From assembly GCF_003345255.1 (NCBI RefSeq), contig NZ_CP029331.1, forward strand, positions 1,922,001-1,986,000: 64,000 nt of DNA, read 5' to 3'. Each line of letters begins with the position of its first letter. The stretch's first letter is position 1. The translations under genes and the position numbers were made by a program. The notes under the pieces are model-generated. The model was not told where the DNA came from. It saw only the letters and a program-made list of their open reading frames with translations, and ran no database searches. Source of the stretch: Pseudothauera hydrothermalis. GTDB lineage: Bacteria > Pseudomonadota > Gammaproteobacteria > Burkholderiales > Rhodocyclaceae. Positions 1 through 64,000 of this stretch are shown here, one piece after another.

Positions 1-49
1 GACCGGTCAACGTGCACCGCAACAGACGCGCCCGGCTGCACGGGCTTCT

Positions 50-613
50 TTAGCGGTTGCAAACACCTCCAGCCACCAGGCGCGGCCGACCGCTGGCACT
101 GATGACGATCTGACGCACCGCGTGGCGATCACACACCGTCAGCGTGCCCATCTGTAGGGCTCCATCGAGCGTACGGGTCACGCCCGTAGGCAGGTAAGAC
201 ACATAGCTTTTCACCGGGGCGTTGCCGCGGATCGTCACCGGCGCCTCGCGCGCACCGCTCACACGGATACGCGCCTCTCCCGCATCCCTCTGGCCATTGC
301 CGTTTGCATCGACAAAAAGCAACCAGCCGTCCGTCCAATCGACGCCCTGCGCACAGAATTCGCCATCGGCGCTGGTGCATAAGGTCGACCGTCGTCCCCG
401 TTTGATCGCCTCCGAGCGCGCCAGAAAAAGCGCCGAGATCAGCTCGTTTGCCGCAGCCGATACTCGGGTGTTGCGCATCAGTGTATCGAACGCCGGGATC
501 GCGGCCGTAGCAAGCACTGCCAACACCGCGAGCGCCACCAACAACTCTACGAGGCTGAACCCCTTTGCGCCGCCGCTGCTATCGGCGCCGGAAGACGGCA
601 AAAGCCAAGACAT
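50..613 (-). CDS. GspH/FimT-family minor pseudopilin
   Basis: The product is a type IV pilin-like protein, probably a minor pseudopilin of a type IV pilus or type II secretion system. After a short leader the sequence reads GAKG followed by FSLVELLVAL, the class III prepilin peptidase site with the conserved Glu at +5. A hydrophobic helix follows, then a GspH/FimT-like globular region with two late cysteines. The ATG at 613 gives 187 aa; a GTG at 625 would add four residues and neither has a strong ribosome site. It stands alone in view, reading away from the tRNA genes. Whether it serves pili or secretion cannot be told from the sequence. Confidence 0.82.
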   Translation of the reverse strand: MSWLLPSSGADSSGGAKGFSLVELLVALAVLAVLATAAIPAFDTLMRNTRVSAAANELISALFLARSEAIKRGRRSTLCTSADGEFCAQGVDWTDGWLLFVDANGNGQRDAGEARIRVSGAREAPVTIRGNAPVKSYVSYLPTGVTRTLDGALQMGTLTVCDRHAVRQIVISASGRPRLVAGGVCNR

Positions 614-756
614 CGCCAGGCCCACAGCAAGACAATGACAAAAGAATCGTAGAACATGTCATCAACATTTCCATGACATTTTCTACGACGCTTCCAGGCA
701 TTGCCTGACTTTCGGGACTGCAGTGAAACAGATACGCGTGGCAGCGTAGACATGAA

Positions 757-788
757 AAAGCCGCGCACGTACCAACGTGGGCGGCTTT
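757..788 (-). terminator. Rho-independent terminator after tRNA-Val(CAC)
   Basis: A near-perfect 14-bp hairpin with an ACCA loop is followed, reading leftwards, by a run of five T. It lies about 45 bases beyond the 3' end of tRNA-Val(CAC) and so ends that transcript. Confidence 0.85.
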
Positions 789-830
789 CGAAACCGAAAT
801 AATTTCTTCGCCTCAGGCTATATATACCGG

Positions 831-905
831 TGGTGGGCGGTACTGGGATCGAACCAGTGACCCCTGCCGTGTGAAGGCAGTGCTCTACCGCTGAGCTAAC
901 CGCCC
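831..905 (-). tRNA. tRNA-Val (anticodon CAC)
   Basis: The reverse strand folds into a full cloverleaf. The acceptor arm is GGGCGGT paired with ACCGCCC, followed by an encoded CCA end. The D arm has GCTC...GAGC. The anticodon stem CTGCC/GGCAG encloses the loop TTCACAC, giving anticodon CAC, which reads GTG. The T arm contains GGTTCGATCCC. It has its own promoter and terminator and follows a second valine tRNA. Confidence 0.95.
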
Positions 906-923
906 TGCGGCGAAGAAATGATT

Positions 924-953
924 ATTTTAGTCAACGGACATTTTGCATGTCAA
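924..953 (-). promoter_or_regulatory. sigma70 promoter of tRNA-Val(CAC)
   Basis: On the reverse strand there is TTGACA, an 18-base spacer and TAAAAT, ending 18 bases before the mature 5' end of tRNA-Val(CAC). The -35 box is a perfect match and the -10 box matches 5 of 6. Confidence 0.75.
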
Positions 954-1060
954 GCAAAAAATCAGGGGGATCGCACTGCAGCAAAACGGCCAAGCAAAAC
1001 GTCCGACCGCAAGATAACGCATCGACCGCGCCACGCGGCGATCCAAAGAACAAAACAAAA

Positions 1061-1089
1061 CCCGGAACGGAACATCTCCGATATCCGGG
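1061..1089 (-). terminator. Rho-independent terminator after tRNA-Val(TAC)
   Basis: Interrupted hairpin: CCCGGA pairs with TCCGGG and inside it CGGA pairs with TCCG. Reading leftwards it is followed by TTTTGTTTTG. It sits 13 bases beyond the tRNA-Val(TAC) 3' end. Confidence 0.7.
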
Positions 1090-1101
1090 CTTTGTGGAAT
1101 T

Positions 1102-1177
1102 TGGTGGGTGCTGACGGGATCGAACCGCCGACATCCAGCTTGTAAGGCTAGCGCTCTACCAACTGAGCTAAGCACCC
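1102..1177 (-). tRNA. tRNA-Val (anticodon TAC)
   Basis: Cloverleaf on the reverse strand: acceptor GGGTGCT pairs with AGCACCC, CCA is encoded, and the anticodon stem CTAGC/GCTGG (one G-T pair) holds the loop CTTACAA, giving anticodon TAC for GTA. It begins 40 bases after the hupB stop. I see no convincing separate promoter, so it may be made with hupB and released by processing. Confidence 0.95.
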
Positions 1178-1184
1178 GGCCTGC

Positions 1185-1205
1185 GCTGCGAAAACAACCC
1201 GCAGC
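1185..1205 (-). other. hairpin between hupB and tRNA-Val(TAC)
   Basis: GCTGCG and CGCAGC can form a 6-bp stem around a 9-base loop just after the hupB stop. There is no T run, so it may be a weak terminator or an RNA-processing/stability element. Confidence 0.35.
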
Positions 1206-1217
1206 CAACGAAGCGCA

Positions 1218-1490
1218 TTAGTTTAGCGCATCTTTGAGCGCCTTGCCAGGGCGAAATTTAGGTACCTTGGCCGCCTTGATCTCGATGCTTTGGCCGGTTT
1301 GCGGGTTACGCCCGGCGCGCGCGGCACGTTCGCTTACATAAAAGGCCCCGAAACCCACCAGGGTCACCGTGTCATTGTCCTTGAGGGCCTGCTTGACCGC
1401 AGCCAGGGCGGCGTCGAGCGCCTTGCCGGCGGCAGTTTTGGATATCCCGGCCTCGGCCGCGATTTCATCGATCAGTTCCGACTTGTTCAC
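1218..1490 (-). CDS. hupB: DNA-binding protein HU-beta
   Basis: This is a 90-residue histone-like protein that binds and bends DNA as a dimer in the nucleoid. It has the usual HU length, an N-terminal helical part starting [10 protein letters not shown], and the signature GFGAF...[12 protein letters not shown]. The DNA-intercalating proline is at about residue 63 in GRNPQ. It lies directly downstream of lon, the arrangement found in many proteobacteria, where HU is also a Lon-related partner. It has its own strong promoter at 1596-1625, separated from lon by two terminators. Confidence 0.97.
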
Positions 1491-1595
1491 TTACGCCCCC
1501 TTTCTTCCGATTCCATGGAATACGACAGAAAATCTACCAGCCCGACAGCAGGAAGCATTCGGAAGCGCCCCCGATGCGTGCCCACTCGCAGCGGC

Positions 1596-1625
1596 TTTAT
1601 AGTCCTGCCAAATCAAGCGTGTCAA
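1596..1625 (-). promoter_or_regulatory. strong sigma70 promoter of hupB
   Basis: On the reverse strand: TTGACA, an 18-base spacer, then TATAAA. This is the only good promoter between the lon terminators and hupB and leaves a leader of about 100 bases, in keeping with high expression of HU. Confidence 0.75.
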
Positions 1626-1644
1626 GAAAGAGCGGCCAAGCGAA

Positions 1645-1674
1645 AAACCCCATCCCACTGCGGAAGTGGGGTTT
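1645..1674 (-). terminator. second terminator hairpin between lon and hupB
   Basis: AAACCCCA pairs with TGGGGTTT around a 14-base loop that can itself pair partly (CCCACT/AGTGGG). Reading leftwards it is followed by several T. With the hairpin at 1704-1725 it forms a tandem stop between lon and hupB. Confidence 0.6.
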
Positions 1675-1703
1675 GTTTCTCTTGCCTCGCCAGAAAATTA
1701 AAA

Positions 1704-1725
1704 AGGCATGCCGGCCGACATGCCT
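1704..1725 (-). terminator. Rho-independent terminator of lon
   Basis: A 7-bp stem, AGGCATG/CATGCCT, with an 8-base GC-rich loop is followed leftwards by TTTTTAATTTT. It lies about 100 bases past the lon stop. Confidence 0.8.
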
Positions 1726-1828
1726 CAAGCGCGGGAGCACCTCGAAAAACCGACTGCGCGCCGCTGGCTTGGCACACGGACCGCTCGTGACGGTTCTTCG
1801 AGCCGCCCAGTCGATGATCGCCCGCCGG

Positions 1829-4249
1829 TCAATGGGCGCGAATTTTGGGCGCGCTGCCGTCCTCCATGGGTTGTGTGACCGTAGGCGCTTGTTGTTCTTC
1901 GACTTCTGGAAGCGGCTCTGGCGCACGCTCGAGGGCATGTTTGAGCACCTGGTCGATCCACTTCACCGGCAAGATCTCGATCGAGTTCTTGATGTTTTCC
2001 GGAATTTCGGCAAGGTCCTTGACGTTTTCTTCCGGAATCAGCGCAGTCGTGATCCCGCCGCGCACCGCTGCAAGCAGTTTTTCTTTCAAACCGCCAATGG
2101 CCAGCACTTCGCCGCGCAAGGTGATTTCGCCTGTCATGGCCACATCGCAACGCACCGGAATGCCGGTCAACACCGACACCAACGCAGTACAAATCGCCAC
2201 GCCGGCCGATGGACCGTCTTTGGGAATCGCACCTTCGGGCAGATGGATGTGAATGTCGCTCTTTTGATAGAAGTCGCCGTCGATACCCAGCGAGCGGGCG
2301 CGTTTGCGCACCACGGACAGGGCAGCCTGGATGGATTCTTGCATGACTTCGCCAAGCTTGCCGGTAGTCATCACCTTGCCTTTACCGGGCAGCACCACCG
2401 CCTCGACGGTGAGCAACTCACCCCCCACTTCGGTCCACGCCAACCCGGTGACCTGGCCGATCTGGTTTTCTTTTTCGGCCATGCCAAAGCTGTACTTGCG
2501 CACCCCCAGGTATTTATCCAGGTTCTTGGCATTGACTACGACTTTGCTGGCGCGCGCGCGCAACACTAGCGACTTGACCACTTTGCGGCAGATCTTGGAA
2601 ATTTCCCGCTCAAGACTGCGCACCCCCGCCTCGCGGGTGTAATAGCGCACCACGTCGCGCAGCGCCTCTTCGGTCACCGACAGTTCATCGCGTTTGAGCC
2701 CGTTGTTTTTCATCTGCTTGGGCAGCAGATAACGCTGGGCAATGTTGACCTTTTCGTCTTCGGTGTAGCCGGACAGGCGGATCACCTCCATGCGGTCGAG
2801 CAGCGGCGCCGGAATGTTCAGGGTATTGGCCGTGGCCACGAACATCACGTCGGAAAGATCGAAATCCACCTCGACATAATGATCCTGAAAGGCGTGGTTC
2901 TGCTCCGGGTCCAGAACTTCCAGCAGGGCCGATGATGGATCGCCACGGAAATCCTGGCCGAGTTTGTCCACTTCGTCGAGCAGAAACAGCGGATTCTTCA
3001 CCCCGACTTTGCTCATGTTCTGCAAAATCTTACCGGGCATGGAGCCGATGTAGGTGCGGCGATGGCCGCGAATCTCAGCCTCGTCACGCACACCCCCCAA
3101 TGCCATGCGTACGAACTTGCGGTTGGTCGCCTTGGCAATCGATTGCCCCAGAGAGGTTTTGCCGACCCCCGGCGGACCCACCAGGCACAGAATGGGCGCC
3201 TTGACCTTATCCACCCGCTGCTGGACGGCAAGATACTCGACGATGCGTTCTTTGACCCGTTCTAGGCCATAGTGGTCCTGATCGAGAATTTTCTCGGCTG
3301 CGGCCAAGTCTTTGCTGACACGGGATTTCTTTTTCCAGGGTAGGCCGATCAGCGTTTCGATATAGTTGCGCACCACGGTGGCTTCGGCGGACATCGGCGA
3401 CATCAGACGCAGCTTCTTGAACTCCGCCTGTGCTTTGGCGAGCGCATCCTTCGGCATGCCAGCGGCCTTGATCTTGCGCTCCATTTCCTCCAGATCGGCA
3501 CCCTCTTCGCCCTCGCCAAGCTCTTTCTGGATAGCCTTGACCTGCTCGTTGAGGTAGTACTCACGCTGGCTTTTTTCCATTTGGCGCTTGACGCGACCGC
3601 GGATGCGCTTTTCCACTTGCAGGATGTCCAACTCTGTTTCCAACAGGGTCAGCAAGCGCTCCAAGCGCTCGCCGATGTTGAACATCTCCAACACCTCTTG
3701 CTTTTGCTCCAGCTTGAGCGGCAGGTGTGCAGCGATGGTATCGGCCAGACGGCCTGCATCCTCGATGCCCGACAACGAGGCCAGGATTTCCGGCGGGATT
3801 TTTTTGTTGAGCTTTACGTACTGGTCGAACTGGCCGATGATGGCCCGACGCATGGCTTCGATCTCGTTGCTGCTCGCCTCGGGAGAGGCGATTGGCGTGA
3901 CCCGGGCAACAAATACGCTGCGCAGATCATCCACCGAATCAAGACGCGCGCGCTGCACACCTTCGACCAGCACTTTGATGGTGCCGTCAGGCAGTTTGAG
4001 CATCTGCAAAATATTGGCAATGCAGCCAATGTCGTAGAGATCCTCGGCGCTCGGCTCATCCTTGGCGGCAGACTTTTGCGCCACCAGCAGGATGCTTTTG
4101 CCCGCTTCCATGGCGTTTTCCAACGCTTTGATGGATTTCGGGCGACCTACGAAAAGCGGAATCACCATATGCGGAAAAACCACCACATCGCGCAGCGGCA
4201 GCAGCGGCAATTCCAGTTGTTCGTTGGGGAGATCAAGCGGGCCTGACAT
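1829..4249 (-). CDS. lon: ATP-dependent protease Lon
   Basis: Lon is a hexameric cytosolic AAA+ serine protease that degrades misfolded and regulatory proteins. The 806-aa product has the N-terminal substrate domain, Walker A GPPGVGKT at about 358-365, Walker [10 protein letters not shown], and a C-terminal protease domain with Ser681 in KDGPSAG and Lys724 in GGLKEK, the Ser-Lys dyad. An upstream in-frame start at 4294 exists, but the ATG at 4249 is preferred: GGAAAGGG precedes it and the protein then begins like other Lons. The upstream start would also lie inside the heat-shock-type promoter. The gene is last in the tig-clpP-clpX-lon block, and a 78-base gap to clpX carries its own promoter. 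Confidence 0.97.
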
Positions 4250-4272
4250 GTTTTTACCCTTTCCAAGACGCG

Positions 4273-4294
4273 TTGAGCCCAGATATGGGCTCAA
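4273..4294. repeat. perfect inverted repeat in the lon leader
   Basis: TTGAGCCCA and TGGGCTCAA form a perfect 9-bp stem with a GATA loop. There is no adjacent T run, so it is not a standard terminator. It overlaps the -10 region of the lon promoter and could be an operator or an RNA hairpin. Confidence 0.6.
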
Positions 4295-4308
4295 GCGATG
4301 ATTTCAAG
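4283..4308 (-). promoter_or_regulatory. sigma32-type heat-shock promoter of lon
   Basis: On the reverse strand there is CTTGAAA, 12 bases, then CCCATAT. Both boxes match the sigma32 consensus (CTTGAAA, CCCATnT) and the spacing is within the usual 11-16 bases. A start near 4276 would give a leader of about 27 bases. lon is a classic heat-shock gene. Confidence 0.72.
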
Positions 4309-4326
4309 CAACGCAGCAGAGCAGGG

Positions 4327-5595
4327 TCAGTTGGAGCCGGAAACTTTTTGCTGATCTGCGTAGATGAGCAAGGGTTTCGTGCCTTCCTCGATGGTGTTTT
4401 CGTCGATGACGACTTTTTTAACCGACTTCATCGTCGGCAGTTCGTACATGGTGTCCAGCAACGCAGCTTCCAATATGGAGCGCAGACCGCGTGCGCCGGT
4501 CTTGCGGCGAATGGCTTTACGCGCCACCGCATGCAGGGCGGCCGGGCGGAATTCGAGCTCGACGTTCTCCATCGCAAACAGCTTTTGATACTGCTTGACC
4601 AGCGCGTTCTTGGGTTCGACCAAAATCTTGATCAACGCCTCTTCATCGAGTTCCTGCAGCGTGGCAACCACCGGCAAACGGCCGACGAATTCGGGGATGA
4701 GGCCGAACTTAACCAGATCTTCCGGCTCTACCTGCCGGAAGGTTTCGGTCAGATTCTTGCCTTCACGGCTTCTGACTTCGGCGCCGAAACCGATCCCGGC
4801 TTTTTCAGTACGATTACGGATGATCTTGTCCAGGCCATCGAACGCACCGCCGCAGATGAACAGAATATTGGTGGTGTCGACCTGGATGAAATCCTGGTTG
4901 GGGTGTTTGCGCCCCCCTTGCGGCGGAATCGAGGCGACAGTGCCTTCGATCAGTTTGAGCAGCGCCTGCTGCACACCTTCACCCGACACATCGCGGGTAA
5001 TCGACGGGTTGTCAGACTTGCGCGAAATCTTGTCGATTTCATCGATGTATACGATGCCCTGCTGCGCTTTTTCGACATCGTACTCGCATTTTTGCAGCAG
5101 CTTTTGAATGATGTTCTCGACGTCCTCGCCCACGTAGCCAGCTTCGGTCAAGGTTGTGGCATCGGCCATCACAAAAGGCACATCGAGCACACGCGCCAAG
5201 GTCTGGGCGAGCAGCGTCTTACCGGAGCCGGTCGGCCCGATCAGCAGGATGTTGCTTTTGGAAAGTTCAACTTCGTCATGACGGCCCGCAATGTGGCGAA
5301 GGCGTTTGTAATGGTTATAAACCGCCACGGCAAGACTGCGTTTGGCCTGATTTTGGCCAATCACGTATTGATCGAGCGTGTCGCAAATTTCCTGTGGCGT
5401 GGGCAATTTCCCGCCAGCCGTCTCGACCGCGGTATCGCCCGCGATTTCGTCACGGATGATGTCATTGCACAGCTCGATGCACTCGTCGCAAATGAAAACA
5501 GACGGCCCCGCGATCAGCTTGCGGACCTCGTGCTGACTTTTGCCGCAGAACGAGCAGTAAAGCAGTTTATCGCTGCCCGATTTCTTTTCCGCCAT
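4327..5595 (-). CDS. clpX: ClpX, ATPase subunit of the ClpXP protease
   Basis: ClpX is the AAA+ unfoldase that feeds tagged proteins into ClpP. The 422-aa product has the N-terminal zinc-binding domain with Cys14, Cys17, Cys36 and Cys39, Walker A GPTGSGKT at 120-127, Walker B with Asp185-Glu186, and the ClpP-docking IGF tripeptide at 268-270. Length is the family norm. It starts 19 bases after the clpP stop, so the two are one transcript. Confidence 0.98.
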
Positions 5596-5614
5596 GTTAT
5601 TCCCCGCTTGGCTG

Positions 5615-6253
5615 TCAGGATTCGGAGCGGCTGGTCAAGACTTGATCCACCAGGCCGTACTCGACTGCAGCGGTTGCCGACATGAAGTTGTCTCGGTCGG
5701 TGTCTTTTTCGATTTGCTCGACTGTCTGCCCGGTGTGTTTGGCCAGCAATTCGTTGAGCCGACCGCGCAGATAGAGAATCTCGCGGGCGTGGATCTCGAT
5801 GTCCGACGCCTGACCCTGAAATCCGCCCAAAGGTTGATGGATCATCACCCGCGAGTTGGGCAGGCAGTAACGCTTGCCCTTTTCGCCGGCGGCCAGCAGA
5901 AAAGCGCCCATGCTGGCCGCTTGGCCAATGCAAAGCGTGCTGACATGCGGCTTGATGAACTGCATGGTGTCGTAAATCGCCATGCCCGCGCTGACCGAAC
6001 CGCCCGGGGAATTGATGTAGAAATGGATATCCTTGTCCGGGTTTTCCGACTCAAGAAAGAGCAACTGCGCGACGATCAGGTTGGCGGTGACATCATTGAC
6101 CGGGCCGACCAGGAACACCACCCGCTCCTTCAGGAGGCGCGAATAGATGTCGTAGGCGCGTTCGCCGCGCCCGCTCTGTTCGACCACCATCGGAACCAGG
6201 CCGAGACCGACCGGTTCCCAGGTGCTGCCATGCTGTGGTGTTCCGTTGTTCAT
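5615..6253 (-). CDS. clpP: ClpP, proteolytic subunit of ClpXP
   Basis: ClpP is a serine protease forming a double heptameric barrel. The catalytic triad is visible: Ser114 in GQAASMGAF, His139 in MIHQPLGG and Asp188 near the end. I chose the ATG at 6253 (212 aa) rather than the in-frame start at 6283, because the longer form would run into the tig stop and GAGCAGG stands just before the shorter one. It follows tig and precedes clpX, the conserved order. Confidence 0.97.
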
Positions 6254-6272
6254 CGCCTGCTCTTTTCGCGGC

Positions 6273-7586
6273 TCAGGCCGCATTGCCCATCAATTCGTCA
6301 AAAGACACCGCCTTGTCAGTGGTCTTGGCCTCGGCGACCGCCCAGGAGACGACGTTGTCTTCGATGACCACCGCTTCGGCCTGCGCCAAGCGCTCCGGCT
6401 GCGCATAGTACCAGCGTACCAGCTCTGCCGGGTCTTCGTAGCTTTGCGCCATCTCTTCGATCAGCGCACGGATCTGCTCCGGCTTGGCGTGCAAGTCCTT
6501 GCTCTTGACCAGTTCTGCCATGATCAGACCCAGCTTGACACGGCGCACGGCCTGGTCGGTGAACCAGCTCGTATTGACTGGAATATCTTTGGCTTTGATC
6601 CCACGCGCCTCCAGGTCGCGCTTGGCATTTTCGGCCAACTGCCGGGCTTCGGCTTCGACCAGCGCCTTGGGCACCTCGATCGGATTGGCCGCCAGCAGAG
6701 CTTCCATGACCTGCTCCTTGAGCCGCGCCTGAATACGCCGTTTCACCTCACGCTGCAGACTGGTCTTGACCTCCTCACGCAGCTTGGCCACATCACCGTC
6801 GGCCACACCCAGCGCACGCGCAAAATCGGCGTCGATTTCGGGCAGACGGGGTGCCTCGACCTTCTTGAGATGCACCTCGAACTGTACCGTCTGGCCGGCC
6901 AGATGCGCGGCATGGTAGTCCTCCGGGAAGGTCATATCGAAAACCTTGTGCTCGCCCGCCTTGAGACCGAGCACCGCGTCCTCGAACGCTTTGAGCATGA
7001 CGCCGCCGCCGAGCACGAAGGCATAGTCTTGTGCCTGACCACCCTCGAACGGCTCGCCATCTTTACGGCCGGTGAAATCGACCGTGACCCGGTCGCCGTC
7101 TTCGGCGGCCTTGTCGAGCGCTTCGAAAGTGGTGCGCTGCTTGCGCAGCACTTCCAGCGTCTTATCGACCTCGGCATCGCCCACCTCCAACACCGGGCGT
7201 TCGATTTCGCGGTCTTTCAGCTCTGCCGGAACGATCTCGGGATAGACCTCGAACACAGCGGTGAACTCCAGTTTATCGGTGTTCGCATCGTTTTCGGGCT
7301 GTTTCGGTTCGATGCGCGGATAACCTGCCACACGCAAGTTCTGTTCCCGGACTTGCTCGATGAATGCTTTTTCGACCGCCGCGCCGATCGCCTCGGAACG
7401 CGCCTGTGCGCCATGAGTCTGCTCGACGAGCTTCATCGGCACCTTGCCCGGACGAAACCCTGGCATTTTGACCGAGCGGGCCAAGCGCTTGAGGCGAACA
7501 GCCACTTCCTGCTCGATCGTAGCCATCGGTACGGACATGTCGATACGGCGCTCGAGCGCGCTTTGCGATTCCTGGTTGGTTTGCAT
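6273..7586 (-). CDS. tig: trigger factor, ribosome-associated chaperone
   Basis: Trigger factor binds nascent chains at the ribosome exit and has peptidyl-prolyl isomerase activity. The 437-aa product contains the ribosome-binding signature GFRPGKVP near residue 45, a central FKBP domain ([14 protein letters not shown] to FPEDY) and a long helical C-terminus. The ATG at 7586 gives the normal length; the frame stays open to 7682 but the extra residues do not look like the family. It is the first gene of the block. No clear promoter match stands out upstream. Confidence 0.96.
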
Positions 7587-7756
7587 TAAACGATCCCTAA
7601 GAAGTCCATTGATTGCGCCCTGGGCGCGGCGCTGAAAAGTGGTGACCGATGCAGCGCTCAGGCCAAAGGTGAGCGGACGCATGTTGCAGAAAAACGCTCA
7701 TTCTAACACAGCCCTGGGGGCTTCCATCCAGCGTAAATCAAGGACCAAAATGCGCC

Positions 7757-7778
7757 AACCCCCCTTCCGAGCGGGGTT
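7757..7778. other. hairpin in the tig-prkA gap
   Basis: AACCCC and GGGGTT form a 6-bp stem followed on the forward strand by TTTTCG. It looks like a small terminator, but no gene ends here on the forward strand. It may stop stray transcription before prkA. Confidence 0.3.
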
Positions 7779-7807
7779 TTCGCTAGAACAATCACCCGCG
7801 GAACTCG

Positions 7808-7823
7808 TGGCCTGCCCTTCGCT
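7808..7823 (+). promoter_or_regulatory. sigma54-type promoter upstream of prkA
   Basis: TGGC, then G, then GCT reads as a -24/-12 element with exactly ten bases between the GG and GC pairs, as sigma54 requires. The -12 half is TTCGCT rather than TTGCT. Transcription would begin about 75 bases before prkA. The E. coli orthologue yeaG is known to be NtrC/sigma54-controlled. A sequence at 7743-7756 (ACCAAAATGCGCC) loosely resembles an NtrC site, about 50 bases upstream. Confidence 0.5.
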
Positions 7824-7908
7824 CTCACGAGTAACGCCCACACGACCGGACATGTAGCGGATATACCGCAGCACGGGCCGGCCCCGACGATGACAGAGGA
7901 GCGGCGAC

Positions 7909-9831
7909 ATGAGCATTTTCAACGCCTACCAAACGCGCTTCGAATCCGCCCGTGAAGAAGAGATGTCGATCCAGGAGTATCTGGAGCTCTGCCGGCATGA
8001 CCGTTCGGCCTATGCCACCGCCGCAGAGCGGATGCTGATGGCCATCGGCGAACCCGAGTTGGTCGACACCCGCCTCGACCCCCGCCTGTCGCGCATTTTC
8101 TCTAACAAGGTGCTGCGCCTGTATCCGGCGTTTCGAGATTTCTACGGCATGGAGGAGGTCATCGAACAGATCGTGTCGTACTTCCGACACGGTGCTCAGG
8201 GGCTGGAGGAAAAGAAACAAATCCTCTACCTGCTCGGCCCGGTCGGAGGCGGCAAGTCTTCGCTGGCAGAGAAACTCAAGAGCCTGATCGAAAAAGTTCC
8301 CTTTTACGCCATCAAGGGTTCGCCGGTGCATGAGTCGCCGCTGGGACTATTCGATCCTGAAGAAGACGGCGCACTGCTCGAAGACGATTTTGGTATCCCG
8401 CGGCGCTACCTCAACACCATCATGAGTCCGTGGGCAGTCAAGCGCCTGCACGAGTTCGGCGGCGATATCACCAAATTCCGCGTGATCAAGCTGCGCCCTT
8501 CGGTGTTACGCCAGATTGCGGTGGCCAAGACTGAGCCGGGCGACGAGAACAACCAGGACATCTCCTCGCTGGTTGGCAAGATCGATATCCGCAAACTGGA
8601 ACGCTATTCCCAGGACGATCCGGATGCTTACAGTTACTCCGGCGGTCTATGCCTGGCCAACCGAGGTTTGCTGGAGTTCGTGGAGATGTTCAAGGCACCG
8701 ATCAAGGTGCTGCACCCGCTGCTTACCGCCACCCAGGAGGGCAACTACAAGGGCACCGAGGGCTTCGGGGCGATTCCCTTCGACGGCATCGTGATGGCGC
8801 ATTCGAATGAATCCGAGTGGGTGGCCTTCAAGAACAACAAGAACAACGAAGCCTTCCTCGACCGCATCTTCACCGTCAAGGTGCCCTATTGCCTGCGAGT
8901 GTCGGACGAAGTCCGCATCTACGAAAAGCTGCTCGCCAACAGTTCGCTGTCCGAAGCGCCCTGCGCGCCCGACACCTTGCGCATGATGGCGCAGTTTGCG
9001 GTGCTTTCCCGGCTCAAAGAACCGGAAAACTCCAGCATCTACTCAAAAATGCGGGTCTATGATGGCGAAAACCTCAAAGACACCGACCCCAAGGCCAAGA
9101 GCTTCCAGGAATATCGGGACTACGCCGGCGTAGACGAAGGCATGACCGGGCTGTCGACCCGTTTTGCCTTCAAAGTGCTGTCGCGCGTGTTCAACTTTGA
9201 CCACCGCGAAGTCGCCGCCAACCCGGTGCATCTGATGTACGTGCTCGAACAGCAGATCGAACAGGAGCAATATCCGCCCGAAGTCGAAGCACGCTACCTG
9301 GGCTTTGTCAAAGAATTTTTGGCGCCCCGCTACGCCGAGTTCATCGGCAAGGAGATCCAGACCGCTTACCTGGAAAGCTATTCCGAGTACGGCCAAAACA
9401 TTTTCGACCGATATTGCACCTATGCCGATTTCTGGATTCAGGATCAGGAGTTCCGCGATCCGAACACCGGCGAAATCCTCGACCGTAACGCGCTCAACGA
9501 CGAGCTGGAAAAGATCGAAAAACCGGCCGGAATCAGCAACCCTAAGGACTTCCGCAACGAAGTGGTCAACTTCGTCTTGCGCGCACGGGCCAAAAACGGC
9601 GGCAAGAATCCCAGCTGGACCAGCTACGAGAAGCTACGCGCGGTGATCGAGAAAAAGATGTTCTCCAACACCGAGGACCTTTTGCCAGTGATCAGCTTCA
9701 ATGCCAAAGCCAGCGCCGACGAGCAGAAAAAACACCAGGACTTCGTCAATCGCATGATCGAAAAAGGCTACACCGAAAAGCAGGTGCGCCTGCTATGCGA
9801 ATGGTATTTGCGGGTCCGCAAGAGCACTTGA
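7909..9831 (+). CDS. prkA: PrkA family AAA+ serine protein kinase (YeaG)
   Basis: The 640-aa product is a cytosolic AAA+ ATPase of the PrkA/YeaG family, described as a serine kinase (some Bacillus work suggests protease activity) and needed for survival in nitrogen starvation and stationary phase. Walker A GPVGGGKS lies at 110-117. The C-terminal PrkA domain includes the stretch from about residue 420. A GAGGAG ribosome site stands before the ATG. It is the first gene of the conserved prkA-yeaH-spoVR operon. Confidence 0.95.
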   Translation: MSIFNAYQTRFESAREEEMSIQEYLELCRHDRSAYATAAERMLMAIGEPELVDTRLDPRLSRIFSNKVLRLYPAFRDFYGMEEVIEQIVSYFRHGAQGLEEKKQILYLLGPVGGGKSSLAEKLKSLIEKVPFYAIKGSPVHESPLGLFDPEEDGALLEDDFGIPRRYLNTIMSPWAVKRLHEFGGDITKFRVIKLRPSVLRQIAVAKTEPGDENNQDISSLVGKIDIRKLERYSQDDPDAYSYSGGLCLANRGLLEFVEMFKAPIKVLHPLLTATQEGNYKGTEGFGAIPFDGIVMAHSNESEWVAFKNNKNNEAFLDRIFTVKVPYCLRVSDEVRIYEKLLANSSLSEAPCAPDTLRMMAQFAVLSRLKEPENSSIYSKMRVYDGENLKDTDPKAKSFQEYRDYAGVDEGMTGLSTRFAFKVLSRVFNFDHREVAANPVHLMYVLEQQIEQEQYPPEVEARYLGFVKEFLAPRYAEFIGKEIQTAYLESYSEYGQNIFDRYCTYADFWIQDQEFRDPNTGEILDRNALNDELEKIEKPAGISNPKDFRNEVVNFVLRARAKNGGKNPSWTSYEKLRAVIEKKMFSNTEDLLPVISFNAKASADEQKKHQDFVNRMIEKGYTEKQVRLLCEWYLRVRKST

Positions 9832-9893
9832 GCGCGGTCCCGGTCTGACGCATCGCCGATGAGGCCGAAGACACGACGATAGGCCACTGACAC

Positions 9894-9908
9894 GGCCGGC
9901 GCCCGGCC
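9894..9908 (+). other. GC hairpin between prkA and yeaH
   Basis: GGCCGG and CCGGCC form a 6-bp stem with a 3-base loop in the 112-base gap. It may adjust mRNA stability between the two genes. Confidence 0.3.
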
Positions 9909-9943
9909 CTCCGGGACGCTCTCCGGTCGCCTGGAGGCAGTAA

Positions 9944-11209
9944 ATGGTCCGCATCATAGACCGGCGGTTCGATAGCAAGAACAAAAGCGCAGTCAACCGT
10001 CAGCGCTTCATGCGCCGTTTCCGCCAGCAGATCCGCCGTGCGGTGTCGGAGGCCATTCAAGGGCGCTCGATCCGCGACCTGGACAATGGCGAACAGGTAT
10101 CGATTCCGGCTCGCGACCTGTCCGAGCCGCATTTCCAGCATGGCAAAGGCGGCATACGCGAACAGGTGTACGCCGGCAATGACCAGTTTAGCGCGGGCGA
10201 TCATGTCAGACGCCCGCTAGAAAGCGGGGGCGGTAGCGGACAGGGCAAGGCCAGCAACGAAGGCGAGCACGAGGACGATTTTGTCTTCCAGCTCTCGCGC
10301 GAAGAATTCCTCGACCTATTCTTCGATGACCTCGCCCTGCCCAACCTGGTGCGCACCCAATTGGCGCGCATCACCGATTACAAGACCCGCCGCGCCGGCT
10401 TTACCGCCGACGGCACGCCGGCCAATATCAACATCGTGCGCTCGATGCGCGGCGCGCTCGGCCGCCGGCTGGCGCTGGGCGCACCATGGAACGCCCGCCT
10501 GCGCGAAGCTCAGCGCGAACTCGAAGAGCGGGTGGCCGCTGGTGACGTCGATAGCGAAGAAGTCCGCGTGCTGCATGAGGAAATCGCCCGTCTGCGTGCG
10601 CGCATCGAAGGCATCCCTTTCATCGACAGCTTCGACCTGCGCTACAACAACCGTGTCAAGGTGCCGCTGCCCACCACCAGCGCAGTGATGTTTTGCGTGA
10701 TGGACGTCTCCGGCTCGATGGACGAGGAAAAAAAATCCATCGCCAAGCGCTTCTTCATGCTGCTCTACCTCTTTCTCACCCGCAGCTACGAGCACATCGA
10801 AGTGGTGTTCATCCGCCACCATACCGTGGCCAAAGAGGTGGACGAGGATGAATTTTTTCACTCGCGCGAATCCGGCGGCACCGTGGTGTCCAGTGCGCTC
10901 AAGCTGATGCATGAAATCGTCCGGGAACGCTATGCCGGCGGGCAGTGGAACATTTACGGTGCGCAAGCCTCGGATGGCGATAACTGGGATAACGACTCGC
11001 CGATCTGCCGCGAGCTGCTCGACGAGGCCATCCTGCCGCACTGTCAGCACTTCGCTTATATCGAAATTACCCCGGGCGAGCCGCAGAACCTGTGGCGCGA
11101 ATACGAACGCTTGCGCGCAGGCCACAAAAATTTCGCCATGCAGCGCATCGAAACGCCGGCCGACATCTATCCGGTATTCCGCGAACTTTTCAAAAAGACT
11201 CTCGTATGA
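9944..11209 (+). CDS. yeaH: YeaH/UPF0229 family von Willebrand A-like protein
   Basis: The 421-aa product is the usual second gene of PrkA operons. The first 110 residues are basic and then rich in Gly/Ser. From about 245 on there is a von Willebrand factor A-like domain with the metal-binding motif DVSGSMD at 254-260. In E. coli yeaG and yeaH are co-transcribed and act together in stress tolerance; the molecular role is not known. GGAGG precedes the ATG. Its stop overlaps the spoVR start by ATGA. Confidence 0.93.
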   Translation: MVRIIDRRFDSKNKSAVNRQRFMRRFRQQIRRAVSEAIQGRSIRDLDNGEQVSIPARDLSEPHFQHGKGGIREQVYAGNDQFSAGDHVRRPLESGGGSGQGKASNEGEHEDDFVFQLSREEFLDLFFDDLALPNLVRTQLARITDYKTRRAGFTADGTPANINIVRSMRGALGRRLALGAPWNARLREAQRELEERVAAGDVDSEEVRVLHEEIARLRARIEGIPFIDSFDLRYNNRVKVPLPTTSAVMFCVMDVSGSMDEEKKSIAKRFFMLLYLFLTRSYEHIEVVFIRHHTVAKEVDEDEFFHSRESGGTVVSSALKLMHEIVRERYAGGQWNIYGAQASDGDNWDNDSPICRELLDEAILPHCQHFAYIEITPGEPQNLWREYERLRAGHKNFAMQRIETPADIYPVFRELFKKTLV

Positions 11210-12744
11210 AGCGCGCCGCCAGCCGCAAGAAGGAGACCCTGCCCGCGTCCTCGGAATGGACGATGGAGGCCATCGAGCGCTACCACGAGGAAATCGCCCG
11301 GGTAGCCGCCGGGTTCGGTCTGGATACCTACCCGGTGCAGATCGAGATCATCACCGCCGAACAAATGATGGACGCCTACGCCTCGGTGGGCATGCCGGTC
11401 AATTATCACCACTGGTCTTTCGGCAAGCACTTTCTTGCCACTGAAAAAGGTTACCGGCGGGGACAGATGGGCCTGGCCTATGAGATCGTGATCAACTCCA
11501 ACCCCTGCATCGCCTACCTGATGGAAGAAAACACGCTGACCATGCAGGGTTTGGTGATCGCCCACGCCGCTTACGGGCACAACAGTTTTTTCAAAGGCAA
11601 CTACCTTTTTCGCACCTGGACCAACGCCGACGCGATCATCGATTACCTGGTGTTCGCCCGCAACTTCATTGCCGAATGCGAAGAGCGCTATGGCGAGGAG
11701 GAGGTTGAGTTGCTGCTCGATTCCTGCCACGCGCTGATGAACCTGGGCGTCGACCGTTACAAACGCCCCCCGAAGCTCTCGATGGCCAAAGAAAAACTGC
11801 GTCAGCGCGAGCGCGAGGAATACCTGCAAAGCCAAGTCAATGAACTCTGGCGCACGCTACCCAGCCGCGAGCTGCCGCATGCGGCCGAAGAGCGTCGGCG
11901 CTTTCCTGCGGAGCCGGAAGAAAACCTGCTTTACTTCATCGAAAAACACGCCCCGCTGCTCGAACCCTGGCAACGTGAAGTGGTGAGAATCGTGCGCAAG
12001 ATCGCGCAGTACTTCTTCCCCCAACGTCAGACCCAGGTGATGAACGAAGGCTGGGCCACGTTCTGGCACTACACCTTGCTCAACACGCTCTATGACGAAG
12101 GTCTGCTGGCCGATAGCTTCATGCTGGAGTTTCTGCAGTCGCACACCAACGTGGTGTACCAGCCGCCCTACAACAGCCGTTGGTACAGCGGCATCAACCC
12201 CTATGCGCTCGGTTTTGCGATGTGGCAAGACATCCGCCGCATCTGCGAAGCGCCCACCGCGGAGGATCGCGAGTGGTTCCCCGACATCGCCGGCAGCGAT
12301 TGGCTGCAGACTTTCGACTTTGCCATGCGCAATTTCAAGGACGAAAGCTTCATCGCTCAGTTCCTTTCGCCCAAAGTCATGCGCGACCTGCGCCTTTTTG
12401 CGGTGTTAGACGACGATCGTGAGGACACTCTGAAAATATCCGCCATTCATGACCCGAGCGGCTACCGAAAAGTGCGCGAACTCTTGTCGGAGCAATACAA
12501 CCTTGGCGCACGCGAACCCTATATCCAGGTCTGGAACGTCGATCTACGTGGCGACCGTTCGCTGACCTTGCGGCATCAGCAATACAAGCGCCGACCGCTT
12601 GGCGAATCCGCAGCCGAGGTGATGAAGCATCTGGCCCGTCTGTGGGGTTTTACCGTGCGCCTGGAGACCGTGGACGCCGACGGCCGGGTCGAAGTAGTGA
12701 CCGAGGTGCGCAACGAAAAACGACGCGCGAGCCAGGACGATTGA
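11206..12744 (+). CDS. SpoVR family protein (YcgB-like)
   Basis: The 512-aa product belongs to the SpoVR family, third member of the PrkA operon. In Bacillus SpoVR affects spore cortex; in non-spore-formers the role is unknown. Motifs such as NYHHWSFGKHF and MNEGWATFWHY are typical and rich in potential metal ligands. The ATG at 11206 overlaps the yeaH stop, which shows translational coupling; the frame is open further upstream inside yeaH but that would be an improbable overlap. Confidence 0.94.
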   Translation: MKRAASRKKETLPASSEWTMEAIERYHEEIARVAAGFGLDTYPVQIEIITAEQMMDAYASVGMPVNYHHWSFGKHFLATEKGYRRGQMGLAYEIVINSNPCIAYLMEENTLTMQGLVIAHAAYGHNSFFKGNYLFRTWTNADAIIDYLVFARNFIAECEERYGEEEVELLLDSCHALMNLGVDRYKRPPKLSMAKEKLRQREREEYLQSQVNELWRTLPSRELPHAAEERRRFPAEPEENLLYFIEKHAPLLEPWQREVVRIVRKIAQYFFPQRQTQVMNEGWATFWHYTLLNTLYDEGLLADSFMLEFLQSHTNVVYQPPYNSRWYSGINPYALGFAMWQDIRRICEAPTAEDREWFPDIAGSDWLQTFDFAMRNFKDESFIAQFLSPKVMRDLRLFAVLDDDREDTLKISAIHDPSGYRKVRELLSEQYNLGAREPYIQVWNVDLRGDRSLTLRHQQYKRRPLGESAAEVMKHLARLWGFTVRLETVDADGRVEVVTEVRNEKRRASQDD

Positions 12745-12792
12745 ATGGCCGAACCGCCCCGGCAAAGCCGCGCATTCACCCGTCTGCGCAGC

Positions 12793-14589
12793 TCAGCCCG
12801 CTGCCTCCAGCAAGGTGCGTACCGGCATGCCCTGCGCGATATGAATGCCGTTGCCGGTCTTTTTAGCGATCTTTTTCGCGGCCGCCGCGGCTGAGGCCAC
12901 CTCCTCGGGTGTCTGGAACTGTCCGCCGGTTACATGCACCACGCCTGCCGCCACCGTGGTCAGCGGAAAAAACACCTTGAAGCCGCGCCTGTCCTCGCTT
13001 TCGAAGCCATTACGGGCCAGTTCTTCGGCATCGAACAGATCGCGCGCCCGACGGTTGAAATCCTGCACCACGCGCTCGCAGCGCGCGCGCCAGTCTTCGC
13101 TCTGGAACAGCACCACAAAGTCGTCGCCGCCCACATGGCCGACGAAATCGTGCGCCGGATCGGCATGCGCGCCAATCACCTGGGCGGCCAGCTTGATCAT
13201 CTCGTCGCCGCGCCAGTAGCCGTAAAGATCGTTGTAGGGCTTAAAGTTGTTCAGATCGAAGTAACACGCCGCAAACTCCGCCTCCGCGTCCAGCAAGCGG
13301 CGGATATGCTCGGTGATTGGAATATTGCCCGGCAAAAAGGTCAGCGGATTGGCATGGCGCGCCGCCTCGATGCGGCGCTCGGTCACTGCGCGTACCAGAC
13401 TCTCGCCGGTGGCCAAACCGGCGTAACGGCCGTTTTCGGTGATGATGAACCCTTCATGCAGGTAGCGCTGATCGTCGCCGGTCAGCACCGAGGTGAGCGA
13501 ATCGATTGGGGCACTGGCCTCCACCCGCAAGGGCGTGGCGTTCATGAACAGCGTGCACGGCCTTCGTCCGTAAAGTTCGCGCGAGTACCGTTGGGCGAAT
13601 TTATCCACAAAATTGCGGCGATCCACCAAGCCGATGGGATAGTCGTTCTCCACCACTGCCACCGCATGCAACTCGGGATGACGGGAAAACAGCTCCATCA
13701 AGGCGCTATTGCTGGCCGAGGCGGCAATGGTTGGCGCCGCCAGCTTGAGCCGCCCGACGGTTTCAGCCAAATCCGGACGCGGTGCGGAATTGGGCAGCAC
13801 CGCGATTTTGGACGACCGTAACACCGCGCATGCCGACTCGGCCACCACCGCTTCGGGCTGCGCAGCCGGGCGACCCAAGAAATAGCCCTGCCCATGGTGG
13901 CAGCCCAGGTCGCGCAACACCCCGAGCTCCTCTGCTTCTTCGACGCCTTCGGCCACCAGCGGGGTGCCGAAGGCCGTGGCCAGGGCCAGCATGGCGCGAA
14001 ACACCTCCACTTTGCGGCTGTCGCGGTGGATGCCGCGCACAAAAAACTTGTCGACCTTGACGATTTGCGGTTTCAACTGCGCCCACAAGCGCAGGCTGGA
14101 GCGGCCATCGCCAAAATCGTCCAGCGCCAGGCCCACGCCTTGACCGGCAAGTACCGCGCAGGCGGCTTGCAACGCATCGACATCCTCCACGCGTTCATGT
14201 TCGGTCAACTCCAGCATCAGCCGCGCGGGCGACAAGCCCGCGTTCACCGCGCAGCGCAATAGCGCGCCGCCCCGCTCGCGGCCAAAGGCGCAGATCGCCG
14301 GTGCACTCAGATTGAGAAACAGCTTGCCCGGCAGATGTCGCGCGGCAAACGCCTCGATGGCCCCAGTGCACGCAGCAGCCTCCAGTGCCATGACCAGACC
14401 GCAGTGCTTGGCCACGCGCAACAGCTCATCCGGCGACTCCAGCGCGGAGCCGGTCGGCCCGCGCATCAGCGCCTCGAAGCCCAAAATGGAAACCTGACCG
14501 ATATCGACGATAGGCTGAAACACAAAGCGCAGCCCTTGCCCTTCCAGGAGCTGCCGCAACTCCATGGCCAGCCTTGCGTTGTACAGCAT
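12793..14589 (-). CDS. EAL-CBS-GGDEF cyclic-di-GMP signalling protein
   Basis: The 598-aa product has an N-terminal EAL phosphodiesterase domain with EAL at 39-41, LFLNLSAP, LELTEHE, DDFGDGRS, KVDKFF, VAEGVEE and GQGYFLG, so the catalytic set looks complete. A CBS pair occupies the middle (about 270-400) and a C-terminal GGDEF domain carries GGDDF at 487-491, with Asp in place of Glu at the fourth position. This suggests a working phosphodiesterase with a sensory or weak cyclase domain. The ATG at 14589 has GAGGTGATC before it; the in-frame start at 14628 is less likely. It converges on spoVR. Confidence 0.9.
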   Translation of the reverse strand: MLYNARLAMELRQLLEGQGLRFVFQPIVDIGQVSILGFEALMRGPTGSALESPDELLRVAKHCGLVMALEAAACTGAIEAFAARHLPGKLFLNLSAPAICAFGRERGGALLRCAVNAGLSPARLMLELTEHERVEDVDALQAACAVLAGQGVGLALDDFGDGRSSLRLWAQLKPQIVKVDKFFVRGIHRDSRKVEVFRAMLALATAFGTPLVAEGVEEAEELGVLRDLGCHHGQGYFLGRPAAQPEAVVAESACAVLRSSKIAVLPNSAPRPDLAETVGRLKLAAPTIAASASNSALMELFSRHPELHAVAVVENDYPIGLVDRRNFVDKFAQRYSRELYGRRPCTLFMNATPLRVEASAPIDSLTSVLTGDDQRYLHEGFIITENGRYAGLATGESLVRAVTERRIEAARHANPLTFLPGNIPITEHIRRLLDAEAEFAACYFDLNNFKPYNDLYGYWRGDEMIKLAAQVIGAHADPAHDFVGHVGGDDFVVLFQSEDWRARCERVVQDFNRRARDLFDAEELARNGFESEDRRGFKVFFPLTTVAAGVVHVTGGQFQTPEEVASAAAAAKKIAKKTGNGIHIAQGMPVRTLLEAAG

Positions 14590-14709
14590 GATCACCTCGG
14601 TGATAACGATCGGCCGCAGTATGCACACCGCAGGTTAAGTTTCGATGACCGCCCCACTGACACCGCAGGGCTTACAATCGCCGCTCATCGACCCCTCGCT
14701 GCGACCGCC

Positions 14710-16218
14710 ATGTTCCTGCCCGCTCAGCCCATCTACCCGGTTGCCGGCATCCGCGACATCGAAGCGCGCGTCATGCCCGATGCCAAACCTTCGCTCATGG
14801 AGCGCGCCGGCCGCGCCGCGGCCGAAGATGCCGTGCGTCTGATCATCGACCGCCCCGGCCCCATCCTGGTCGCCTGCGGCCCAGGCAACAATGGCGGCGA
14901 CGGTTTCGTGCTGGCTCGGCATTTTCGTCAAGCCGGCCGTGAAGTGGTCACCGTCTTCGCCGACGATGCCGCAGCGCTGCCACCGGATGCAGCCAAAGCG
15001 CTGGCAGACTGGCACGCCGCTGGCGGCCAGACGGTCGCAGCGCTGCCGCCCACACCGGCAGACGGTTGGGCGCTGGTGGTCGACGCGCTGTTCGGCATTG
15101 GGCTGACCCGGCCCATCGTCGGCCGCCACGCCGAATGGATCGCCACGCTCAACGGCCAGCGGGCGCCGCGGCTGGCACTGGACATTCCCAGCGGCCTGGA
15201 TGCCGATACAGGTCGAGTGCTCGGCGCTTGCTTTCGCGCCACCCACACCACCACCTTCATTGCGCTCAAACCCGGCCTCTTGACCTTGGATGGTCCGGAC
15301 TACGCAGGGGAGGTTTCGGTACAGCGCCTGGAGGTGGACGCTGCGGCCTGGCTCAAGCCGCAAGGCCATGCGGTGCGTCCCAGCTTGTTCGCCCGCCACC
15401 TGGTTGCGCGGCGGCGCAACTCGCACAAGGGTTGTTACGGCGACGCAGCCATCCTGGGCGGTGCACCCGGCATGGGCGGCGCCGCTTTGCTGGCTGCCCG
15501 CGCCGCGCTGTGGTTGGGTGCCGGACGGGTCTTTGCCGGCTTGATCGACCCGCAGGCGCCAACGCTGGACCCAAGCCGGCCAGAGCTGATGCTACGCCCA
15601 GCCGACGAGTTGCCCGCACAGCTGACCGCGTTGGCGATCGGCCCTGGTCTCGGGCAATCCGGCCGGGCCGCTGCTGCGCTGACCCAGGCCATCGCCCGCG
15701 AAATTCCACTGGTGCTCGATGCCGACGCCCTCAACCTGCTGGCTGCCGACCCACACTTGCAGCATGCCGTACTCACGCGCAGCGCCCCCACGATTCTCAC
15801 CCCACACCCGGCCGAGGCCGGGCGACTGCTCGGCTGCGACACTGCCGCGGTGCAGGCTGACCGGGTGAGCGCGGCACGGGCGCTGGCCACACGCTACCGC
15901 GCGCATACGGTCCTCAAAGGCTGTGGCAGCGTGATCGCCAGCACCGATGGCAACTGGTACATCAACGGTACCGGCCACCCCGGCATGGCCAGCGCCGGCA
16001 TGGGCGATGTGCTCTCCGGGCTGATCGTTGCCCTGCTGGCCCAAGGCTGGCCGGCCGCACAGGCATTGATCGCAGCCGTGCATCTGCACGGCGCGGCTGG
16101 CGACCGCCTGGCGCGCGAGGGCATTGGCCCGATCGGACTGAGCGCAAGCGAAGTCATCGATGCCGCGCGCGGCATCTTCAACGCTTGGATCATCGAAGCC
16201 AACCGCGACGGCGGTTGA
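14710..16218 (+). CDS. nnr: bifunctional NAD(P)HX epimerase/dehydratase
   Basis: The enzyme repairs hydrated NADH and NADPH. The N-terminal YjeF-type epimerase domain (about 1-210) carries CGPGNNGGDGFVLAR. The C-terminal ribokinase-like dehydratase domain (about 225-495) carries the motif GMGDVLSG with the catalytic Asp. The length, 502 aa, is that of the fused bacterial form. The ATG at 14710 fits the usual start of the epimerase domain. An upstream TACAAT at 14673-14678 may be its -10 box, though I find no -35. Confidence 0.95.
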   Translation: MFLPAQPIYPVAGIRDIEARVMPDAKPSLMERAGRAAAEDAVRLIIDRPGPILVACGPGNNGGDGFVLARHFRQAGREVVTVFADDAAALPPDAAKALADWHAAGGQTVAALPPTPADGWALVVDALFGIGLTRPIVGRHAEWIATLNGQRAPRLALDIPSGLDADTGRVLGACFRATHTTTFIALKPGLLTLDGPDYAGEVSVQRLEVDAAAWLKPQGHAVRPSLFARHLVARRRNSHKGCYGDAAILGGAPGMGGAALLAARAALWLGAGRVFAGLIDPQAPTLDPSRPELMLRPADELPAQLTALAIGPGLGQSGRAAAALTQAIAREIPLVLDADALNLLAADPHLQHAVLTRSAPTILTPHPAEAGRLLGCDTAAVQADRVSAARALATRYRAHTVLKGCGSVIASTDGNWYINGTGHPGMASAGMGDVLSGLIVALLAQGWPAAQALIAAVHLHGAAGDRLAREGIGPIGLSASEVIDAARGIFNAWIIEANRDGG

Positions 16219-16302
16219 TGTCCCTGCGCGGCGCTCATCCTTCCGGCTCACCGTAGATCGGCGCAGATTACAATCGCCTTACCGCCTTTTTGGCACTTTG
16301 CC

Positions 16303-17550
16303 ATGCAGAAAGTCCCCATCGACCGCCTCCAGCCCGGCGTCTTCATTTCATTGTCGTCTATCGGCTGGTTGCGCCATCCGTTTCTGTTGAACGAATTTCG
16401 CATCGCCAACCCCAAGCAGATTCGCGCACTGCGGGAGATGGGCCTGGCGGAGATCGAATGGGATCCGGCGCGCAGCACGGCTCAGCCCTTACCCGAGCCG
16501 GCCGTGCCCTTCGAGGCGGACGAGGAGGATTTCAGCCGCGCCGCGCTGGCCGGCATGTTGGATGAAAAGCGCCAACGCCTGGAACGTCTGCGGCGACAAC
16601 GCGAGGCGCTGGCGCGCCGGGAGCGCCAATACGCACAACACGCCACGGCAGCCAGCGACATTCTCAAAGGTTTTCCGGGCCGCGCCACGCAAGCGCATGC
16701 CAGCGGCAGGCAATTGGCCAACCAAGTGGTCGACGGCCTGATCGGTGCCGAGAGCATGGCAATCCACCTGGTCAACCAGAAATTCAAAGAGAGCGACATG
16801 GCTTTCCATGCGCTCAACGTCATGGTGCTGTCGCTGCTGTTGGGCCGCGCCCTGGATCTTTCCGAGGACGAACTGCGCCATCTTGGCGTCGGCGCCCTGT
16901 TGCACGACGTGGGCAAAGCGGAGATTCCGCCGCGCATCCTGCGAGCCGCCACCCGCACCCCGCCGGAAGAATCCTTCTACCGCGCCCATATCGGCTACGG
17001 TATCCAGGCAGTGGCCGGCGCGCAGGGCATCAAAGTGGCCGAGCGCAATATCATCGCCTGTCATCATGAACACTGGGACGGCAGCGGCTTTCCGAACAAG
17101 CTCGCGGGCGACAAGATTCCCCGGCTGGCGCGCATCGTGGCCATCGCCAACCGTTACGACAACCTGTGCAACCCCTTCGAGCTGCACCACGCCAAAACCC
17201 CGGCCGAAGCGCTGCGGCAAATGTTCAAAACCGAAGGCGCCCACTTCGACCCGACCATGCTGCAGGCTTTCATCAAAACGCTGGGCGTCTATCCGCCCGG
17301 TTCGTTTGTGCATCTATCCAACGGCGCAGTCGGTCTGGTGGTGGAAACCAATCCAGACGCCCTGCTGAATCCGCTGATCATGCTCTACGACCGCGATATT
17401 CCACGCAGCGAGGCAATGCTGTTGGATCTACGCGAAGTCGATCTCAAGATCGACTCGGCGGTCAGTCCCGCCAAACTGCCGGTTGAGGTCGTGGAATATC
17501 TCGCCCCGCGCGGCCGTCTGGATTATTACGTCGAAGGCACGGCCCGCTGA
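16303..17550 (+). CDS. HD-GYP domain cyclic-di-GMP phosphodiesterase
   Basis: The 415-aa product has an N-terminal DUF3391-like region, a coiled segment near 85-115 (many Arg and Glu), and an HD-GYP domain with HDVGK at 201-205, the HHEHWDGSGFP segment and DKIPRLARIVAIANRYD. The GYP motif reads GFP here, a common variant. Such proteins split cyclic-di-GMP in the cytosol. No strong ribosome site precedes the ATG, and a TACAAT at 16269-16274 may be the -10 box. Confidence 0.93.
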   Translation: MQKVPIDRLQPGVFISLSSIGWLRHPFLLNEFRIANPKQIRALREMGLAEIEWDPARSTAQPLPEPAVPFEADEEDFSRAALAGMLDEKRQRLERLRRQREALARRERQYAQHATAASDILKGFPGRATQAHASGRQLANQVVDGLIGAESMAIHLVNQKFKESDMAFHALNVMVLSLLLGRALDLSEDELRHLGVGALLHDVGKAEIPPRILRAATRTPPEESFYRAHIGYGIQAVAGAQGIKVAERNIIACHHEHWDGSGFPNKLAGDKIPRLARIVAIANRYDNLCNPFELHHAKTPAEALRQMFKTEGAHFDPTMLQAFIKTLGVYPPGSFVHLSNGAVGLVVETNPDALLNPLIMLYDRDIPRSEAMLLDLREVDLKIDSAVSPAKLPVEVVEYLAPRGRLDYYVEGTAR

Positions 17551-17731
17551 GAGCGCGCTGGAAAACGTAACCAAGATAGCCCAACCCAAGGCCGCCGCAG
17601 CGCAGCCATCTTGACCTATGAAAGAGATGGTCCAGGGGGCGAGCACCGCACAACGGCCGCCGATGGCCCACCGCGGCAGTTTTTCAATGGCCTGTTAGAA
17701 TCGGGCGCTCACTGCGCATACAGCCCCTGCC

Positions 17732-18580
17732 ATGATCCTGTCCGAACAACTCCGTATCGAAATCCAACGCTCGGTCGCCGTCTCGCTTGCCGAAGATGTC
17801 GGCACTGGCGATCTCACCGCCCGACTGATTCCTACCGCCACACAAGCCCGCGGCCGGGTGATCACCCGCGAGGATGCGGTGATTTGCGGCACGGCATGGT
17901 TCGACGCCACCTTCGCCGCGCTCAGCCCAACCGCCAGCGTGCTATGGCATGTACGCGACGGGGAGACGGTGCGTGCCGGCCAAACACTGTGCGAGGTGGA
18001 GGCCGATGCCCGCACCTTGCTCACTGCCGAACGCACCGCGCTCAATTTCTTGCAGCTACTGTCCGGTACCGCCACGGTGACCCGTCGCTTCGTCGAGGCG
18101 GTGGCTGGCACCCGGGCGAAAATCGTCGATACCCGCAAGACCCTACCCGGCCTGCGTCTGGCACAAAAATACGCGGTGACGGTAGGCGGTGGCACCAATC
18201 ATCGCATCGGCCTGTTTGATGGCATTCTGATCAAGGAAAACCACATCATCGCCGCGGGCGGCATCCGCCAAGTGGTCGAACAAGCGCGCGCCATTGCGCC
18301 GTCGAACGTGTTTATCGAAGTGGAGGTGGAAAACCTCGACCAGCTGCGTGAAGCGCTTGCTGTGGGTGTGAGCATGATCCTGCTCGACAACATGAGCCTG
18401 GACCAAATGCGCGAAGCGGTAAGCATGACCGCAGGACGGGCCGAGCTGGAAGCCTCCGGCGGAGTGAATATCGAGCGTGTGCGGGCGATTGCCGAAACCG
18501 GAGTGGACCGCATCTCGATTGGCAGCCTGACCAAGGATGTGCGCGCACTGGATCTTTCCTTGCGGCACATCGAGGAATGA
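17732..18580 (+). CDS. nadC: quinolinate phosphoribosyltransferase
   Basis: NadC converts quinolinate and PRPP to nicotinate mononucleotide in NAD synthesis. The 282-aa product shows the family start [20 protein letters not shown] with substrate-binding residues, GGGTNHR, KENHI and the closing [21 protein letters not shown] at 17696-17701 may be its -10 box. It is followed after 25 bases by a conserved hypothetical gene. Confidence 0.96.
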
Positions 18581-18605
18581 TTTTTCCTGGTGCCTGCCAT
18601 CCGGG

Positions 18606-19157
18606 ATGAACGAGGTGCTCGCCGCCGCGCTGAAACCCTGGCCGAACGTGCCGGCCTGCTACGGCTGGCTGTCGCTTGACCGCCGCGGACGCTGGCGGCT
18701 GCAGGGCGAGCGCATCGAACACGCCGGCCTGATCGCCTTCCTCAACGCCCACTACCATGCCGACGAGGCCGGCAATTGGCTGGTGGATAACGGCCCGCAG
18801 CGGGTGTATGTGCGGCTGGAGTATCTGCCCTGGGTGGTGCGCCTGCGCCCGGACGGCAGTCTGATTACGCACACAGGCCAGACCACCGTCGCGCGCGCCC
18901 CGGTGCTAGTCGACCAGGACGGCTGCATCGTGCTGGATACCGCAGTCGGCCCCGCGTTATTGCACGACCTGGATCTCGCGGATTTCGTCGCCGCGTTGTG
19001 CGATGAAACAGGCCAGCCCGTCTCGGAGGCGGCGCTTATGGCGCTCTTCGAGGGTGAAACGCGCCAGACCATCCTGTGGCGTGATCTGCCGCTGCAACCG
19101 GTGCGTAGCGCCGAGCTGCCCGCGCGCTTTGGCTTTCAGCCCACCCCTTCGCCTTGA
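18606..19157 (+). CDS. conserved hypothetical protein downstream of nadC
   Basis: The 183-aa product looks like a DUF2946/DUF2944-type hypothetical protein common beside nadC in betaproteobacteria; I am not sure of the exact family number. It has no signal peptide or membrane span and alternates short strands with charged turns (CYGWLSLDRRGRWRLQG, WRDLPLQPV). It starts 26 bases after nadC and is probably co-transcribed. I assign no function. Confidence 0.75.
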   Translation: MNEVLAAALKPWPNVPACYGWLSLDRRGRWRLQGERIEHAGLIAFLNAHYHADEAGNWLVDNGPQRVYVRLEYLPWVVRLRPDGSLITHTGQTTVARAPVLVDQDGCIVLDTAVGPALLHDLDLADFVAALCDETGQPVSEAALMALFEGETRQTILWRDLPLQPVRSAELPARFGFQPTPSP

Positions 19158-19273
19158 GGCGGCGACACCGCTTGGCGTTTGGCATATTGCCGCAGCGCAT
19201 TGCGATAGCCACGCCAAGCGCACACTGCCACCGCGATCAGGATCAACCCCAGCACCGTAAGCTTGAACGCCAT
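19136..19273 (-). CDS. possible small single-span membrane protein
   Basis: A 45-residue frame begins MAFKLTVLGLILIAVAVCAW and continues with a basic tail. It has one clear membrane span, and GGGAG stands 13 bases before the ATG. Its end overlaps the 3' end of the preceding forward gene by 22 bases. It lies downstream of thrC on the same strand and might be its last operon gene. Chance is possible. Confidence 0.4.
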   Translation of the reverse strand: MAFKLTVLGLILIAVAVCAWRGYRNALRQYAKRQAVSPPQGEGVG

Positions 19274-19334
19274 ACCGTCACCGGCTCCCACATCCGAGGT
19301 CAGGCTGGCCAAAAAACCTTGACCGCTGACCCGG

Positions 19335-20780
19335 TCAGTCCACGTGCTCGGCGATGAAACGCTTGACCGCTTCAACGTCCGGTGCCATGACCTCGACACG
19401 CTGTGGCAGGCGCTCGATGCCTTCGAGAGCGGCCGGACGCTCCGGCTCGCGGCCGAGCGCTTCGCGGATGGTGTCGGCAAACTTGGCCGGCAGAGCGGTT
19501 TCCAGCACCAGCACCGGCACGCCCGCCTGAATCCGATCCGCACATGACCACGCCACTTTCACCCCATCGGCGGTGTGCGTGTCGATCATCACCTGGTACT
19601 GCGCGAATACCTTGCGAATGGTGGCCAGCCGATCGGCATGCGTACTCGACCCAGAGACAAAGGCAAAATCGTCGATGCGGGCAAAGTCGGCCGACGAGGA
19701 CAAATCGAACGGACGCCCCGCATCCACTTCCGCCCACAGTGCAGCGACTTTCTGCGGATCACGCCCGACCAGATCGAAAACGAAGCGCTCGAAGTTCGAC
19801 GCCTTGGAAATGTCCATCGACGGACTAGAGGTGACACGCGTCTCGGCAGCCTTACGCGGACGATAGACGCCGGTGCGGAAAAATTCGTCGAGCACGTCGT
19901 TTTCATTGGTGGCCAGAATCAGCCGCGCCACCGGCAAGCCCATCATGCGCGCAATGTGCCCGGCGCAGATGTTGCCGAAGTTGCCCGATGGCACGCAAAA
20001 AGCCACTTGCTGGTCGTTGGACTCGGTCGCGCCGAAATAGCCTTTGAAGTAATAGACGATTTGCGCCGCCACCCGCGCCCAGTTGATCGAATTGACCGCA
20101 CCAATGTGATATCGCGCCTTGAAAGCGGCATCATTGGAGACCGCTTTGACGATGTCCTGGGCGTCGTCGAACATGCCGGTAATGGCGATGTTGAAGATGT
20201 TTTCATCTTGCAACGAATACATCTGCGCACGCTGGAACGGACTCATCAGCCCATGCGGCGACAGCATGAACACCCGCACACCGCGCTTGCCGCGCATCGC
20301 ATATTCGGCCGCCGAGCCGGTATCGCCCGAGGTCGCACCGAGGATGTTGAGGCGCTGCCCGCGCTTGCCCAGCACATACTCGAACAAATTGCCGAGCAGT
20401 TGCATGGCCATGTCCTTGAAAGCCAGCGTCGGACCGTTGGACAGCTCCAGCAAGCCCAATTTGCCCGGCTCCAGCCAATGTACCGGGGTGATGTCGGCCG
20501 GATCGTCGCCCGGGCGGGCATGGCAAAAGACTGCGGGCGTATAAGTTTTGTCGCAGATCGCTTTCAGATCGGCCGCAGGAATGTCGGTGATGAATTTGGA
20601 CAAAATTTCGTAGGCCAGCTCGGCGTAGGAAAGCTTGCGCCAAGCGTCCAGTTCGGCGCGACTGACCTGCGGGTAGGTTTCCGGCAAGTAGAGGCCGCCG
20701 TCCGGCGCGAGGCCGCCGAGCAGGATGTCGCAGAATTCGGGCCGGCCGGCATGGCCGCGGGTGGAAAGATATTTCACCAT
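19335..20780 (-). CDS. thrC: threonine synthase
   Basis: ThrC turns O-phosphohomoserine into threonine with pyridoxal phosphate. The 481-aa length is that of the long (E. coli-like) class. The PLP lysine is Lys122 in GPTLAFKDM; GATSGDTGSAAEYAM and the phosphate-binding CVPSGNFGNICAG are present. It is last in the leftward alaA-hom-dtd-thrC cluster, 34 bases after dtd. The thrB gene that would supply its substrate is not in this window. Confidence 0.96.
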   Translation of the reverse strand: MVKYLSTRGHAGRPEFCDILLGGLAPDGGLYLPETYPQVSRAELDAWRKLSYAELAYEILSKFITDIPAADLKAICDKTYTPAVFCHARPGDDPADITPVHWLEPGKLGLLELSNGPTLAFKDMAMQLLGNLFEYVLGKRGQRLNILGATSGDTGSAAEYAMRGKRGVRVFMLSPHGLMSPFQRAQMYSLQDENIFNIAITGMFDDAQDIVKAVSNDAAFKARYHIGAVNSINWARVAAQIVYYFKGYFGATESNDQQVAFCVPSGNFGNICAGHIARMMGLPVARLILATNENDVLDEFFRTGVYRPRKAAETRVTSSPSMDISKASNFERFVFDLVGRDPQKVAALWAEVDAGRPFDLSSSADFARIDDFAFVSGSSTHADRLATIRKVFAQYQVMIDTHTADGVKVAWSCADRIQAGVPVLVLETALPAKFADTIREALGREPERPAALEGIERLPQRVEVMAPDVEAVKRFIAEHVD

Positions 20781-20814
20781 GGAGTCCTTGGTCTTGGTGA
20801 GACGGATGGCGCGC

Positions 20815-21276
20815 TTACTCGCGCGAACGTGAGTCGATCATCAGGGTTACCGGGCCATCGTTTTCCAGGTGGACCCGCATGTTGGCGCCGAATACCCCGG
20901 TCGGCACCGCGCGGCCGAAAGCCTGCGACAGCCGGGCAACAAAGCCATCGAACAGCGGCCCGGCCAGCTCGGGCGGTGCGGCGCGGCTCCAAGACGGGCG
21001 CCTGCCTTTGCGGGTGGAGGCGAACAGGGTGAATTGGCTCACCGCCAGCAGTTCGCCCCCCACTTCTTGCACACTGCGGTTCATGACCCCGGCCTCGTCG
21101 TCGAACAGACGCAGGTGGATGAGCTTGTCGACCATCCAGTCCTGGTCGGCGGCGTCCAAAGGCGCGTCTGCAGCCTCGAAGCCGATGAGCAACAGCAGAC
21201 CGGGGCCAATGGCGCCGCTCACCCGCCCCTCGACCTCTACCCGCGCAGCGCGCACGCGCTGCACCAGCACCCGCAC
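20815..21276 (-). CDS. dtd: D-aminoacyl-tRNA deacylase
   Basis: Dtd removes D-amino acids (and mischarged Gly) from tRNA in the cytosol. The 153-aa product has the active-site motif SQFTL near residue 80 and the cross-subunit motif [11 protein letters not shown] at the C-terminus. It sits 12 bases after hom and 34 before thrC. Its position inside a threonine cluster is uncommon. Confidence 0.96.
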
Positions 21277-21288
21277 GCCCAGCCCCGC

Positions 21289-22599
21289 TTACTGCAAGTG
21301 TTCCAAACGCAGGCGGGTGACCTTGCCACAGACCACCGGCAGCGCCTCGATCTTGGCAATCGCGGCGTTGGCGTTTTTCTCCACCGTCTGGTGGGTCAAC
21401 ATGATGATGTCGGTCTGCGATTCACCCTCTGCCGGCTCCTTTTGGATCATGGCATCGATGGAGATGCCGCTGTCGGCCAGAATACGGGTGATGTCGGCCA
21501 ATACGCCCGGTTTGTCCTCGACCCGCATGCGCAGGTAGTAGGCGGTGAGCACGTCCTCGATCGGCAACACGGCAATGTCTTGCACCTGATCGGGCTGGAA
21601 AGCCAGATGCGGCACGCGGTGCTCAGGATCGGCGGTGTGCAGCCGGGTGACGTCGACCAGGTCGGCGATCACCGCGCTGGCGGTCGGCTCGGCGCCGGCG
21701 CCCTTGCCGTAATAGAGCGTTGCCCCCACCGCATCGCCGTGCACCAGCACCGCGTTCATCGCGCCGTCTACGTTGGCGAGCAAGCGCTTTTCCGGGATCA
21801 GCGCAGGATGCACCCGCAGCTCAACGCCGTTGTCGCGGCGGCGGGCGATGCCCAACAGCTTGATGCGGTAACCGAGCTGCTCGGCGTAAGCGATGTCGGC
21901 CGACTCCAGCTTGGTGATGCCTTCGATGTAGGCTTTGTCGAACTGCATCGGAATGCCGAAGGCGATTGCGCTCATGATGGTGGCCTTGTGCGCGGCATCC
22001 ACCCCCTCGATGTCGAAGGTGGGATCGGCTTCGGCATAGCCCAGCGCCTGCGCCTGCCGCAACGCCTGGTCGAACGGCAGGCCCTTGTCGCGCATTTCCG
22101 ACAGGATGAAGTTGGTGGTGCCGTTGATGATGCCGGCCAGCCATTGGATGCGGTTGGCGGTCAGACCCTCACGCAGCGCCTTGATGATCGGAATACCGCC
22201 GGCCACCGCGGCCTCGAAAGCCACCATGACGCCCTTCTTTTGCGCCGCAGCGAAGATTTCGTTGCCATGCACCGCAAGCAGCGCCTTGTTGGCGGTCACT
22301 ACATGCTTGCCGTTATCGATGGCCTTGAGCACCAGTTCCCGCGCCACGCCGTAGCCGCCGATCAGTTCGACGACGATATCGACCTCGGGATCACTGACCA
22401 CCGTAAAAGCGTCATCGGTGAGCTTGACGCTGCCGCCGGTCACTTCCCGGGCATGCGCCAGGTTCTTGTCGGCCACCACGCTGATGCGGATCGGCCGCCC
22501 GGCGCGCCGGGTGATTTCCTCTTCATTACGTTTCAGAACCTGGAAGGTGCCGCCGCCGACGGTACCAATGCCCAGCAGACCAACATTGATCGGTTTCAT
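21289..22599 (-). CDS. hom: homoserine dehydrogenase
   Basis: Hom reduces aspartate semialdehyde to homoserine on the route to threonine and methionine. The 436-aa product starts MKPINVGLLGIGTVGGGT, an NAD(P)-binding loop. It has the catalytic region GIINGTTNFIL with EADPTFDIEG, and a C-terminal ACT domain (from about 350) for feedback by threonine. The frame is open to 23124, but the upstream part only mirrors alaA; the ATG at 22599 is the real start. It follows alaA by 56 bases. Confidence 0.97.
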   Translation of the reverse strand: MKPINVGLLGIGTVGGGTFQVLKRNEEEITRRAGRPIRISVVADKNLAHAREVTGGSVKLTDDAFTVVSDPEVDIVVELIGGYGVARELVLKAIDNGKHVVTANKALLAVHGNEIFAAAQKKGVMVAFEAAVAGGIPIIKALREGLTANRIQWLAGIINGTTNFILSEMRDKGLPFDQALRQAQALGYAEADPTFDIEGVDAAHKATIMSAIAFGIPMQFDKAYIEGITKLESADIAYAEQLGYRIKLLGIARRRDNGVELRVHPALIPEKRLLANVDGAMNAVLVHGDAVGATLYYGKGAGAEPTASAVIADLVDVTRLHTADPEHRVPHLAFQPDQVQDIAVLPIEDVLTAYYLRMRVEDKPGVLADITRILADSGISIDAMIQKEPAEGESQTDIIMLTHQTVEKNANAAIAKIEALPVVCGKVTRLRLEHLQ

Positions 22600-22655
22600 G
22601 CAGTGTATTTCCGTGTCGTCATTGAAAGCGTAAAGAGCGGGCGCCTGCGGCCGGC

Positions 22656-23951
22656 TCAGTCGGTGCCGTGACGCTTGCGATAGTGGGCCAGAAAGCGTGC
22701 AATACGGCCGATGGCATCGCGCAGATCGTCCTCGTGAGGCAAAAAAACCAGGCGGAAGTGATCCGGCTGCGGCCAGTTGAAACCGGTGCCCTGCACCAGC
22801 AGCACGCGTTCTTCTTCCAGCAGTTCGGCAATGAAGGCCTGGTCGTCCTCGATCGGATACACCTTGGGATCCAGCCGGGGGAACATATACAACGTGGCCT
22901 TGGGCTTGACGCAGCTCACCCCGGGGATGGCGGTGATCAGCTCGAAGGCCAGATCGCGCTGGCGGCGCATACGTCCGCCTTCGGCCACCAGGTCGTCGAT
23001 GCTCTGATAGCCGCCCAGCGCAGTCTGGATGGCGTACTGCCCCGGCACGTTGGCGCACAGCCGCATCGAGGCCAGCATATTGAGCCCTTCGATGTAGTCC
23101 GCAGCGCGGCGCTTGTCGCCACACACCACCATCCAGCCGGCACGGTAGCCGCAGGAACGGTAATTCTTGGATAAGCCGTTGAAAATGATGGTGAGCACAT
23201 CCTCGGACAGCGCGGCCAGCGAGGTGTGGGTGACGCCCTCGTACAGCACCTTGTCGTACACCTCGTCGGCATAGAGGATCAGATCGTGCTCACGGGCAAT
23301 CTGGACGATCTCCCGGAGCACCTCGTCCGGATACACCGCCCCGGTCGGGTTGTTGGGGTTGATCACCACGACGGCGCGGGTCTTCGGCGTGATCTTGGCG
23401 CGCAGGTCGGCCAGATCAGGCAGCCAGCCGGCGCCTTCGTCGCACAGGTAGTGCACCGGGCGCCCGCCCGAGAGGCTCACCGCCGCGGTCCACAGCGGGT
23501 AGTCGGGGGCCGGCACCAACACCTCGTCGCCGGCATTGAGCAGCGCGTTCATCGCCATCACGATCAGCTCGGACACCCCGTTGCCGATGTAGATGTCCTC
23601 GATATCCACCCCTTTGATGTGCTTTTGCTGGGTGTAGTGCATGACCGCCTTGCGTGCGGCGAAGATGCCTTTGGAGTCCGAGTAGCCCGCCGCATTGGGC
23701 AGGTTGCGGATCATGTCCATCTGGATCTCTTCCGGCGCATCGAAGCCGAACGCGGCCAGGTTGCCGATGTTCAGCTTGATGATCTTGTGGCCTTCGTCTT
23801 CCATCTGCTTGGCGCGGGTGAGCACCGGGCCGCGGATGTCGTAGCACACATCGTTGAGTTTGGAAGACTTGCGAATCGGACGGGCGGCAGCCTCGGCCTT
23901 GACCGCTTCGGTAGGTGCCACAGCCAGGTTCAGGGGTTTTGCCGCTTTCAT
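22656..23951 (-). CDS. alaA: alanine-synthesizing aminotransferase (AlaA/AlaC type)
   Basis: This class I/II PLP transaminase makes alanine from glutamate and pyruvate. The core (KSSKLNDVCYDIRGPVL, IGNGVSELIVMAM, DYPLWTAAVSLSGG, INPNNPTGAV) matches E. coli AlaA closely. The PLP lysine is in NGLSKNYR. The first 27 residues are an extension rich in Ala and Lys found in betaproteobacterial forms. It leads the hom-thrC cluster. Confidence 0.93.
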   Translation of the reverse strand: MKAAKPLNLAVAPTEAVKAEAAARPIRKSSKLNDVCYDIRGPVLTRAKQMEDEGHKIIKLNIGNLAAFGFDAPEEIQMDMIRNLPNAAGYSDSKGIFAARKAVMHYTQQKHIKGVDIEDIYIGNGVSELIVMAMNALLNAGDEVLVPAPDYPLWTAAVSLSGGRPVHYLCDEGAGWLPDLADLRAKITPKTRAVVVINPNNPTGAVYPDEVLREIVQIAREHDLILYADEVYDKVLYEGVTHTSLAALSEDVLTIIFNGLSKNYRSCGYRAGWMVVCGDKRRAADYIEGLNMLASMRLCANVPGQYAIQTALGGYQSIDDLVAEGGRMRRQRDLAFELITAIPGVSCVKPKATLYMFPRLDPKVYPIEDDQAFIAELLEEERVLLVQGTGFNWPQPDHFRLVFLPHEDDLRDAIGRIARFLAHYRKRHGTD

Positions 23952-24143
23952 TTCCGTTGCCCTCGTCGTATCGTTTCCGCGGATTCGCTGCGGGAGAGGC
24001 GTCTTGCGCCCCGTCTGGGCGCAAAAATTGCAATATTAGCCCCCCTGCCGCAGCGCGGCAATTTGCTCACCGCGGTGCGCGCGTACAGAGGTATCCTGTT
24101 CGGCCACCCCGGTTAGCCTTGTGCCACCACGGAAACGCCCGCC

Positions 24144-24524
24144 ATGAAGCTTTATGCCGATCAACCTGCCAATCTCAACATCGTCACCGGCTACGGCCAG
24201 GACTACGTGCTGATCAACACGCAACGCCACGAGGGCAACCTGCTGATTACGCCGGACGAGGTCTTTGCCAACTGGGCGCCTGGCGGCTTTGCCGGCCTTA
24301 CCGCCGACGATTTCGTTGCAGTGCGCAATCTCCAAGCGCAGGTGGCCATCATCGGCACTGGCGTGCGCCAGCGCTTCCCGGCGCCTGCCCTATTACGTCC
24401 GCTGATCGAAGCCGGCATTGGCTTCGAGGTGATGGATCTGCCCGCCGCCTGTCGCACCTATAACATCCTTGCCAACGAAGGCCGTAAAGTGGTGGCCGCC
24501 TTGCTGTTCGAGGCCGCCAACTGA
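24144..24524 (+). CDS. Mth938-like domain protein
   Basis: The 126-aa product is a single Mth938-like (DUF498) fold, the family that includes mitochondrial complex I assembly factor NDUFAF3. Conserved parts are VTGYG, PLIEAGIGFEVMDLPAACRTYNIL and NEGRKVVAALL. It is cytosolic and of unknown bacterial role. It is divergent from alaA and 80 bases ahead of bcp. Confidence 0.88.
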   Translation: MKLYADQPANLNIVTGYGQDYVLINTQRHEGNLLITPDEVFANWAPGGFAGLTADDFVAVRNLQAQVAIIGTGVRQRFPAPALLRPLIEAGIGFEVMDLPAACRTYNILANEGRKVVAALLFEAAN

Positions 24525-24604
24525 ATTTGGCCGCCGACGCGGCGATTGTCAGTATCCGCTCTCCTCGGCTACGCTGCGTCCGTTTCCCCCTGTTTGGAGG
24601 TCTC

Positions 24605-25078
24605 ATGACGCCACCCGAGCTACCCGAGCTTACGACGCTACCCGAGCTTACCCTGCCAGCCACCGGCGGCGGTCCGATTGCGCTGGGCGCACTCAAAGGC
24701 AGTAAGGTCGTGATCTATTTCTACCCCAAGGACAACACTCCGGGCTGTACCAACGAATCGCGCGACTTTGGCGCGCTTTATGCCGAGTTCGTCGCTGCCG
24801 GGTGCAAGGTGTTCGGCGCCAGCCGCGACAGTCTGAAGTCGCACGAGAACTTCAAAGCCAAGCTGGAACTGCCCTTTGAATTGCTGTCAGATACCGACGA
24901 GACGCTGTGCGCCGCCTTTGGCGTAATCAAGATGAAAAACATGTACGGCAAACAGGTTCGGGGTATCGAACGCTCGACCTTCGTGTTCGCCGCCGATGGC
25001 AGCCTGGCGCGCGCCTGGCGCGGTGTCAAGGTGCCCGGCCACGCCGCCGAAGTGCTCGAATTCGTCCGCAGCCTGTAA
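24605..25078 (+). CDS. bcp: peroxiredoxin of the Bcp/PrxQ family
   Basis: This thiol peroxidase reduces hydroperoxides with thioredoxin. The 157-aa product has the peroxidatic Cys48 in FYPKDNTPGCTNESRDF. The second cysteine five residues on, found in E. coli Bcp, is absent, so it is 1-Cys-like or uses another partner. GGAGG precedes the ATG at 24605. The N-terminus has a PEL-PEL-PEL repeat caused by a 9-base DNA repeat. Confidence 0.94.
   Translation: MTPPELPELTTLPELTLPATGGGPIALGALKGSKVVIYFYPKDNTPGCTNESRDFGALYAEFVAAGCKVFGASRDSLKSHENFKAKLELPFELLSDTDETLCAAFGVIKMKNMYGKQVRGIERSTFVFAADGSLARAWRGVKVPGHAAEVLEFVRSL
24613..24648 (+). repeat. 9-bp tandem repeat in the start of bcp
   Basis: ACCCGAGCT occurs at 24613, 24622 and 24640, in register with a 9-base period; the unit at 24631 has diverged. 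Each copy encodes Pro-Glu-Leu. It is in frame, so loss or gain of a unit would keep the gene intact. Confidence 0.8.
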
Positions 25079-25118
25079 GCCGGCAATCTTCCCTCCCGAT
25101 CATCCCGCGAGCCGCCCG

Positions 25119-26537
25119 ATGAGCAAACGCGCCCCCCGCAGCAAAAAAAGCCAGCCGATGACCAAGCTGTTCGTGCTCGACACCAACGTGCTGATGCATG
25201 ACCCCACCAGCCTGTTCCGCTTCGAGGAGCACGACATCTATGTGCCGATCATGACCCTCGAAGAGCTGGACGCCAACAAAAAGGGCATGAGCGAGGTCGC
25301 CCGTAACGCCCGTCAGGCCAGTCGCACCATGGACGAGATCGTCACCTCGTCACTGGCGGACATGCATCAGGGTATTCCGCTTACTCAACCGTCCAATGGC
25401 CTGGCGACCGGCAAGCTTTTCCTGCAAACCGAAGCGATCCGCATGGCGCTGCCGGAGGCGCTGCCCACCGCCAAGAGCGACAACCAGATCCTTGCCGTGG
25501 TGATGCATCTGGTCGAGCGCTATCCCGGCCGTCCGGTCATCCTGGTGTCCAAAGACATCAACATGCGCATCAAGGCGCGGGCGCTCGGGCTGGCGGCACA
25601 GGACTACTTCAACGACAAGGTACTGGAAGATACCGATCTGCTCTACGCCGGCACCCGCGAGCTACCAGCCGACTTTTGGGAAACCCATGCGAAAGGCATG
25701 GAATCGGGCAAGGAAGAAGGCCATACCTGGTACCGCGTCACCGGTCCGCTGGCCGCCGAGCTGCTGCGCAACGAGTTCGTCTATCAGGATGGCGAGCCCG
25801 CACTGGAAGCCTGGGTGACTGAAAAGAGCGGCCGCACCGCAGTGCTTCGCACCATCACCGATTACCGTCACCAAAAAAACAACGTCTGGGGCATCACCGC
25901 ACGCAACCGGGAGCAAAACTTTGCGCTCAACCTGCTAATGAATCCGGACATCGACTTCGTCACTCTGCTCGGCCAGGCCGGCACCGGCAAAACCTTGCTG
26001 ACGCTGGCCGCCGGCCTCACTCAGGTGCTCGAATCCAAGCGCTACTCGGAGATCATCATGACCCGGGTCACCGTGCCGGTGGGCGAAGACATCGGCTTTC
26101 TGCCCGGCACCGAGGAAGAAAAAATGGCCCCGTGGATGGGCGCGCTGGAAGACAACCTGGATGTCCTCAACGGCACCACCGGCGAGGGCGGCGAATGGGG
26201 GCGCGCGGCCACGCGAGACCTGATCCGCAGCCGCATCAAGATCAAAAGTCTCAACTTCATGCGCGGACGCACCTTCATCAACAAATTTCTGATCATCGAC
26301 GAGGCCCAGAACCTCACCCCGAAGCAGATGAAAACCCTGATCACCCGCGCAGGCCCGGGCACCAAGGTGGTCTGCCTGGGCAACATCGCGCAGATCGACA
26401 CCCCCTACCTTACCGAAGGCAGTTCCGGTCTGACCTTTGTGGTGGACCGTTTCAAGGGCTGGGCGCATTCGGGTCATGTCACTTTGCAGCGCGGCGAACG
26501 CTCGCGGCTGGCAGACTACGCCGCCGAGGTCTTGTGA
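25119..26537 (+). CDS. phoH: PIN domain-PhoH ATPase fusion (PhoH2-type)
   Basis: The 472-aa product joins an N-terminal PIN ribonuclease domain (FVLDTNVLMHDP, with Asp21 and later acidic residues) to a C-terminal PhoH P-loop ATPase with GQAGTGKT at 285-292 and LIIDEAQNLTP. Proteins of this layout are RNA helicase/RNases. The frame runs further upstream inside bcp, but the ATG at 25119 or a second at 25158 is likely the start. It follows bcp by 40 bases, an arrangement common in betaproteobacteria. Confidence 0.92.
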   Translation: MSKRAPRSKKSQPMTKLFVLDTNVLMHDPTSLFRFEEHDIYVPIMTLEELDANKKGMSEVARNARQASRTMDEIVTSSLADMHQGIPLTQPSNGLATGKLFLQTEAIRMALPEALPTAKSDNQILAVVMHLVERYPGRPVILVSKDINMRIKARALGLAAQDYFNDKVLEDTDLLYAGTRELPADFWETHAKGMESGKEEGHTWYRVTGPLAAELLRNEFVYQDGEPALEAWVTEKSGRTAVLRTITDYRHQKNNVWGITARNREQNFALNLLMNPDIDFVTLLGQAGTGKTLLTLAAGLTQVLESKRYSEIIMTRVTVPVGEDIGFLPGTEEEKMAPWMGALEDNLDVLNGTTGEGGEWGRAATRDLIRSRIKIKSLNFMRGRTFINKFLIIDEAQNLTPKQMKTLITRAGPGTKVVCLGNIAQIDTPYLTEGSSGLTFVVDRFKGWAHSGHVTLQRGERSRLADYAAEVL

Positions 26538-26614
26538 GCGTTTCAGGGCCGAGAGGCTTGCCGGCCGAGCGTATCGGCTTCCTGGACGATCCCTTGAAGC
26601 AGCGCCCAAACCCC

Positions 26615-28504
26615 ATGCTCACGACCGCCCCCGAACTGCTCGCCCGCGCCGGTTCGGATTTTCTCAAGCACTTTGCGCCCTTCGACCGCATAGAGGCCGA
26701 AGCGCTGGCATTTGTCGCCCAACGCGCCGCACTCGGCTTTCACGCCCGCGGTCGCACCCTACTCAACCCGGACATGGGGCAGCCGCGTCATCTTTACATC
26801 ATCCGGCACGGCACCGTTCAAGTCTTGCAGCACGTGGCCGGAGAGTTGAGCCATCTTACCCTGGGGCCAGGGGCCTGCTTTCCGCTCGACGCCTTGCTCG
26901 CTCAAAGCCCCGCAGCCCACACCTACATCGCGCAGGAAGACAGCTTCATCTACCAACTCAGTGCCGATGACTTTGGCCAGTTATTGCGCATCAGCCCGGT
27001 CTTCCATCTGTTCTGCACCCGGCATATCGCCAAACTGCTCGGGCAGGCCCGCCAGCAACTTCAAGATGCCTTTGCCCAGCGCGCCGCCGAACAGCAAACC
27101 ATGACCACGCCTGTGGGCGAGCTGCTCAAGCGCACGCCAGCGTGGGTGAGCCCGGACACCACCACGCAGGCCGCCCTGGACCAGATGGCCAAGCTTGGCA
27201 TCGACTGCATCGCGGTGTGTCACGCAGACCTTCAGCCGGTGGGCATGCTCACTTATGGCGAACTGCTGTCCCGCAGGGAGCCGGCCGCCTTCGACCTTGC
27301 CCAGCCGGTGGCCCAGATCATGCGCCCTGCGCCGTGCACGCTACCGGCCAGTGCCTTGGCTTACGACGCAGCACTGGAAATGGCCCGCCAAGGCGTGCGC
27401 CATCTGCTGGTCACCGACACGGCAGGGCGGCTGGCTGGCGTGCTCTCCGAACACGATCTATTCGAGCTGCAGCGCATCGGCTTACGCCAAGTGCGTGCCG
27501 GCATCGAGCACGCCACCGATATCGAAACCCTACAGCAGGCCGCCCTCGAGATCCGCCAACTTGCCCTGAGCTTGATCGCGCAAGGCATCGGCGCCGAACA
27601 GCTCACCCGTTTCATCTCGGCGCTCAACGACGCGCTGACCCAGCGCATCATCACGCTCGCCCTGACGCGCCACGACCTTGCCGGCCTCGACTTCGCGTGG
27701 CTGGCCTTCGGCTCGGAAGGTCGCCACGAGCAGACTCTGTCTACCGATCAAGACAACGGATTGATCTTCGTCCGCCCCGAGTCGGACGACAAAGACACGT
27801 CGAAGCTTCGCCTGCTGGCTTTTGCCCGGGATGTCAACCAAGACCTCGCGGCCTGCGGCTTTCCGCTGTGCAAGGGCAATGTCATGGCCAGTAACCCGGA
27901 ACTTTGCCTGACGCCGCAACAGTGGCGTCACCGTTTTGGCAGCTGGATCAGCGAACCCGACCCTCAGGCCTTACTCAACGCCTCGATTTTCTTTGACTTC
28001 CGGGTGCTCTACGGTAACGCCAGCCTAGGTGACCACTTGCGCGCCTGGCTCAACAAAACCGCCAAAAACAATGCCGCCTTTCGTCGCATGATGGCAATCA
28101 ACGCGCTGCAAGTTGCCCCGCCACTCGGTCGCCTGAGAGATTTCGTGGTCGACGACGACGGCACCCTGGATCTCAAAAAAACCGGCGCGCGCCTTTTCGT
28201 GGACGCCGCACGTATTTTCGCCCTTCACACCGGCGTCGAAGCCAGCGGCACAGCACAGCGCCTGCGCCAATCGGCAGAAAAAATGGGCATACCGCAAACG
28301 GAAGTCGCCGCCATCGTAGATGGCTTTCACTTCATCCAGTCGTTGCGCCTACGCGCACAAAATCTCAACACCGAGCATGACGCGCCAGGCGACAACACGC
28401 TGCGCCCGGATACGCTCAATGATCTGGACCGCGGCATTCTCAAAGAAGCCTTCCGTCAGGCCCGCAAGCTGCAGTCGCGCCTGCGCCTGGACTACCAGTT
28501 ATGA
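26615..28504 (+). CDS. cNMP-binding/CBS/DUF294 nucleotidyltransferase-like signalling protein
   Basis: The 629-aa cytosolic product has an N-terminal cyclic-nucleotide-binding-like domain (about 15-135), a CBS pair (about 165-285) and a DUF294 nucleotidyltransferase-like domain with the signature FGSEGRHEQTLSTDQDNGLIF near 370. It ends in a helical domain. Proteins of this layout are usually paired with a DnaQ-like exonuclease, as here. The start overlaps nothing upstream; the open frame before 26615 only mirrors phoH. The ligand and the target are not known. Confidence 0.9.
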   Translation: MLTTAPELLARAGSDFLKHFAPFDRIEAEALAFVAQRAALGFHARGRTLLNPDMGQPRHLYIIRHGTVQVLQHVAGELSHLTLGPGACFPLDALLAQSPAAHTYIAQEDSFIYQLSADDFGQLLRISPVFHLFCTRHIAKLLGQARQQLQDAFAQRAAEQQTMTTPVGELLKRTPAWVSPDTTTQAALDQMAKLGIDCIAVCHADLQPVGMLTYGELLSRREPAAFDLAQPVAQIMRPAPCTLPASALAYDAALEMARQGVRHLLVTDTAGRLAGVLSEHDLFELQRIGLRQVRAGIEHATDIETLQQAALEIRQLALSLIAQGIGAEQLTRFISALNDALTQRIITLALTRHDLAGLDFAWLAFGSEGRHEQTLSTDQDNGLIFVRPESDDKDTSKLRLLAFARDVNQDLAACGFPLCKGNVMASNPELCLTPQQWRHRFGSWISEPDPQALLNASIFFDFRVLYGNASLGDHLRAWLNKTAKNNAAFRRMMAINALQVAPPLGRLRDFVVDDDGTLDLKKTGARLFVDAARIFALHTGVEASGTAQRLRQSAEKMGIPQTEVAAIVDGFHFIQSLRLRAQNLNTEHDAPGDNTLRPDTLNDLDRGILKEAFRQARKLQSRLRLDYQL

Positions 28505-29145
28505 ACTGGCTGGATCGCCTACGCAGCCCGCGCAGCGAAGCATCCACATCTGCGCCTGCCATCCGCGATACGCTGCTGCGCTGGCAGGCCCTACCGCCGC
28601 CCGATCTGGATCGGCCGCACTTCGACGCCCGCTATGTGGTCATCAACACCGCAGCCACCGGCTTGGATCTCGAGCGCGACCGCGTGCTGGCAATCGGCGC
28701 GATCATCATCGACGCAGGGATGATCGACCCCCGCCAGTCGATATACGTGCCTGTGGATGAAAATCCAGCCGACACCCTCGTCGAAGTTTTGCACTTCTGT
28801 GGCAAGCTGCCGCGGGTGGTATTCAATGCCGGCTTCAACCGTATGGCGCTAGAGCGCTTGTGGGCGCAGTGGCTGAAAATCGAGCCCGAAGCCTTGTGGC
28901 TGGATCTCTTTTGGCTGCTGCCGGCGGTATTCCGCCCTGAGTTGGACGGTCCCACCCGGCTGGCGCAATGGATGACGATCTTCGGGATCGACACCTTCCA
29001 GCGTCACCACGCCCTGGGTGACGCCTGGGCCATAGCCCAGCTATTCATTGCCTTGCAGGGACATGCCACCCGCCTGGGTGCTGCCACCGCACGCGCGCTG
29101 GCAGAACTGGAACGCACACGTCGGCAGTTCACCACGCCGGCTTAG
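28501..29145 (+). CDS. DnaQ-like exonuclease-fold protein, active site degenerate
   Basis: The 214-aa product has the fold and length of the DEDDh exonuclease that goes with the upstream nucleotidyltransferase gene; ATGA overlap shows coupling. The first motif reads VVINTAATGLD, so the usual Asp and Glu are Asn49 and Ala51. The second reads FNAGFNRMAL, with Asn113 in place of Asp. Only the third, HHALGDA with His169 and Asp174, is kept. Three of five metal/catalytic residues are lost, which makes exonuclease activity unlikely. A binding or regulatory role is inference. Confidence 0.82.
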   Translation: MNWLDRLRSPRSEASTSAPAIRDTLLRWQALPPPDLDRPHFDARYVVINTAATGLDLERDRVLAIGAIIIDAGMIDPRQSIYVPVDENPADTLVEVLHFCGKLPRVVFNAGFNRMALERLWAQWLKIEPEALWLDLFWLLPAVFRPELDGPTRLAQWMTIFGIDTFQRHHALGDAWAIAQLFIALQGHATRLGAATARALAELERTRRQFTTPA

Positions 29146-29178
29146 GTCGTCGGCTCACACATCCGCGCACGCTGCCGA

Positions 29179-29207
29179 TTTACAGCCGCAGCGTCGATGC
29201 GTATAGT
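29179..29207 (+). promoter_or_regulatory. sigma70 promoter of the NlpC/P60 gene
   Basis: TTTACA, a 17-base spacer, then TATAGT. Transcription would start near 29214, almost at the ATG at 29215, which implies a leaderless mRNA. An alternative ATG at 29197 lies inside the spacer and would not be transcribed from here. Confidence 0.6.
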
Positions 29208-29214
29208 CCGCCCG

Positions 29215-29751
29215 ATGCGTTTACGTCCCATCCTCTCCGTCCTCGTTTTCGTCGCTGCCGGCCTCGCCGCGATCGGAGCGCGCGCCGACGATGCGCTATC
29301 CTCGTCCAACGCCGCCGAGCTTGCCCCCGGCTACACCGAAGCGGCGCAGGAGCTGGTCAACCAGGCAATGAGCTACCTGGGCATCCGCTACCGCTTTGGC
29401 GGCAAATCGCCGGAAACCGGCCTGGACTGCAGCGGCTTGGTGCAGACCGTGTTCCGCAATGCACTGGGACTAGACCTGCCACGCACCGCACGCGAAATGG
29501 CCGGCCTGGGCAGCCGGGTGACCCGCGGCGAACTACAACCGGGCGACTTGGTGTTTTTCAACACCATGCGCCGCACTTTCTCGCACGTCGGCATCTACCT
29601 GGGCAACGGCCGCTTCTTGCATGCCCCGGCGCGCGGCGGATCGGTACGGGTGGACGACATCGGCGCTGCCTACTGGGCCAAACGCTTTAACGGCGCGCGT
29701 CGCCTGGTCAATGAAGACCACCTGCCTTCGACCCTGCCCGATATGCGTTGA
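29215..29751 (+). CDS. NlpC/P60 family peptidoglycan endopeptidase
   Basis: This secreted cysteine peptidase cuts peptidoglycan stem peptides. From the ATG at 29215 the product is 178 aa. It has a signal peptide (MRLRPILSVLVFVAAG, cleavage likely after GARA), then the catalytic domain with Cys72 in GLDCSGLVQ, His124 in TFSHVGIYLG and His136 in FLHAPARG. All catalytic residues are present. The start at 29215 rather than 29197 is chosen because of the promoter position. Confidence 0.9.
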   Translation: MRLRPILSVLVFVAAGLAAIGARADDALSSSNAAELAPGYTEAAQELVNQAMSYLGIRYRFGGKSPETGLDCSGLVQTVFRNALGLDLPRTAREMAGLGSRVTRGELQPGDLVFFNTMRRTFSHVGIYLGNGRFLHAPARGGSVRVDDIGAAYWAKRFNGARRLVNEDHLPSTLPDMR

Positions 29752-29761
29752 CCGGCGGCCA

Positions 29762-29778
29762 GCGGGCTGTGTGCCCGC
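29762..29778. other. hairpin between convergent genes
   Basis: GCGGGC and GCCCGC form a 6-bp stem with a TGTGT loop in the 47-base gap between the NlpC gene and the convergent DUF2325 gene. It has no T run, so its terminator role is weakly supported. Confidence 0.35.
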
Positions 29779-29798
29779 CCGTTGCCAACCCTAGCCGC

Positions 29799-30140
29799 TC
29801 AACGCTTCTTGCGCTTGCAACCGTCCCCCGCAGCGCAGCGCCCGCACTCGTCTTCGCTCAAACGCCGCCCCAGTGCCTGCTGCAAAGCGCACACCGAACG
29901 TCGACAACAGACAAACATCACCCCCTCACGGCTGGCTGCTTCGCGAAAGCGCTGCATCACGTTGTGACCCAGAAAATCGGTAAATAAGATCACCACTTGA
30001 ATGCCCGCCGGCAAGGGCGCACTACGACGCTGGTGTGTGGTGTCGCGCCCGCTCACATGCGCAGCAATACGGATACCGAATTGCTGCAGCACATCGGGAA
30101 TGTTGCCAAGGCGGTCAGCGCCAACGATCAGTGCATTCAT
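29799..30140 (-). CDS. DUF2325 domain protein
   Basis: The 113-aa product begins MNALIVGADRLGNIPDVLQQFG and has a Rossmann-like half with VVILFTDFLGHNVM and SVCALQQAL, typical of DUF2325. The C-terminus carries two cysteines (ECGRCAAGDGC) and a basic tail. Function is not known; relatives are often near iron-responsive genes. GGAGAGCGAG precedes the ATG. The Fur-box-like palindrome at 30155-30169 lies just upstream of its start. Confidence 0.8.
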   Translation of the reverse strand: MNALIVGADRLGNIPDVLQQFGIRIAAHVSGRDTTHQRRSAPLPAGIQVVILFTDFLGHNVMQRFREAASREGVMFVCCRRSVCALQQALGRRLSEDECGRCAAGDGCKRKKR

Positions 30141-30154
30141 CTCGCTCTCCTTGT

Positions 30155-30169
30155 TGCGAATGATTCGCA
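30155..30169. promoter_or_regulatory. Fur-box-like 7-1-7 palindrome
   Basis: TGCGAATGATTCGCA is a perfect 7-1-7 inverted repeat that resembles the Fur consensus core AATGATT. It is between the divergent DUF2325 and iron-binding-protein genes. A partial second copy (TGCGAATTGATCTCG) is at 30203-30217, inside the promoter spacer of the iron-binding protein gene. Confidence 0.6.
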
Positions 30170-30195
30170 GTAACGATAAACATAATGCGACCCAT

Positions 30196-30224
30196 TTGCA
30201 ACTGCGAATTGATCTCGTTACTAT
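30196..30224 (+). promoter_or_regulatory. sigma70 promoter of the iron-binding protein gene
   Basis: TTGCAA, 17 bases, then TACTAT. The spacer contains a Fur-like half-site and the leader is about 34 bases. Confidence 0.6.
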
Positions 30225-30263
30225 TGCTCTGTCCATTCACGCAACCAGGAAGGTCGTTCCACC

Positions 30264-31283
30264 ATGATCAAAAAGGCAGTGTTTGTCTCCCTTCTCGCCG
30301 CGCTGGGTTTGAACGCCGGCGGCGCACTCGCCCAGCCGGAGTTGAACATTTACTCCGCCCGTCACTACCAGACCGACGAAGCGCTCTACGGCAATTTCAC
30401 CAAGCAGACCGGCATCAAGATCAACCGTATCGAAGCCAAGGAAGATGAGCTGATCGAGCGGCTGCGCAATGAGGGCGCCAACAGTCCGGCCGACATCCTG
30501 ATTACGGTAGATGCCTCGCGCCTGGCCAAAGCCGATGAAATGGGCTTGTTCGCCCCGGTCAAGTCCGCGGTGCTCGAAGCGCGCATTCCCGCCCATCTGC
30601 GCACCGATACCTGGATCGCCTTCTCCACCCGTGCGCGGGTGATCGTGTTCAACAAGGACCTGGTCAAGGCCGAGCAAGTGCAAAACTACGAAGACCTGGC
30701 CAACCCGGCACTCAAAGGCAAGGTCTGCACCCGCTCGGGCAGCCACCCTTATAACCTCTCGCTGGGCGCTGCGCTGATCCAGCACCTTGGCGCTGAAAAA
30801 ACTGAAGAATGGGCGCGCAATCTGGTGGCCAACTTTGCACGCCCGCCCCGCGGCGGCGACACCGACCAGATCCGTGCAGTGGCCGCGGGCGAATGCGGCG
30901 TGGCCATTGCCAATAGCTATTACTACGCCCGCCTGATGAACTCCACCCGCCCCGAAGACCAGAAAGTGGTCGAAGCTGCGACCCTGGTGTGGCCAAACCA
31001 GAAAACCACCGGCACCCACATCAATGTCTCCGGTGCAGGCATTCTGAAGCATGCGCCGAACAAAGAAGCTGCGCTCAAATTCCTAGAGTACTTGGCCTCC
31101 GATGACGCTCAGCGTTATTTTGCCGACGGCAACAATGAATGGCCGGCGGTCGCCTCGGTCAAGGTCAACAACCCGGCGCTCGACAAACTGGGCGAATTCA
31201 AGGTCGACACCCTGCCGATGAGCAAACTGGCCGGCTCGGTTGCCGAGGCTCAGCGTATTTTTGACCGCGCCGGCTATCGCTAA
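30264..31283 (+). CDS. periplasmic Fe(3+)-binding protein (FutA/FbpA type)
   Basis: The 339-aa product is an ABC-type iron-binding protein. A signal peptide (cut likely after GGALA) is followed by LNIYSARHY, and later by NSYYYARL, the tyrosine-rich iron site of FutA-like proteins. No permease or ATPase gene is next to it, so the transporter must be elsewhere. The Fur-like sites upstream point to iron repression. A terminator follows within 30 bases, so it is monocistronic. Confidence 0.92.
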   Translation: MIKKAVFVSLLAALGLNAGGALAQPELNIYSARHYQTDEALYGNFTKQTGIKINRIEAKEDELIERLRNEGANSPADILITVDASRLAKADEMGLFAPVKSAVLEARIPAHLRTDTWIAFSTRARVIVFNKDLVKAEQVQNYEDLANPALKGKVCTRSGSHPYNLSLGAALIQHLGAEKTEEWARNLVANFARPPRGGDTDQIRAVAAGECGVAIANSYYYARLMNSTRPEDQKVVEAATLVWPNQKTTGTHINVSGAGILKHAPNKEAALKFLEYLASDDAQRYFADGNNEWPAVASVKVNNPALDKLGEFKVDTLPMSKLAGSVAEAQRIFDRAGYR

Positions 31284-31308
31284 AACCGTCGCCCGCAAAA
31301 CTGCCAAC

Positions 31309-31337
31309 AAGGCCGCCTACGGGCGGCTTTGTTTTTT
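31309..31337 (+). terminator. Rho-independent terminator of the iron-binding protein gene
   Basis: GCCGCC pairs with GGCGGC, flanked by A-T and G-T pairs, and is followed by GTTTTTT. Confidence 0.85.
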
Positions 31338-31392
31338 CACTATCCTTGCGCTGGCAATGCGGGCCGCCCCCAATTTGCGCGACTCCGCTCCG

Positions 31393-31421
31393 CTGTCAGC
31401 ATCCGGACAGCCCTGTATGAT
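31393..31421 (+). promoter_or_regulatory. sigma70 promoter of ilvA
   Basis: CTGTCA, 17 bases, TATGAT, ending 13 bases before the ATG at 31435. It overlaps the alternative ATG at 31417, which favours the later start. Confidence 0.55.
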
Positions 31422-31434
31422 CGAGGACGACTGC

Positions 31435-32676
31435 ATGCTTCAGATTCCGCTCGACCTGCCCGCCTTGCATCAGGCGCGCTCGCGCATCGCCGACGCGGTG
31501 ATCCACACTGCGCAATGGCAGAACGACCCCTTATCGGAAGAGCTTGGCGTGGCATTGCAGCTCAAACTGGAGAATCTGCAGCGCACCGGCTCGTTCAAAC
31601 TACGTGGTGCCACCCACAAAATCGACCGTCTGCTGAGCCAACATCGCCCCTCAGGGGTCATTGCCGCCTCGGCCGGCAACCACGCTCAAGGCGTGGCGCG
31701 CGCCGCGGCACTGGCCGGTCTGCGCGCAGTCGTGGTGATGCCGGTCAACGCACCGATCACCAAGGTGCAAGCCTGCCGCAAGCTGGGCGCCGACGTGCGC
31801 CTTGTGGGTGAGAACCTTGAGCAAGCTGCCGACCAGGCTCGGCGTATTGCTGCCGATGAAGGACTCACCTTTCTTCATCCGTATGACGATTGGGACGTAA
31901 TCGCCGGCCAAGCCAGTTGCGGCTTGGAGATGTTCGAGGACGCGCCGGAGATGACACTGGCCATCGTGCCCTTGGGCGGCGGCGGGTTGATTTCGGGCAT
32001 CGCGCTGGCGCTCAAGCTACAGAACCCGGCGATCCGCATCGTCGGCGTGCAGACTGAAGCGGTCCCGCCCTACCGTCGTTTCCTGGTCGACGGTTCGCTC
32101 GAAGAAGTGCCGCCCGGCGCGCACACCATCGCCGACGGCATCAAGGTCAAGCGACCCGGCGAACTTACCCGACGAGTGATCGCGCGGTATGTGGATGAAA
32201 TCGTCACTGTGGACGACAACGCCATTGCGGAAGCGATCGTCACCCTGCTCGAACGCACCCGCACCATTGGCGAAGGTGCGGGCGTGGTTGGCCTGGCCGC
32301 GCTGATGCAGAAGAAAATCTCGCTACGGGACAAAGACCTCGCTGTGTGCGTGATCTCCGGCGGCAATGTGGACATGACCCTGGTGGGCCGCTCGATCGAT
32401 TACGGCCTAGCCTCCAGCGGCCGGCTGATGAGCGTAGCGGTCACCATCAGCGACGCCCCCGGCCAATTGCTGCGGCTGATCCGCAACGTTGCCGAACTAG
32501 GGATGAACATTCGCCATGTCGAGCATCGCCGCGGCGAACTGCATGTCCCGGTGGGCATGACCGAAGTGATCCTGCAAATGGAAACCCGGGATTTCGCGCA
32601 CCAGCGCGAACTGCTCACCCATCTTGCCGGCGAAGGGCTCACCGTGCGCAACCTGCTCGGCATCGAACGCGGCTGA
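31435..32676 (+). CDS. ilvA: threonine ammonia-lyase, short form with ACT domain
   Basis: The enzyme deaminates threonine to 2-oxobutanoate, the first step to isoleucine. The 413-aa product has the PLP lysine Lys55 in TGSFKLRGA, the Gly-rich loop PLGGGGLISG and a C-terminal ACT-like part (from about 335) with SVAVTISDAPGQLLRLIRN. It is shorter than E. coli IlvA (514 aa) and longer than TdcB (329 aa), the class common in this group. Confidence 0.94.
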   Translation: MLQIPLDLPALHQARSRIADAVIHTAQWQNDPLSEELGVALQLKLENLQRTGSFKLRGATHKIDRLLSQHRPSGVIAASAGNHAQGVARAAALAGLRAVVVMPVNAPITKVQACRKLGADVRLVGENLEQAADQARRIAADEGLTFLHPYDDWDVIAGQASCGLEMFEDAPEMTLAIVPLGGGGLISGIALALKLQNPAIRIVGVQTEAVPPYRRFLVDGSLEEVPPGAHTIADGIKVKRPGELTRRVIARYVDEIVTVDDNAIAEAIVTLLERTRTIGEGAGVVGLAALMQKKISLRDKDLAVCVISGGNVDMTLVGRSIDYGLASSGRLMSVAVTISDAPGQLLRLIRNVAELGMNIRHVEHRRGELHVPVGMTEVILQMETRDFAHQRELLTHLAGEGLTVRNLLGIERG

Positions 32677-32721
32677 CAGCATAGCGGCCTGCCCGCTGCG
32701 ATGGATACGATACGTAGACGA

Positions 32722-32747
32722 AAAAACCGCCGGTAACGGCGGTTTTT
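32722..32747. terminator. bidirectional terminator between ilvA and tRNA-Pro
   Basis: A perfect 11-bp stem of AAAAACCGCCG and its complement with a GTAA loop, ending in T runs on both strands. It serves ilvA on the right-going strand and tRNA-Pro on the left-going strand. Confidence 0.9.
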
Positions 32748-32757
32748 CATGATTCTG

Positions 32758-32834
32758 TGGTCGGGGAAAGAGGATTCGAACCTCCGGCCCCTGCGTCCCG
32801 AACGCAGTGCTCTACCAGGCTGAGCTATTCCCCG
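32758..32834 (-). tRNA. tRNA-Pro (anticodon CGG)
   Basis: Reverse-strand cloverleaf of 77 bases: acceptor CGGGGAA paired with TTCCCCG, encoded CCA, anticodon stem CTGCG/CGCAG with loop TTCGGGA, giving CGG, which reads CCG. The T arm has GGTTCGAATCC. Confidence 0.95.
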
Positions 32835-32864
32835 AAAGCACACTACACAAGGCCGACTGATTGA

Positions 32865-33848
32865 TCAGTGATCTCGCGTAACTGCAAAGTCCGATAATTG
32901 TAGCAGTGCATCCTTGAAAATGGAAGAGGGCAATGCGTCCAGTGCATCGACGGCCCGCTGCGCTTCGGCGCGTGCATGGCGGCGGCTTGCTTCCAGCGCG
33001 CCGGTGGCCTGGATGGCGGCCAGCACCGCTTCGAAATCATCCCGCCCGCCGGTCTCGATCGCTTTGCGCACCAAGGCAGCCTGTTCCGCACTACCCTGCT
33101 GCATGACGTGAATCAATGGCAACGTTGGCTTACCTTCGGCCAGATCGTCGCCAAGATGCTTGCCGGTGGCGGCTTCGTCGGACGAGTAGTCGAGCACGTC
33201 GTCGATGATCTGGAAGGCTGTACCCAGATGCATCCCAAAGGCCGCCAAACGCTCTTCCAGGTCAGGCGCAGCGCCGCCAAGGATACCGCCCAGGCGGGTG
33301 GCCGCCTCGAACAGCTTGGCGGTCTTGTAACGGATCACGCGCAGGTAGCCCTCGATGCCGACATCCGCGTCATGGCAGTTGAGCAGCTGCAAGACCTCGC
33401 CTTCGGCGATGATGTTGGTGGCATCGGCCAACACCTGCATCACACGCATGCTGCCCACGCCCACCATCATCTGAAAGGCGCGCGAGTACAGAAAATCGCC
33501 CACCAATACCGAGGCGGCATTGCCGAACATGGCATTGGCGGTCTTGTTGCCGCGGCGAAGTTCGGACTCATCGACCACGTCATCGTGCAGCAGCGTGGCA
33601 GTGTGGATGAATTCCACCACCGCAGCCAATTCATGATGATGCGTGCCGCGATACCCCATGGCGCCAGCGGTCAAAAGCAGCAGCGCCGGACGCAAACGTT
33701 TGCCACCGCTATGGATGATGTATTCCGCCACCTGGCGGACCAGCACCACGTCGGAATGCAGACGCTGGCGGATGACCGCATCGACCGCCTGCATGTCGGC
33801 GGCGATCGGCGCGAAAAGCTGCTGGATGGACAAGGCAGAGGCGCTCAC
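32865..33848 (-). CDS. ispB: octaprenyl/polyprenyl diphosphate synthase
   Basis: IspB builds the polyprenyl side chain of ubiquinone. The 327-aa product has the first Asp-rich motif DDVVD at 89-93, the second DDVLD at 216-220, and GGKRLRP for pyrophosphate binding. The start codon is GTG at 33848; the protein is of normal length and colinear with E. coli IspB. tRNA-Pro follows it. In many proteobacteria ispB is divergent from rplU; here rplU is 20 kb away. Confidence 0.96.
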   Translation of the reverse strand: MSASALSIQQLFAPIAADMQAVDAVIRQRLHSDVVLVRQVAEYIIHSGGKRLRPALLLLTAGAMGYRGTHHHELAAVVEFIHTATLLHDDVVDESELRRGNKTANAMFGNAASVLVGDFLYSRAFQMMVGVGSMRVMQVLADATNIIAEGEVLQLLNCHDADVGIEGYLRVIRYKTAKLFEAATRLGGILGGAAPDLEERLAAFGMHLGTAFQIIDDVLDYSSDEAATGKHLGDDLAEGKPTLPLIHVMQQGSAEQAALVRKAIETGGRDDFEAVLAAIQATGALEASRRHARAEAQRAVDALDALPSSIFKDALLQLSDFAVTRDH

Positions 33849-33861
33849 GCGAAAAAGCGCG

Positions 33862-33891
33862 ATGGTAGGAGGCGCGCTGGCGCGGCGTCAA
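33862..33891 (-). promoter_or_regulatory. sigma70 promoter of ispB
   Basis: On the reverse strand: TTGACG, 18 bases, TACCAT. Transcription would begin close to the GTG start, giving a very short leader. Confidence 0.5.
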
Positions 33892-33946
33892 CACAAAGAG
33901 GCGCGCACAGTAACCTCTGAGCGCGAATCGATCCGCCGACAAACGC

Positions 33947-34684
33947 TCAGGCGCCGATCAGGTCGGGACGATCGGTGATCACGCAATCGACGCCCCATCT
34001 GAACAGCGCCACAGCGCGTGCTGGATCATTGACCGTGTAGCACGCCAACCACAGGCCGGCAGCACGCACCGCCGCCACCGTGTCGGCATCCAGCGCAGCA
34101 TGATCCATGTGCAACGCGACCACCCCGAGCGCGCGGCAACGAATCTGCCAATCTGCGGGGAGATGTTCGACCAGTAGCGCGCGAGGCAACTGCGGTGCCT
34201 CGCGCGCGGCAGCCTGCAAGGCGGTCTCGGAGAAGGACGACAACAGCGCCGGCGGGGTGAAATGGTGCGCCTCGGCCAGCACCGCGCGGGCCACGCTGCA
34301 ACCGGTGTCCGCCTCGAAACCGGCCGCCGGCTTGATTTCCAGATTCACCGCCAAGCCAAGTTCGATGCAGCGCGTCATGACCTGCTGAAGACAAGGCAGC
34401 GGCTCGCCGGCGAAACGCTCGCCAAACCAGCCTCCCGCATCCAAGCTGCGCAGCGCCGCCCAAGGCGTATCGGCCACCCGTCCGCGCCCGTTGGTGGTGC
34501 GCGTCAGCGTTTCATCATGAATCAAGACCGGCACACCGTCGGCGGCAAGCATGACATCGAACTCAACCCCGCGACAGCCGCAGCGCGCCGCGACCGCCAA
34601 CCCCGCCAAGGTATTTTCCGGAGCCAACGTACCGCCGCAGCGGTGCGCCAGCACGCGCGGCCACGGCCACGAGGTTGCGCTCAT
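33947..34684 (-). CDS. ugpQ: glycerophosphodiester phosphodiesterase
   Basis: UgpQ splits glycerophosphodiesters into glycerol-3-phosphate and alcohol. The 245-aa product shows the family residues: VLAHRCGG, APENTLAG, GVEFDVML, HDETLTRTTNGRG and LEIKP. It is cytosolic (no signal peptide). The start at 34684 follows the upstream gene's stop closely; a longer form from 34717 would overlap it. It lies downstream of a UgpB-like gene. Confidence 0.93.
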   Translation of the reverse strand: MSATSWPWPRVLAHRCGGTLAPENTLAGLAVAARCGCRGVEFDVMLAADGVPVLIHDETLTRTTNGRGRVADTPWAALRSLDAGGWFGERFAGEPLPCLQQVMTRCIELGLAVNLEIKPAAGFEADTGCSVARAVLAEAHHFTPPALLSSFSETALQAAAREAPQLPRALLVEHLPADWQIRCRALGVVALHMDHAALDADTVAAVRAAGLWLACYTVNDPARAVALFRWGVDCVITDRPDLIGA

Positions 34685-34697
34685 CACTGCTTCGCTC

Positions 34698-35999
34698 TCA
34701 ACGAACCGGCAATGCACTCAGACGCGCGACCGCGGTATCCAGCGCCTCTTTGGCGGGTTTGACATCGGCCCACACATAGTCGAGCTCTTCGTCGAGGATG
34801 CGGCGCACGCCTTCGCGGCCAACCAGCACAGAGGCTGAGGATTCCTGTGTTGCGGGTTTGTTGTTGATTTGGCTGAGCGCAACCTTCAGATTGTCGGTAT
34901 CGATACCGGCAAGCTCACTCGTGCTGGCCGGCATGCCCGCCGCGTTGAGCGGCAAAAACCCGGCATCGCGCTGCCAGGCAAGCTGGTTTTCAGGCTTCAG
35001 CCAAAAGTCGATGAAGCGGGCAATTGCCCGATATTCGGCAGGTTTTTTGCCCGCAGCCACCCACAATGAAGCGCCGTCGGCCAAGGTATTCTGGGGCGCG
35101 CCGGGAAAGTCGTCGTAAAACGGCAGACGCAACACGCCCACGTCCAGCCCGGTCTGCCGCCGAAACGCAGCCCAACTGGCCGACGGGGCAGCGATCACCG
35201 CGCATTCGCCGGAAGCGAAACGCCGTTCGGCCTCCCAACCACGCCCAAACAGGTGCAAATAGCGCGCGCGATACCAACTGGCCATCATGGCCACATGTTT
35301 GATCTGCACCATCCCATTGAACGCCGGAGCATCGGTGCGACCATGACGCGCGATGATCGGCACGTTGTGCCAGGCGCTGAGGTTTTCCACCATGACACGG
35401 GCGGGTTCGGACACGGTATAAGGGCACGCATGGCCGCTGTCGAACAACTGACCGAGCGCATTTTGCAGATCTTGCCAGGTGTTGAGCGGCGCAGCAGGAT
35501 CCAGGCCAGCGCGACGGAACGCTTCACGATTGACGAAAAGCACCGGCGTGGTCAGCCCAACCGGTAATGCCAGCAGCCGCCCCTGACCGTCGAGCGGCTT
35601 ACGGGTCATTGCCAACGGCGGACGAACGCTTTTGAGCGGCACCCCGGCCGAGCGCATCAGCTCGTGGAGCGGACGGTAACGGGGTTTGCCGGTCAGAAAG
35701 CGATCCTCGTCCTCGCCTTCGAGCACCAACAAGTGCGGCACAGCCCCCTGCTGCCAATCGCGCCGGGTCAATACAATCTGGTAATCCTTACTGCTGGCGT
35801 TGAAGCGATCGACCAGAGCCTGTAAGGCTTCGGTTCGCGCCAGATCGAAGCGGTGAGCCAGCTCGATTTCCTGCACCGCGGGAGCTGAACCGACGCGCGC
35901 GGCCAGCGGCTGGGCAAACGCATCGTAGGCGGGTAAATGCATCCACAACAGGACACAAACCTGTGCGACACGAACCAAAGGGCCGGAAAAGAACCTCAT
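34698..35999 (-). CDS. UgpB-like ABC extracellular solute-binding protein
   Basis: A family 1 solute-binding protein of the periplasm, most like glycerol-3-phosphate binder UgpB. A signal peptide (cut likely after AFAQ) is followed by LAHRFDLARTEALQALVDRFN, and TLADGASLWVAA and FIDFWLKPENQLAWQRDAGFLPL are typical. The ATG at 35999 is chosen for AGGTGA eight bases before it; ATGs at 36005 and 36017 also exist. Only ugpQ accompanies it; permease and ATPase genes are absent. The ligand is inferred from the neighbour. Confidence 0.85.
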   Translation of the reverse strand: MRFFSGPLVRVAQVCVLLWMHLPAYDAFAQPLAARVGSAPAVQEIELAHRFDLARTEALQALVDRFNASSKDYQIVLTRRDWQQGAVPHLLVLEGEDEDRFLTGKPRYRPLHELMRSAGVPLKSVRPPLAMTRKPLDGQGRLLALPVGLTTPVLFVNREAFRRAGLDPAAPLNTWQDLQNALGQLFDSGHACPYTVSEPARVMVENLSAWHNVPIIARHGRTDAPAFNGMVQIKHVAMMASWYRARYLHLFGRGWEAERRFASGECAVIAAPSASWAAFRRQTGLDVGVLRLPFYDDFPGAPQNTLADGASLWVAAGKKPAEYRAIARFIDFWLKPENQLAWQRDAGFLPLNAAGMPASTSELAGIDTDNLKVALSQINNKPATQESSASVLVGREGVRRILDEELDYVWADVKPAKEALDTAVARLSALPVR

Positions 36000-36087
36000 A
36001 ACCATGGTCACCTGCAAAGTGATTCAAGATTTAGTCTGCGCTGACGATATTTTTCGGTGTAGGCCTTAAAACAGGCTGTAAAAATTT

Positions 36088-36474
36088 ATGTTGACCGTCG
36101 CCCGCCGCCTTTTCCCCTTGCTGTTTTTGCCCATGCTGCTCGGCTGTGAGCGTCTGGCCGACCTGCTCGAACTGCCCGACCCGCAAAAAGAGGCCATGAT
36201 TGCCGAAGCCGAAGGGCGCGCCATCGGCGGTGCCTGCCGACAGACCGGCCGCTCGCTGGAAGACTGCTACGCGCTCAACCCCAAAGCGCCCAAGGCCGCT
36301 GTGTTTGCCGGCTGGCGGGAAATGAACGACTACATGATGGAGCACAATCTGCCGGAGGTGCCATCGCAGATCGTTCGCTTGCCCACGCCGTCCGCACAGG
36401 GCGCCGAAGGTTCCAGCGCCCCTACTTTGGTTCCCGGCGCACCATTCACACCTATCAAGCCTTCCACGCATTGA
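36088..36474 (+). CDS. small lipoprotein of unknown function
   Basis: The 128-aa product has a lipoprotein signal: MLTVARRLFPLLFLPMLLGC, lipidated at Cys20 after Leu-Leu-Gly. Two further cysteines (GACRQT, EDCYAL) and a Pro/Ser-rich tail follow. I recognise no family. It is divergent from the UgpB-like gene. Confidence 0.75.
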   Translation: MLTVARRLFPLLFLPMLLGCERLADLLELPDPQKEAMIAEAEGRAIGGACRQTGRSLEDCYALNPKAPKAAVFAGWREMNDYMMEHNLPEVPSQIVRLPTPSAQGAEGSSAPTLVPGAPFTPIKPSTH

Positions 36475-36534
36475 CTGCGCACGCAGGCACAGGCCGCAGG
36501 AAAGACATGCGCGTACATCGCAGCCGTCTTTTCC

Positions 36535-37572
36535 TTAAGGCGCGGGGTTGGCGCAACGCAGATGTATGTCGTCGATCTGCGCCAACAACTCGCTGTCGGG
36601 GCGATACGCCCAGGCAGCCAGATTTTCTTCCAGTTGCGCCATGCTGGTGGCGCCAATGATGGTGCTGGTCACACAACCGCGGTGATACACAAAAGACAGC
36701 GCCAGCCGCGTCAAGCTGATGCCACGGCTGCGTGCCAGCGCCGCATAGGCTTGCACCGCCGGCTCGACGCCCGGCTTGGCATAGCGCTGGCCGAAGTTTT
36801 CAAATTCATTCAGCCGGCCGGCGGCAGCGGGATTTTCCAAGTACTTACCGGTAAGGTGGCCAAAAGCCAGCGGGGAGTAGGCCAACAGACTGACACGCTC
36901 ACGGTGGCAAACCTCTGCCAAGCCGTACTCGAACACTCGGTTGAGCAAATTGTAGGCATTTTGGATCGACACCACCCGCGGCAGGCCATGCTCTTCGGCC
37001 AAACGCACAAACTGCATCACCCCCCACGGGTGTTCATTGGACAGCCCGATGTAGCGGATTTTCCCTTCGGCCACCAATTCAGCCAGCGCCTCCAGTTGGG
37101 CGCGGATCGGTGTGCACGGGCGCTCTTTGGCCGGATCGTACTGCCACTGACCGAACATCGGTTGATTGCGCTCAGGCCAATGTAGCTGATACAGATCGAT
37201 GTAATCGGTCTTCAAGCGGCGCAGACTGCCTTCGACCGCTGCGCGGATATTGTCACGATCCAGCGCCACCGGTCCGCCGCGAATCCAGTCCAGACTGCGA
37301 GCCGGTCCGGCGACCTTGGTTGCCAACACGATACGCTCGCGCGCCTGGCGCGCCAGCCAATTGCCGACGATGGTTTCGGTGGCGCCGTAGGTTTCGGCGC
37401 GTGGCGGCACCGCATACATTTCCGCGGTGTCGATGAAGTTGATTCCGTGCTCCAGCGCGTAATCGAGCTGGCTGTGCGCTTGCGCCGCATCGTTTTGCTG
37501 CCCGAAAGTCATCGTTCCGAGGCAAACCGCCGACACCTTCGGCCCGCCCTCACCCAGCACTCTGTATTCCAT
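36535..37572 (-). CDS. tas: aldo/keto reductase, Tas family
   Basis: An NADPH-dependent (beta/alpha)8 oxidoreductase of 345 aa, the length of E. coli Tas. The catalytic tetrad is visible: Asp in NFIDTAEMY, the Tyr after it, Lys in LATKV and His in LYQLHWP. The start at 37572 has AAGGAG just before it. The natural substrate is unknown. Confidence 0.92.
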   Translation of the reverse strand: MEYRVLGEGGPKVSAVCLGTMTFGQQNDAAQAHSQLDYALEHGINFIDTAEMYAVPPRAETYGATETIVGNWLARQARERIVLATKVAGPARSLDWIRGGPVALDRDNIRAAVEGSLRRLKTDYIDLYQLHWPERNQPMFGQWQYDPAKERPCTPIRAQLEALAELVAEGKIRYIGLSNEHPWGVMQFVRLAEEHGLPRVVSIQNAYNLLNRVFEYGLAEVCHRERVSLLAYSPLAFGHLTGKYLENPAAAGRLNEFENFGQRYAKPGVEPAVQAYAALARSRGISLTRLALSFVYHRGCVTSTIIGATSMAQLEENLAAWAYRPDSELLAQIDDIHLRCANPAP

Positions 37573-37664
37573 TGCATTCTCCTTTGCGCTTACGGCCACG
37601 CAGCTTATCATCCGCGCCTTCGCTTCGATGATACCCAGCGCACCGCGCGCCCGCCCAGAACCTT

Positions 37665-38756
37665 ATGTCATCCGCCCTGCCTGCCGGCCTGTTGGTTTCC
37701 GGATTGCTGGCATATTGCCGCACCGGTTTTGAAAAAGAGCTGGCCGCCGAACTCGACGAACTGGCTGCCAGCGCCGGTCTGATTGGCCATGTGCGCGCCA
37801 AGCCCGGCACCGGCTTTGCGGTTTATCAGAGCTTGGAGGCGCTGCCCGCCACCGCCTTCGAGGACCTTGCCGACTGGCGACGTCCGGTTTTTGCCCGCCA
37901 ACTGCTATTGTGGTTCGCACATATCACCGATCTCCCCGAACGCGATCGCGCCAGTCCGCTGCGCGACGCGGTCAAGGCGAGCCGCCAACGCTTTGGCGCG
38001 CTGGTACTGGAGACCCCGGATACCGACGAAGCCAAACAGCGCTCTGGCTTCTGCCGCCGTTTCACCGCTCCCTTGAGCCGCACGCTGGAGCAGGCCGGTG
38101 CGCTGCGTCCCGACCAAACCGATTTGCCGGTGCTACATGTGATGTTCGAGTCTGCCACCACCGCCTGGTTGGCCGCGGCCATGCCACAGGACAGCTCGCC
38201 CTGGCCGATGGGTATTCCGCGCCTGCGCATGCCCGGCGGGGCCCCCAGCCGTTCCACGCTGAAGCTCTCGGAAGCGTTCATCACCCTGCTCAGCGAAGAC
38301 GAGCGTCAAACCAGCCTGCGTGCCGGTTTGCGCGCAGTGGACCTGGGCGCTTCGCCCGGCGGCTGGACCTGGCAGCTCGCCAGCCGCGGCCTGCATGTCA
38401 CTGCGGTGGACAACGGTCCATTGAGCGCCTCGGTCATGGCCACCGGTATGGTCGAGCATCTGCGCGCCGACGGTTTTACCTGGCGACCGCCGCGCGCGGT
38501 GGAGTGGATGGTCTGTGACATGGTCGAACAACCCTCACGAATCGCCGCGCTGGTGGCCGACTGGATCGCCACCGGGCGCTGCCGGCGCAGCATTTTCAAC
38601 CTCAAGCTACCGATGAAACGCCGCCTAGATGCGGTGGCGCAATGTCGCGCGCTGATCCACAAACGGCTGGCCAGCGTCGGCCCCTATGATCTGCGCATCA
38701 AACATCTGTATCACGACCGCGAAGAAGTCACCGCCTATTTGGCGCTGCGCAGGTAA
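37665..38756 (+). CDS. rlmM: 23S rRNA C2498 2'-O-methyltransferase
   Basis: RlmM methylates C2498 of 23S rRNA using S-adenosylmethionine. The 363-aa product has an N-terminal THUMP-like part and a Rossmann methyltransferase domain with Asp226 in DLGASPGGWTWQL, TAVDNGPL, WMVCDMVE and NLKLPMKRR with the catalytic lysines. It is divergent from tas with a 92-base gap. Confidence 0.94.
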   Translation: MSSALPAGLLVSGLLAYCRTGFEKELAAELDELAASAGLIGHVRAKPGTGFAVYQSLEALPATAFEDLADWRRPVFARQLLLWFAHITDLPERDRASPLRDAVKASRQRFGALVLETPDTDEAKQRSGFCRRFTAPLSRTLEQAGALRPDQTDLPVLHVMFESATTAWLAAAMPQDSSPWPMGIPRLRMPGGAPSRSTLKLSEAFITLLSEDERQTSLRAGLRAVDLGASPGGWTWQLASRGLHVTAVDNGPLSASVMATGMVEHLRADGFTWRPPRAVEWMVCDMVEQPSRIAALVADWIATGRCRRSIFNLKLPMKRRLDAVAQCRALIHKRLASVGPYDLRIKHLYHDREEVTAYLALRR

Positions 38757-38815
38757 TCCGCCGACGGCGGTTCGGCCAAAGACGGCCTGAAAACGGTCAC
38801 GATTCTCGCTGGGTG

Positions 38816-38821
38816 TATAAT
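38816..38821 (+). promoter_or_regulatory. -10 box of rhlE
   Basis: A perfect TATAAT lies 55 bases ahead of the rhlE ATG. No good -35 box is visible at 16-18 bases upstream. Confidence 0.4.
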
Positions 38822-38875
38822 CTTGCGCTTTCCAACGCTTCCGACCATGTGGATACGGAACACAAAAAGGCGCCC

Positions 38876-40321
38876 ATGAGCTTCGCCGAACTCGGCCTCA
38901 TACCCGAACTGCAAAAAGCCGTCGCCGACGCCGGTTACACTGAACCCACCCCGATCCAGCGTCAGGCCATTCCCATCGTCATAGCCGGCCATGATGTCAT
39001 GGCAGGCGCACAAACTGGCACCGGTAAAACTGCTGGTTTCACGCTGCCGCTGCTGCACCGCTTGGCGCGCCATGCCAACACCAGCACCTCGCCAGCGCGT
39101 CATCCCACCCGCGCGTTGATTCTTGCACCGACGCGCGAGCTGGCCATGCAGGTTTTCGAATCGGTCAAAACCTACGCCAAATATTTGCCGCTGCGCGCCG
39201 CCTGCATCTACGGCGGGGTCGACATGAACGCACAAATCCAGGAGTTACGTCGCGGCATCGAGATCGTCATCGCCACCCCTGGACGCCTGCTCGACCATGT
39301 GCAGCAAAAAACCATTCAACTGTCCCAGGTAGAGATGCTGGTGCTGGACGAAGCCGACCGCATGCTGGACATGGGCTTCATCCCCGACATCCGCCGCATC
39401 CTCGGCCTGCTGCCGGCCGCTCGCCAGAGCCTGCTGTTCTCGGCCACCTTCTCCGACGAGATCAAGAAACTGGCCGACCAGATGCTGAAGAACCCGCAGC
39501 TCATCGAGGTCGCCCGCCGCAACATGGTGTCCGAGACCATCACTCATGTGGTGCATCCAGTCTCGGCCGGCATGAAGCGTAACCTGCTCGCCCACCTTTT
39601 GCGCCATCAGCCCGACACCCAGGCGCTGGTCTTCGTCGACACCAAAATCGTGTGCGGTCGCCTCGCCCATTTTCTGACACGCCACGGAATCTCCGCAGAC
39701 GCTCTGCATGGCGACAAAAGCCAGCAACAGCGCACCGAGACCCTTGAAGCCTTCAAGGCCGGCCGGTTGCGCGTGCTGGTGGCCACCGACGTGGCCGCGC
39801 GCGGCATCGACATCGATGAACTGCCTTATGTGATCAACTTTGAACTGCCTCATACCGCCGAGGATTATGTGCATCGCATCGGCCGCACCGGCCGAGCCGG
39901 GCACAAGGGCTATGCGGTGTCACTGGTGTGCGCCGAAGAAAAACACTGGCTCGCCGACATTCAAAAGCTGATCAAGCTGGACATTCCACAGCAAGTCGTG
40001 CCCGGTTTCGAGCCCGAACCGGAGTTCTTTGAGGCTGGCAACAAAGCCGGCCGCCCGCGCCGCGGCAGCGATCAAGCCCAGACAAGCCGCGGCCGTGCAT
40101 CGCGCGCGGCACAGCCGGGCGCATCTGGCACCCCATCCGGCGGCGCGCGGGCGCTTGCCTCGACGATCGCACCAGACGGCTTCGATTTCAGCAAACCCTA
40201 CCAACCCCGCGATACGGTAACGGCTACTAAGACGCCCGACACCCGGCCGCAGGCCGATCAAGCCCCGGCGCGCGGCAAGCGCCCGGTTGCCTTCCTGCTC
40301 GGCGGGCTGGGACGGAAATAA
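38876..40321 (+). CDS. rhlE: DEAD-box RNA helicase RhlE
   Basis: A cytosolic ATP-dependent RNA helicase of 481 aa. Walker A AQTGTGKT is at 45-52, DEAD at 158-161, LFSATF, and the late motifs HRIGRTGRAG. The tail from about 395 is low-complexity and rich in Arg, Ala and Pro, as in RhlE. The start at 38876 is chosen over an earlier GTG that sits in the promoter region. Confidence 0.93.
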   Translation: MSFAELGLIPELQKAVADAGYTEPTPIQRQAIPIVIAGHDVMAGAQTGTGKTAGFTLPLLHRLARHANTSTSPARHPTRALILAPTRELAMQVFESVKTYAKYLPLRAACIYGGVDMNAQIQELRRGIEIVIATPGRLLDHVQQKTIQLSQVEMLVLDEADRMLDMGFIPDIRRILGLLPAARQSLLFSATFSDEIKKLADQMLKNPQLIEVARRNMVSETITHVVHPVSAGMKRNLLAHLLRHQPDTQALVFVDTKIVCGRLAHFLTRHGISADALHGDKSQQQRTETLEAFKAGRLRVLVATDVAARGIDIDELPYVINFELPHTAEDYVHRIGRTGRAGHKGYAVSLVCAEEKHWLADIQKLIKLDIPQQVVPGFEPEPEFFEAGNKAGRPRRGSDQAQTSRGRASRAAQPGASGTPSGGARALASTIAPDGFDFSKPYQPRDTVTATKTPDTRPQADQAPARGKRPVAFLLGGLGRK

Positions 40322-40410
40322 CCGCTTCGACCCTATCTTTTCTTGCCAATCGACACGGCGGCTTCAAGTATCGTGGACCTCAGCCGTTAAAGACGTCCGA
40401 CGACCTGGAA

Positions 40411-42936
40411 ATGTCCGCTTCGATGAATGCAGCCCGTCGCCCCGGGGGCGATCAAAATCCCAGTGAGCCCTTTGTGCCGGATTTTTCGGAAGGCGCGGAA
40501 ACCGGTTTGTATCTGGCCCTGCTCGAATTGCTCGACGAGGGCCTGATCATCACCGGCGACGAGGTCATTCTCGAAGTCAATAGCGCCGCCTGCCGCCTGC
40601 TCGGGCGCGACTACCGCCAGCTTGCCGGTCAACCGTTGGCCGACATCTTTCCCTCCGAGCGCGCCTTCCTCGCTGCGCGCGCGCGCTTATTCATCCAAGG
40701 CGAAATGCGCGGCAGCCTGCAGGTCGCCACCCCCGCTGGCACCCGCGAACTCAAATTCATTGCCGCAGCCCGTATCCGCCCCGGCATTCACGCACTGATC
40801 CTCAGCCCCGACCTGGCGGCCGCAGCCGTTGCCGACCCCACCAACGAAGGCAGTGGTAAGGATACCTTGTGGCCACGGCTGGCCGCGGCCTTGGAACAAC
40901 CTGTGCTGGTCATCGATGAGCGCTGCGGCGTTGCCGCTGCCAACGCTGCAGCGCTGCGCAGCCTGGGTATCGAGCGCAGCGCCCTGGTCGGCCGCCAGCT
41001 CGAAGACTGTGTAGCAGTCAACTGGCCGGCTGCCGGCGCGCCGCCGCTGGCGACATTGCAACCACCCACAGGTCCGGCGCTCAGCGCGCGGGTGCTACCC
41101 GGCCCAAAACCCGGCTGGCATCTCTTGATCCTGCCGCCGGTAGCCGCCATCGCCCCACAGCCCGCCACCAGCTCCGTGCGCACCGGCCACCCTCCCACCC
41201 AGTCCGCTGTGCAGCCCACAACCGGCGATACCGTCCGGCCCGAAGCGATATCGCTCGATACCGGTCTCGGCATGGCGCTGGATGTGCTCGACGCCGCCCG
41301 CCAGCCGATTCTGGTCAGCGATGCCCGCTATCGCATCCTGGCCATCAACAAAACTTTTGCCGAATCCACCGGCTACAGCGCAGACGGGCTTCTGGGCAAG
41401 GATATGTGGAGACTGCTGGCCGAGCAGCCGGACCCACACCTTGGCCAATCGTTACGGCGCGCGCTGGCGCTCACCGGCCGCTGGACAGGCGAACTCCCCA
41501 TCCGCCTCAATAACGGTGACACCCATTTTGCATTGGTGAGCATAACCGCCGTCGGCAATCCGCACGGCGCCGTACAGTACTACGTTGGCGTGCTGGCCGC
41601 GCAGTCGACCCGTAGTCGGACCGCGTTGCGCGCAGACTATGTCGCAACCCACGACATGCTGACCGGACTGGCCAACAGAACGCTATTCGAACGCCGCTTT
41701 GGCGAAGCCGCCGAGCGCGCCCGCCACACCCACCGCAGCGTGGGGCTGTTGCGGATCGATGTGGATCACTTCAAGGCGGTCAACCGCGAGTTTGGCGACC
41801 ACATCGGCGATGACATCCTGCGGCAGATCGCCTGCCGGCTGCAGGGGGCCGTGCCCGACGGCGCCACCGTGGCACGCGAACGCAGTGACACATTTCTAGC
41901 GCTGCTGCCCGACCTCACCCTGGACAGCGACTGCGGACGATACGCCGAGGCCATCCTGGCGGCTCTGTGCCGTCCGTTCGAGGCCGGCAATCGCCAACTC
42001 AAACTGAGCGCAAGTATTGGCATCGCGGTATTCCCCGAGCACGGCGGCGAGCTGGCCGAACTGGCCCGGCATGCCGACGCCGCGCTCGCCCACGTCCGCC
42101 AACTGGGCGGCAACAACTATCAGTACTACGCCGACACGATGCATGGTGTGCGCATCGAGCACAGTGCTTTGGGGCCTCAGCTGCGTCATGCGGCCGAGCG
42201 CCAACAGTTGGAGATCCATTTTCAGCCCTTGGTCGACGGTCGCCATGGCAGTGTGCGCGGTGGCGAAGCCCTGCTGCGCTGGCGGCATCCCGACCTGGGA
42301 CTAATTCCGTTTCAACGCTTTTCCCGCTCGGCTCGCGACTACGGCCTCATCGCCGAGCTGGGCACCTGGGTGCTGACCACCGCCTGCCGACAGGCCGCGC
42401 GTTGGCCGGCCGTAGCAGGGCAGCCGCCCTTACTGACGATCAATATCGCCATCGAGCAAATCATGCAGGGTGAACTGGTCGAGCAAGTGGTCAACGCGCT
42501 GCAGGTGTCGGGGCTCGCGGCAGATCGGTTGGAACTGGACCTGGATGAAGTCATTCTGCAGGAAGAACACCGCCGCATCGTCGACACGCTGGATAAACTC
42601 GCTGCATTGGGTGTGAGGCTGGCCGTCGACGACTTCGGTCGCGGGCTGTGTGCGATCCCGCGGCTCAAACGCTATCCGCTGCGCGCCCTCAAGCTCTACC
42701 CCGCACTGGTGCGCGATGTCGGGGTGCGCGAAGAAGCCGAGGCGGTGGTCGAGGCCATGGCCAGCATGGCCGGCGTACTGGGGCTGGAAGTATTTGCCCG
42801 CGGGGTCGAAGGCCAGGCGCAACAAGCCTTCTTATGTGCGCTGGGCTGCAGTCTTCAGCAAGGTCCGCTTTTCGGCCGACCGCTGAGCGCGGACGAATTC
42901 CTCAGCTTTCTGGCCGCTCGCACCACAGCCCGTTAG
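40411..42936 (+). CDS. PAS-GGDEF-EAL protein with degenerate active sites
   Basis: The 841-aa cytosolic product has PAS-like segments at about 30-130, 155-245 and a clearer PAS at 290-405, then GGDEF (about 415-580) and EAL (about 590-835). The GGDEF motif reads RSDTF (491-495), so cyclase activity is unlikely. In the EAL domain, EAL 619-621, Asn678, Asp740-Asp741, Lys761 and the final QG are kept. The Glu of AEGVE is Arg797 and the Asp after Lys761 is Tyr763. It is more likely a receptor or scaffold than an enzyme. No recognisable membrane span. Confidence 0.87.
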   Translation: MSASMNAARRPGGDQNPSEPFVPDFSEGAETGLYLALLELLDEGLIITGDEVILEVNSAACRLLGRDYRQLAGQPLADIFPSERAFLAARARLFIQGEMRGSLQVATPAGTRELKFIAAARIRPGIHALILSPDLAAAAVADPTNEGSGKDTLWPRLAAALEQPVLVIDERCGVAAANAAALRSLGIERSALVGRQLEDCVAVNWPAAGAPPLATLQPPTGPALSARVLPGPKPGWHLLILPPVAAIAPQPATSSVRTGHPPTQSAVQPTTGDTVRPEAISLDTGLGMALDVLDAARQPILVSDARYRILAINKTFAESTGYSADGLLGKDMWRLLAEQPDPHLGQSLRRALALTGRWTGELPIRLNNGDTHFALVSITAVGNPHGAVQYYVGVLAAQSTRSRTALRADYVATHDMLTGLANRTLFERRFGEAAERARHTHRSVGLLRIDVDHFKAVNREFGDHIGDDILRQIACRLQGAVPDGATVARERSDTFLALLPDLTLDSDCGRYAEAILAALCRPFEAGNRQLKLSASIGIAVFPEHGGELAELARHADAALAHVRQLGGNNYQYYADTMHGVRIEHSALGPQLRHAAERQQLEIHFQPLVDGRHGSVRGGEALLRWRHPDLGLIPFQRFSRSARDYGLIAELGTWVLTTACRQAARWPAVAGQPPLLTINIAIEQIMQGELVEQVVNALQVSGLAADRLELDLDEVILQEEHRRIVDTLDKLAALGVRLAVDDFGRGLCAIPRLKRYPLRALKLYPALVRDVGVREEAEAVVEAMASMAGVLGLEVFARGVEGQAQQAFLCALGCSLQQGPLFGRPLSADEFLSFLAARTTAR

Positions 42937-43000
42937 AACCGGCACCCCGGTCAACCCGCTTTGCCGTCTCCGCCCCACCCTTGCCGCACCCGATCAGGAT

Positions 43001-43375
43001 TCAGTAATCGAGCAAGCTTCGACAGTCTTCCTGCCGACCGGAAAGCGCCGAAAAACGCCGCAAGCGTTCCCGCACAAAGTCATCCGGCACCCGCCGGTTG
43101 GCGCAGTACTCCCGCAATTGCATGGCCTTGGCCACCAACTCCAGGCGCAAAGCGGTATCGGCCCAAGCGGCGAAAGGGTATGCAGCAGTGTCCCGCCAGG
43201 CGCGATCATCGGCTGTGGCGGCTTGCCCGGTGGCATCCGCCCCAGCGCCATTGCCGGCCGCCGCAGGTGCGCCAACCGGCTGCGCGTGCGCCGCAACGGC
43301 CAGCAGCAAACCAAACAGTCCGGCAAGCGTTCGACACGGAATCATCACGGTAAGCCAACGGCACCAAGCAGCCAT
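43001..43375 (-). CDS. small secreted protein of unknown function
   Basis: The 124-aa product starts with a signal peptide ending near VAAHAQP and continues with a Gly/Ala-rich linker and a helical part containing REYCANRRVP and GRQEDCRSLL, i.e. two cysteines that may pair. The in-frame start at 43426 is also possible. It lies 80 bases after pntB on the same strand, perhaps in the operon. No family is recognised. Confidence 0.6.
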   Translation of the reverse strand: MAAWCRWLTVMIPCRTLAGLFGLLLAVAAHAQPVGAPAAAGNGAGADATGQAATADDRAWRDTAAYPFAAWADTALRLELVAKAMQLREYCANRRVPDDFVRERLRRFSALSGRQEDCRSLLDY

Positions 43376-43454
43376 GTCTCTTTTACGGCCCAGCGCCCGC
43401 CCGACTTGAACGACGACGCGCGCCATCTGAGACGACGGTGCGCGCCGACAGGCA

Positions 43455-44834
43455 TCAGACTTCCAACGCCTTCACGTGAGTAATCACCTCGGCAATTGCC
43501 TGCTGCGCATGGCCGTAAAGCATGCGACAGTTGTCCTTATAGAACAGCGCGTTCTCAATACCCGAATACCCCGCGCCCTGGCCACGTTTGACCACGATGA
43601 CGTTTTGCGCCATGTCCACGTTGAGAATCGGCATGCCGTAGATCGGACTGGATTTGTCGGTGCGCGCCACCGGATTGACCACGTCGTTGGCACCGATGAC
43701 CAGTGCCACATCGGCCTGGGCAAAATCGGCGTTGATGTCCTCCAGATCGAAGATCTTGTCATAGGGCACACCTGCTTCGGCCAACAACACATTCATGTGT
43801 CCCGGCATGCGCCCGGCCACCGGATGGATGGCAAAAACCACCTCCACCCCGCCTTCTTCGAGCAACTGCGCCATCTCCCATACCTTGTGTTGGGCGCCGG
43901 CCACCGCCATGCCATAACCCGGCACGATGATGACTTTATTGGCGTAACGCATGAGGGCGGCGGCATCGAGCGCGGACAGTTCCTTCATCGTGCCTTCGAT
44001 CGTCTGCCCTGCTGCGCTGCCGGTCTCACCGGTAAGTGGCGCAAACAGAATATTGGCAATCGGCCGGTTCATCGCCTTGGCCATCAACTGGGTGAGCAGC
44101 GTCCCCGAGGCGCCGACCACGATCCCGGCCACGATCAGCGCCGGATTGCCCAACACATAACCTTCGAAACCAACCGCCAGACCGGTAAAGGCGTTCAACA
44201 GCGAAATCACCACCGGCATATCGGCCCCGCCGATCGGGCTGGTCAGAATGACGCCAAGCGCCAAGGCGAGCACAAAGAACAACACGATCAACACCCCGGA
44301 AGGGGTATCGGCGGCGATGATCGCCAGTCCCAACAGCGCGGTGACCGCAGCCAGGACGATGTTGACCTTGTTTTGCTGCGGCAGCCGCAACGCCTTTTTC
44401 ATGATCCCTTGCAGTTTGGCAAAGGCCACGCAGGAGCCGGAAAACGCCACCGAACCGATCAGCGCACCCAGCACCGCGAGCGTGGCTGATACGGCGCCGT
44501 GCACCTCGCCACGGGCGAACTCCAGCGCGGCAATCGCCGCCGCCGCACCGCCACCCATGCCGTTGTAGATGGCGACCATCTGCGGCATGTCGGTCATCTT
44601 GACCGCCTTGCCCGACCACCAGGCCAGCGCCCCGCCGAGCACGATGGCCAGGATCATCAGACCGTAGTTCTGCATGCCCGGCATTTGCAGCGTGACCAGG
44701 GTGGCCGCCACCATCGCCCAACCAGACCAGACGATGCCGCGTCGCGCGGTCACCGGCGAGCTCATCGCCTTGAGGCCGAGGATGAACACCACGGCGACGA
44801 CGAAGTACGAGAATTGGATGAATCCGTTCAACAT
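43455..44834 (-). CDS. pntB: NAD(P) transhydrogenase subunit beta
   Basis: PntB is the membrane subunit that binds NADP(H) and forms most of the proton channel. The 459-aa product has about eight or nine membrane spans (VAVVFILGLKAM and on) and a C-terminal NADP-binding domain starting VPGYGMAVAGAQHKV, with HPVAGRMPGHMNVLLAEA. The start at 44834 overlaps the previous gene's stop by ATGT-type overlap of a few bases, so translation is coupled. Confidence 0.96.
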   Translation of the reverse strand: MLNGFIQFSYFVVAVVFILGLKAMSSPVTARRGIVWSGWAMVAATLVTLQMPGMQNYGLMILAIVLGGALAWWSGKAVKMTDMPQMVAIYNGMGGGAAAAIAALEFARGEVHGAVSATLAVLGALIGSVAFSGSCVAFAKLQGIMKKALRLPQQNKVNIVLAAVTALLGLAIIAADTPSGVLIVLFFVLALALGVILTSPIGGADMPVVISLLNAFTGLAVGFEGYVLGNPALIVAGIVVGASGTLLTQLMAKAMNRPIANILFAPLTGETGSAAGQTIEGTMKELSALDAAALMRYANKVIIVPGYGMAVAGAQHKVWEMAQLLEEGGVEVVFAIHPVAGRMPGHMNVLLAEAGVPYDKIFDLEDINADFAQADVALVIGANDVVNPVARTDKSSPIYGMPILNVDMAQNVIVVKRGQGAGYSGIENALFYKDNCRMLYGHAQQAIAEVITHVKALEV

Positions 44835-44835
44835 G

Positions 44836-45138
44836 TCAGGCCCCGTCCTTCTTGTTGCCACCCTTGTTGAACATTGCCAGCATACGCTCGGTGACCACGT
44901 AGCCGCCGGCCGCATTGGCCGCCCCCAGGAATACCGCGACGAAGCCGATCGCCAGTTGCAGCGGGCTGTCCGGATCGGCCTGCCCGAGCACCACCATCGC
45001 CCCGACCAGCACCACGCCGTGCACGAAGTTGGAACCGCTCATCAGCGGCGTGTGCAGAATCACCGGCACGCGCGAGATCACCTCGTAACCGGTGAACGCG
45101 GCCAGCACGAAAATATACAAAGCGGTCATACCGTCCAT
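44836..45138 (-). CDS. pntAB: NAD(P) transhydrogenase alpha subunit, membrane part
   Basis: The 100-aa product is the separate membrane part of the alpha subunit (PntAB), as in Rhodospirillum. It has three spans and the family phrase GYEVISRVPVILHTPLMSGSN. GGGAGG precedes the ATG. It is between pntAA and pntB. Confidence 0.95.
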   Translation of the reverse strand: MDGMTALYIFVLAAFTGYEVISRVPVILHTPLMSGSNFVHGVVLVGAMVVLGQADPDSPLQLAIGFVAVFLGAANAAGGYVVTERMLAMFNKGGNKKDGA

Positions 45139-45153
45139 CTGTGCCTCCCCCGG

Positions 45154-46278
45154 TCAAAGTCCCAGCGCCTGCTTCACACCGGCATGGCGCAACGCACCCG
45201 CATGGGTGAGACAGCAGCCGGCCATCACCTCGTCCTCCCAGTCCAACGCCAGAGTGCCTTCCTTGATGAAGGGCGAGATGAAATTGAACAGGTTTTTGGC
45301 ATACATCTCGGAGGCATGCACCGGCATGCGGCTGGCGATATGCGTGGGTCCAATCACCAGCACGTCATCGATCCACACCTTCTCGCCGGGCACCGTGCCT
45401 TCGACGTTGCCGCCGCTCTCGGCCGCCATATCCACCACCACCGCACCCGGCTTCATGCGGCGCAGCATGTCGGCCGTCACGATCAAGGGAGCGCGCTTGC
45501 CGGGGATGGCCGCGGTGGTGATCAGCGCGTCGCATTGGCTCACCGCCTTGGCCAGACGTTCGCTTTGCAGGGCTTTTTCTTCCGCGGTCAGCTCGCGCGC
45601 GTAACCGCCGGCGCCCGCCGCCGAGACCCCGGTATCGACGAATTTGGCGCCCAGCGATTCGACCTGCTCGCGGGTTTCGGGGCGCACATCGTAGGCTTCC
45701 ACCATCGCGCCGATGCGCCGTGCGGTGGCAATCGCCTGCAGCCCCGCCACCCCGGCGCCGATCACCAGCACCTTGGCCGGACGGATGGTGCCGGCGGCAT
45801 AGGTCAACATCGGGAAAAACTTGGGGCTGTGGTCGGCGGCGATCAGCGCGCACTCATAACCGGCCACCGCAGCCTGACTGGACAGCGCATCCATCGATTG
45901 AGAGCGGGTGATGCGCGGCAGCAGCTCCAGCGCGAAGGCGGTGATCTGCTTGTCCATCAGCAGCTTCGTGCGCTCTGCATCGCTCCATGGCTGCAGCATG
46001 CCGAGCAGCACGCTGCCCGGCTTCATTGCGCCAAGCCGGTCGAAAGCCGGCGGTTGCACGCATAGCAACACGTCGGCTGCGGCGAAAAGTGCCTGGGCGT
46101 CGGGGACGAATTCGACCCCGGCAAAGGCTTCGTCCCGAAAATGCGCCGGCTGGCCGGCACCGGCCTGCATCAGCACCTGCGCGCCAAGGCCCTGGTATTT
46201 TTTGACCACCTCCGGCACGACCGACAAGCGCCGTTCGCCGGGGACGGTTTCCGCAGGCACTCCGATAATCAGAGGCAT
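45154..46278 (-). CDS. pntAA: NAD(P) transhydrogenase alpha subunit, NAD-binding part
   Basis: This soluble part binds NAD(H). The 374-aa product starts MPLIIGVPAETVPGERR, and has VLVIGAGVAGLQAIATA, RPETREQVESLGAKFVD and PGKRAPLIVT. The start at 46278 has GGGAGGA before it; an open frame to 46383 has no good start. First gene of the three-gene pnt operon that couples hydride transfer to proton flow and supplies NADPH. Confidence 0.96.
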   Translation of the reverse strand: MPLIIGVPAETVPGERRLSVVPEVVKKYQGLGAQVLMQAGAGQPAHFRDEAFAGVEFVPDAQALFAAADVLLCVQPPAFDRLGAMKPGSVLLGMLQPWSDAERTKLLMDKQITAFALELLPRITRSQSMDALSSQAAVAGYECALIAADHSPKFFPMLTYAAGTIRPAKVLVIGAGVAGLQAIATARRIGAMVEAYDVRPETREQVESLGAKFVDTGVSAAGAGGYARELTAEEKALQSERLAKAVSQCDALITTAAIPGKRAPLIVTADMLRRMKPGAVVVDMAAESGGNVEGTVPGEKVWIDDVLVIGPTHIASRMPVHASEMYAKNLFNFISPFIKEGTLALDWEDEVMAGCCLTHAGALRHAGVKQALGL

Positions 46279-46434
46279 GTAGCGTTCCTCCCTGTCGATG
46301 GGTGTGAAAGGATGTGCGCCGTCCCTGCCCGTTTTTGTGCTGTCTCCCTCATGCGCACCCAAGGGGGTACGCGCGGCGCTCATCGGATGTTACCGATATG
46401 GATGCCAGGCGCAAGCGCTCATCGGTGCCGATGT

Positions 46435-46458
46435 GCCGCCCGGTCGGCTTCGGGCGGC
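46435..46458 (-). other. hairpin after the PP2C gene
   Basis: GCCGCCC and GGGCGGC form a 7-bp stem directly after the phosphatase stop at 46462. No T run is seen, so termination may be Rho-assisted. Confidence 0.4.
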
Positions 46459-46461
46459 CTG

Positions 46462-47223
46462 CTAAGACCGACGCGGCGGCGCCTCGACCAACCTGACGAT
46501 CGCCACGGTGATGTTGTCCCCGTAGCCGTCAGCCCGTTCGCGCGCTTGCGAGATGAGTTGCTGGGCGGCTTCCCGCGGCGGCAGCTTGGCGACCGCGCTG
46601 CCCAACTCTTGGTCCGAAAAATACGCCCACAGACCATCCGAGCACAGCAAGAAGCTGTCGCCGGCCAAAAGCGGCGTCTGACAGCCGTGATCGATTCTGG
46701 GTTCGCGCTCGCTACCCAAGCAGGACAGCAGCACATTGCGCTGCGGATGCTCGAGCGCCGACGCTTCATCGATTCTGCCGCTACGCAACAGTTCGCCCAC
46801 CAGCGAATGATCCTGGGTGCGGAACACCAGTCGATCGCCGCGAAAGTGATAGAGCCGCGAATCGCCGCAATGCGCCCAATCGGCGCGACCGGGCTGCAGC
46901 ATGAGCACCACTGCGGTGCTGTGCGGGTCTTGTTCGCTGGTAAAGCGGGTGAGCTTGATCACCAGATGCGCCTCGTTGATGACGCTGGCCAGCAGGTGCT
47001 CGGGCGACTCCGAGCGCGGCGCATAGGCTTCGAAGTTCTGCTTGGCCTTGAGCACCACCTGCTCGGCGGCCATGGCGCCGCCGGTGTGCCCTCCCATGCC
47101 GTCGGCCAACACCGCCAGCATGGTTGCAGGCAATTGCGGATGGGCGAAAAGCGCCACGCGGTCCTGCTGCTCCTTACGGTCTCCGGTGTGACGGGCCACG
47201 CAGGTTTCGATGGTGAGCGGCAT
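46462..47223 (-). CDS. PP2C-type Ser/Thr protein phosphatase
   Basis: A metal-dependent phosphatase of 253 aa. Asp21, Asp41-Gly42 in LADGMGGHTGG, CGDSRLYHF, LCSDGLW and GDNITVAIVRL form the two-metal site. It is cytosolic and without a partner kinase in view; single-domain PP2Cs of this sort often control secretion or stress regulators. Confidence 0.92.
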   Translation of the reverse strand: MPLTIETCVARHTGDRKEQQDRVALFAHPQLPATMLAVLADGMGGHTGGAMAAEQVVLKAKQNFEAYAPRSESPEHLLASVINEAHLVIKLTRFTSEQDPHSTAVVLMLQPGRADWAHCGDSRLYHFRGDRLVFRTQDHSLVGELLRSGRIDEASALEHPQRNVLLSCLGSEREPRIDHGCQTPLLAGDSFLLCSDGLWAYFSDQELGSAVAKLPPREAAQQLISQARERADGYGDNITVAIVRLVEAPPRRS

Positions 47224-47368
47224 GGGTCAAAGCGCTATGAAGAAAGTCGCAGATCATAGCAACCGCGCCGCTTGCGCGGCGCCTCTGCATCGACATGACC
47301 AGGCAGCGCCGGGAGTCGATTCGTGAAAAATGTCACACTCGCGCTGGCAGGGTGCACCGCTGCACGGG

Positions 47369-48613
47369 TCAGAGCGCCGCGCCGGTCAGCCGTGCGTCGA
47401 TCAGCTCGATCCAGTGCCGCACCGGCAGCTCGGTGCCGCCTTGCAGGTGCGAGATGCAGCCGATATTGGCCGAAGCGATCAAGGCTGGGCCGCCTTCGCA
47501 CAAGGCAGCGAGTTTGTTGTCGCGCAAACGGGTCGACAGTGTCGGCTGCAACAGCGAGTAGGTACCGGCCGAACCACAGCACAGATGGGCGTCGCGCACC
47601 GGTGTCAGTTCGAAGCCCGCGGCCGCCAGCAAGTCTTCGACCACGCCGCGGACCCTCAGCCCGTGTTGCAGGGTACACGGCGCATGCCAGGCCACCTTGA
47701 CCGCCTCGTTGCGCCGCCCCTCGAGCAACTCACCCAAGCGGTCGGCTTGAGCGGCCACCACCGCGCTCACATCGACGGTGAGTTCGCTAATGCGCCGCGC
47801 ACGATCGGCATAGACCGGGTCGCCCTGCAGCATATGGCCATAGTCCTTGACCTGCACCCCGCAGCCCGAGGCGGTCATGACGATGGCTTCGATCTGGCCG
47901 CGTTCGACCAGCGGCCACCAGGCATCGATGTTGCGGCGCGCGTCACTCCGTCCACCCTCCTGGTCATTCAGATGGAAGCGCACCGCACCGCAGCAGCCGG
48001 CGCCGGCCTGTTCGACCAGCGAGATGCCCAGGGTGTCGAGCACGCGCGCCGTGGCGGCGTTGATCGACGGCGCCATCGCCGGTTGCGCGCAACCGGCCAG
48101 CGCCAGCATGCGGCGCGCATGACGCGGCTGCGGCCAGGGGCCGGCCGGGCGTGCCACCGGCACCTTGGCGCGCAGGGTTTCAGGCAACAGGGCGCGCACC
48201 ATGCGGCCGGCCTGCATTGCCAAGCCAAAGAGCTTGGGGCGGGGAACGAACTCGCGCAACGCCCAGCGCACGGCACGATCGGCGCCACGGCGCGGCACCC
48301 GTTCTTCGACCACATGGCGGCCGATATCGGCCAGGCGGCTGTAGTGCACACCCGACGGACAGGTGGATTCGCACGCACGGCAGGTCAAGCAGCGGTCCAG
48401 ATGCAGGCGGGTTTTCTCGGTGACCGGCTGACCTTCGAGCACCTGTTTGATCAGGTAGATGCGCCCGCGCGGACCGTCGAGTTCGTCGCCGAGCAGTTGA
48501 TAAGTCGGACAGGTCGCGGTGCAGAAGCCGCAATGCACGCATTTGCGCAAAATTGCGTCGGCCTCGCGTCCCTGCGGGGTGTCGCGGATGAAGTCGGCAA
48601 GCTGGGTCTGCAT
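47369..48613 (-). CDS. glcF: glycolate oxidase iron-sulfur subunit
   Basis: GlcF passes electrons from glycolate oxidation to the respiratory chain. The 414-aa product has two 4Fe-4S motifs, CVHCGFCTATCP and CLTCRACESTCP, in the first 80 residues, and two cysteine-rich CCG-type motifs (GAGCCGAVRF, LCCGSAGTY). It is separated by two bases from glcE. Confidence 0.96.
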   Translation of the reverse strand: MQTQLADFIRDTPQGREADAILRKCVHCGFCTATCPTYQLLGDELDGPRGRIYLIKQVLEGQPVTEKTRLHLDRCLTCRACESTCPSGVHYSRLADIGRHVVEERVPRRGADRAVRWALREFVPRPKLFGLAMQAGRMVRALLPETLRAKVPVARPAGPWPQPRHARRMLALAGCAQPAMAPSINAATARVLDTLGISLVEQAGAGCCGAVRFHLNDQEGGRSDARRNIDAWWPLVERGQIEAIVMTASGCGVQVKDYGHMLQGDPVYADRARRISELTVDVSAVVAAQADRLGELLEGRRNEAVKVAWHAPCTLQHGLRVRGVVEDLLAAAGFELTPVRDAHLCCGSAGTYSLLQPTLSTRLRDNKLAALCEGGPALIASANIGCISHLQGGTELPVRHWIELIDARLTGAAL

Positions 48614-48615
48614 GG

Positions 48616-49698
48616 TCAGAATTCCGGGTAGAGGCGGCCGGGGTTGAAGATGCCGGCCGGATCGAAGGCGTGCTTGAGACGGCGGTGAATGGTCATAAGC
48701 GGCGCGGGCAGCGGATGAAAGACCGCGCCGGTGTGATCGCCGCGAAACAACGTGGCATGACCGCCCAGTTGCACCGCGCGCTCACGGATACGCTCGGCCG
48801 CTTCCCCGGTACGCAGCCAGCGCTGCGCACCGCCCCATTCGATGAACTGCTCGCCAGCCAACTTGAGCGGCGCTGCGGCGCTGGGCATGGACAGGCGCCA
48901 CAACGCGCCGCCGGCCACATCGGCCCCAAACCATGGCAGCGTCTGCTCGCGCACCCCAATCCAGAATGCAGCGGCCTCGTCTTCGCCCACACGCTCGCCA
49001 CCCAAGGCGGCGCAAGCGGTCTTGACCGCGGCTTCGGCGCCTGACAGGCGCAAGGTCAGCACACCATCTGCCCAAGCGGAAGCCGAGATCGGCAACGGCT
49101 GGCCGCCCCAGGTGTTGAGCCGATCGATGGCCTCGATCTCGCTCATTTCAAAGCGCAGCGAGGCTTCGGCCACAGGGCGCGGCAGCACCTTGAGCGAGAC
49201 TTCGACCAGCACGCCCAGGGTGCCCAGACTGCCGGCCATCAGCCGCGACACGTCATAGCCGGCGACATTTTTCATCACTTGGCCGCCAAAACGCAGCAGC
49301 TCACCGCGCCCATCGATCAGCCGCACACCGAGCACAAAGTCACGCAGCGCGCCGACCGCGGCGCGGCGCGGCCCGGACAGGCCAGCACAGACCGCGCCGC
49401 CCACGGTCGCGCCGCTGCCGAAATGCGGCGGCTCGAAAGCGAGCATCTGCCCGCGGCCGGCCAACTCCGCCTCGAGTTCGGCCAGCGGTGTACCGGCACG
49501 CACGGTGACCACCAGTTCGGTGGGTTCGTAGCTGACGATGCCGCGGTAGGCGGTGGTATCGAAGCGCTCGCCGCGCGGGCTGCGCCCGTAGAAGTCCTTG
49601 GTGCCGCCACCGCGCAGCTGTAGCGCGGTGCCGTCGGCCGCCGCGGCGCGGATGCGCTCGGACCACTCGGTCAGGATGCTGTCGAGACTGTCGCTCAT
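48616..49698 (-). CDS. glcE: glycolate oxidase FAD-binding subunit GlcE
   Basis: GlcE is a second flavin-binding subunit. The 360-aa product has the PCMH-type FAD fold with QLRGGGTKDFYGR, FGSGATVGGAVCAGLSGP and VMKNVAGYDVSRLM. It lies between glcD and glcF, in the order of the E. coli glc operon. Confidence 0.95.
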   Translation of the reverse strand: MSDSLDSILTEWSERIRAAAADGTALQLRGGGTKDFYGRSPRGERFDTTAYRGIVSYEPTELVVTVRAGTPLAELEAELAGRGQMLAFEPPHFGSGATVGGAVCAGLSGPRRAAVGALRDFVLGVRLIDGRGELLRFGGQVMKNVAGYDVSRLMAGSLGTLGVLVEVSLKVLPRPVAEASLRFEMSEIEAIDRLNTWGGQPLPISASAWADGVLTLRLSGAEAAVKTACAALGGERVGEDEAAAFWIGVREQTLPWFGADVAGGALWRLSMPSAAAPLKLAGEQFIEWGGAQRWLRTGEAAERIRERAVQLGGHATLFRGDHTGAVFHPLPAPLMTIHRRLKHAFDPAGIFNPGRLYPEF

Positions 49699-49860
49699 TT
49701 CTCTGATGCCTTCTTTCGGATGTTCGATCTGTGCCGCTGCCCCTCCCGCGCAGGGCGAGCCAGGCGCCCACCAGCGAGAGCACCGGCACCGCGACCAGCA
49801 GGAACTGGATCCAGGCCTTGTTCATCGTTTCGGCGGACACGGGAGCCGTTCGGCGCCCGC

Positions 49861-51381
49861 TCAGAAACGCGGAATGTCCGGGTACGGGACGTGGCCATCC
49901 TTGACGTGCATGCGGCCGTATTCGGCACAGCGGTTCAGCGTCGGGATGGCCTTGCCCGGATTGAGCAGCCCCGGCGGATCGAAAGCCGCCTTGACGCGGA
50001 AGAACTGCGCCAGTTCGGCGCTGGCAAACTGAGTGCACATCGGGCCGATTTTTTCGATGCCCACCCCGTGCTCGCCGGTGATGGTGCCGCCCAGGGTCAC
50101 CGACAGTTCGAGAATCTCGGCGCCGAAACGCTCGGCGCGTTCGAGTTCGCCCGGCTGGTTGGCATCGAACAGGATCAGCGGATGCAGGTTGCCGTCGCCG
50201 GCGTGAAAAACGTTGATGCAGCGCAGGCCGTATTGGCCTTCCATGACCTGGATGGCTGCCAGCATCTCGCCGAGGCGGCGGCGCGGAATAGTGCCGTCCA
50301 TGCACAGGTAGTCGGGCGAGATCCGCCCCGCGGCCGGGAAAGCCGCCTTGCGGCCGGCCCAGAACTTCAGGCGCTCGGCCTCCGAGCCGGAGACGCGGAT
50401 CTCGGTGGCGCCGGCCTGTTCGAGCACCGCGCGCACCCGCGCGATCTCCTCGGCCACCTCCTCGGGCGTGCCGTCGGCTTCGCACAGCAGGATGGCCTTG
50501 GCGTCCAGCGGATACCCGGCCTGCACGAACTGCTCGACCGCCGCGGTGGCCGGCTGATCCATCATCTCCAGCCCGGCCGGGATGATGCCGGCGGCGATGA
50601 TCGCCGCCACCGCGTCACCGGCCTTGAGCACATCGTCGAAAGCGGCCAGTACGCATTGCGCCAGCACCGGCTTTGGCGTGAGCTTCACCGTGACCTCGGT
50701 GACCACTGCCAGCATGCCCTCGGAGCCGGTCATCAGCGCCAGCAGGTCGTAGCCTGGGCTGTCCAGCGCGTGGCTGCCGATTTCGACGATCTCGCCCTCG
50801 ATGGTCACCCCGCGCACCCGCAACAGGTTGTGCACGGTAAGACCATACTTCAGGCAATGCACGCCGCCGGCGTTCTCGGCCACATTGCCGCCAATGGTGC
50901 AGGCGATCTGCGAGGAAGGATCGGGCGCGTAATACAGGCCGTAGGGGGCTGCGGCTTCCGAAATCGCCAGGTTGCGCACGCCCGGCTGCACCACCGCGGT
51001 ACGCGAATGCGCATCCAGATGCAAGATGCGGTTGAAACGTGCCAGCGACAAGAGCACGCCGCGGGAGTGCGGCAGCGCCCCGCCCGACAGCCCGGTGCCC
51101 GCCCCGCGCGCCACCACCGGCACGCCCATCTGGTAACAGGTGCGCAGCACCCCCACCACTTGCTCCTCGGTGACCGGCAAGGCCACCGCCAGCGGTACTG
51201 CGCGATAGGCGGTGAGGCCGTCGCACTCATAAGGGCGCAGGTCCTCCGGGTCGTAGATCAGCGCACCCACCGGCAAGATGCGCGCCAAAGCTTCGATCAG
51301 ACGGACCTTATCGACCGCGGAGAAATCGGCTTCGCATGCAAAGCCGGGTGGCAGGTCATGCTGAACTTGGGTTTCCAACAT
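49861..51381 (-). CDS. glcD: glycolate oxidase subunit GlcD
   Basis: GlcD is the FAD-linked catalytic subunit turning glycolate to glyoxylate. The 506-aa product has the FAD-binding PVVARGAGTGLSGGALP and CTIGGNVAENAGGVHCLKYG motifs and the C-terminal FHAGDGNLHP with GEHGVGIEK. The start at 51381 fits the family; a start at 51408 would add nine residues. A 162-base gap separates it from glcE. Confidence 0.96.
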   Translation of the reverse strand: MLETQVQHDLPPGFACEADFSAVDKVRLIEALARILPVGALIYDPEDLRPYECDGLTAYRAVPLAVALPVTEEQVVGVLRTCYQMGVPVVARGAGTGLSGGALPHSRGVLLSLARFNRILHLDAHSRTAVVQPGVRNLAISEAAAPYGLYYAPDPSSQIACTIGGNVAENAGGVHCLKYGLTVHNLLRVRGVTIEGEIVEIGSHALDSPGYDLLALMTGSEGMLAVVTEVTVKLTPKPVLAQCVLAAFDDVLKAGDAVAAIIAAGIIPAGLEMMDQPATAAVEQFVQAGYPLDAKAILLCEADGTPEEVAEEIARVRAVLEQAGATEIRVSGSEAERLKFWAGRKAAFPAAGRISPDYLCMDGTIPRRRLGEMLAAIQVMEGQYGLRCINVFHAGDGNLHPLILFDANQPGELERAERFGAEILELSVTLGGTITGEHGVGIEKIGPMCTQFASAELAQFFRVKAAFDPPGLLNPGKAIPTLNRCAEYGRMHVKDGHVPYPDIPRF

Positions 51382-51513
51382 CGCTCTCGATCTCGCTGCA
51401 ACCGCCACCAGGCGGCCGGTTCAAATTCATTGGAACGCTCCGGGCGGCCCTCATCGGACCCGATGGGCCGGCACCGTGCCGCTCCCTCGATTGCAAAGCG
51501 ATGCTACGCGCGC

Positions 51514-52329
51514 TCACCGGCAGCGGCCATTGGGGCAATCCGCCATGCACACCCTTGCCTCTTGCAGCCAGCCCAACCCGGCGTCGGTGCTTGTACCGCG
51601 CGGTCGATACTCGGCCCCCACCCAACCGGAATAGCCCAGACGATCCAGCTCGGCAAAGAGCCATTGAAAGTTGATCTCGCCGCTGCCCGGCTCGCCGCGC
51701 CCTGGATTGTCGGCAAACTGAATATGGCCGATACGCGGCAGGTAGCGGGCCAGCGTGCGTGTCAGATCGCCCTCCATGATCTGCGCGTGGTAGATGTCGT
51801 ACTGAATCAAGACATTGTCACGGCCGACCGCTTCGATCAGCGCCGCGGCCTGGGCCGTGTAGCGGAGAAAAAACCCCGGCGTATCCAGCGTGTTGAGCGG
51901 TTCGGCGAGCACTCGAATGCCGTGCTCGGCGGCCGCCTGGGCAGCGTAGCGCAGATTGCCGATCAGCACTTCGGACAACGCTTCGGTCGCCACGCCGGCC
52001 GGCGCAATGCCGGCCAAGCAGTTCAGTTGCCGGCAGCCGAGCGTACGCGCGTAATCCAGCCCACGGGCCACGCCGTCACGGAATTCCGCCTCCCGCCCAG
52101 GCAAACAGCCCAGGCCGCGCTCGCCGGCCGCCCAGTCGCCGGCCGGAAAGTTGAACAGCACCACCTCGACGCCGGCCTCGCGCGCCGCGCGCGCCACCTG
52201 CTCGGCGGGCCAGTCATAAGGAAAGTGGAACTCGACAGCGCGAAAACCGCTGCGCGCGGCTGCGGCAAAGCGCTCCAAAAAGGGCAGATCCGGGTAGAGG
52301 AAGGAAAGATTGGCGCTGAAACGAGGCAT
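51514..52329 (-). CDS. hyi: hydroxypyruvate isomerase family protein
   Basis: Hyi interconverts hydroxypyruvate and tartronate semialdehyde, downstream of glyoxylate. The 271-aa TIM barrel has MPRFSANLSFLYPDLPFLERF, EPLNT, QYDIYHAQ, HIQFADNPGRGEPGSGEINF and GAEYRP, with the metal-site Glu, Asp and His. It heads hyi-glcD-glcE-glcF, fitting glycolate use. Relatives include 2-oxo-tetronate isomerases, so the substrate may differ. Confidence 0.9.
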   Translation of the reverse strand: MPRFSANLSFLYPDLPFLERFAAAARSGFRAVEFHFPYDWPAEQVARAAREAGVEVVLFNFPAGDWAAGERGLGCLPGREAEFRDGVARGLDYARTLGCRQLNCLAGIAPAGVATEALSEVLIGNLRYAAQAAAEHGIRVLAEPLNTLDTPGFFLRYTAQAAALIEAVGRDNVLIQYDIYHAQIMEGDLTRTLARYLPRIGHIQFADNPGRGEPGSGEINFQWLFAELDRLGYSGWVGAEYRPRGTSTDAGLGWLQEARVCMADCPNGRCR

Positions 52330-52449
52330 TGGACAATCCTTGCAGGGTAAAGCGGAAAAACACGATTTTGCGCCATCGATGCGGTCTCGGCGGCTACAAC
52401 AGCGTTTGCTAACATTGCCCGCTTTATCACTGACCGCGCCCTGCCTGCG

Positions 52450-54204
52450 ATGCGACCCGCGCCCTGGCTCGAACGCCTGCTGCCCTTCCTCGCCTGGCCC
52501 CGGCAGTGGCAGGGTAGCGCTCCAGTCGGCGACCTGATAGCTGGCCTCACCGTTGGGCTGGTGATGGTGCCGCAGGCGCTGGCCTACGCCCAGCTCGGTT
52601 CGCTGCCACCGTACATCGGCCTGTATGCCGCCCTGCTGCCCACGGTGGTGGGCGCGCTGTTCGGCTCCTGCGGGCAGCTATCGACCGGCCCGGTCGCGCT
52701 CACTGCCCTGCTCACTGGGGCCAGCCTGCTGCCGCTGGCGCGCCCGGAGACGCCAGAGTTTATCGCTCTGGCCATCCTGCTGGCGCTACTAGCCGGGCTG
52801 ATTCAACTTGCCTTGGGCGTGTTGCGCCTGGGTTGGCTTTTGAATCTGCTCTCTCAACCGGTGCTGATGGGTTTTGTCAATGCCGCAGCACTGATCATCT
52901 GCTTGTCGCAGTTGCCATCCTTGATCGGCGTGTCGATGCCTCGCAGCGACCGGTTTCTGGCCGATTTTGCCGATGCACTGGGTCGAAGCGACACACTGCA
53001 CGGGGCTTCTGCCGCCTTCGGCCTGGGCGCGCTGACTGCATTGGTCGCGCTGCGCCGTCTGCTGCCACGTCTGCCCGGCGTGCTGCTGGTGGTAACCGTA
53101 TCCACCGCCCTGTCTGCGCTGACCGGTTTCGAGGCTGCAGGCGGACGAGTGGTCGGTGCCATTCCAGCGGGACTGCCGACGCTTGCCCTGCCTATGATCG
53201 ACCTGCCGGCCGTCGTTGCGCTGTTGCCTGCCGCCTTCGTGATCGCCTTGGTGAGTTTCATGGAGGCGGCCGCCAGTGCCCGGTCGATTGCCGGCAAAAC
53301 CCGCCAAGTCTGGCGGCAAAACCAGGAGCTGATCGGTCAGGGACTGGCCAAAATCGCCGCTGCAATCAGCGGCGCAATGCCGGTCAGCGCCTCGTTTGCG
53401 CGCTCGGCACTGAACCATGCCAGCGGCGCACGCACCGGGCTGTCCTCGCTGATCGGCGCCACGCTGGTGCTACTGGTTTTATGCTACGGCGGGCCGCTGC
53501 TGTGGCATTTGCCGATTCCGGTGCTGGCGGCGGTGATCCTCGATGCAGTGATCAAGCTCATCGATTTCGGCACACCGTTACGCGCCTGGCGGGCCAAGCG
53601 CGACGATGGGCTGGCGGCGCTGACGACCTTTCTGGGCACACTGGCTTTTGCCCCCAACATCCAGAACGGCATCCTCACCGGCCTGCTGCTCTCGCTCGCG
53701 CTGATGCTCTACCGCAGCATGAAGCCCCGGATCGCCTTGCTGGGCCTGCATCCGGACGGCACCTACCGAGACCTCGAGCGCTTTGGGCTGGCACACCCAC
53801 ACCCCAACCTGGTCATTCTGCGCTTTGACGGCCCCCTGACCTTCGTGACCGCGGCAAGCTTCGAAGAAGGCATGCAGTGCGCGCTCAGCGCTCAACCGGC
53901 GGTACGGGTGGTGCTCGTGTCCGCAGCCGGCATCAACGACATCGACGCCACCGGCGTGCGCACTTTGGAAGGGCTTTATGAGCGTCTGCGCCGCCAAGGC
54001 CAGCAACTGGCCTTTTGCGGCCTGAAAAAACAGGTGGTCGACACCTTGGTGCGCGACGGTCTATGGCAACGCCTGGCGCCGACGAGCACCTTCCGCACCG
54101 AGCAGCAAGCGCTGGACGCCCTGCTGCCCAAGACGGTGGCTGCGGTCGCGGCCGCCGACGGGCTCCAGCCAGTCAGCCTTGACCAAAAAGACTTTTTTCA
54201 ATAG
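52450..54204 (+). CDS. SulP family anion transporter with STAS domain
   Basis: An inner-membrane anion (sulfate or bicarbonate) transporter, 584 aa. The N-terminal SulP signature [20 protein letters not shown] is followed by ten or more spans, then a cytosolic STAS domain from about 435 ([33 protein letters not shown]). The usual phosphorylatable Ser in the STAS motif is Ala. It is divergent from hyi. The last 23 residues overlap the rplU promoter. Confidence 0.9.
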
Positions 54205-54207
54205 AGT
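54179..54207 (+). promoter_or_regulatory. sigma70 promoter of the rplU operon
   Basis: TTGACC, 17 bases, TAGAGT. It lies inside the last codons of the SulP gene and gives a leader of about 35 bases. Confidence 0.6.
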
Positions 54208-54247
54208 GCGCGGTTTCTTTGCAAAACCCATCAACTGGAGCAACACC

Positions 54248-54559
54248 ATGTACGCGGTGATAAAAACCGGTGGCAAGCAGTATCGCGTTGCAGCCGGCGA
54301 AAAGATCAAGGTAGAACAGATACCGGCCGACGTGGGCTCCGAGATCACCATCGACCAGGTTCTCATGGTCGGCGAGGGCGAGTCGGTCAAAATCGGCACC
54401 CCGGTGGTTCCCGGCGCTAGCGTGAAGGCTTCCGTGCTCGCCCACGGTCGTCACGACAAGGTCAAGATTTTCAAGATGCGCCGTCGCAAGCACTACCAAA
54501 AGCGCCAAGGCCATCGCCAGAACTACACCGAAATCCGCATCGAAGCGATTTCGGCCTAA
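54248..54559 (+). CDS. rplU: ribosomal protein L21
   Basis: The 103-aa product is a normal-length bacterial L21: [14 protein letters not shown] at the start and [16 protein letters not shown] near the end. The ATG at 54248 is chosen because it gives the exact family length; the frame is open to 54179. It is first in rplU-rpmA-obgE-proB. Confidence 0.98.
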
Positions 54560-54583
54560 GTCAAGACCAGGAGGTAATTCGTC

Positions 54584-54847
54584 ATGGCACACAAAAAAGC
54601 TGGCGGCAGTTCCCGCAACGGTCGCGACTCAGAAGCCAAACGACTCGGCGTCAAGCGCTACGGCGGTCAACACGTGCTGGCTGGCAACATCATCGTCCGT
54701 CAGCGTGGCACCCAGTATCATCCGGGCGAAAACGTCGGCATCGGCAAGGATCACACGCTGTTCGCCCTCAAAGACGGCATCGTCCAATTCTCGGTGAAGG
54801 GCTCCCAAAAGCGTCGCACCGTCACCATCGTACCCGCTGCCGCTTGA
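54584..54847 (+). CDS. rpmA: ribosomal protein L27
   Basis: The 87-aa product begins [17 protein letters not shown], the standard form without a cleaved N-terminal leader, and has the conserved [22 protein letters not shown] precedes the ATG. A terminator follows within 20 bases. Confidence 0.98.
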
Positions 54848-56107
<1,260 letters not shown>

Positions 56108-56112
56108 ATCCG

Positions 56113-57237
56113 ATGCCCACCATGAGAACAAAAATTCGTGATGCCCGCCGCCTGGTGATCAAGGTGGGTAGTGCGCTGGTGACCAACAATGGCACCGGGC
56201 TGGACAAGCGCGCCATGGCCGACTGGGCCGGTCAAATCGCGCAATTGCGCGCTGCCGGCAAGCAGGTGGCCCTGGTGTCGTCCGGCGCCATCGCCGCGGG
56301 TATGCAACGTTTGGGGTGGTCGAAGCGGCCGCATGAAATCCACCGTCTGCAAGCGGCCGCAGCGGTCGGGCAAATGGGCTTGGTCGAAGCTTATGAGGAA
56401 GTTTTTGCGGCGCACCGGCTGCATACCGCGCAGATTCTGCTCACCCATGACGATTTGGCCGAGCGCAAACGCTATTTGAACGCCCGCTCCACACTCAATA
56501 CCCTGCTCGATCTGGGGGTGGTACCGATCATCAACGAAAACGACACCATCGTCACCGACGAGATCAAGTTTGGCGACAACGACACCCTGGGCGCGCTGGT
56601 CGCCAACCTGATCGAAGCCGACGCGCTGATCATCCTCACCGACCAGAAAGGGCTCTTCACCGCCGACCCACGCCACGATCCAACTGCGCAATTGATCGAC
56701 GAAGGTCAAGCCGAAGACCGCCGCTTCGAGGCCATGGCCGGCGGTGCCGGCAGCGGCATCAGCAAAGGCGGCATGATCACCAAAGTGCGCGCCGCACAAC
56801 GCGCCGCGCGCAGCGGCGCACACACCTGCATCGCCAGCGGCCGCGAGGCCGACGTGCTGCTCCGTCTGGCTGCAGGACAGGCGCTGGGCACCTTGCTCTA
56901 TGCCAGTAGCACGCCGTTACAAGCGCGCAAGCAATGGCTGGCCGACCACTTGCAACTGGCGGGCAGCCTGGTGCTTGACGAAGGCGCGGTCGCAGCGCTG
57001 CGTGCCGGGCGCAGCCTGCTGCCGGTCGGCGTTCTGGAAGTCAGAGGCGAGTTCGAGCGTGGCGCGGCAGTGTCGCTACACGACACTGCCGGCAACGAAT
57101 TGGGCCGCGGGCTGATCAATTACAACAGCACCGAGGCACGGCGCATCGCCCGCAAACCCAGCAGCGCAATCGAAGCCACCTTGGGTTACATCGACGAACC
57201 GGAGTTGATCCATCGGGACAATATGGTGGTGCACTGA
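56113..57237 (+). CDS. proB: glutamate 5-kinase
   Basis: ProB phosphorylates glutamate in proline synthesis. The 374-aa product has an amino-acid kinase domain ([62 protein letters not shown]) and a C-terminal PUA domain from about 280. A second ATG at 56122 is an alternative start. It is last in the operon and ended by the terminator at 57291. Confidence 0.97.
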
Positions 57238-57290
57238 ACCACGCTCCCAATCGACGGGCCAAACACTTCACCTCGGCCGCACACAAATAA

Positions 57291-57314
57291 AAAAGGAGCC
57301 TTCCGGCTCCTTTT
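57291..57314. terminator. bidirectional terminator between proB and the PEP-CTERM gene
   Basis: AAAAGGAGCC and GGCTCCTTTT form a 10-bp stem with a TTCC loop, with T runs on both strands. Confidence 0.9.
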
Positions 57315-57344
57315 GTTTGACCCAATCGGCAGGGCGGCGGACGC

Positions 57345-58190
57345 TCAGGCCACCGCCTTTTGGCGACGGACAAGGCCCAAACCCAGCAAACCGATGCCGA
57401 TCAGCGCCACCGTGCCAGGTTCCGGCACCGATAGACGGAACTGACCGTTGTTGCTGACAAAGAACGAGCCGAGCGCTGGGTTGTTCACCCACGTACCGGG
57501 CAGTCCGGAGTACTGGAAAATCTCATTGGCGAAGGTCGTGTTCAACTGACCGTTCGGAATCTGGTTGGCGTTGACCGTTGCAAAGCCCATCAACAGCCCT
57601 TCCGGATCGCTGACCAGGTCAGCCATGTCCTGGGTCAGACCGGCGTCAAAAAAGAAGTAGCCGCTTTGCATCGACGTGGCCCGTGCGGTGAGCTCGATCT
57701 GACCGTTGGCGGTTGGCGTGCCATCCGGGTTGACCTGCAGGCCGCCACCGACGATCTCGAAAGTCGCAATCGGCATGCCGTCCACCCCGTAGGTGCCGAT
57801 CGTGCTGCCCCACTGACCGACCGGTGTGGAATACAGGTACAACGTGCCCGAGGTGAACGTGGCCGCACCGCCAAAAGTGCCGCTGCCACTGGCTTCGAAC
57901 AAGGCGGTGAGAATCGCAGTCTGGTTGGCCGCATAATCCAGGCCAAAGTCGTGGGTGGTGGAACGCACCGCGCCCCATTCCTCGAAGTCGAAATTCAGCC
58001 CGCCGGTGGGCGTCAGCGTCACGTAAGCGCCGCCGACAATATCCAGAAAGCTGGTGATATGGGTCGCGCTACCGGCGCCTGCACCGTCGGCATCGAGATA
58101 CCAATTGGTGAGGACGGCCGATTGCGCCGCGGAGCTCATCGCCAGGCCACTGGCGACGAGGGTCGAAGCAAGCAATGTACGAATGTTCAT
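57345..58190 (-). CDS. PEP-CTERM domain exported protein
   Basis: The 281-aa product has a signal peptide (cut likely near QSA-V), a Gly/Thr-rich beta-type body with no cysteine, and a C-terminal PEP-CTERM sorting tag: VPEPGTVALIGIGLLGLGLV followed by RRQ. Exosortase would cut this tag and attach or release the protein at the surface. The layout resembles flocculation-linked PEP-CTERM proteins such as PepA of Zoogloea, but I cannot confirm the subfamily. AGGAGAT precedes the ATG. A sigma54 promoter drives it. No exosortase gene is in the window. Confidence 0.92.
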   Translation of the reverse strand: MNIRTLLASTLVASGLAMSSAAQSAVLTNWYLDADGAGAGSATHITSFLDIVGGAYVTLTPTGGLNFDFEEWGAVRSTTHDFGLDYAANQTAILTALFEASGSGTFGGAATFTSGTLYLYSTPVGQWGSTIGTYGVDGMPIATFEIVGGGLQVNPDGTPTANGQIELTARATSMQSGYFFFDAGLTQDMADLVSDPEGLLMGFATVNANQIPNGQLNTTFANEIFQYSGLPGTWVNNPALGSFFVSNNGQFRLSVPEPGTVALIGIGLLGLGLVRRQKAVA

Positions 58191-58249
58191 GTCGATCTCC
58201 TGAGTGCTGACCGTCCGGATTTAACTTCGCGGAACGCTCGATCGACATT

Positions 58250-58266
58250 AAGCAGAATGCGTGCCA
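58250..58266 (-). promoter_or_regulatory. sigma54 promoter of the PEP-CTERM gene
   Basis: On the reverse strand TGGCACG, four bases, then CTGCTT. GG and GC are exactly ten bases apart, and only one position of the core consensus TGGCACG-N4-TTGCW differs. The -12 is about 60 bases before the ATG. Upstream there are symmetric motifs (CACTG-ATT-CAGTG and AGTG-TT-CACT) that may bind an activator. Confidence 0.75.
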
Positions 58267-58370
58267 CTGATTCAGTGAACACTCAATACACTGTTTTTAT
58301 TGGTTTTTTCCATGCCGCCGCACTGACCGCAAAACTCCCGCCCGACCCATCGTAAAAAAATCCGACAGCC

Positions 58371-59459
58371 TCAATTCGAGATGCCCGCCCCCGGCGCCAC
58401 CATCAATTCTGCCAGCGGCCGACGCAATGACCGCGCATGCGGGGCCGTTCCACTGCCCACCCGGCAGAAAAACACGGCCCGCCCCTCAGCGCCCAGCACC
58501 GCATCGACCTGGGCGCCCACCCGCGCGACCGCCGCGTCGATCTGCGGCAGGCGCGAAACACTGCGCCGCTGGGCGGCGTACCAGCGGAAGATCAGTGGGG
58601 TCATTTCGGGTTGCAGGCGCAGGCCCACCGACTCGGCGGTAAGCCACACGCGCTGCATGGCCGCCCCGGCATCGACATAATCTTCCACTGTCTGCGCGGC
58701 AGTTTCCCGGCTGATCAGCACATGGGCGGCACAGCGGATGGCCGGCAGATAGTCGAGTTGAATGCGCGGCGCCACCGTGCCCAGAAGGTAACGGTTGAAA
58801 AAATCCACCCGCTCCCAGCTTTTCATCACCCAGCGCATCAGACGCGCAGTCAGTGGGTCGACACCGACCGCCTGCTCGGGAATGCGGTCGGTGCTAAAAC
58901 GCGCGCCCCATTCGATGACTGTTTTGTGCACTGGGTAGGCTTCCGGGCAGGTCAGGCGGATATGGGCGTTGGCCCACAACAGGCGGGCGATCTGCCGACG
59001 CTCGGGCAGCGACTCGAACAGGCGGACGCTGTAACCCGGACCCGGCGCCGCCTGTAGCGCGGCGCGCTGGGCGGCGGTCAGCGGGGTGCTCTGTAGCGGC
59101 CGGCGCTGCACACAGCGTGTTTCAATGAAGGGGATCAGCGGGTCGGCCGCCAGCGCCGGATCGTCGGCGAGTTGGACATCGAACACCGGCGCGCTGTCCG
59201 GCGTGCCCGCACGACGTGCCCACTGCGCACGTAAGCCGAATCCGCTTGCGGCAATACGCAGGGTTTCCAACAGCGCGCCGTGCGCCATGTGGCTGGCGTG
59301 GCCGTCGAAATCGTACAAACACCAGTCGCGGGTATCATGGCCGTGGACCGCAATGTGATGATCCGCGACGCTTTCAAAGCGCCAGGGCTGAGTGTTGTCG
59401 CCGCTGGGCGCCCAGCGGGCGAGATCCAGAATTTTGATCAGGGTGTCGCGATCAGCCAT
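58371..59459 (-). CDS. nitroreductase-like FMN protein beside ThiF
   Basis: The 362-aa product begins with a nitroreductase-type segment (LARWAPSGDNTQPWRFE) that in the family helps bind FMN. Further parts (HMAHGALLETLRIAASGFGL, DAGAAMQRVWLTAESVGLRLQP) match the two-lobed fold. It is longer than simple nitroreductases (about 200 aa). Its start overlaps the ThiF gene's end by 8 bases. The pair corresponds to the two halves of MoeY/Rv1355c-like ThiF-nitroreductase fusions, and to the E1 and dehydrogenase pair of azoline peptides. The reaction here is unknown. Confidence 0.8.
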   Translation of the reverse strand: MADRDTLIKILDLARWAPSGDNTQPWRFESVADHHIAVHGHDTRDWCLYDFDGHASHMAHGALLETLRIAASGFGLRAQWARRAGTPDSAPVFDVQLADDPALAADPLIPFIETRCVQRRPLQSTPLTAAQRAALQAAPGPGYSVRLFESLPERRQIARLLWANAHIRLTCPEAYPVHKTVIEWGARFSTDRIPEQAVGVDPLTARLMRWVMKSWERVDFFNRYLLGTVAPRIQLDYLPAIRCAAHVLISRETAAQTVEDYVDAGAAMQRVWLTAESVGLRLQPEMTPLIFRWYAAQRRSVSRLPQIDAAVARVGAQVDAVLGAEGRAVFFCRVGSGTAPHARSLRRPLAELMVAPGAGISN

Positions 59460-60339
59460 GTTGGCCTCCGGATGCGCGCATTTTCAAAAGTTGCCGACGC
59501 GCCACCCACAGGCCGAGGCGTTGCAGCGGATGGCGATTGCCGCCCGGACGCCATGTGCGCGTCAAGCGCTGCCGATAAGCGTCGAACTGGTAGCCGTGCG
59601 GCGCCGCCCGCAGCCTACCGCGCCCTAGCAGAATCTTCAGCGCCTCGGTGGCGGCAACCCCCGCGCATAGCTGACAGGCGGCCACTGTGGAGGGGCCGCG
59701 CTGTTCGGCAAGATTCACCCGCGACGGATCGACCAGATAGCCGCGTTGCAGCATCGCCGGCGATAGCCCGAGCAGGAAACGCAAGGCCATTTCGTCCTGG
59801 TCGCAGCCTTCCAGGCAAAAGTAGTCTTCAAACGACATGCCGCCCGGCATGAACACCAACACCGCGGTGCCCATGCCCAGCGGCGCCGCGGTGACCGCCG
59901 GCACGCCCAGCCGGTGGCAGGCGGCAAAAGTGTTGCGACGTGCGGCGAAGGCAAAAAAATCCAGGCCATCGACGTATAAATCGACACCGCGCAGAAAGTC
60001 GTCCAGATTGTCCTGGTGGACACCGTGCGCAAAGCGTCGGATGTCCAGTTCCGGATTGATGTCGGCGGCCATCTCAGCCAGCACGTCTACCTTGGGGCGC
60101 CCCAGTGTCGAGACCATCGCGCCTGCCTGGCGGTTGAAATTGACCAGATCGAAGGTGTCGAAGTCGGCAATGTTGAACGCCCCAATCCCCAGCCTGGCCA
60201 AAGTCAGCAAATGCACGCCCCCCACCCCGCCGATGCCGGCGATCGCCACCCGTTTGCCGCGCAGGGTCTGCTGTTCGGCCTCGGTCACCCAGCCGATGTT
60301 GCGGGAGAAGGCGGCCTCATAGTCGAAGCGCTGGATCAT
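59452..60339 (-). CDS. E1/ThiF-like adenylyltransferase
   Basis: The 295-aa product is an E1-like enzyme that may adenylate a carboxylate. Motifs: GIGGVGG (35-41), Asp59 and Asp61 in ADFDTFD, Arg70-Gln71 in FNRQ, Lys83 in GRPKV, and Asp124 in YVDGLD. Cysteines CLEGC and ACQLC could bind a metal; the usual two CxxC pairs of E1 enzymes are not both present. GGAGG precedes the ATG. It is the first gene of a two-gene operon with the nitroreductase. A TATGAT at 60376-60381 may be its -10 box. Confidence 0.85.
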   Translation of the reverse strand: MIQRFDYEAAFSRNIGWVTEAEQQTLRGKRVAIAGIGGVGGVHLLTLARLGIGAFNIADFDTFDLVNFNRQAGAMVSTLGRPKVDVLAEMAADINPELDIRRFAHGVHQDNLDDFLRGVDLYVDGLDFFAFAARRNTFAACHRLGVPAVTAAPLGMGTAVLVFMPGGMSFEDYFCLEGCDQDEMALRFLLGLSPAMLQRGYLVDPSRVNLAEQRGPSTVAACQLCAGVAATEALKILLGRGRLRAAPHGYQFDAYRQRLTRTWRPGGNRHPLQRLGLWVARRQLLKMRASGGQHG

Positions 60340-60375
60340 GGAATACCTCCTCGGTCATGGCCGGATCCTGCAGCT

Positions 60376-60381
60376 ATCATA
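60376..60381 (-). promoter_or_regulatory. possible -10 box of the ThiF-nitroreductase operon
   Basis: TATGAT on the reverse strand, 37 bases before the ThiF start; the -35 region (TTTCAA) is poor. The 156-base gap must also hold the promoter of the divergent permease operon. Confidence 0.35.
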
Positions 60382-60495
60382 GAGAAGCCCTTCCGCCGTT
60401 GAAACCATCCCGTTTGCTTCGGCCGCTTTTGCGCCCCTGCTCGCCGGGACGATGATGGCGGCCCGCTGCAACCGATCCGCCGACCGAGGTATGCA

Positions 60496-61725
60496 TTGGC
60501 TGCTGTCCTGTTCCAGACTTTCCGCCTGGCTGCCCGCAACCTGCTGCGCCAACGCCGCCGCGCTTTCTTGGCGCTGGCCACGGTGTGTGGCGGCGTGGTG
60601 GCCTACCTGCTCGCGGGCGGTTTCATCCATTGGATTTTTCAGGATATGCGCGAATCGACCATCCATTCGCAGCTCGGTCACCTGCAGATCACCCGGCCGG
60701 GTTATTTGCGCGAAGGCTTGGGCGACCCCTACCGCTATCTGCTGCCGGCCGACACCTCGGCACTCGAGGCCGACCTACATAGCCGTTTTCGCACCATCGC
60801 CCCCCGCCTGGCGTTCAGCGGCTTGATCAGTAAAGGGGATGACACGCTCTCTTTCGTGGGCGAAGGTATCGATCCGCAACGCGAAGCGCCGGTGACCCGC
60901 GCCATCACCATCGTCGCCGGACGCGACCTGACCGCAGCGCCCCCTGCATCGGTGCTGCTCGGCGAGGGTCTGGCGGCCAATCTGGGGGCACAGCCTGGCG
61001 ACCGGGTGGTGCTGCTCGCGAGCTCCGCGGACGGCGGCATCAACGCGGTGGAGTTGGAAGTCGCCGGATTGTTCGCCACTATCACCAAGGCTTACGACGA
61101 CACCGTGCTGCGCGCGCCAATCGACATCGCCCGCCAACTGATGCGGGTCGAAGGCGCCACCAGTTGGGTGGTGCTGCTCGATGACACCGAAGCCACCGCA
61201 CGCACCGTAGCTGAGCTGACCCAGCGCCTGCCCGCAGACCGCTTCGAGATCATCCCCTGGTATGAGCTGGCCGACTTTTACAACAAGACGGTCACGTTGT
61301 TCTCCCGTCAGGTCGGCGTGGTGCGCATCTTGATCGCACTGATCGTGGTGCTGTCGATCTCCAACACCTTGTCGATGGCGGTCATCGAACGTACCGGCGA
61401 AATCGGCACCGCGATGGCGCTGGGCGTGCGCCGGCGCGGCATTCTCACCCTATTTTTGGCCGAAGGCGCGCTGCTTGGGCTGGTCGGCGGCGTAATCGGT
61501 GTGCTGGCCGGACATGCGCTGGGCGCGCTGGTGTCGGCCATCGGCATCCCGATGCCGCCGCCGCCCGGCATGGCACGCGGCTACATTGGCCAGATCGCCA
61601 TCTCGCCCGCGCTGGCGCTGGATGCCTTCCTGCTTGCCTTCCTCACCACGCTGGTGGCGAGCATCTTCCCGGCCTGGAAGGCCTCGCGCATGAACATCGT
61701 CGACGCCTTGCGCCAACAAAGGTAG
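60496..61725 (+). CDS. FtsX-type ABC transporter permease (first)
   Basis: The 409-aa inner-membrane protein has the MacB/LolC layout: one N-terminal span (about 22-45) after LAARNLLRQRRRAF, a long periplasmic domain, then three C-terminal spans from about 275. The start is TTG at 60496, with GAGGT five to seven bases before it; the ATG at 60491 is in another frame. Its partner follows after 5 bases. No ATPase gene is adjacent, so one must be borrowed. Confidence 0.87.
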   Translation: MAAVLFQTFRLAARNLLRQRRRAFLALATVCGGVVAYLLAGGFIHWIFQDMRESTIHSQLGHLQITRPGYLREGLGDPYRYLLPADTSALEADLHSRFRTIAPRLAFSGLISKGDDTLSFVGEGIDPQREAPVTRAITIVAGRDLTAAPPASVLLGEGLAANLGAQPGDRVVLLASSADGGINAVELEVAGLFATITKAYDDTVLRAPIDIARQLMRVEGATSWVVLLDDTEATARTVAELTQRLPADRFEIIPWYELADFYNKTVTLFSRQVGVVRILIALIVVLSISNTLSMAVIERTGEIGTAMALGVRRRGILTLFLAEGALLGLVGGVIGVLAGHALGALVSAIGIPMPPPPGMARGYIGQIAISPALALDAFLLAFLTTLVASIFPAWKASRMNIVDALRQQR

Positions 61726-61730
61726 CTGCC

Positions 61731-62945
61731 ATGCTCTTCAAGCTTGCCCTACGCAACATCTTCCGTCAGAGGCTGCGCACCGCGATGACGCTGGGTGCCA
61801 TCGTGTTCGGGGTGAGCGGGCTGATTCTTTCCGGCGGCTTCGTGCAAGACATTTTCCACCAACTCGGCGAAGCCATCATTCATTCGCAAACCGGCCATGT
61901 GCAGGTTTTCCGCACAGACTACCTGGAACGCGGCAGCCGCCGGCCGGACCAATTTCTGATCGACGACCCCGATGGGCTGGCCGGCCGCATCACCGCCCTG
62001 CCCGAAGTGGCCGAGGTGGCCGCCCGGCTCAACTTTGCCGGGCTGCTCAACAACGGCCGGCGCGACCTGGCGATCATCGGCGAAGGCATCGAGCCGGACA
62101 AGGAAGCCCGTCTGGGCACCTATCTGCAGATCACCGCCGGGCGCCAGCTCACCGACCGCGACCGCTTCGGCATCCTGCTCGGCCAGGGCGTGGCCCATTC
62201 GCTCAGTGTCAAACCGGGCGATCCGCTCACACTGGTCATGAACACCGCCGACGGCGCGCTCAACACCCTGGATTTCGAGGTGGTGGGCATCTTCCAGAGC
62301 TTCTCCAAGGACTTCGACGCGCGCGCGGTGCGCATCCCGCTGGCCGCCGCGCAGGAGCTCATGTACACCCCCGGCGCCAACGTGCTGGTGGCCACCTTGC
62401 ACCGCACCGAAGACACCGACACGGCGCTGGCCTCGATCCAAGCCCTGCTCGATTCGACGCAACTTCAGGCGCGCAGCTGGCGTCAGTTGTCGGACTTTTA
62501 TGACAAAACCCTGCAACTCTACGATCGACAGTTCGGGGTGTTGCAACTGATCATCCTGTTCATGGTGCTGCTGTCGGTGGCCAACAGCGTCAATATGAGC
62601 GCCTTCGAGCGCCTGCCGGAATTCGGCACCATGCAGGCGCTGGGCAACCGTAAGCGCGACGTATTCGGCCTCATCCTCGCCGAGAACCTGCTGCTGGGTC
62701 TGATCGGCAGCGCGCTCGGTGTCGTGACCGGTATCACGCTTGCGCTCGGAATTTCGGCCATTGGCATTCCCATGCCCCCGCCACCGAACGCGAACGTCGG
62801 CTACACTGCCTTCATACGCATCGTCCCGCTCACGGTGCTGACCGCCTTTCTCATCGGCTTTGCGGCCACGGTCTTGGCTGCGTTGTTTCCGGCGCGCCGG
62901 GTGTCGTCAACCCCGGTGGTCGACGCTCTGAGACAGGGCACTTGA
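61731..62945 (+). CDS. FtsX-type ABC transporter permease (second)
   Basis: The 404-aa product is a paralogue of the gene before it: LALRNIFRQRLRTAM at the start, GEAIIHSQTGHVQVFR, GEGIEPDKEARLG, and GIPMPPPPNANVGY near the end align with the first permease. Two such subunits would make a heterodimer, as LolC/LolE do in lipoprotein export. The stop overlaps the region before the acyltransferase by a few bases, so the three genes are one operon. Confidence 0.9.
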   Translation: MLFKLALRNIFRQRLRTAMTLGAIVFGVSGLILSGGFVQDIFHQLGEAIIHSQTGHVQVFRTDYLERGSRRPDQFLIDDPDGLAGRITALPEVAEVAARLNFAGLLNNGRRDLAIIGEGIEPDKEARLGTYLQITAGRQLTDRDRFGILLGQGVAHSLSVKPGDPLTLVMNTADGALNTLDFEVVGIFQSFSKDFDARAVRIPLAAAQELMYTPGANVLVATLHRTEDTDTALASIQALLDSTQLQARSWRQLSDFYDKTLQLYDRQFGVLQLIILFMVLLSVANSVNMSAFERLPEFGTMQALGNRKRDVFGLILAENLLLGLIGSALGVVTGITLALGISAIGIPMPPPPNANVGYTAFIRIVPLTVLTAFLIGFAATVLAALFPARRVSSTPVVDALRQGT

Positions 62946-62965
62946 GCGGCTTACGGAGCCCCGCC

Positions 62966-63763
62966 ATGCTGCTCTTCGAACGGTTCAACCTCGGACACGG
63001 TTTCCGCAAATACTTTCGCATCGCGCCAGCGATCGACGAATCCTTGCGCGACCGTGTCTATCGCATCCGCCACGAGGTGTATTGCGAAGAGCTGAAATTC
63101 GAACCCGAACGCCCGGATCGCCGCGAAACCGACGAATACGACGCCCACAGCCTGCATTGCCTGCTGACCACCAATTCGGAGCCCGAGCAACTCGTCGGTT
63201 GCACCCGGGTCATCCTGACCCGTTCAGACCAGCCGGATTATCCGCTGCCCTTCGAGCGCACCTGTGCGGCAAGCATCGACCGGCGCATCGTCGATCCGGC
63301 CCGCCTGCCCCGCGACCGCATTGCCGAAGTGTCGCGCCTGGCGGTGCGCGCCTGCTATCGCCGGCGGCGGGCGGATGGGCGGGAGGCCATGTCCCTTCAC
63401 GACGAGGACTTCGGTCTGCCCGAACGCCCGCGCTTTCCCTACATTCCCATCGGCCTTTATCTGGGCGCGGTGGCACTGGCCGCGCGCAGCGGCATCGATA
63501 CCCTGTTCGTGCTCACCGAGCCGCGCCTGGCCGCACATTTTGCCAAGCTGGGCGTGGAAATCCGTCAGATTGGCGGTGGCGTGGAACACCGCGGCTTGCG
63601 GGTGCCATCGATGATGGATGTACACGGCATCATCAAAAATATGCGCATGATCTTGCGACCGATCTGGCGCGTCATCCGCGACGAAATCGAAATCGGCTAT
63701 GAACGCAACGCGGGCGGCTCACGCCTCACCGACCGGCCGCCCGCTCCCCCCGGGCTGCGCTGA
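62966..63763 (+). CDS. PEP-CTERM/exosortase-associated acyltransferase (N-acyl amino acid synthase-like)
   Basis: The 265-aa product has a GNAT-like fold of the family linked to exosortase loci: FRIAPAIDESLRDRVYRIRHEVYCEELKFEP at the front resembles acyl-homoserine-lactone synthases, followed by LPRDRIAEVSRLAVR and FPYIPIGLYLGAVALA. Members from environmental DNA make long-chain N-acyl amino acids. The ATG at 62966 has GGAG before it; a TTG at 62942 is in frame. It is the third gene after the permeases. The substrate amino acid is unknown. I quote the motif in parts: the first 20 residues end at YRIR. Confidence 0.87.
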   Translation: MLLFERFNLGHGFRKYFRIAPAIDESLRDRVYRIRHEVYCEELKFEPERPDRRETDEYDAHSLHCLLTTNSEPEQLVGCTRVILTRSDQPDYPLPFERTCAASIDRRIVDPARLPRDRIAEVSRLAVRACYRRRRADGREAMSLHDEDFGLPERPRFPYIPIGLYLGAVALAARSGIDTLFVLTEPRLAAHFAKLGVEIRQIGGGVEHRGLRVPSMMDVHGIIKNMRMILRPIWRVIRDEIEIGYERNAGGSRLTDRPPAPPGLR

Positions 63764-64000
63764 ATCGGCCGCGCAAGACGCATCGTCGGACTTTTGCCGC
63801 GCGCCCGGGCACGGGTCGCCCGCCCCGCCATGCTCAGCCGCCAGTGCGTCGCCCAGCGGCCCCACGCGCGGCAGCACGCCCACCCGGTGCGCAACACGCG
63901 ACACTGCATGCGCCGCCAAGGGCGCAGTGGCCAACACCACGGCCAAGGCAAAAACTGCCTCCAAGGCCGCTTCCCCACTGGTGGCCGCAGCCACGCCCGC
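63719..64000 (-). CDS. C-terminal part of a probable Na+/H+ antiporter subunit G
   Basis: The frame is open at the window's right edge and ends at 63719. The visible part has a hydrophobic segment (ALEAVFALAVVLATAPLAAHAVSR) like the last span of MnhG/MrpG proteins and a hydrophilic tail. It converges on the acyltransferase and overlaps its 3' end by 45 bases. The identification rests on one span and is tentative. Confidence 0.5.
   Translation of the reverse strand, partial: AGVAAATSGEAALEAVFALAVVLATAPLAAHAVSRVAHRVGVLPRVGPLGDALAAEHGGAGDPCPGARQKSDDASCAADSAQPGGSGRPVGEA

Follow-up and report, generated by a model that had tools for sequence, protein, structure and literature searches.

The OxzA/OxzB oxazolone synthetase of P. 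rubra was reportedly described by de Rond et al. in 2021, and work by Craig et al. in 2011 is said to stop at the N-acyl amino acid, with no cyclase, oxidase or exporter. An acyltransferase, a ThiF-type enzyme and a nitroreductase together represent an already known core chemistry, the acyl-oxazolone or N-acyl-dehydrotyrosine pathway (OxzAB, TyzACB, TrzAS and the kyonggic acids of Massilia); the product described for it is a cyclic oxazolone, with the dehydro-amino acid as a related compound. As summarised in PMC10404671, OxzA/OxzB join an N-acyl amino acid acyltransferase to ThiF and nitroreductase activities, as does the locus analysed here, which lies in a 64-kb stretch of Pseudothauera hydrothermalis DNA (the window). 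Unlike in OxzA/OxzB, the ThiF and nitroreductase genes are separate and divergent from genes for permeases and an acyltransferase, with links to a transporter and an exosortase. The TyzACB/TrzAS systems of mycobacteria and rhodococci (PMC10404671, PMC12856293) share the three activities and are distant in sequence (113 and 70 bits for the Rv1355c model). Like our locus, tyz has separate cyclase and oxidase genes, a divergent acyltransferase gene and a nearby transporter gene, although this gene (mmpL9) is of the MMPL type and not Lol-like; the words 'exosortase' and 'PEP-CTERM' are absent from its description (PMC10404671). NAS, ThiF and nitroreductase genes are likewise grouped in the clusters for kyonggic acid, for thalassotalic acid and for stieleriacine, and in Thalassotalea and Massilia kyonggiensis, a betaproteobacterium, they overlap or nearly touch; that study, whose text is without 'exosortase' and 'transporter', saw no oxazolones in the producers studied (PMC12479983). 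By its title, Craig et al. 2011 ties N-acyl amino acid synthases to PEP-CTERM/exosortase, a tie also found here. LolABCDE resembles the locus in its two LolC/E-like permeases, LolD/DevA-like ATPase and LolA-like carrier; it differs in that our permeases and ATPase score below the Lol cut-offs and a predicted outer-membrane beta-barrel goes with the set.

The features of the locus are given below in window coordinates.

57345..58190, minus strand: pepA, flocculation-associated PEP-CTERM surface protein (NF033554 and PF07589)
58251..58266, minus strand: sigma-54 (RpoN) -24/-12 type site of pepA (exact match to TGGCACNNNNNYTGCW)
58371..59459, minus strand: nitroreductase (PF00881)
59452..60339, minus strand: ThiF/E1-type adenylating cyclase of the PRK08223 family (NF006077, 491 bits)
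60340..60495, no strand: divergent intergenic region of 156 bases separating both gene groups (sequence)
60496..61725, plus strand: permease A, LolC/E-like FtsX (PF12704 and PF02687)
61731..62945, plus strand: permease B, LolC/E-like FtsX (Pfam and LolCE models)
62942..63763, plus strand: exosortase-associated acyltransferase, predicted N-acyl amino acid synthase (TIGR03694, FeeM PF21926)

The layout agrees with the initial annotation: an ORF check confirmed the 8-base overlap of ThiF and nitroreductase (59452-59459), the divergent groups are 156 bases apart, and the two FtsX-type permeases are indeed paralogous (MacB_PCD and FtsX over Pfam cut-offs, 41% identical to each other). The acyltransferase, which could also start at an in-frame ATG at 62966, was likewise correctly called exosortase-associated, with 256.1 bits to TIGR03694 (curated cut-off 111.95). 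The adjacent PEP-CTERM gene pepA and the absence of a cognate ATPase beside the permeases had been omitted.

The ThiF protein matches PF00899 (151 bits) and NCBIfam PRK08223 (NF006077, cut-off 266), and by sequence the closest proteins of solved structure are ThiF, TcdA (a tRNA enzyme) and MoeB. Six residues that we take to be catalytic/adenylation residues (R13, D61, R70, Q71, K83 and D127) are invariant in a 22-sequence alignment, D127 aligning with Asp127 of the solved ThiF 1zud. The nitroreductase belongs to the nitroreductase superfamily (PF00881, 43 bits, cut-off 23.5); when scanned with Pfam and NCBIfam-type models it reached no specific curated cut-off, aligning over its full length with the Acg-type model (122 of 199 bits) and the Rv1355c (TrzS) family model (113 of 476 bits) but scoring below both thresholds. 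It is a candidate member of the FDO-A subgroup of flavin-dependent oxidases. Its 15-sequence alignment, in which three rows are distant (20-21% identity), has 18 invariant columns. Besides TIGR03694, the acyltransferase matches FeeM PF21926 (34.7 bits), and its AlphaFold model (mean pLDDT 86.5) finds as best Foldseek matches the AHL synthases BjaI/RpaI/LasI, followed by TofI/MesI and FeeM; AHL synthases and FeeM are likewise the nearest kinds reported for TyzA (PMC10404671). Sequence and model thus predict an N-acyl amino acid synthase of GNAT/AHL-synthase fold. We rejected the idea that ThiF-linked acyltransferases form one clade, as their labels change 8 times on a 59-sequence tree; none of 500 shuffles (mean 13.3) was as clustered, a degree of clustering that near-copies alone can cause.

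By sequence and analogy, the locus probably serves to make and export an N-acyl oxazolone (azlactone) in an XrtA bacterium and would belong with OxzAB/TyzACB/TrzAS; we infer for it a candidate product, substrate and export route. Family and fold suggest that the TIGR03694 enzyme would N-acylate an amino acid, by analogy probably an aromatic one, with a fatty acyl thioester as donor. As in published homologues, ThiF would then adenylate the carboxylate with ATP, the amide oxygen closing the ring to an oxazolone, and the FMN nitroreductase-type oxidase would remove hydrogens with O2 to give a 2,3-dehydro product; these two steps could occur in either order. Gene linkage suggests that the permeases, with a LolD/DevA-like ATPase, a LolA-like carrier and a barrel encoded at 2.30 Mb, may carry the lipid out of the inner membrane, either into the outer membrane or to the outside, and its use would lie with the PEP-CTERM/exosortase polysaccharide surface. 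The initial annotation had the pair activate and oxidise an N-acyl amino acid, which is the reaction course of the relatives in PMC10404671 and PMC12856293 and the one proposed for those in PMC12479983, and missed the ring closure to the oxazolone. Its view of the full set as undescribed fails for the enzyme trio, which is in print, and stands for the exosortase/exporter link, which is new as far as our literature search reached. We dropped its designation of a lipid-signal system, since nothing shows the lipid to be a signal.

To describe conservation we used two sets of ThiF loci, 66 order-wide loci (set A) and 80 named loci biased to near relatives, and took presence statistics from 399 genomes, among which related genomes are not independent. 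The ThiF and nitroreductase profiles were built by domain, as fused proteins occur, and counts of absence are upper bounds because some loci stop at contig ends. Genes for ThiF, nitroreductase, the two permeases and an N-acyl amino acid synthase are repeatedly found near one another, so the grouping held in the very neighbourhood survey proposed to challenge it. A nitroreductase, a TIGR03694 gene and a permease all occur near ThiF in 5/66 and 15/80 loci, and permease and ThiF are adjacent and divergent in 10/66 and 26/80. The window order itself (acyltransferase and two permeases divergent from ThiF and nitroreductase) was found in nine of the 80 named loci, eight of them with a close nitroreductase; in one locus of this order, L115, the nitroreductase is distant (163 bits). 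Because the arrangement is conserved in relatives, chance can be excluded as its cause. ThiF and nitroreductase share a single open frame in 12/66 and 13/80 loci, with an acyltransferase just upstream of such a frame in L166, L167 and L188. A synthase gene that precedes ThiF on the same strand by at most 700 bases is FeeM-type in 35/66 and 14/80 loci and TIGR03694-type in 0/66 and 5/80, and TIGR03694 is the next recognised gene, divergent, in 2/66 and 10/80; these positions favour the proposed pathway. At most 15/66 and 10/80 loci have no nitroreductase within 10.5 kb of ThiF, a further 12/66 and 11/80 have only a distant one (<400 bits to the profile), and a synthase was not found in at most 12/66 and 32/80. 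These gaps count against the proposed pathway, as do the lack of presence enrichment, inside XrtA genomes, of ThiF with TIGR03694 (19, expected 22.8, p=0.97) and with the permeases, and the failure to see oxazolones in the producers of PMC12479983.

The linkage extends to other phyla. On a plasmid of the sulphate reducer Nitratidesulfovibrio (L213), FeeM, ThiF and nitroreductase form one 974-aa protein (PRK14852, 2330 bits) that sits inside an XrtA locus; no PRK14852 triple fusion exceeded the cut-off in 393 Pseudomonadota genomes. Two further hits, also on Nitratidesulfovibrio plasmids, are candidate cases. A Bdellovibrio plasmid carries a contiguous row of LolA, ATPase, permease, an unknown gene and ThiF. 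In the two stretches read there, where most genes are called hypothetical, no XrtA gene is annotated, and the 388-aa protein between permease and ThiF has no Pfam match and does not match the barrel-family profile.

The permeases score 103 (A) and 99 bits (B) against the LolCE model and, being below its curated cut-off of 362, are classed as Lol-like only; the best PDB sequence matches of permease B are LolE, LolF and LolC. The only ATPase that a profile search found near them is a weak match (126 bits) about 15 kb downstream of the acyltransferase. A far better one (428 bits to the same profile) is encoded at 2.30 Mb, 0.3 Mb from the window; it is DevA/LolD-like, below cut-offs (LolD, 220 of 308 bits). 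There, beside XrtA polysaccharide genes, it is accompanied by a FeeM-type synthase gene (162 bits), a LolA-like carrier gene (PF17131, 161 bits, Pfam cut-off 30) and the barrel gene, and no permease was found at this locus. In some relatives, permeases, ATPase, LolA-like carrier, barrel and synthase are all in one place. The fold search with the predicted barrel returned general porins and AlgE, with no lipid-specific match. Among ThiF loci with a LolA-like gene, 16/16 (set A) and 20/22 (named set) also hold permeases, and in 37/41 permease genomes the permeases lie within 20 kb of ThiF or TIGR03694. The earlier proposal that the permeases export the lipid fits the recurrence of the pair with the lipid genes, and falls short in that the pair appears, from gene linkage, to be only part of a larger Lol-like transporter; the export association is new as far as the literature searched.

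The ThiF family is almost confined to XrtA genomes, an observation that is again new within the literature covered: XrtA is present in 62 of 66 ThiF genomes (16 expected) and in 98/399 genomes overall. P. hydrothermalis itself holds XrtA (over cut-off, G000:C1:2288612-2289379), its polysaccharide genes (an XrtA chain-length protein at 599 bits and five polysaccharide-locus genes by profile) and a PEP-CTERM protein, PepA, in the window (NF033554, 93.7 bits, cut-off 80; PEP-CTERM motif PF07589). A PepA homologue lies within 10.5 kb of ThiF in 13/66 and 9/80 loci; we regard PepA as a neighbour, not a pathway enzyme, and perhaps as a partner of the lipid. Its sigma-54-type site is the sole exact match to TGGCACNNNNNYTGCW in the window, and all 23 pepA upstream regions score at least 10/12 for such a site, compared with 6.4% of 2,920 random stretches. 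A passage of PMC9850573 maps the same -24/-12 hexamers for Aquincola pepA. At a score of at least 11/12, a site was found in 52% of the 23 PepA regions and in no ThiF (143) or permease (107 + 5) upstream region, and a loose sigma-54 pattern was not enriched across the window (72 matches, 82.9 expected). RpoN co-regulation of the lipid genes with pepA was rejected, as no site above background lies upstream of ThiF or permease.

That ThiF and the nitroreductase of this genome receive most of their substrate from the FeeM-type enzyme encoded at 2.30 Mb, while the TIGR03694 acyltransferase makes another, open-chain N-acyl amino acid, is rather unlikely. Besides the presence of that gene, this idea draws on set A, where FeeM is the commoner ThiF neighbour (48 of 66, against 9 for TIGR03694); in addition, in 34/43 TIGR03694 genomes the contig with this gene carries no ThiF gene less than 20 kb away. 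In the named set, however, TIGR03694 is the commoner (31 against 20 of 80, with near-relative bias), it takes part in the window order described above, and in 5/80 loci it precedes ThiF on the same strand by no more than about 530 bases. That exosortase-island genes are merely linked by hitch-hiking, with no common pathway, would fit the strong island effect seen with XrtA among genomes that are not independent; the same trio in a published pathway, the fusion of two or three of the parts in single open frames and the linkage in other phyla make this very unlikely. ThiF-like and nitroreductase-like enzymes also occur in azoline/azole peptide pathways. Modification of a ribosomal peptide of this type is nevertheless extremely improbable: the nearest solved ThiF relatives are those named above, no YcaO match was found in the six window proteins or the neighbour-family members scanned (a subset of the families), and we set this explanation aside because no peptide-pathway part is among the genes scanned.

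A further question is the cargo. Lol-like transporters classically carry lipoproteins, and the biosynthesis could proceed as proposed while the Lol-like set carries cargo of the PEP-CTERM/polysaccharide system, either a lipoprotein (e.g. of PrsT type) or a surface component, sharing only the exosortase island with the lipid genes. The resemblance of the permeases to LolC/LolE and of the ATPase to DevA/LolD, both below cut-offs, is in line with this, as are the co-occurrence of permeases with XrtA in 40/41 genomes, the lack of correlation between ThiF and permease presence beyond XrtA (27 genomes, expected 25.3, p=0.31) and the permeases near TIGR03694 without ThiF in 6/14 such loci fetched (one a fragment). 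We nevertheless consider it somewhat unlikely, since the permeases adjoin ThiF and do not lie just anywhere in the XrtA locus (within 20 kb in 27/27 genomes bearing both, within 3 kb in 13), the Bdellovibrio row unites transporter and ThiF with no XrtA annotated in the stretches read, and an MMPL-type transporter occurs in 7/66 and 4/80 ThiF loci, all of them without permeases.

The Discussion of a 2025 paper on tryptazolones describes the physiological role of oxazolones as a major unresolved question (PMC12856293). If the locus is for acyl-oxazolone biosynthesis and export, the near-exclusive link of ThiF to XrtA and the conservation of a candidate exporter draw attention to the surface of bacteria that form polysaccharide and flocs, and the tight exosortase and exporter link makes the lipid's role testable. 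TIGR03694 acyltransferases would gain a further testable role, and there would be a candidate substrate for a Lol-like export set that has an outer-membrane barrel of its own. A direct function of the acyl-oxazolone within the exosortase surface system is distinctly unlikely: taken out by a dedicated Lol-like route, it would, as a reactive azlactone, acylate PEP-CTERM proteins or the XrtA polysaccharide, or anchor them. If true, the PEP-CTERM sorting system would have an N-acyl amino acid lipid as a chemical partner, or flocs would have it as a coat lipid.

Each of the five genes lies where the initial annotation had placed it, and the 8-base overlap between the ThiF and nitroreductase genes and the 156-base divergent gap are likewise present in the window sequence:

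58371-59459, minus strand: nitroreductase
59452-60339, minus strand: ThiF
60496-61725, plus strand: permease A
61731-62945, plus strand: permease B
62942-63763, plus strand: acyltransferase

NCBIfam assigns the ThiF to PRK08223 (491 bits) and the acyltransferase to TIGR03694 (256 bits), a predicted N-acyl amino acid synthase type; by Pfam/NCBIfam both permeases are MacB_PCD plus FtsX proteins and the nitroreductase gene product is a member of the nitroreductase superfamily. The far side of the nitroreductase gene adjoins pepA, which encodes a flocculation-associated PEP-CTERM protein (NF033554, 93.7 bits; cut-off 80). Because the longest ORFs in the 6 kb downstream of the acyltransferase lie on the opposite strand and resemble Mnh-type antiporter subunits when their translations are read, the acyltransferase is probably the last gene of the plus-strand unit.

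The enzyme core of the locus is well explained by known pathways, and its enzyme steps are likely those of published acyl-oxazolone systems. TyzA N-acylates tyrosine or phenylalanine, TyzC, of the nitroreductase superfamily in a subgroup where Betaproteobacteria are represented, carries out the desaturation, and the ThiF protein TyzB forms the acyl-oxazolone through cyclisation; OxzAB of P. rubra performs like chemistry with a ThiF-nitroreductase fusion (PMC10404671). TrzA/TrzS follow the same scheme, TrzS being Rv1355c (PMC12856293), the protein that the initial annotation had named. Producers of N-acyl dehydrotyrosine, including the betaproteobacterium Massilia kyonggiensis, carry NAS, ThiF and nitroreductase genes, and the candidate clusters of a Massilia making saturated products only are described without them (PMC12479983). 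The proposal that the ThiF/nitroreductase pair activates and oxidises an N-acyl amino acid therefore agrees with this published chemistry, with ring closure as a step that had to be added.

The acyltransferase model (mean pLDDT 86.5) has its best fold matches among AHL synthases (BjaI, E 2.4e-9), with FeeM, the other N-acyl amino acid synthase type, at rank 11 (E 7e-7). In the ThiF, R13, D61, R70, Q71, K83 and D127 are invariant among 22 relatives; their presumed catalytic roles follow ThiF/MoeB work. By sequence, the solved structures closest to it are those of ThiF, the tRNA enzyme TcdA and MoeB. Alignment of the nitroreductase with the oxidase parts of relatives gave 18 invariant columns over 15 sequences; since the rows from loci L115, L144 and L213 share only 20-21% with the window protein, we do not call all of the aligned proteins orthologues. 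The FeeM type was assigned by Pfam PF21926: two members were scanned and scored 149 and 170 bits, and the one of the window's own genome scored 161. That genome has a third, weak match to a synthase at G000:C1:2575788-2576186, which scores 32 bits for TIGR03694 and 25 for FeeM and reaches neither cut-off.

Within 399 genomes of the same order, the ThiF family occurs in 66 and TIGR03694 in 43. We compared all 66 ThiF loci, 14 TIGR03694 loci away from ThiF, and 80 named ThiF loci, the best 80 of 398 confirmed, which are therefore biased to near relatives and whose genomes are partly shared with the 66. At least 8 kb were present on the low-coordinate side of ThiF in 53/66 and 61/80 loci; contig ends cut many loci, so the counts listed next are lower bounds.

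Loci with a given gene within 10.5 kb of ThiF (order-wide set of 66; best 80 of 398 named loci)
Nitroreductase: at least 51/66; at least 70/80
Close nitroreductase (at least 400 bits, custom profile): at least 39/66; at least 59/80
FeeM-type synthase: at least 48/66; at least 20/80
TIGR03694: at least 9/66; at least 31/80
Either synthase: at least 54/66; at least 48/80
Permease: at least 25/66; at least 35/80
Barrel: at least 28/66; at least 22/80
LolA-like gene: at least 22/66; at least 16/80
MMPL: at least 7/66; at least 4/80
PrsT: at least 26/66; at least 22/80
XrtA polysaccharide genes: at least 16/66; at least 25/80
PepA: at least 13/66; at least 9/80
Nitroreductase, TIGR03694 and permease together: at least 5/66; at least 15/80

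The gene set proposed from the window is real and conserved. Its order of recognised genes recurs in nine of the best 80 of 398 (L113, L115, L116, L118, L119, L120, L121, L124, L135), with a distant nitroreductase in L115 (163 bits) and 451-500 bits in the other eight; among the 66, the window's own genome alone has it. The closest named ThiF among the matches listed (best 80 of 398, same-genome records possibly excluded) is that of a Thauera MAG (L113, 89% identity).

Other arrangements were also seen. At seven loci (L039, L058, L093, L094, L101, L110, L111) ThiF is accompanied by FeeM-type synthase and PEP-CTERM genes, at several of them also by a methyltransferase gene, and no nitroreductase was found within reach of ThiF; their product is perhaps cyclised or methylated without desaturation. 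ThiF-nitroreductase pairs of Janthinobacterium, Rugamonas and Duganella (L127, L136, L139-L142, L147, L148, L184) face a putative glycosyltransferase (family f10, by reading) on the opposite strand, and our profiles recognised no synthase nearby; a sugar-bearing product and a synthase missed by the profiles are both possible.

In other phyla, a Nitratidesulfovibrio vulgaris plasmid (NZ_CP116248.1, L213:11068-13992) encodes a 974-aa protein (PRK14852, 2330 bits) that joins FeeM (43-198), ThiF (316-565) and nitroreductase (from 609) domains, flanked by XrtA polysaccharide genes and PEP-CTERM genes; NCBIfam labels the PRK14852 family 'hypothetical protein'. On Bdellovibrio plasmid pBdHAGR2 (AP029178.1, L214:5251-9852), one strand carries, one after another, genes for a LolA-like protein, an ATPase, an FtsX permease (31% identity to window permease B, 181 bits), a 388-aa protein with no Pfam match and ThiF. 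In the Bdellovibrio stretches read, where most genes are labelled hypothetical and seven were scanned, no gene bears a synthase or nitroreductase annotation. Transposase genes lie on one side of this row, and glycosyltransferase genes across the record's start.

The window's pepA has an exact RpoN-type site, and such a promoter has been mapped for Aquincola pepA, together with a floc role (PMC9850573). Upstream scores of at least 10/12 were found for 23/23 pepA genes and 95% of 20 in another PEP-CTERM family, against a random background of 6.4% of 2,920 stretches. FeeM upstream regions exceed this background (20%); ThiF (3%), nitroreductase (8%), permease (9%) and TIGR03694 (8%) lie near it, so a switch shared with pepA is unsupported. 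The initial annotation had proposed a lipid-signal system; we found no evidence of a signal function for the lipid.

XrtA, the exosortase of the PEP-CTERM system, exceeded the cut-off in 98/399 genomes, yet in 62 of the 66 ThiF genomes (16.2 expected; Fisher p ~1e-41, which, like the p-values below, is overstated because the genomes are related and not independent), 40 of the 41 permease genomes and 36 of the 43 TIGR03694 genomes. Among the 98 XrtA genomes, TIGR03694 correlates with the permeases (p = 0.007). Since 36 of these 98 are without this ThiF, and its presence among them is uncorrelated with the permeases (p = 0.31) or TIGR03694 (p = 0.97), ThiF is an accessory of XrtA bacteria, inessential to the sorting system. 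Literature searches returned oxazolone and exosortase together only in unrelated places, and nothing joining exosortase, nitroreductase and adenylyltransferase, although de Rond 2021 or Craig 2011 may mention part of this link.

The permease pair and genes for a DUF1302-type barrel, a LolA-like protein (PF17131) and an ABC ATPase recur in these neighbourhoods. On the single 3.06-Mb contig of the window's genome, the latter three lie ~0.3 Mb from the permeases:

G000:C1:2299750-2303500 (L197:8751-12495; ~2.300-2.304 Mb): FeeM-type second synthase, barrel, LolD/DevA-like ATPase and LolA-like gene, beside XrtA polysaccharide genes

This ATPase scores 224 bits for DevA and 220 for LolD, both below cut-off. 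Custom profiles found no permease in the 19.9-kb stretch at 2.30 Mb, and the sole ATPase match near the window permeases is weak (126 bits, ~15 kb downstream of the acyltransferase). A Rhodocyclales MAG (L121) holds within less than 20 kb LolA, ATPase, barrel, acyltransferase, permeases, ThiF, nitroreductase, PepA, two FeeM matches and XrtA-locus genes; the structure predicted for its barrel protein is a beta-barrel (mean pLDDT 70), with porins and AlgE as best folds. With four permease candidates scored per genome, ThiF and permeases lie within 20 kb of each other in all 27 co-bearing genomes (within 12 kb in 26, 3 kb in 13), and in 37/41 permease genomes a ThiF or TIGR03694 gene lies no more than 20 kb from the permeases; where TIGR03694 stands apart from ThiF, 6 of 14 loci have a permease match, one a fragment. 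The initial annotation assigned export to the permeases; that the Lol-like set as a whole exports the lipid is plausible. In conclusion, the split, candidate Lol-like exporter and the near-confinement of this ThiF family to XrtA genomes are the new and useful part of this analysis.
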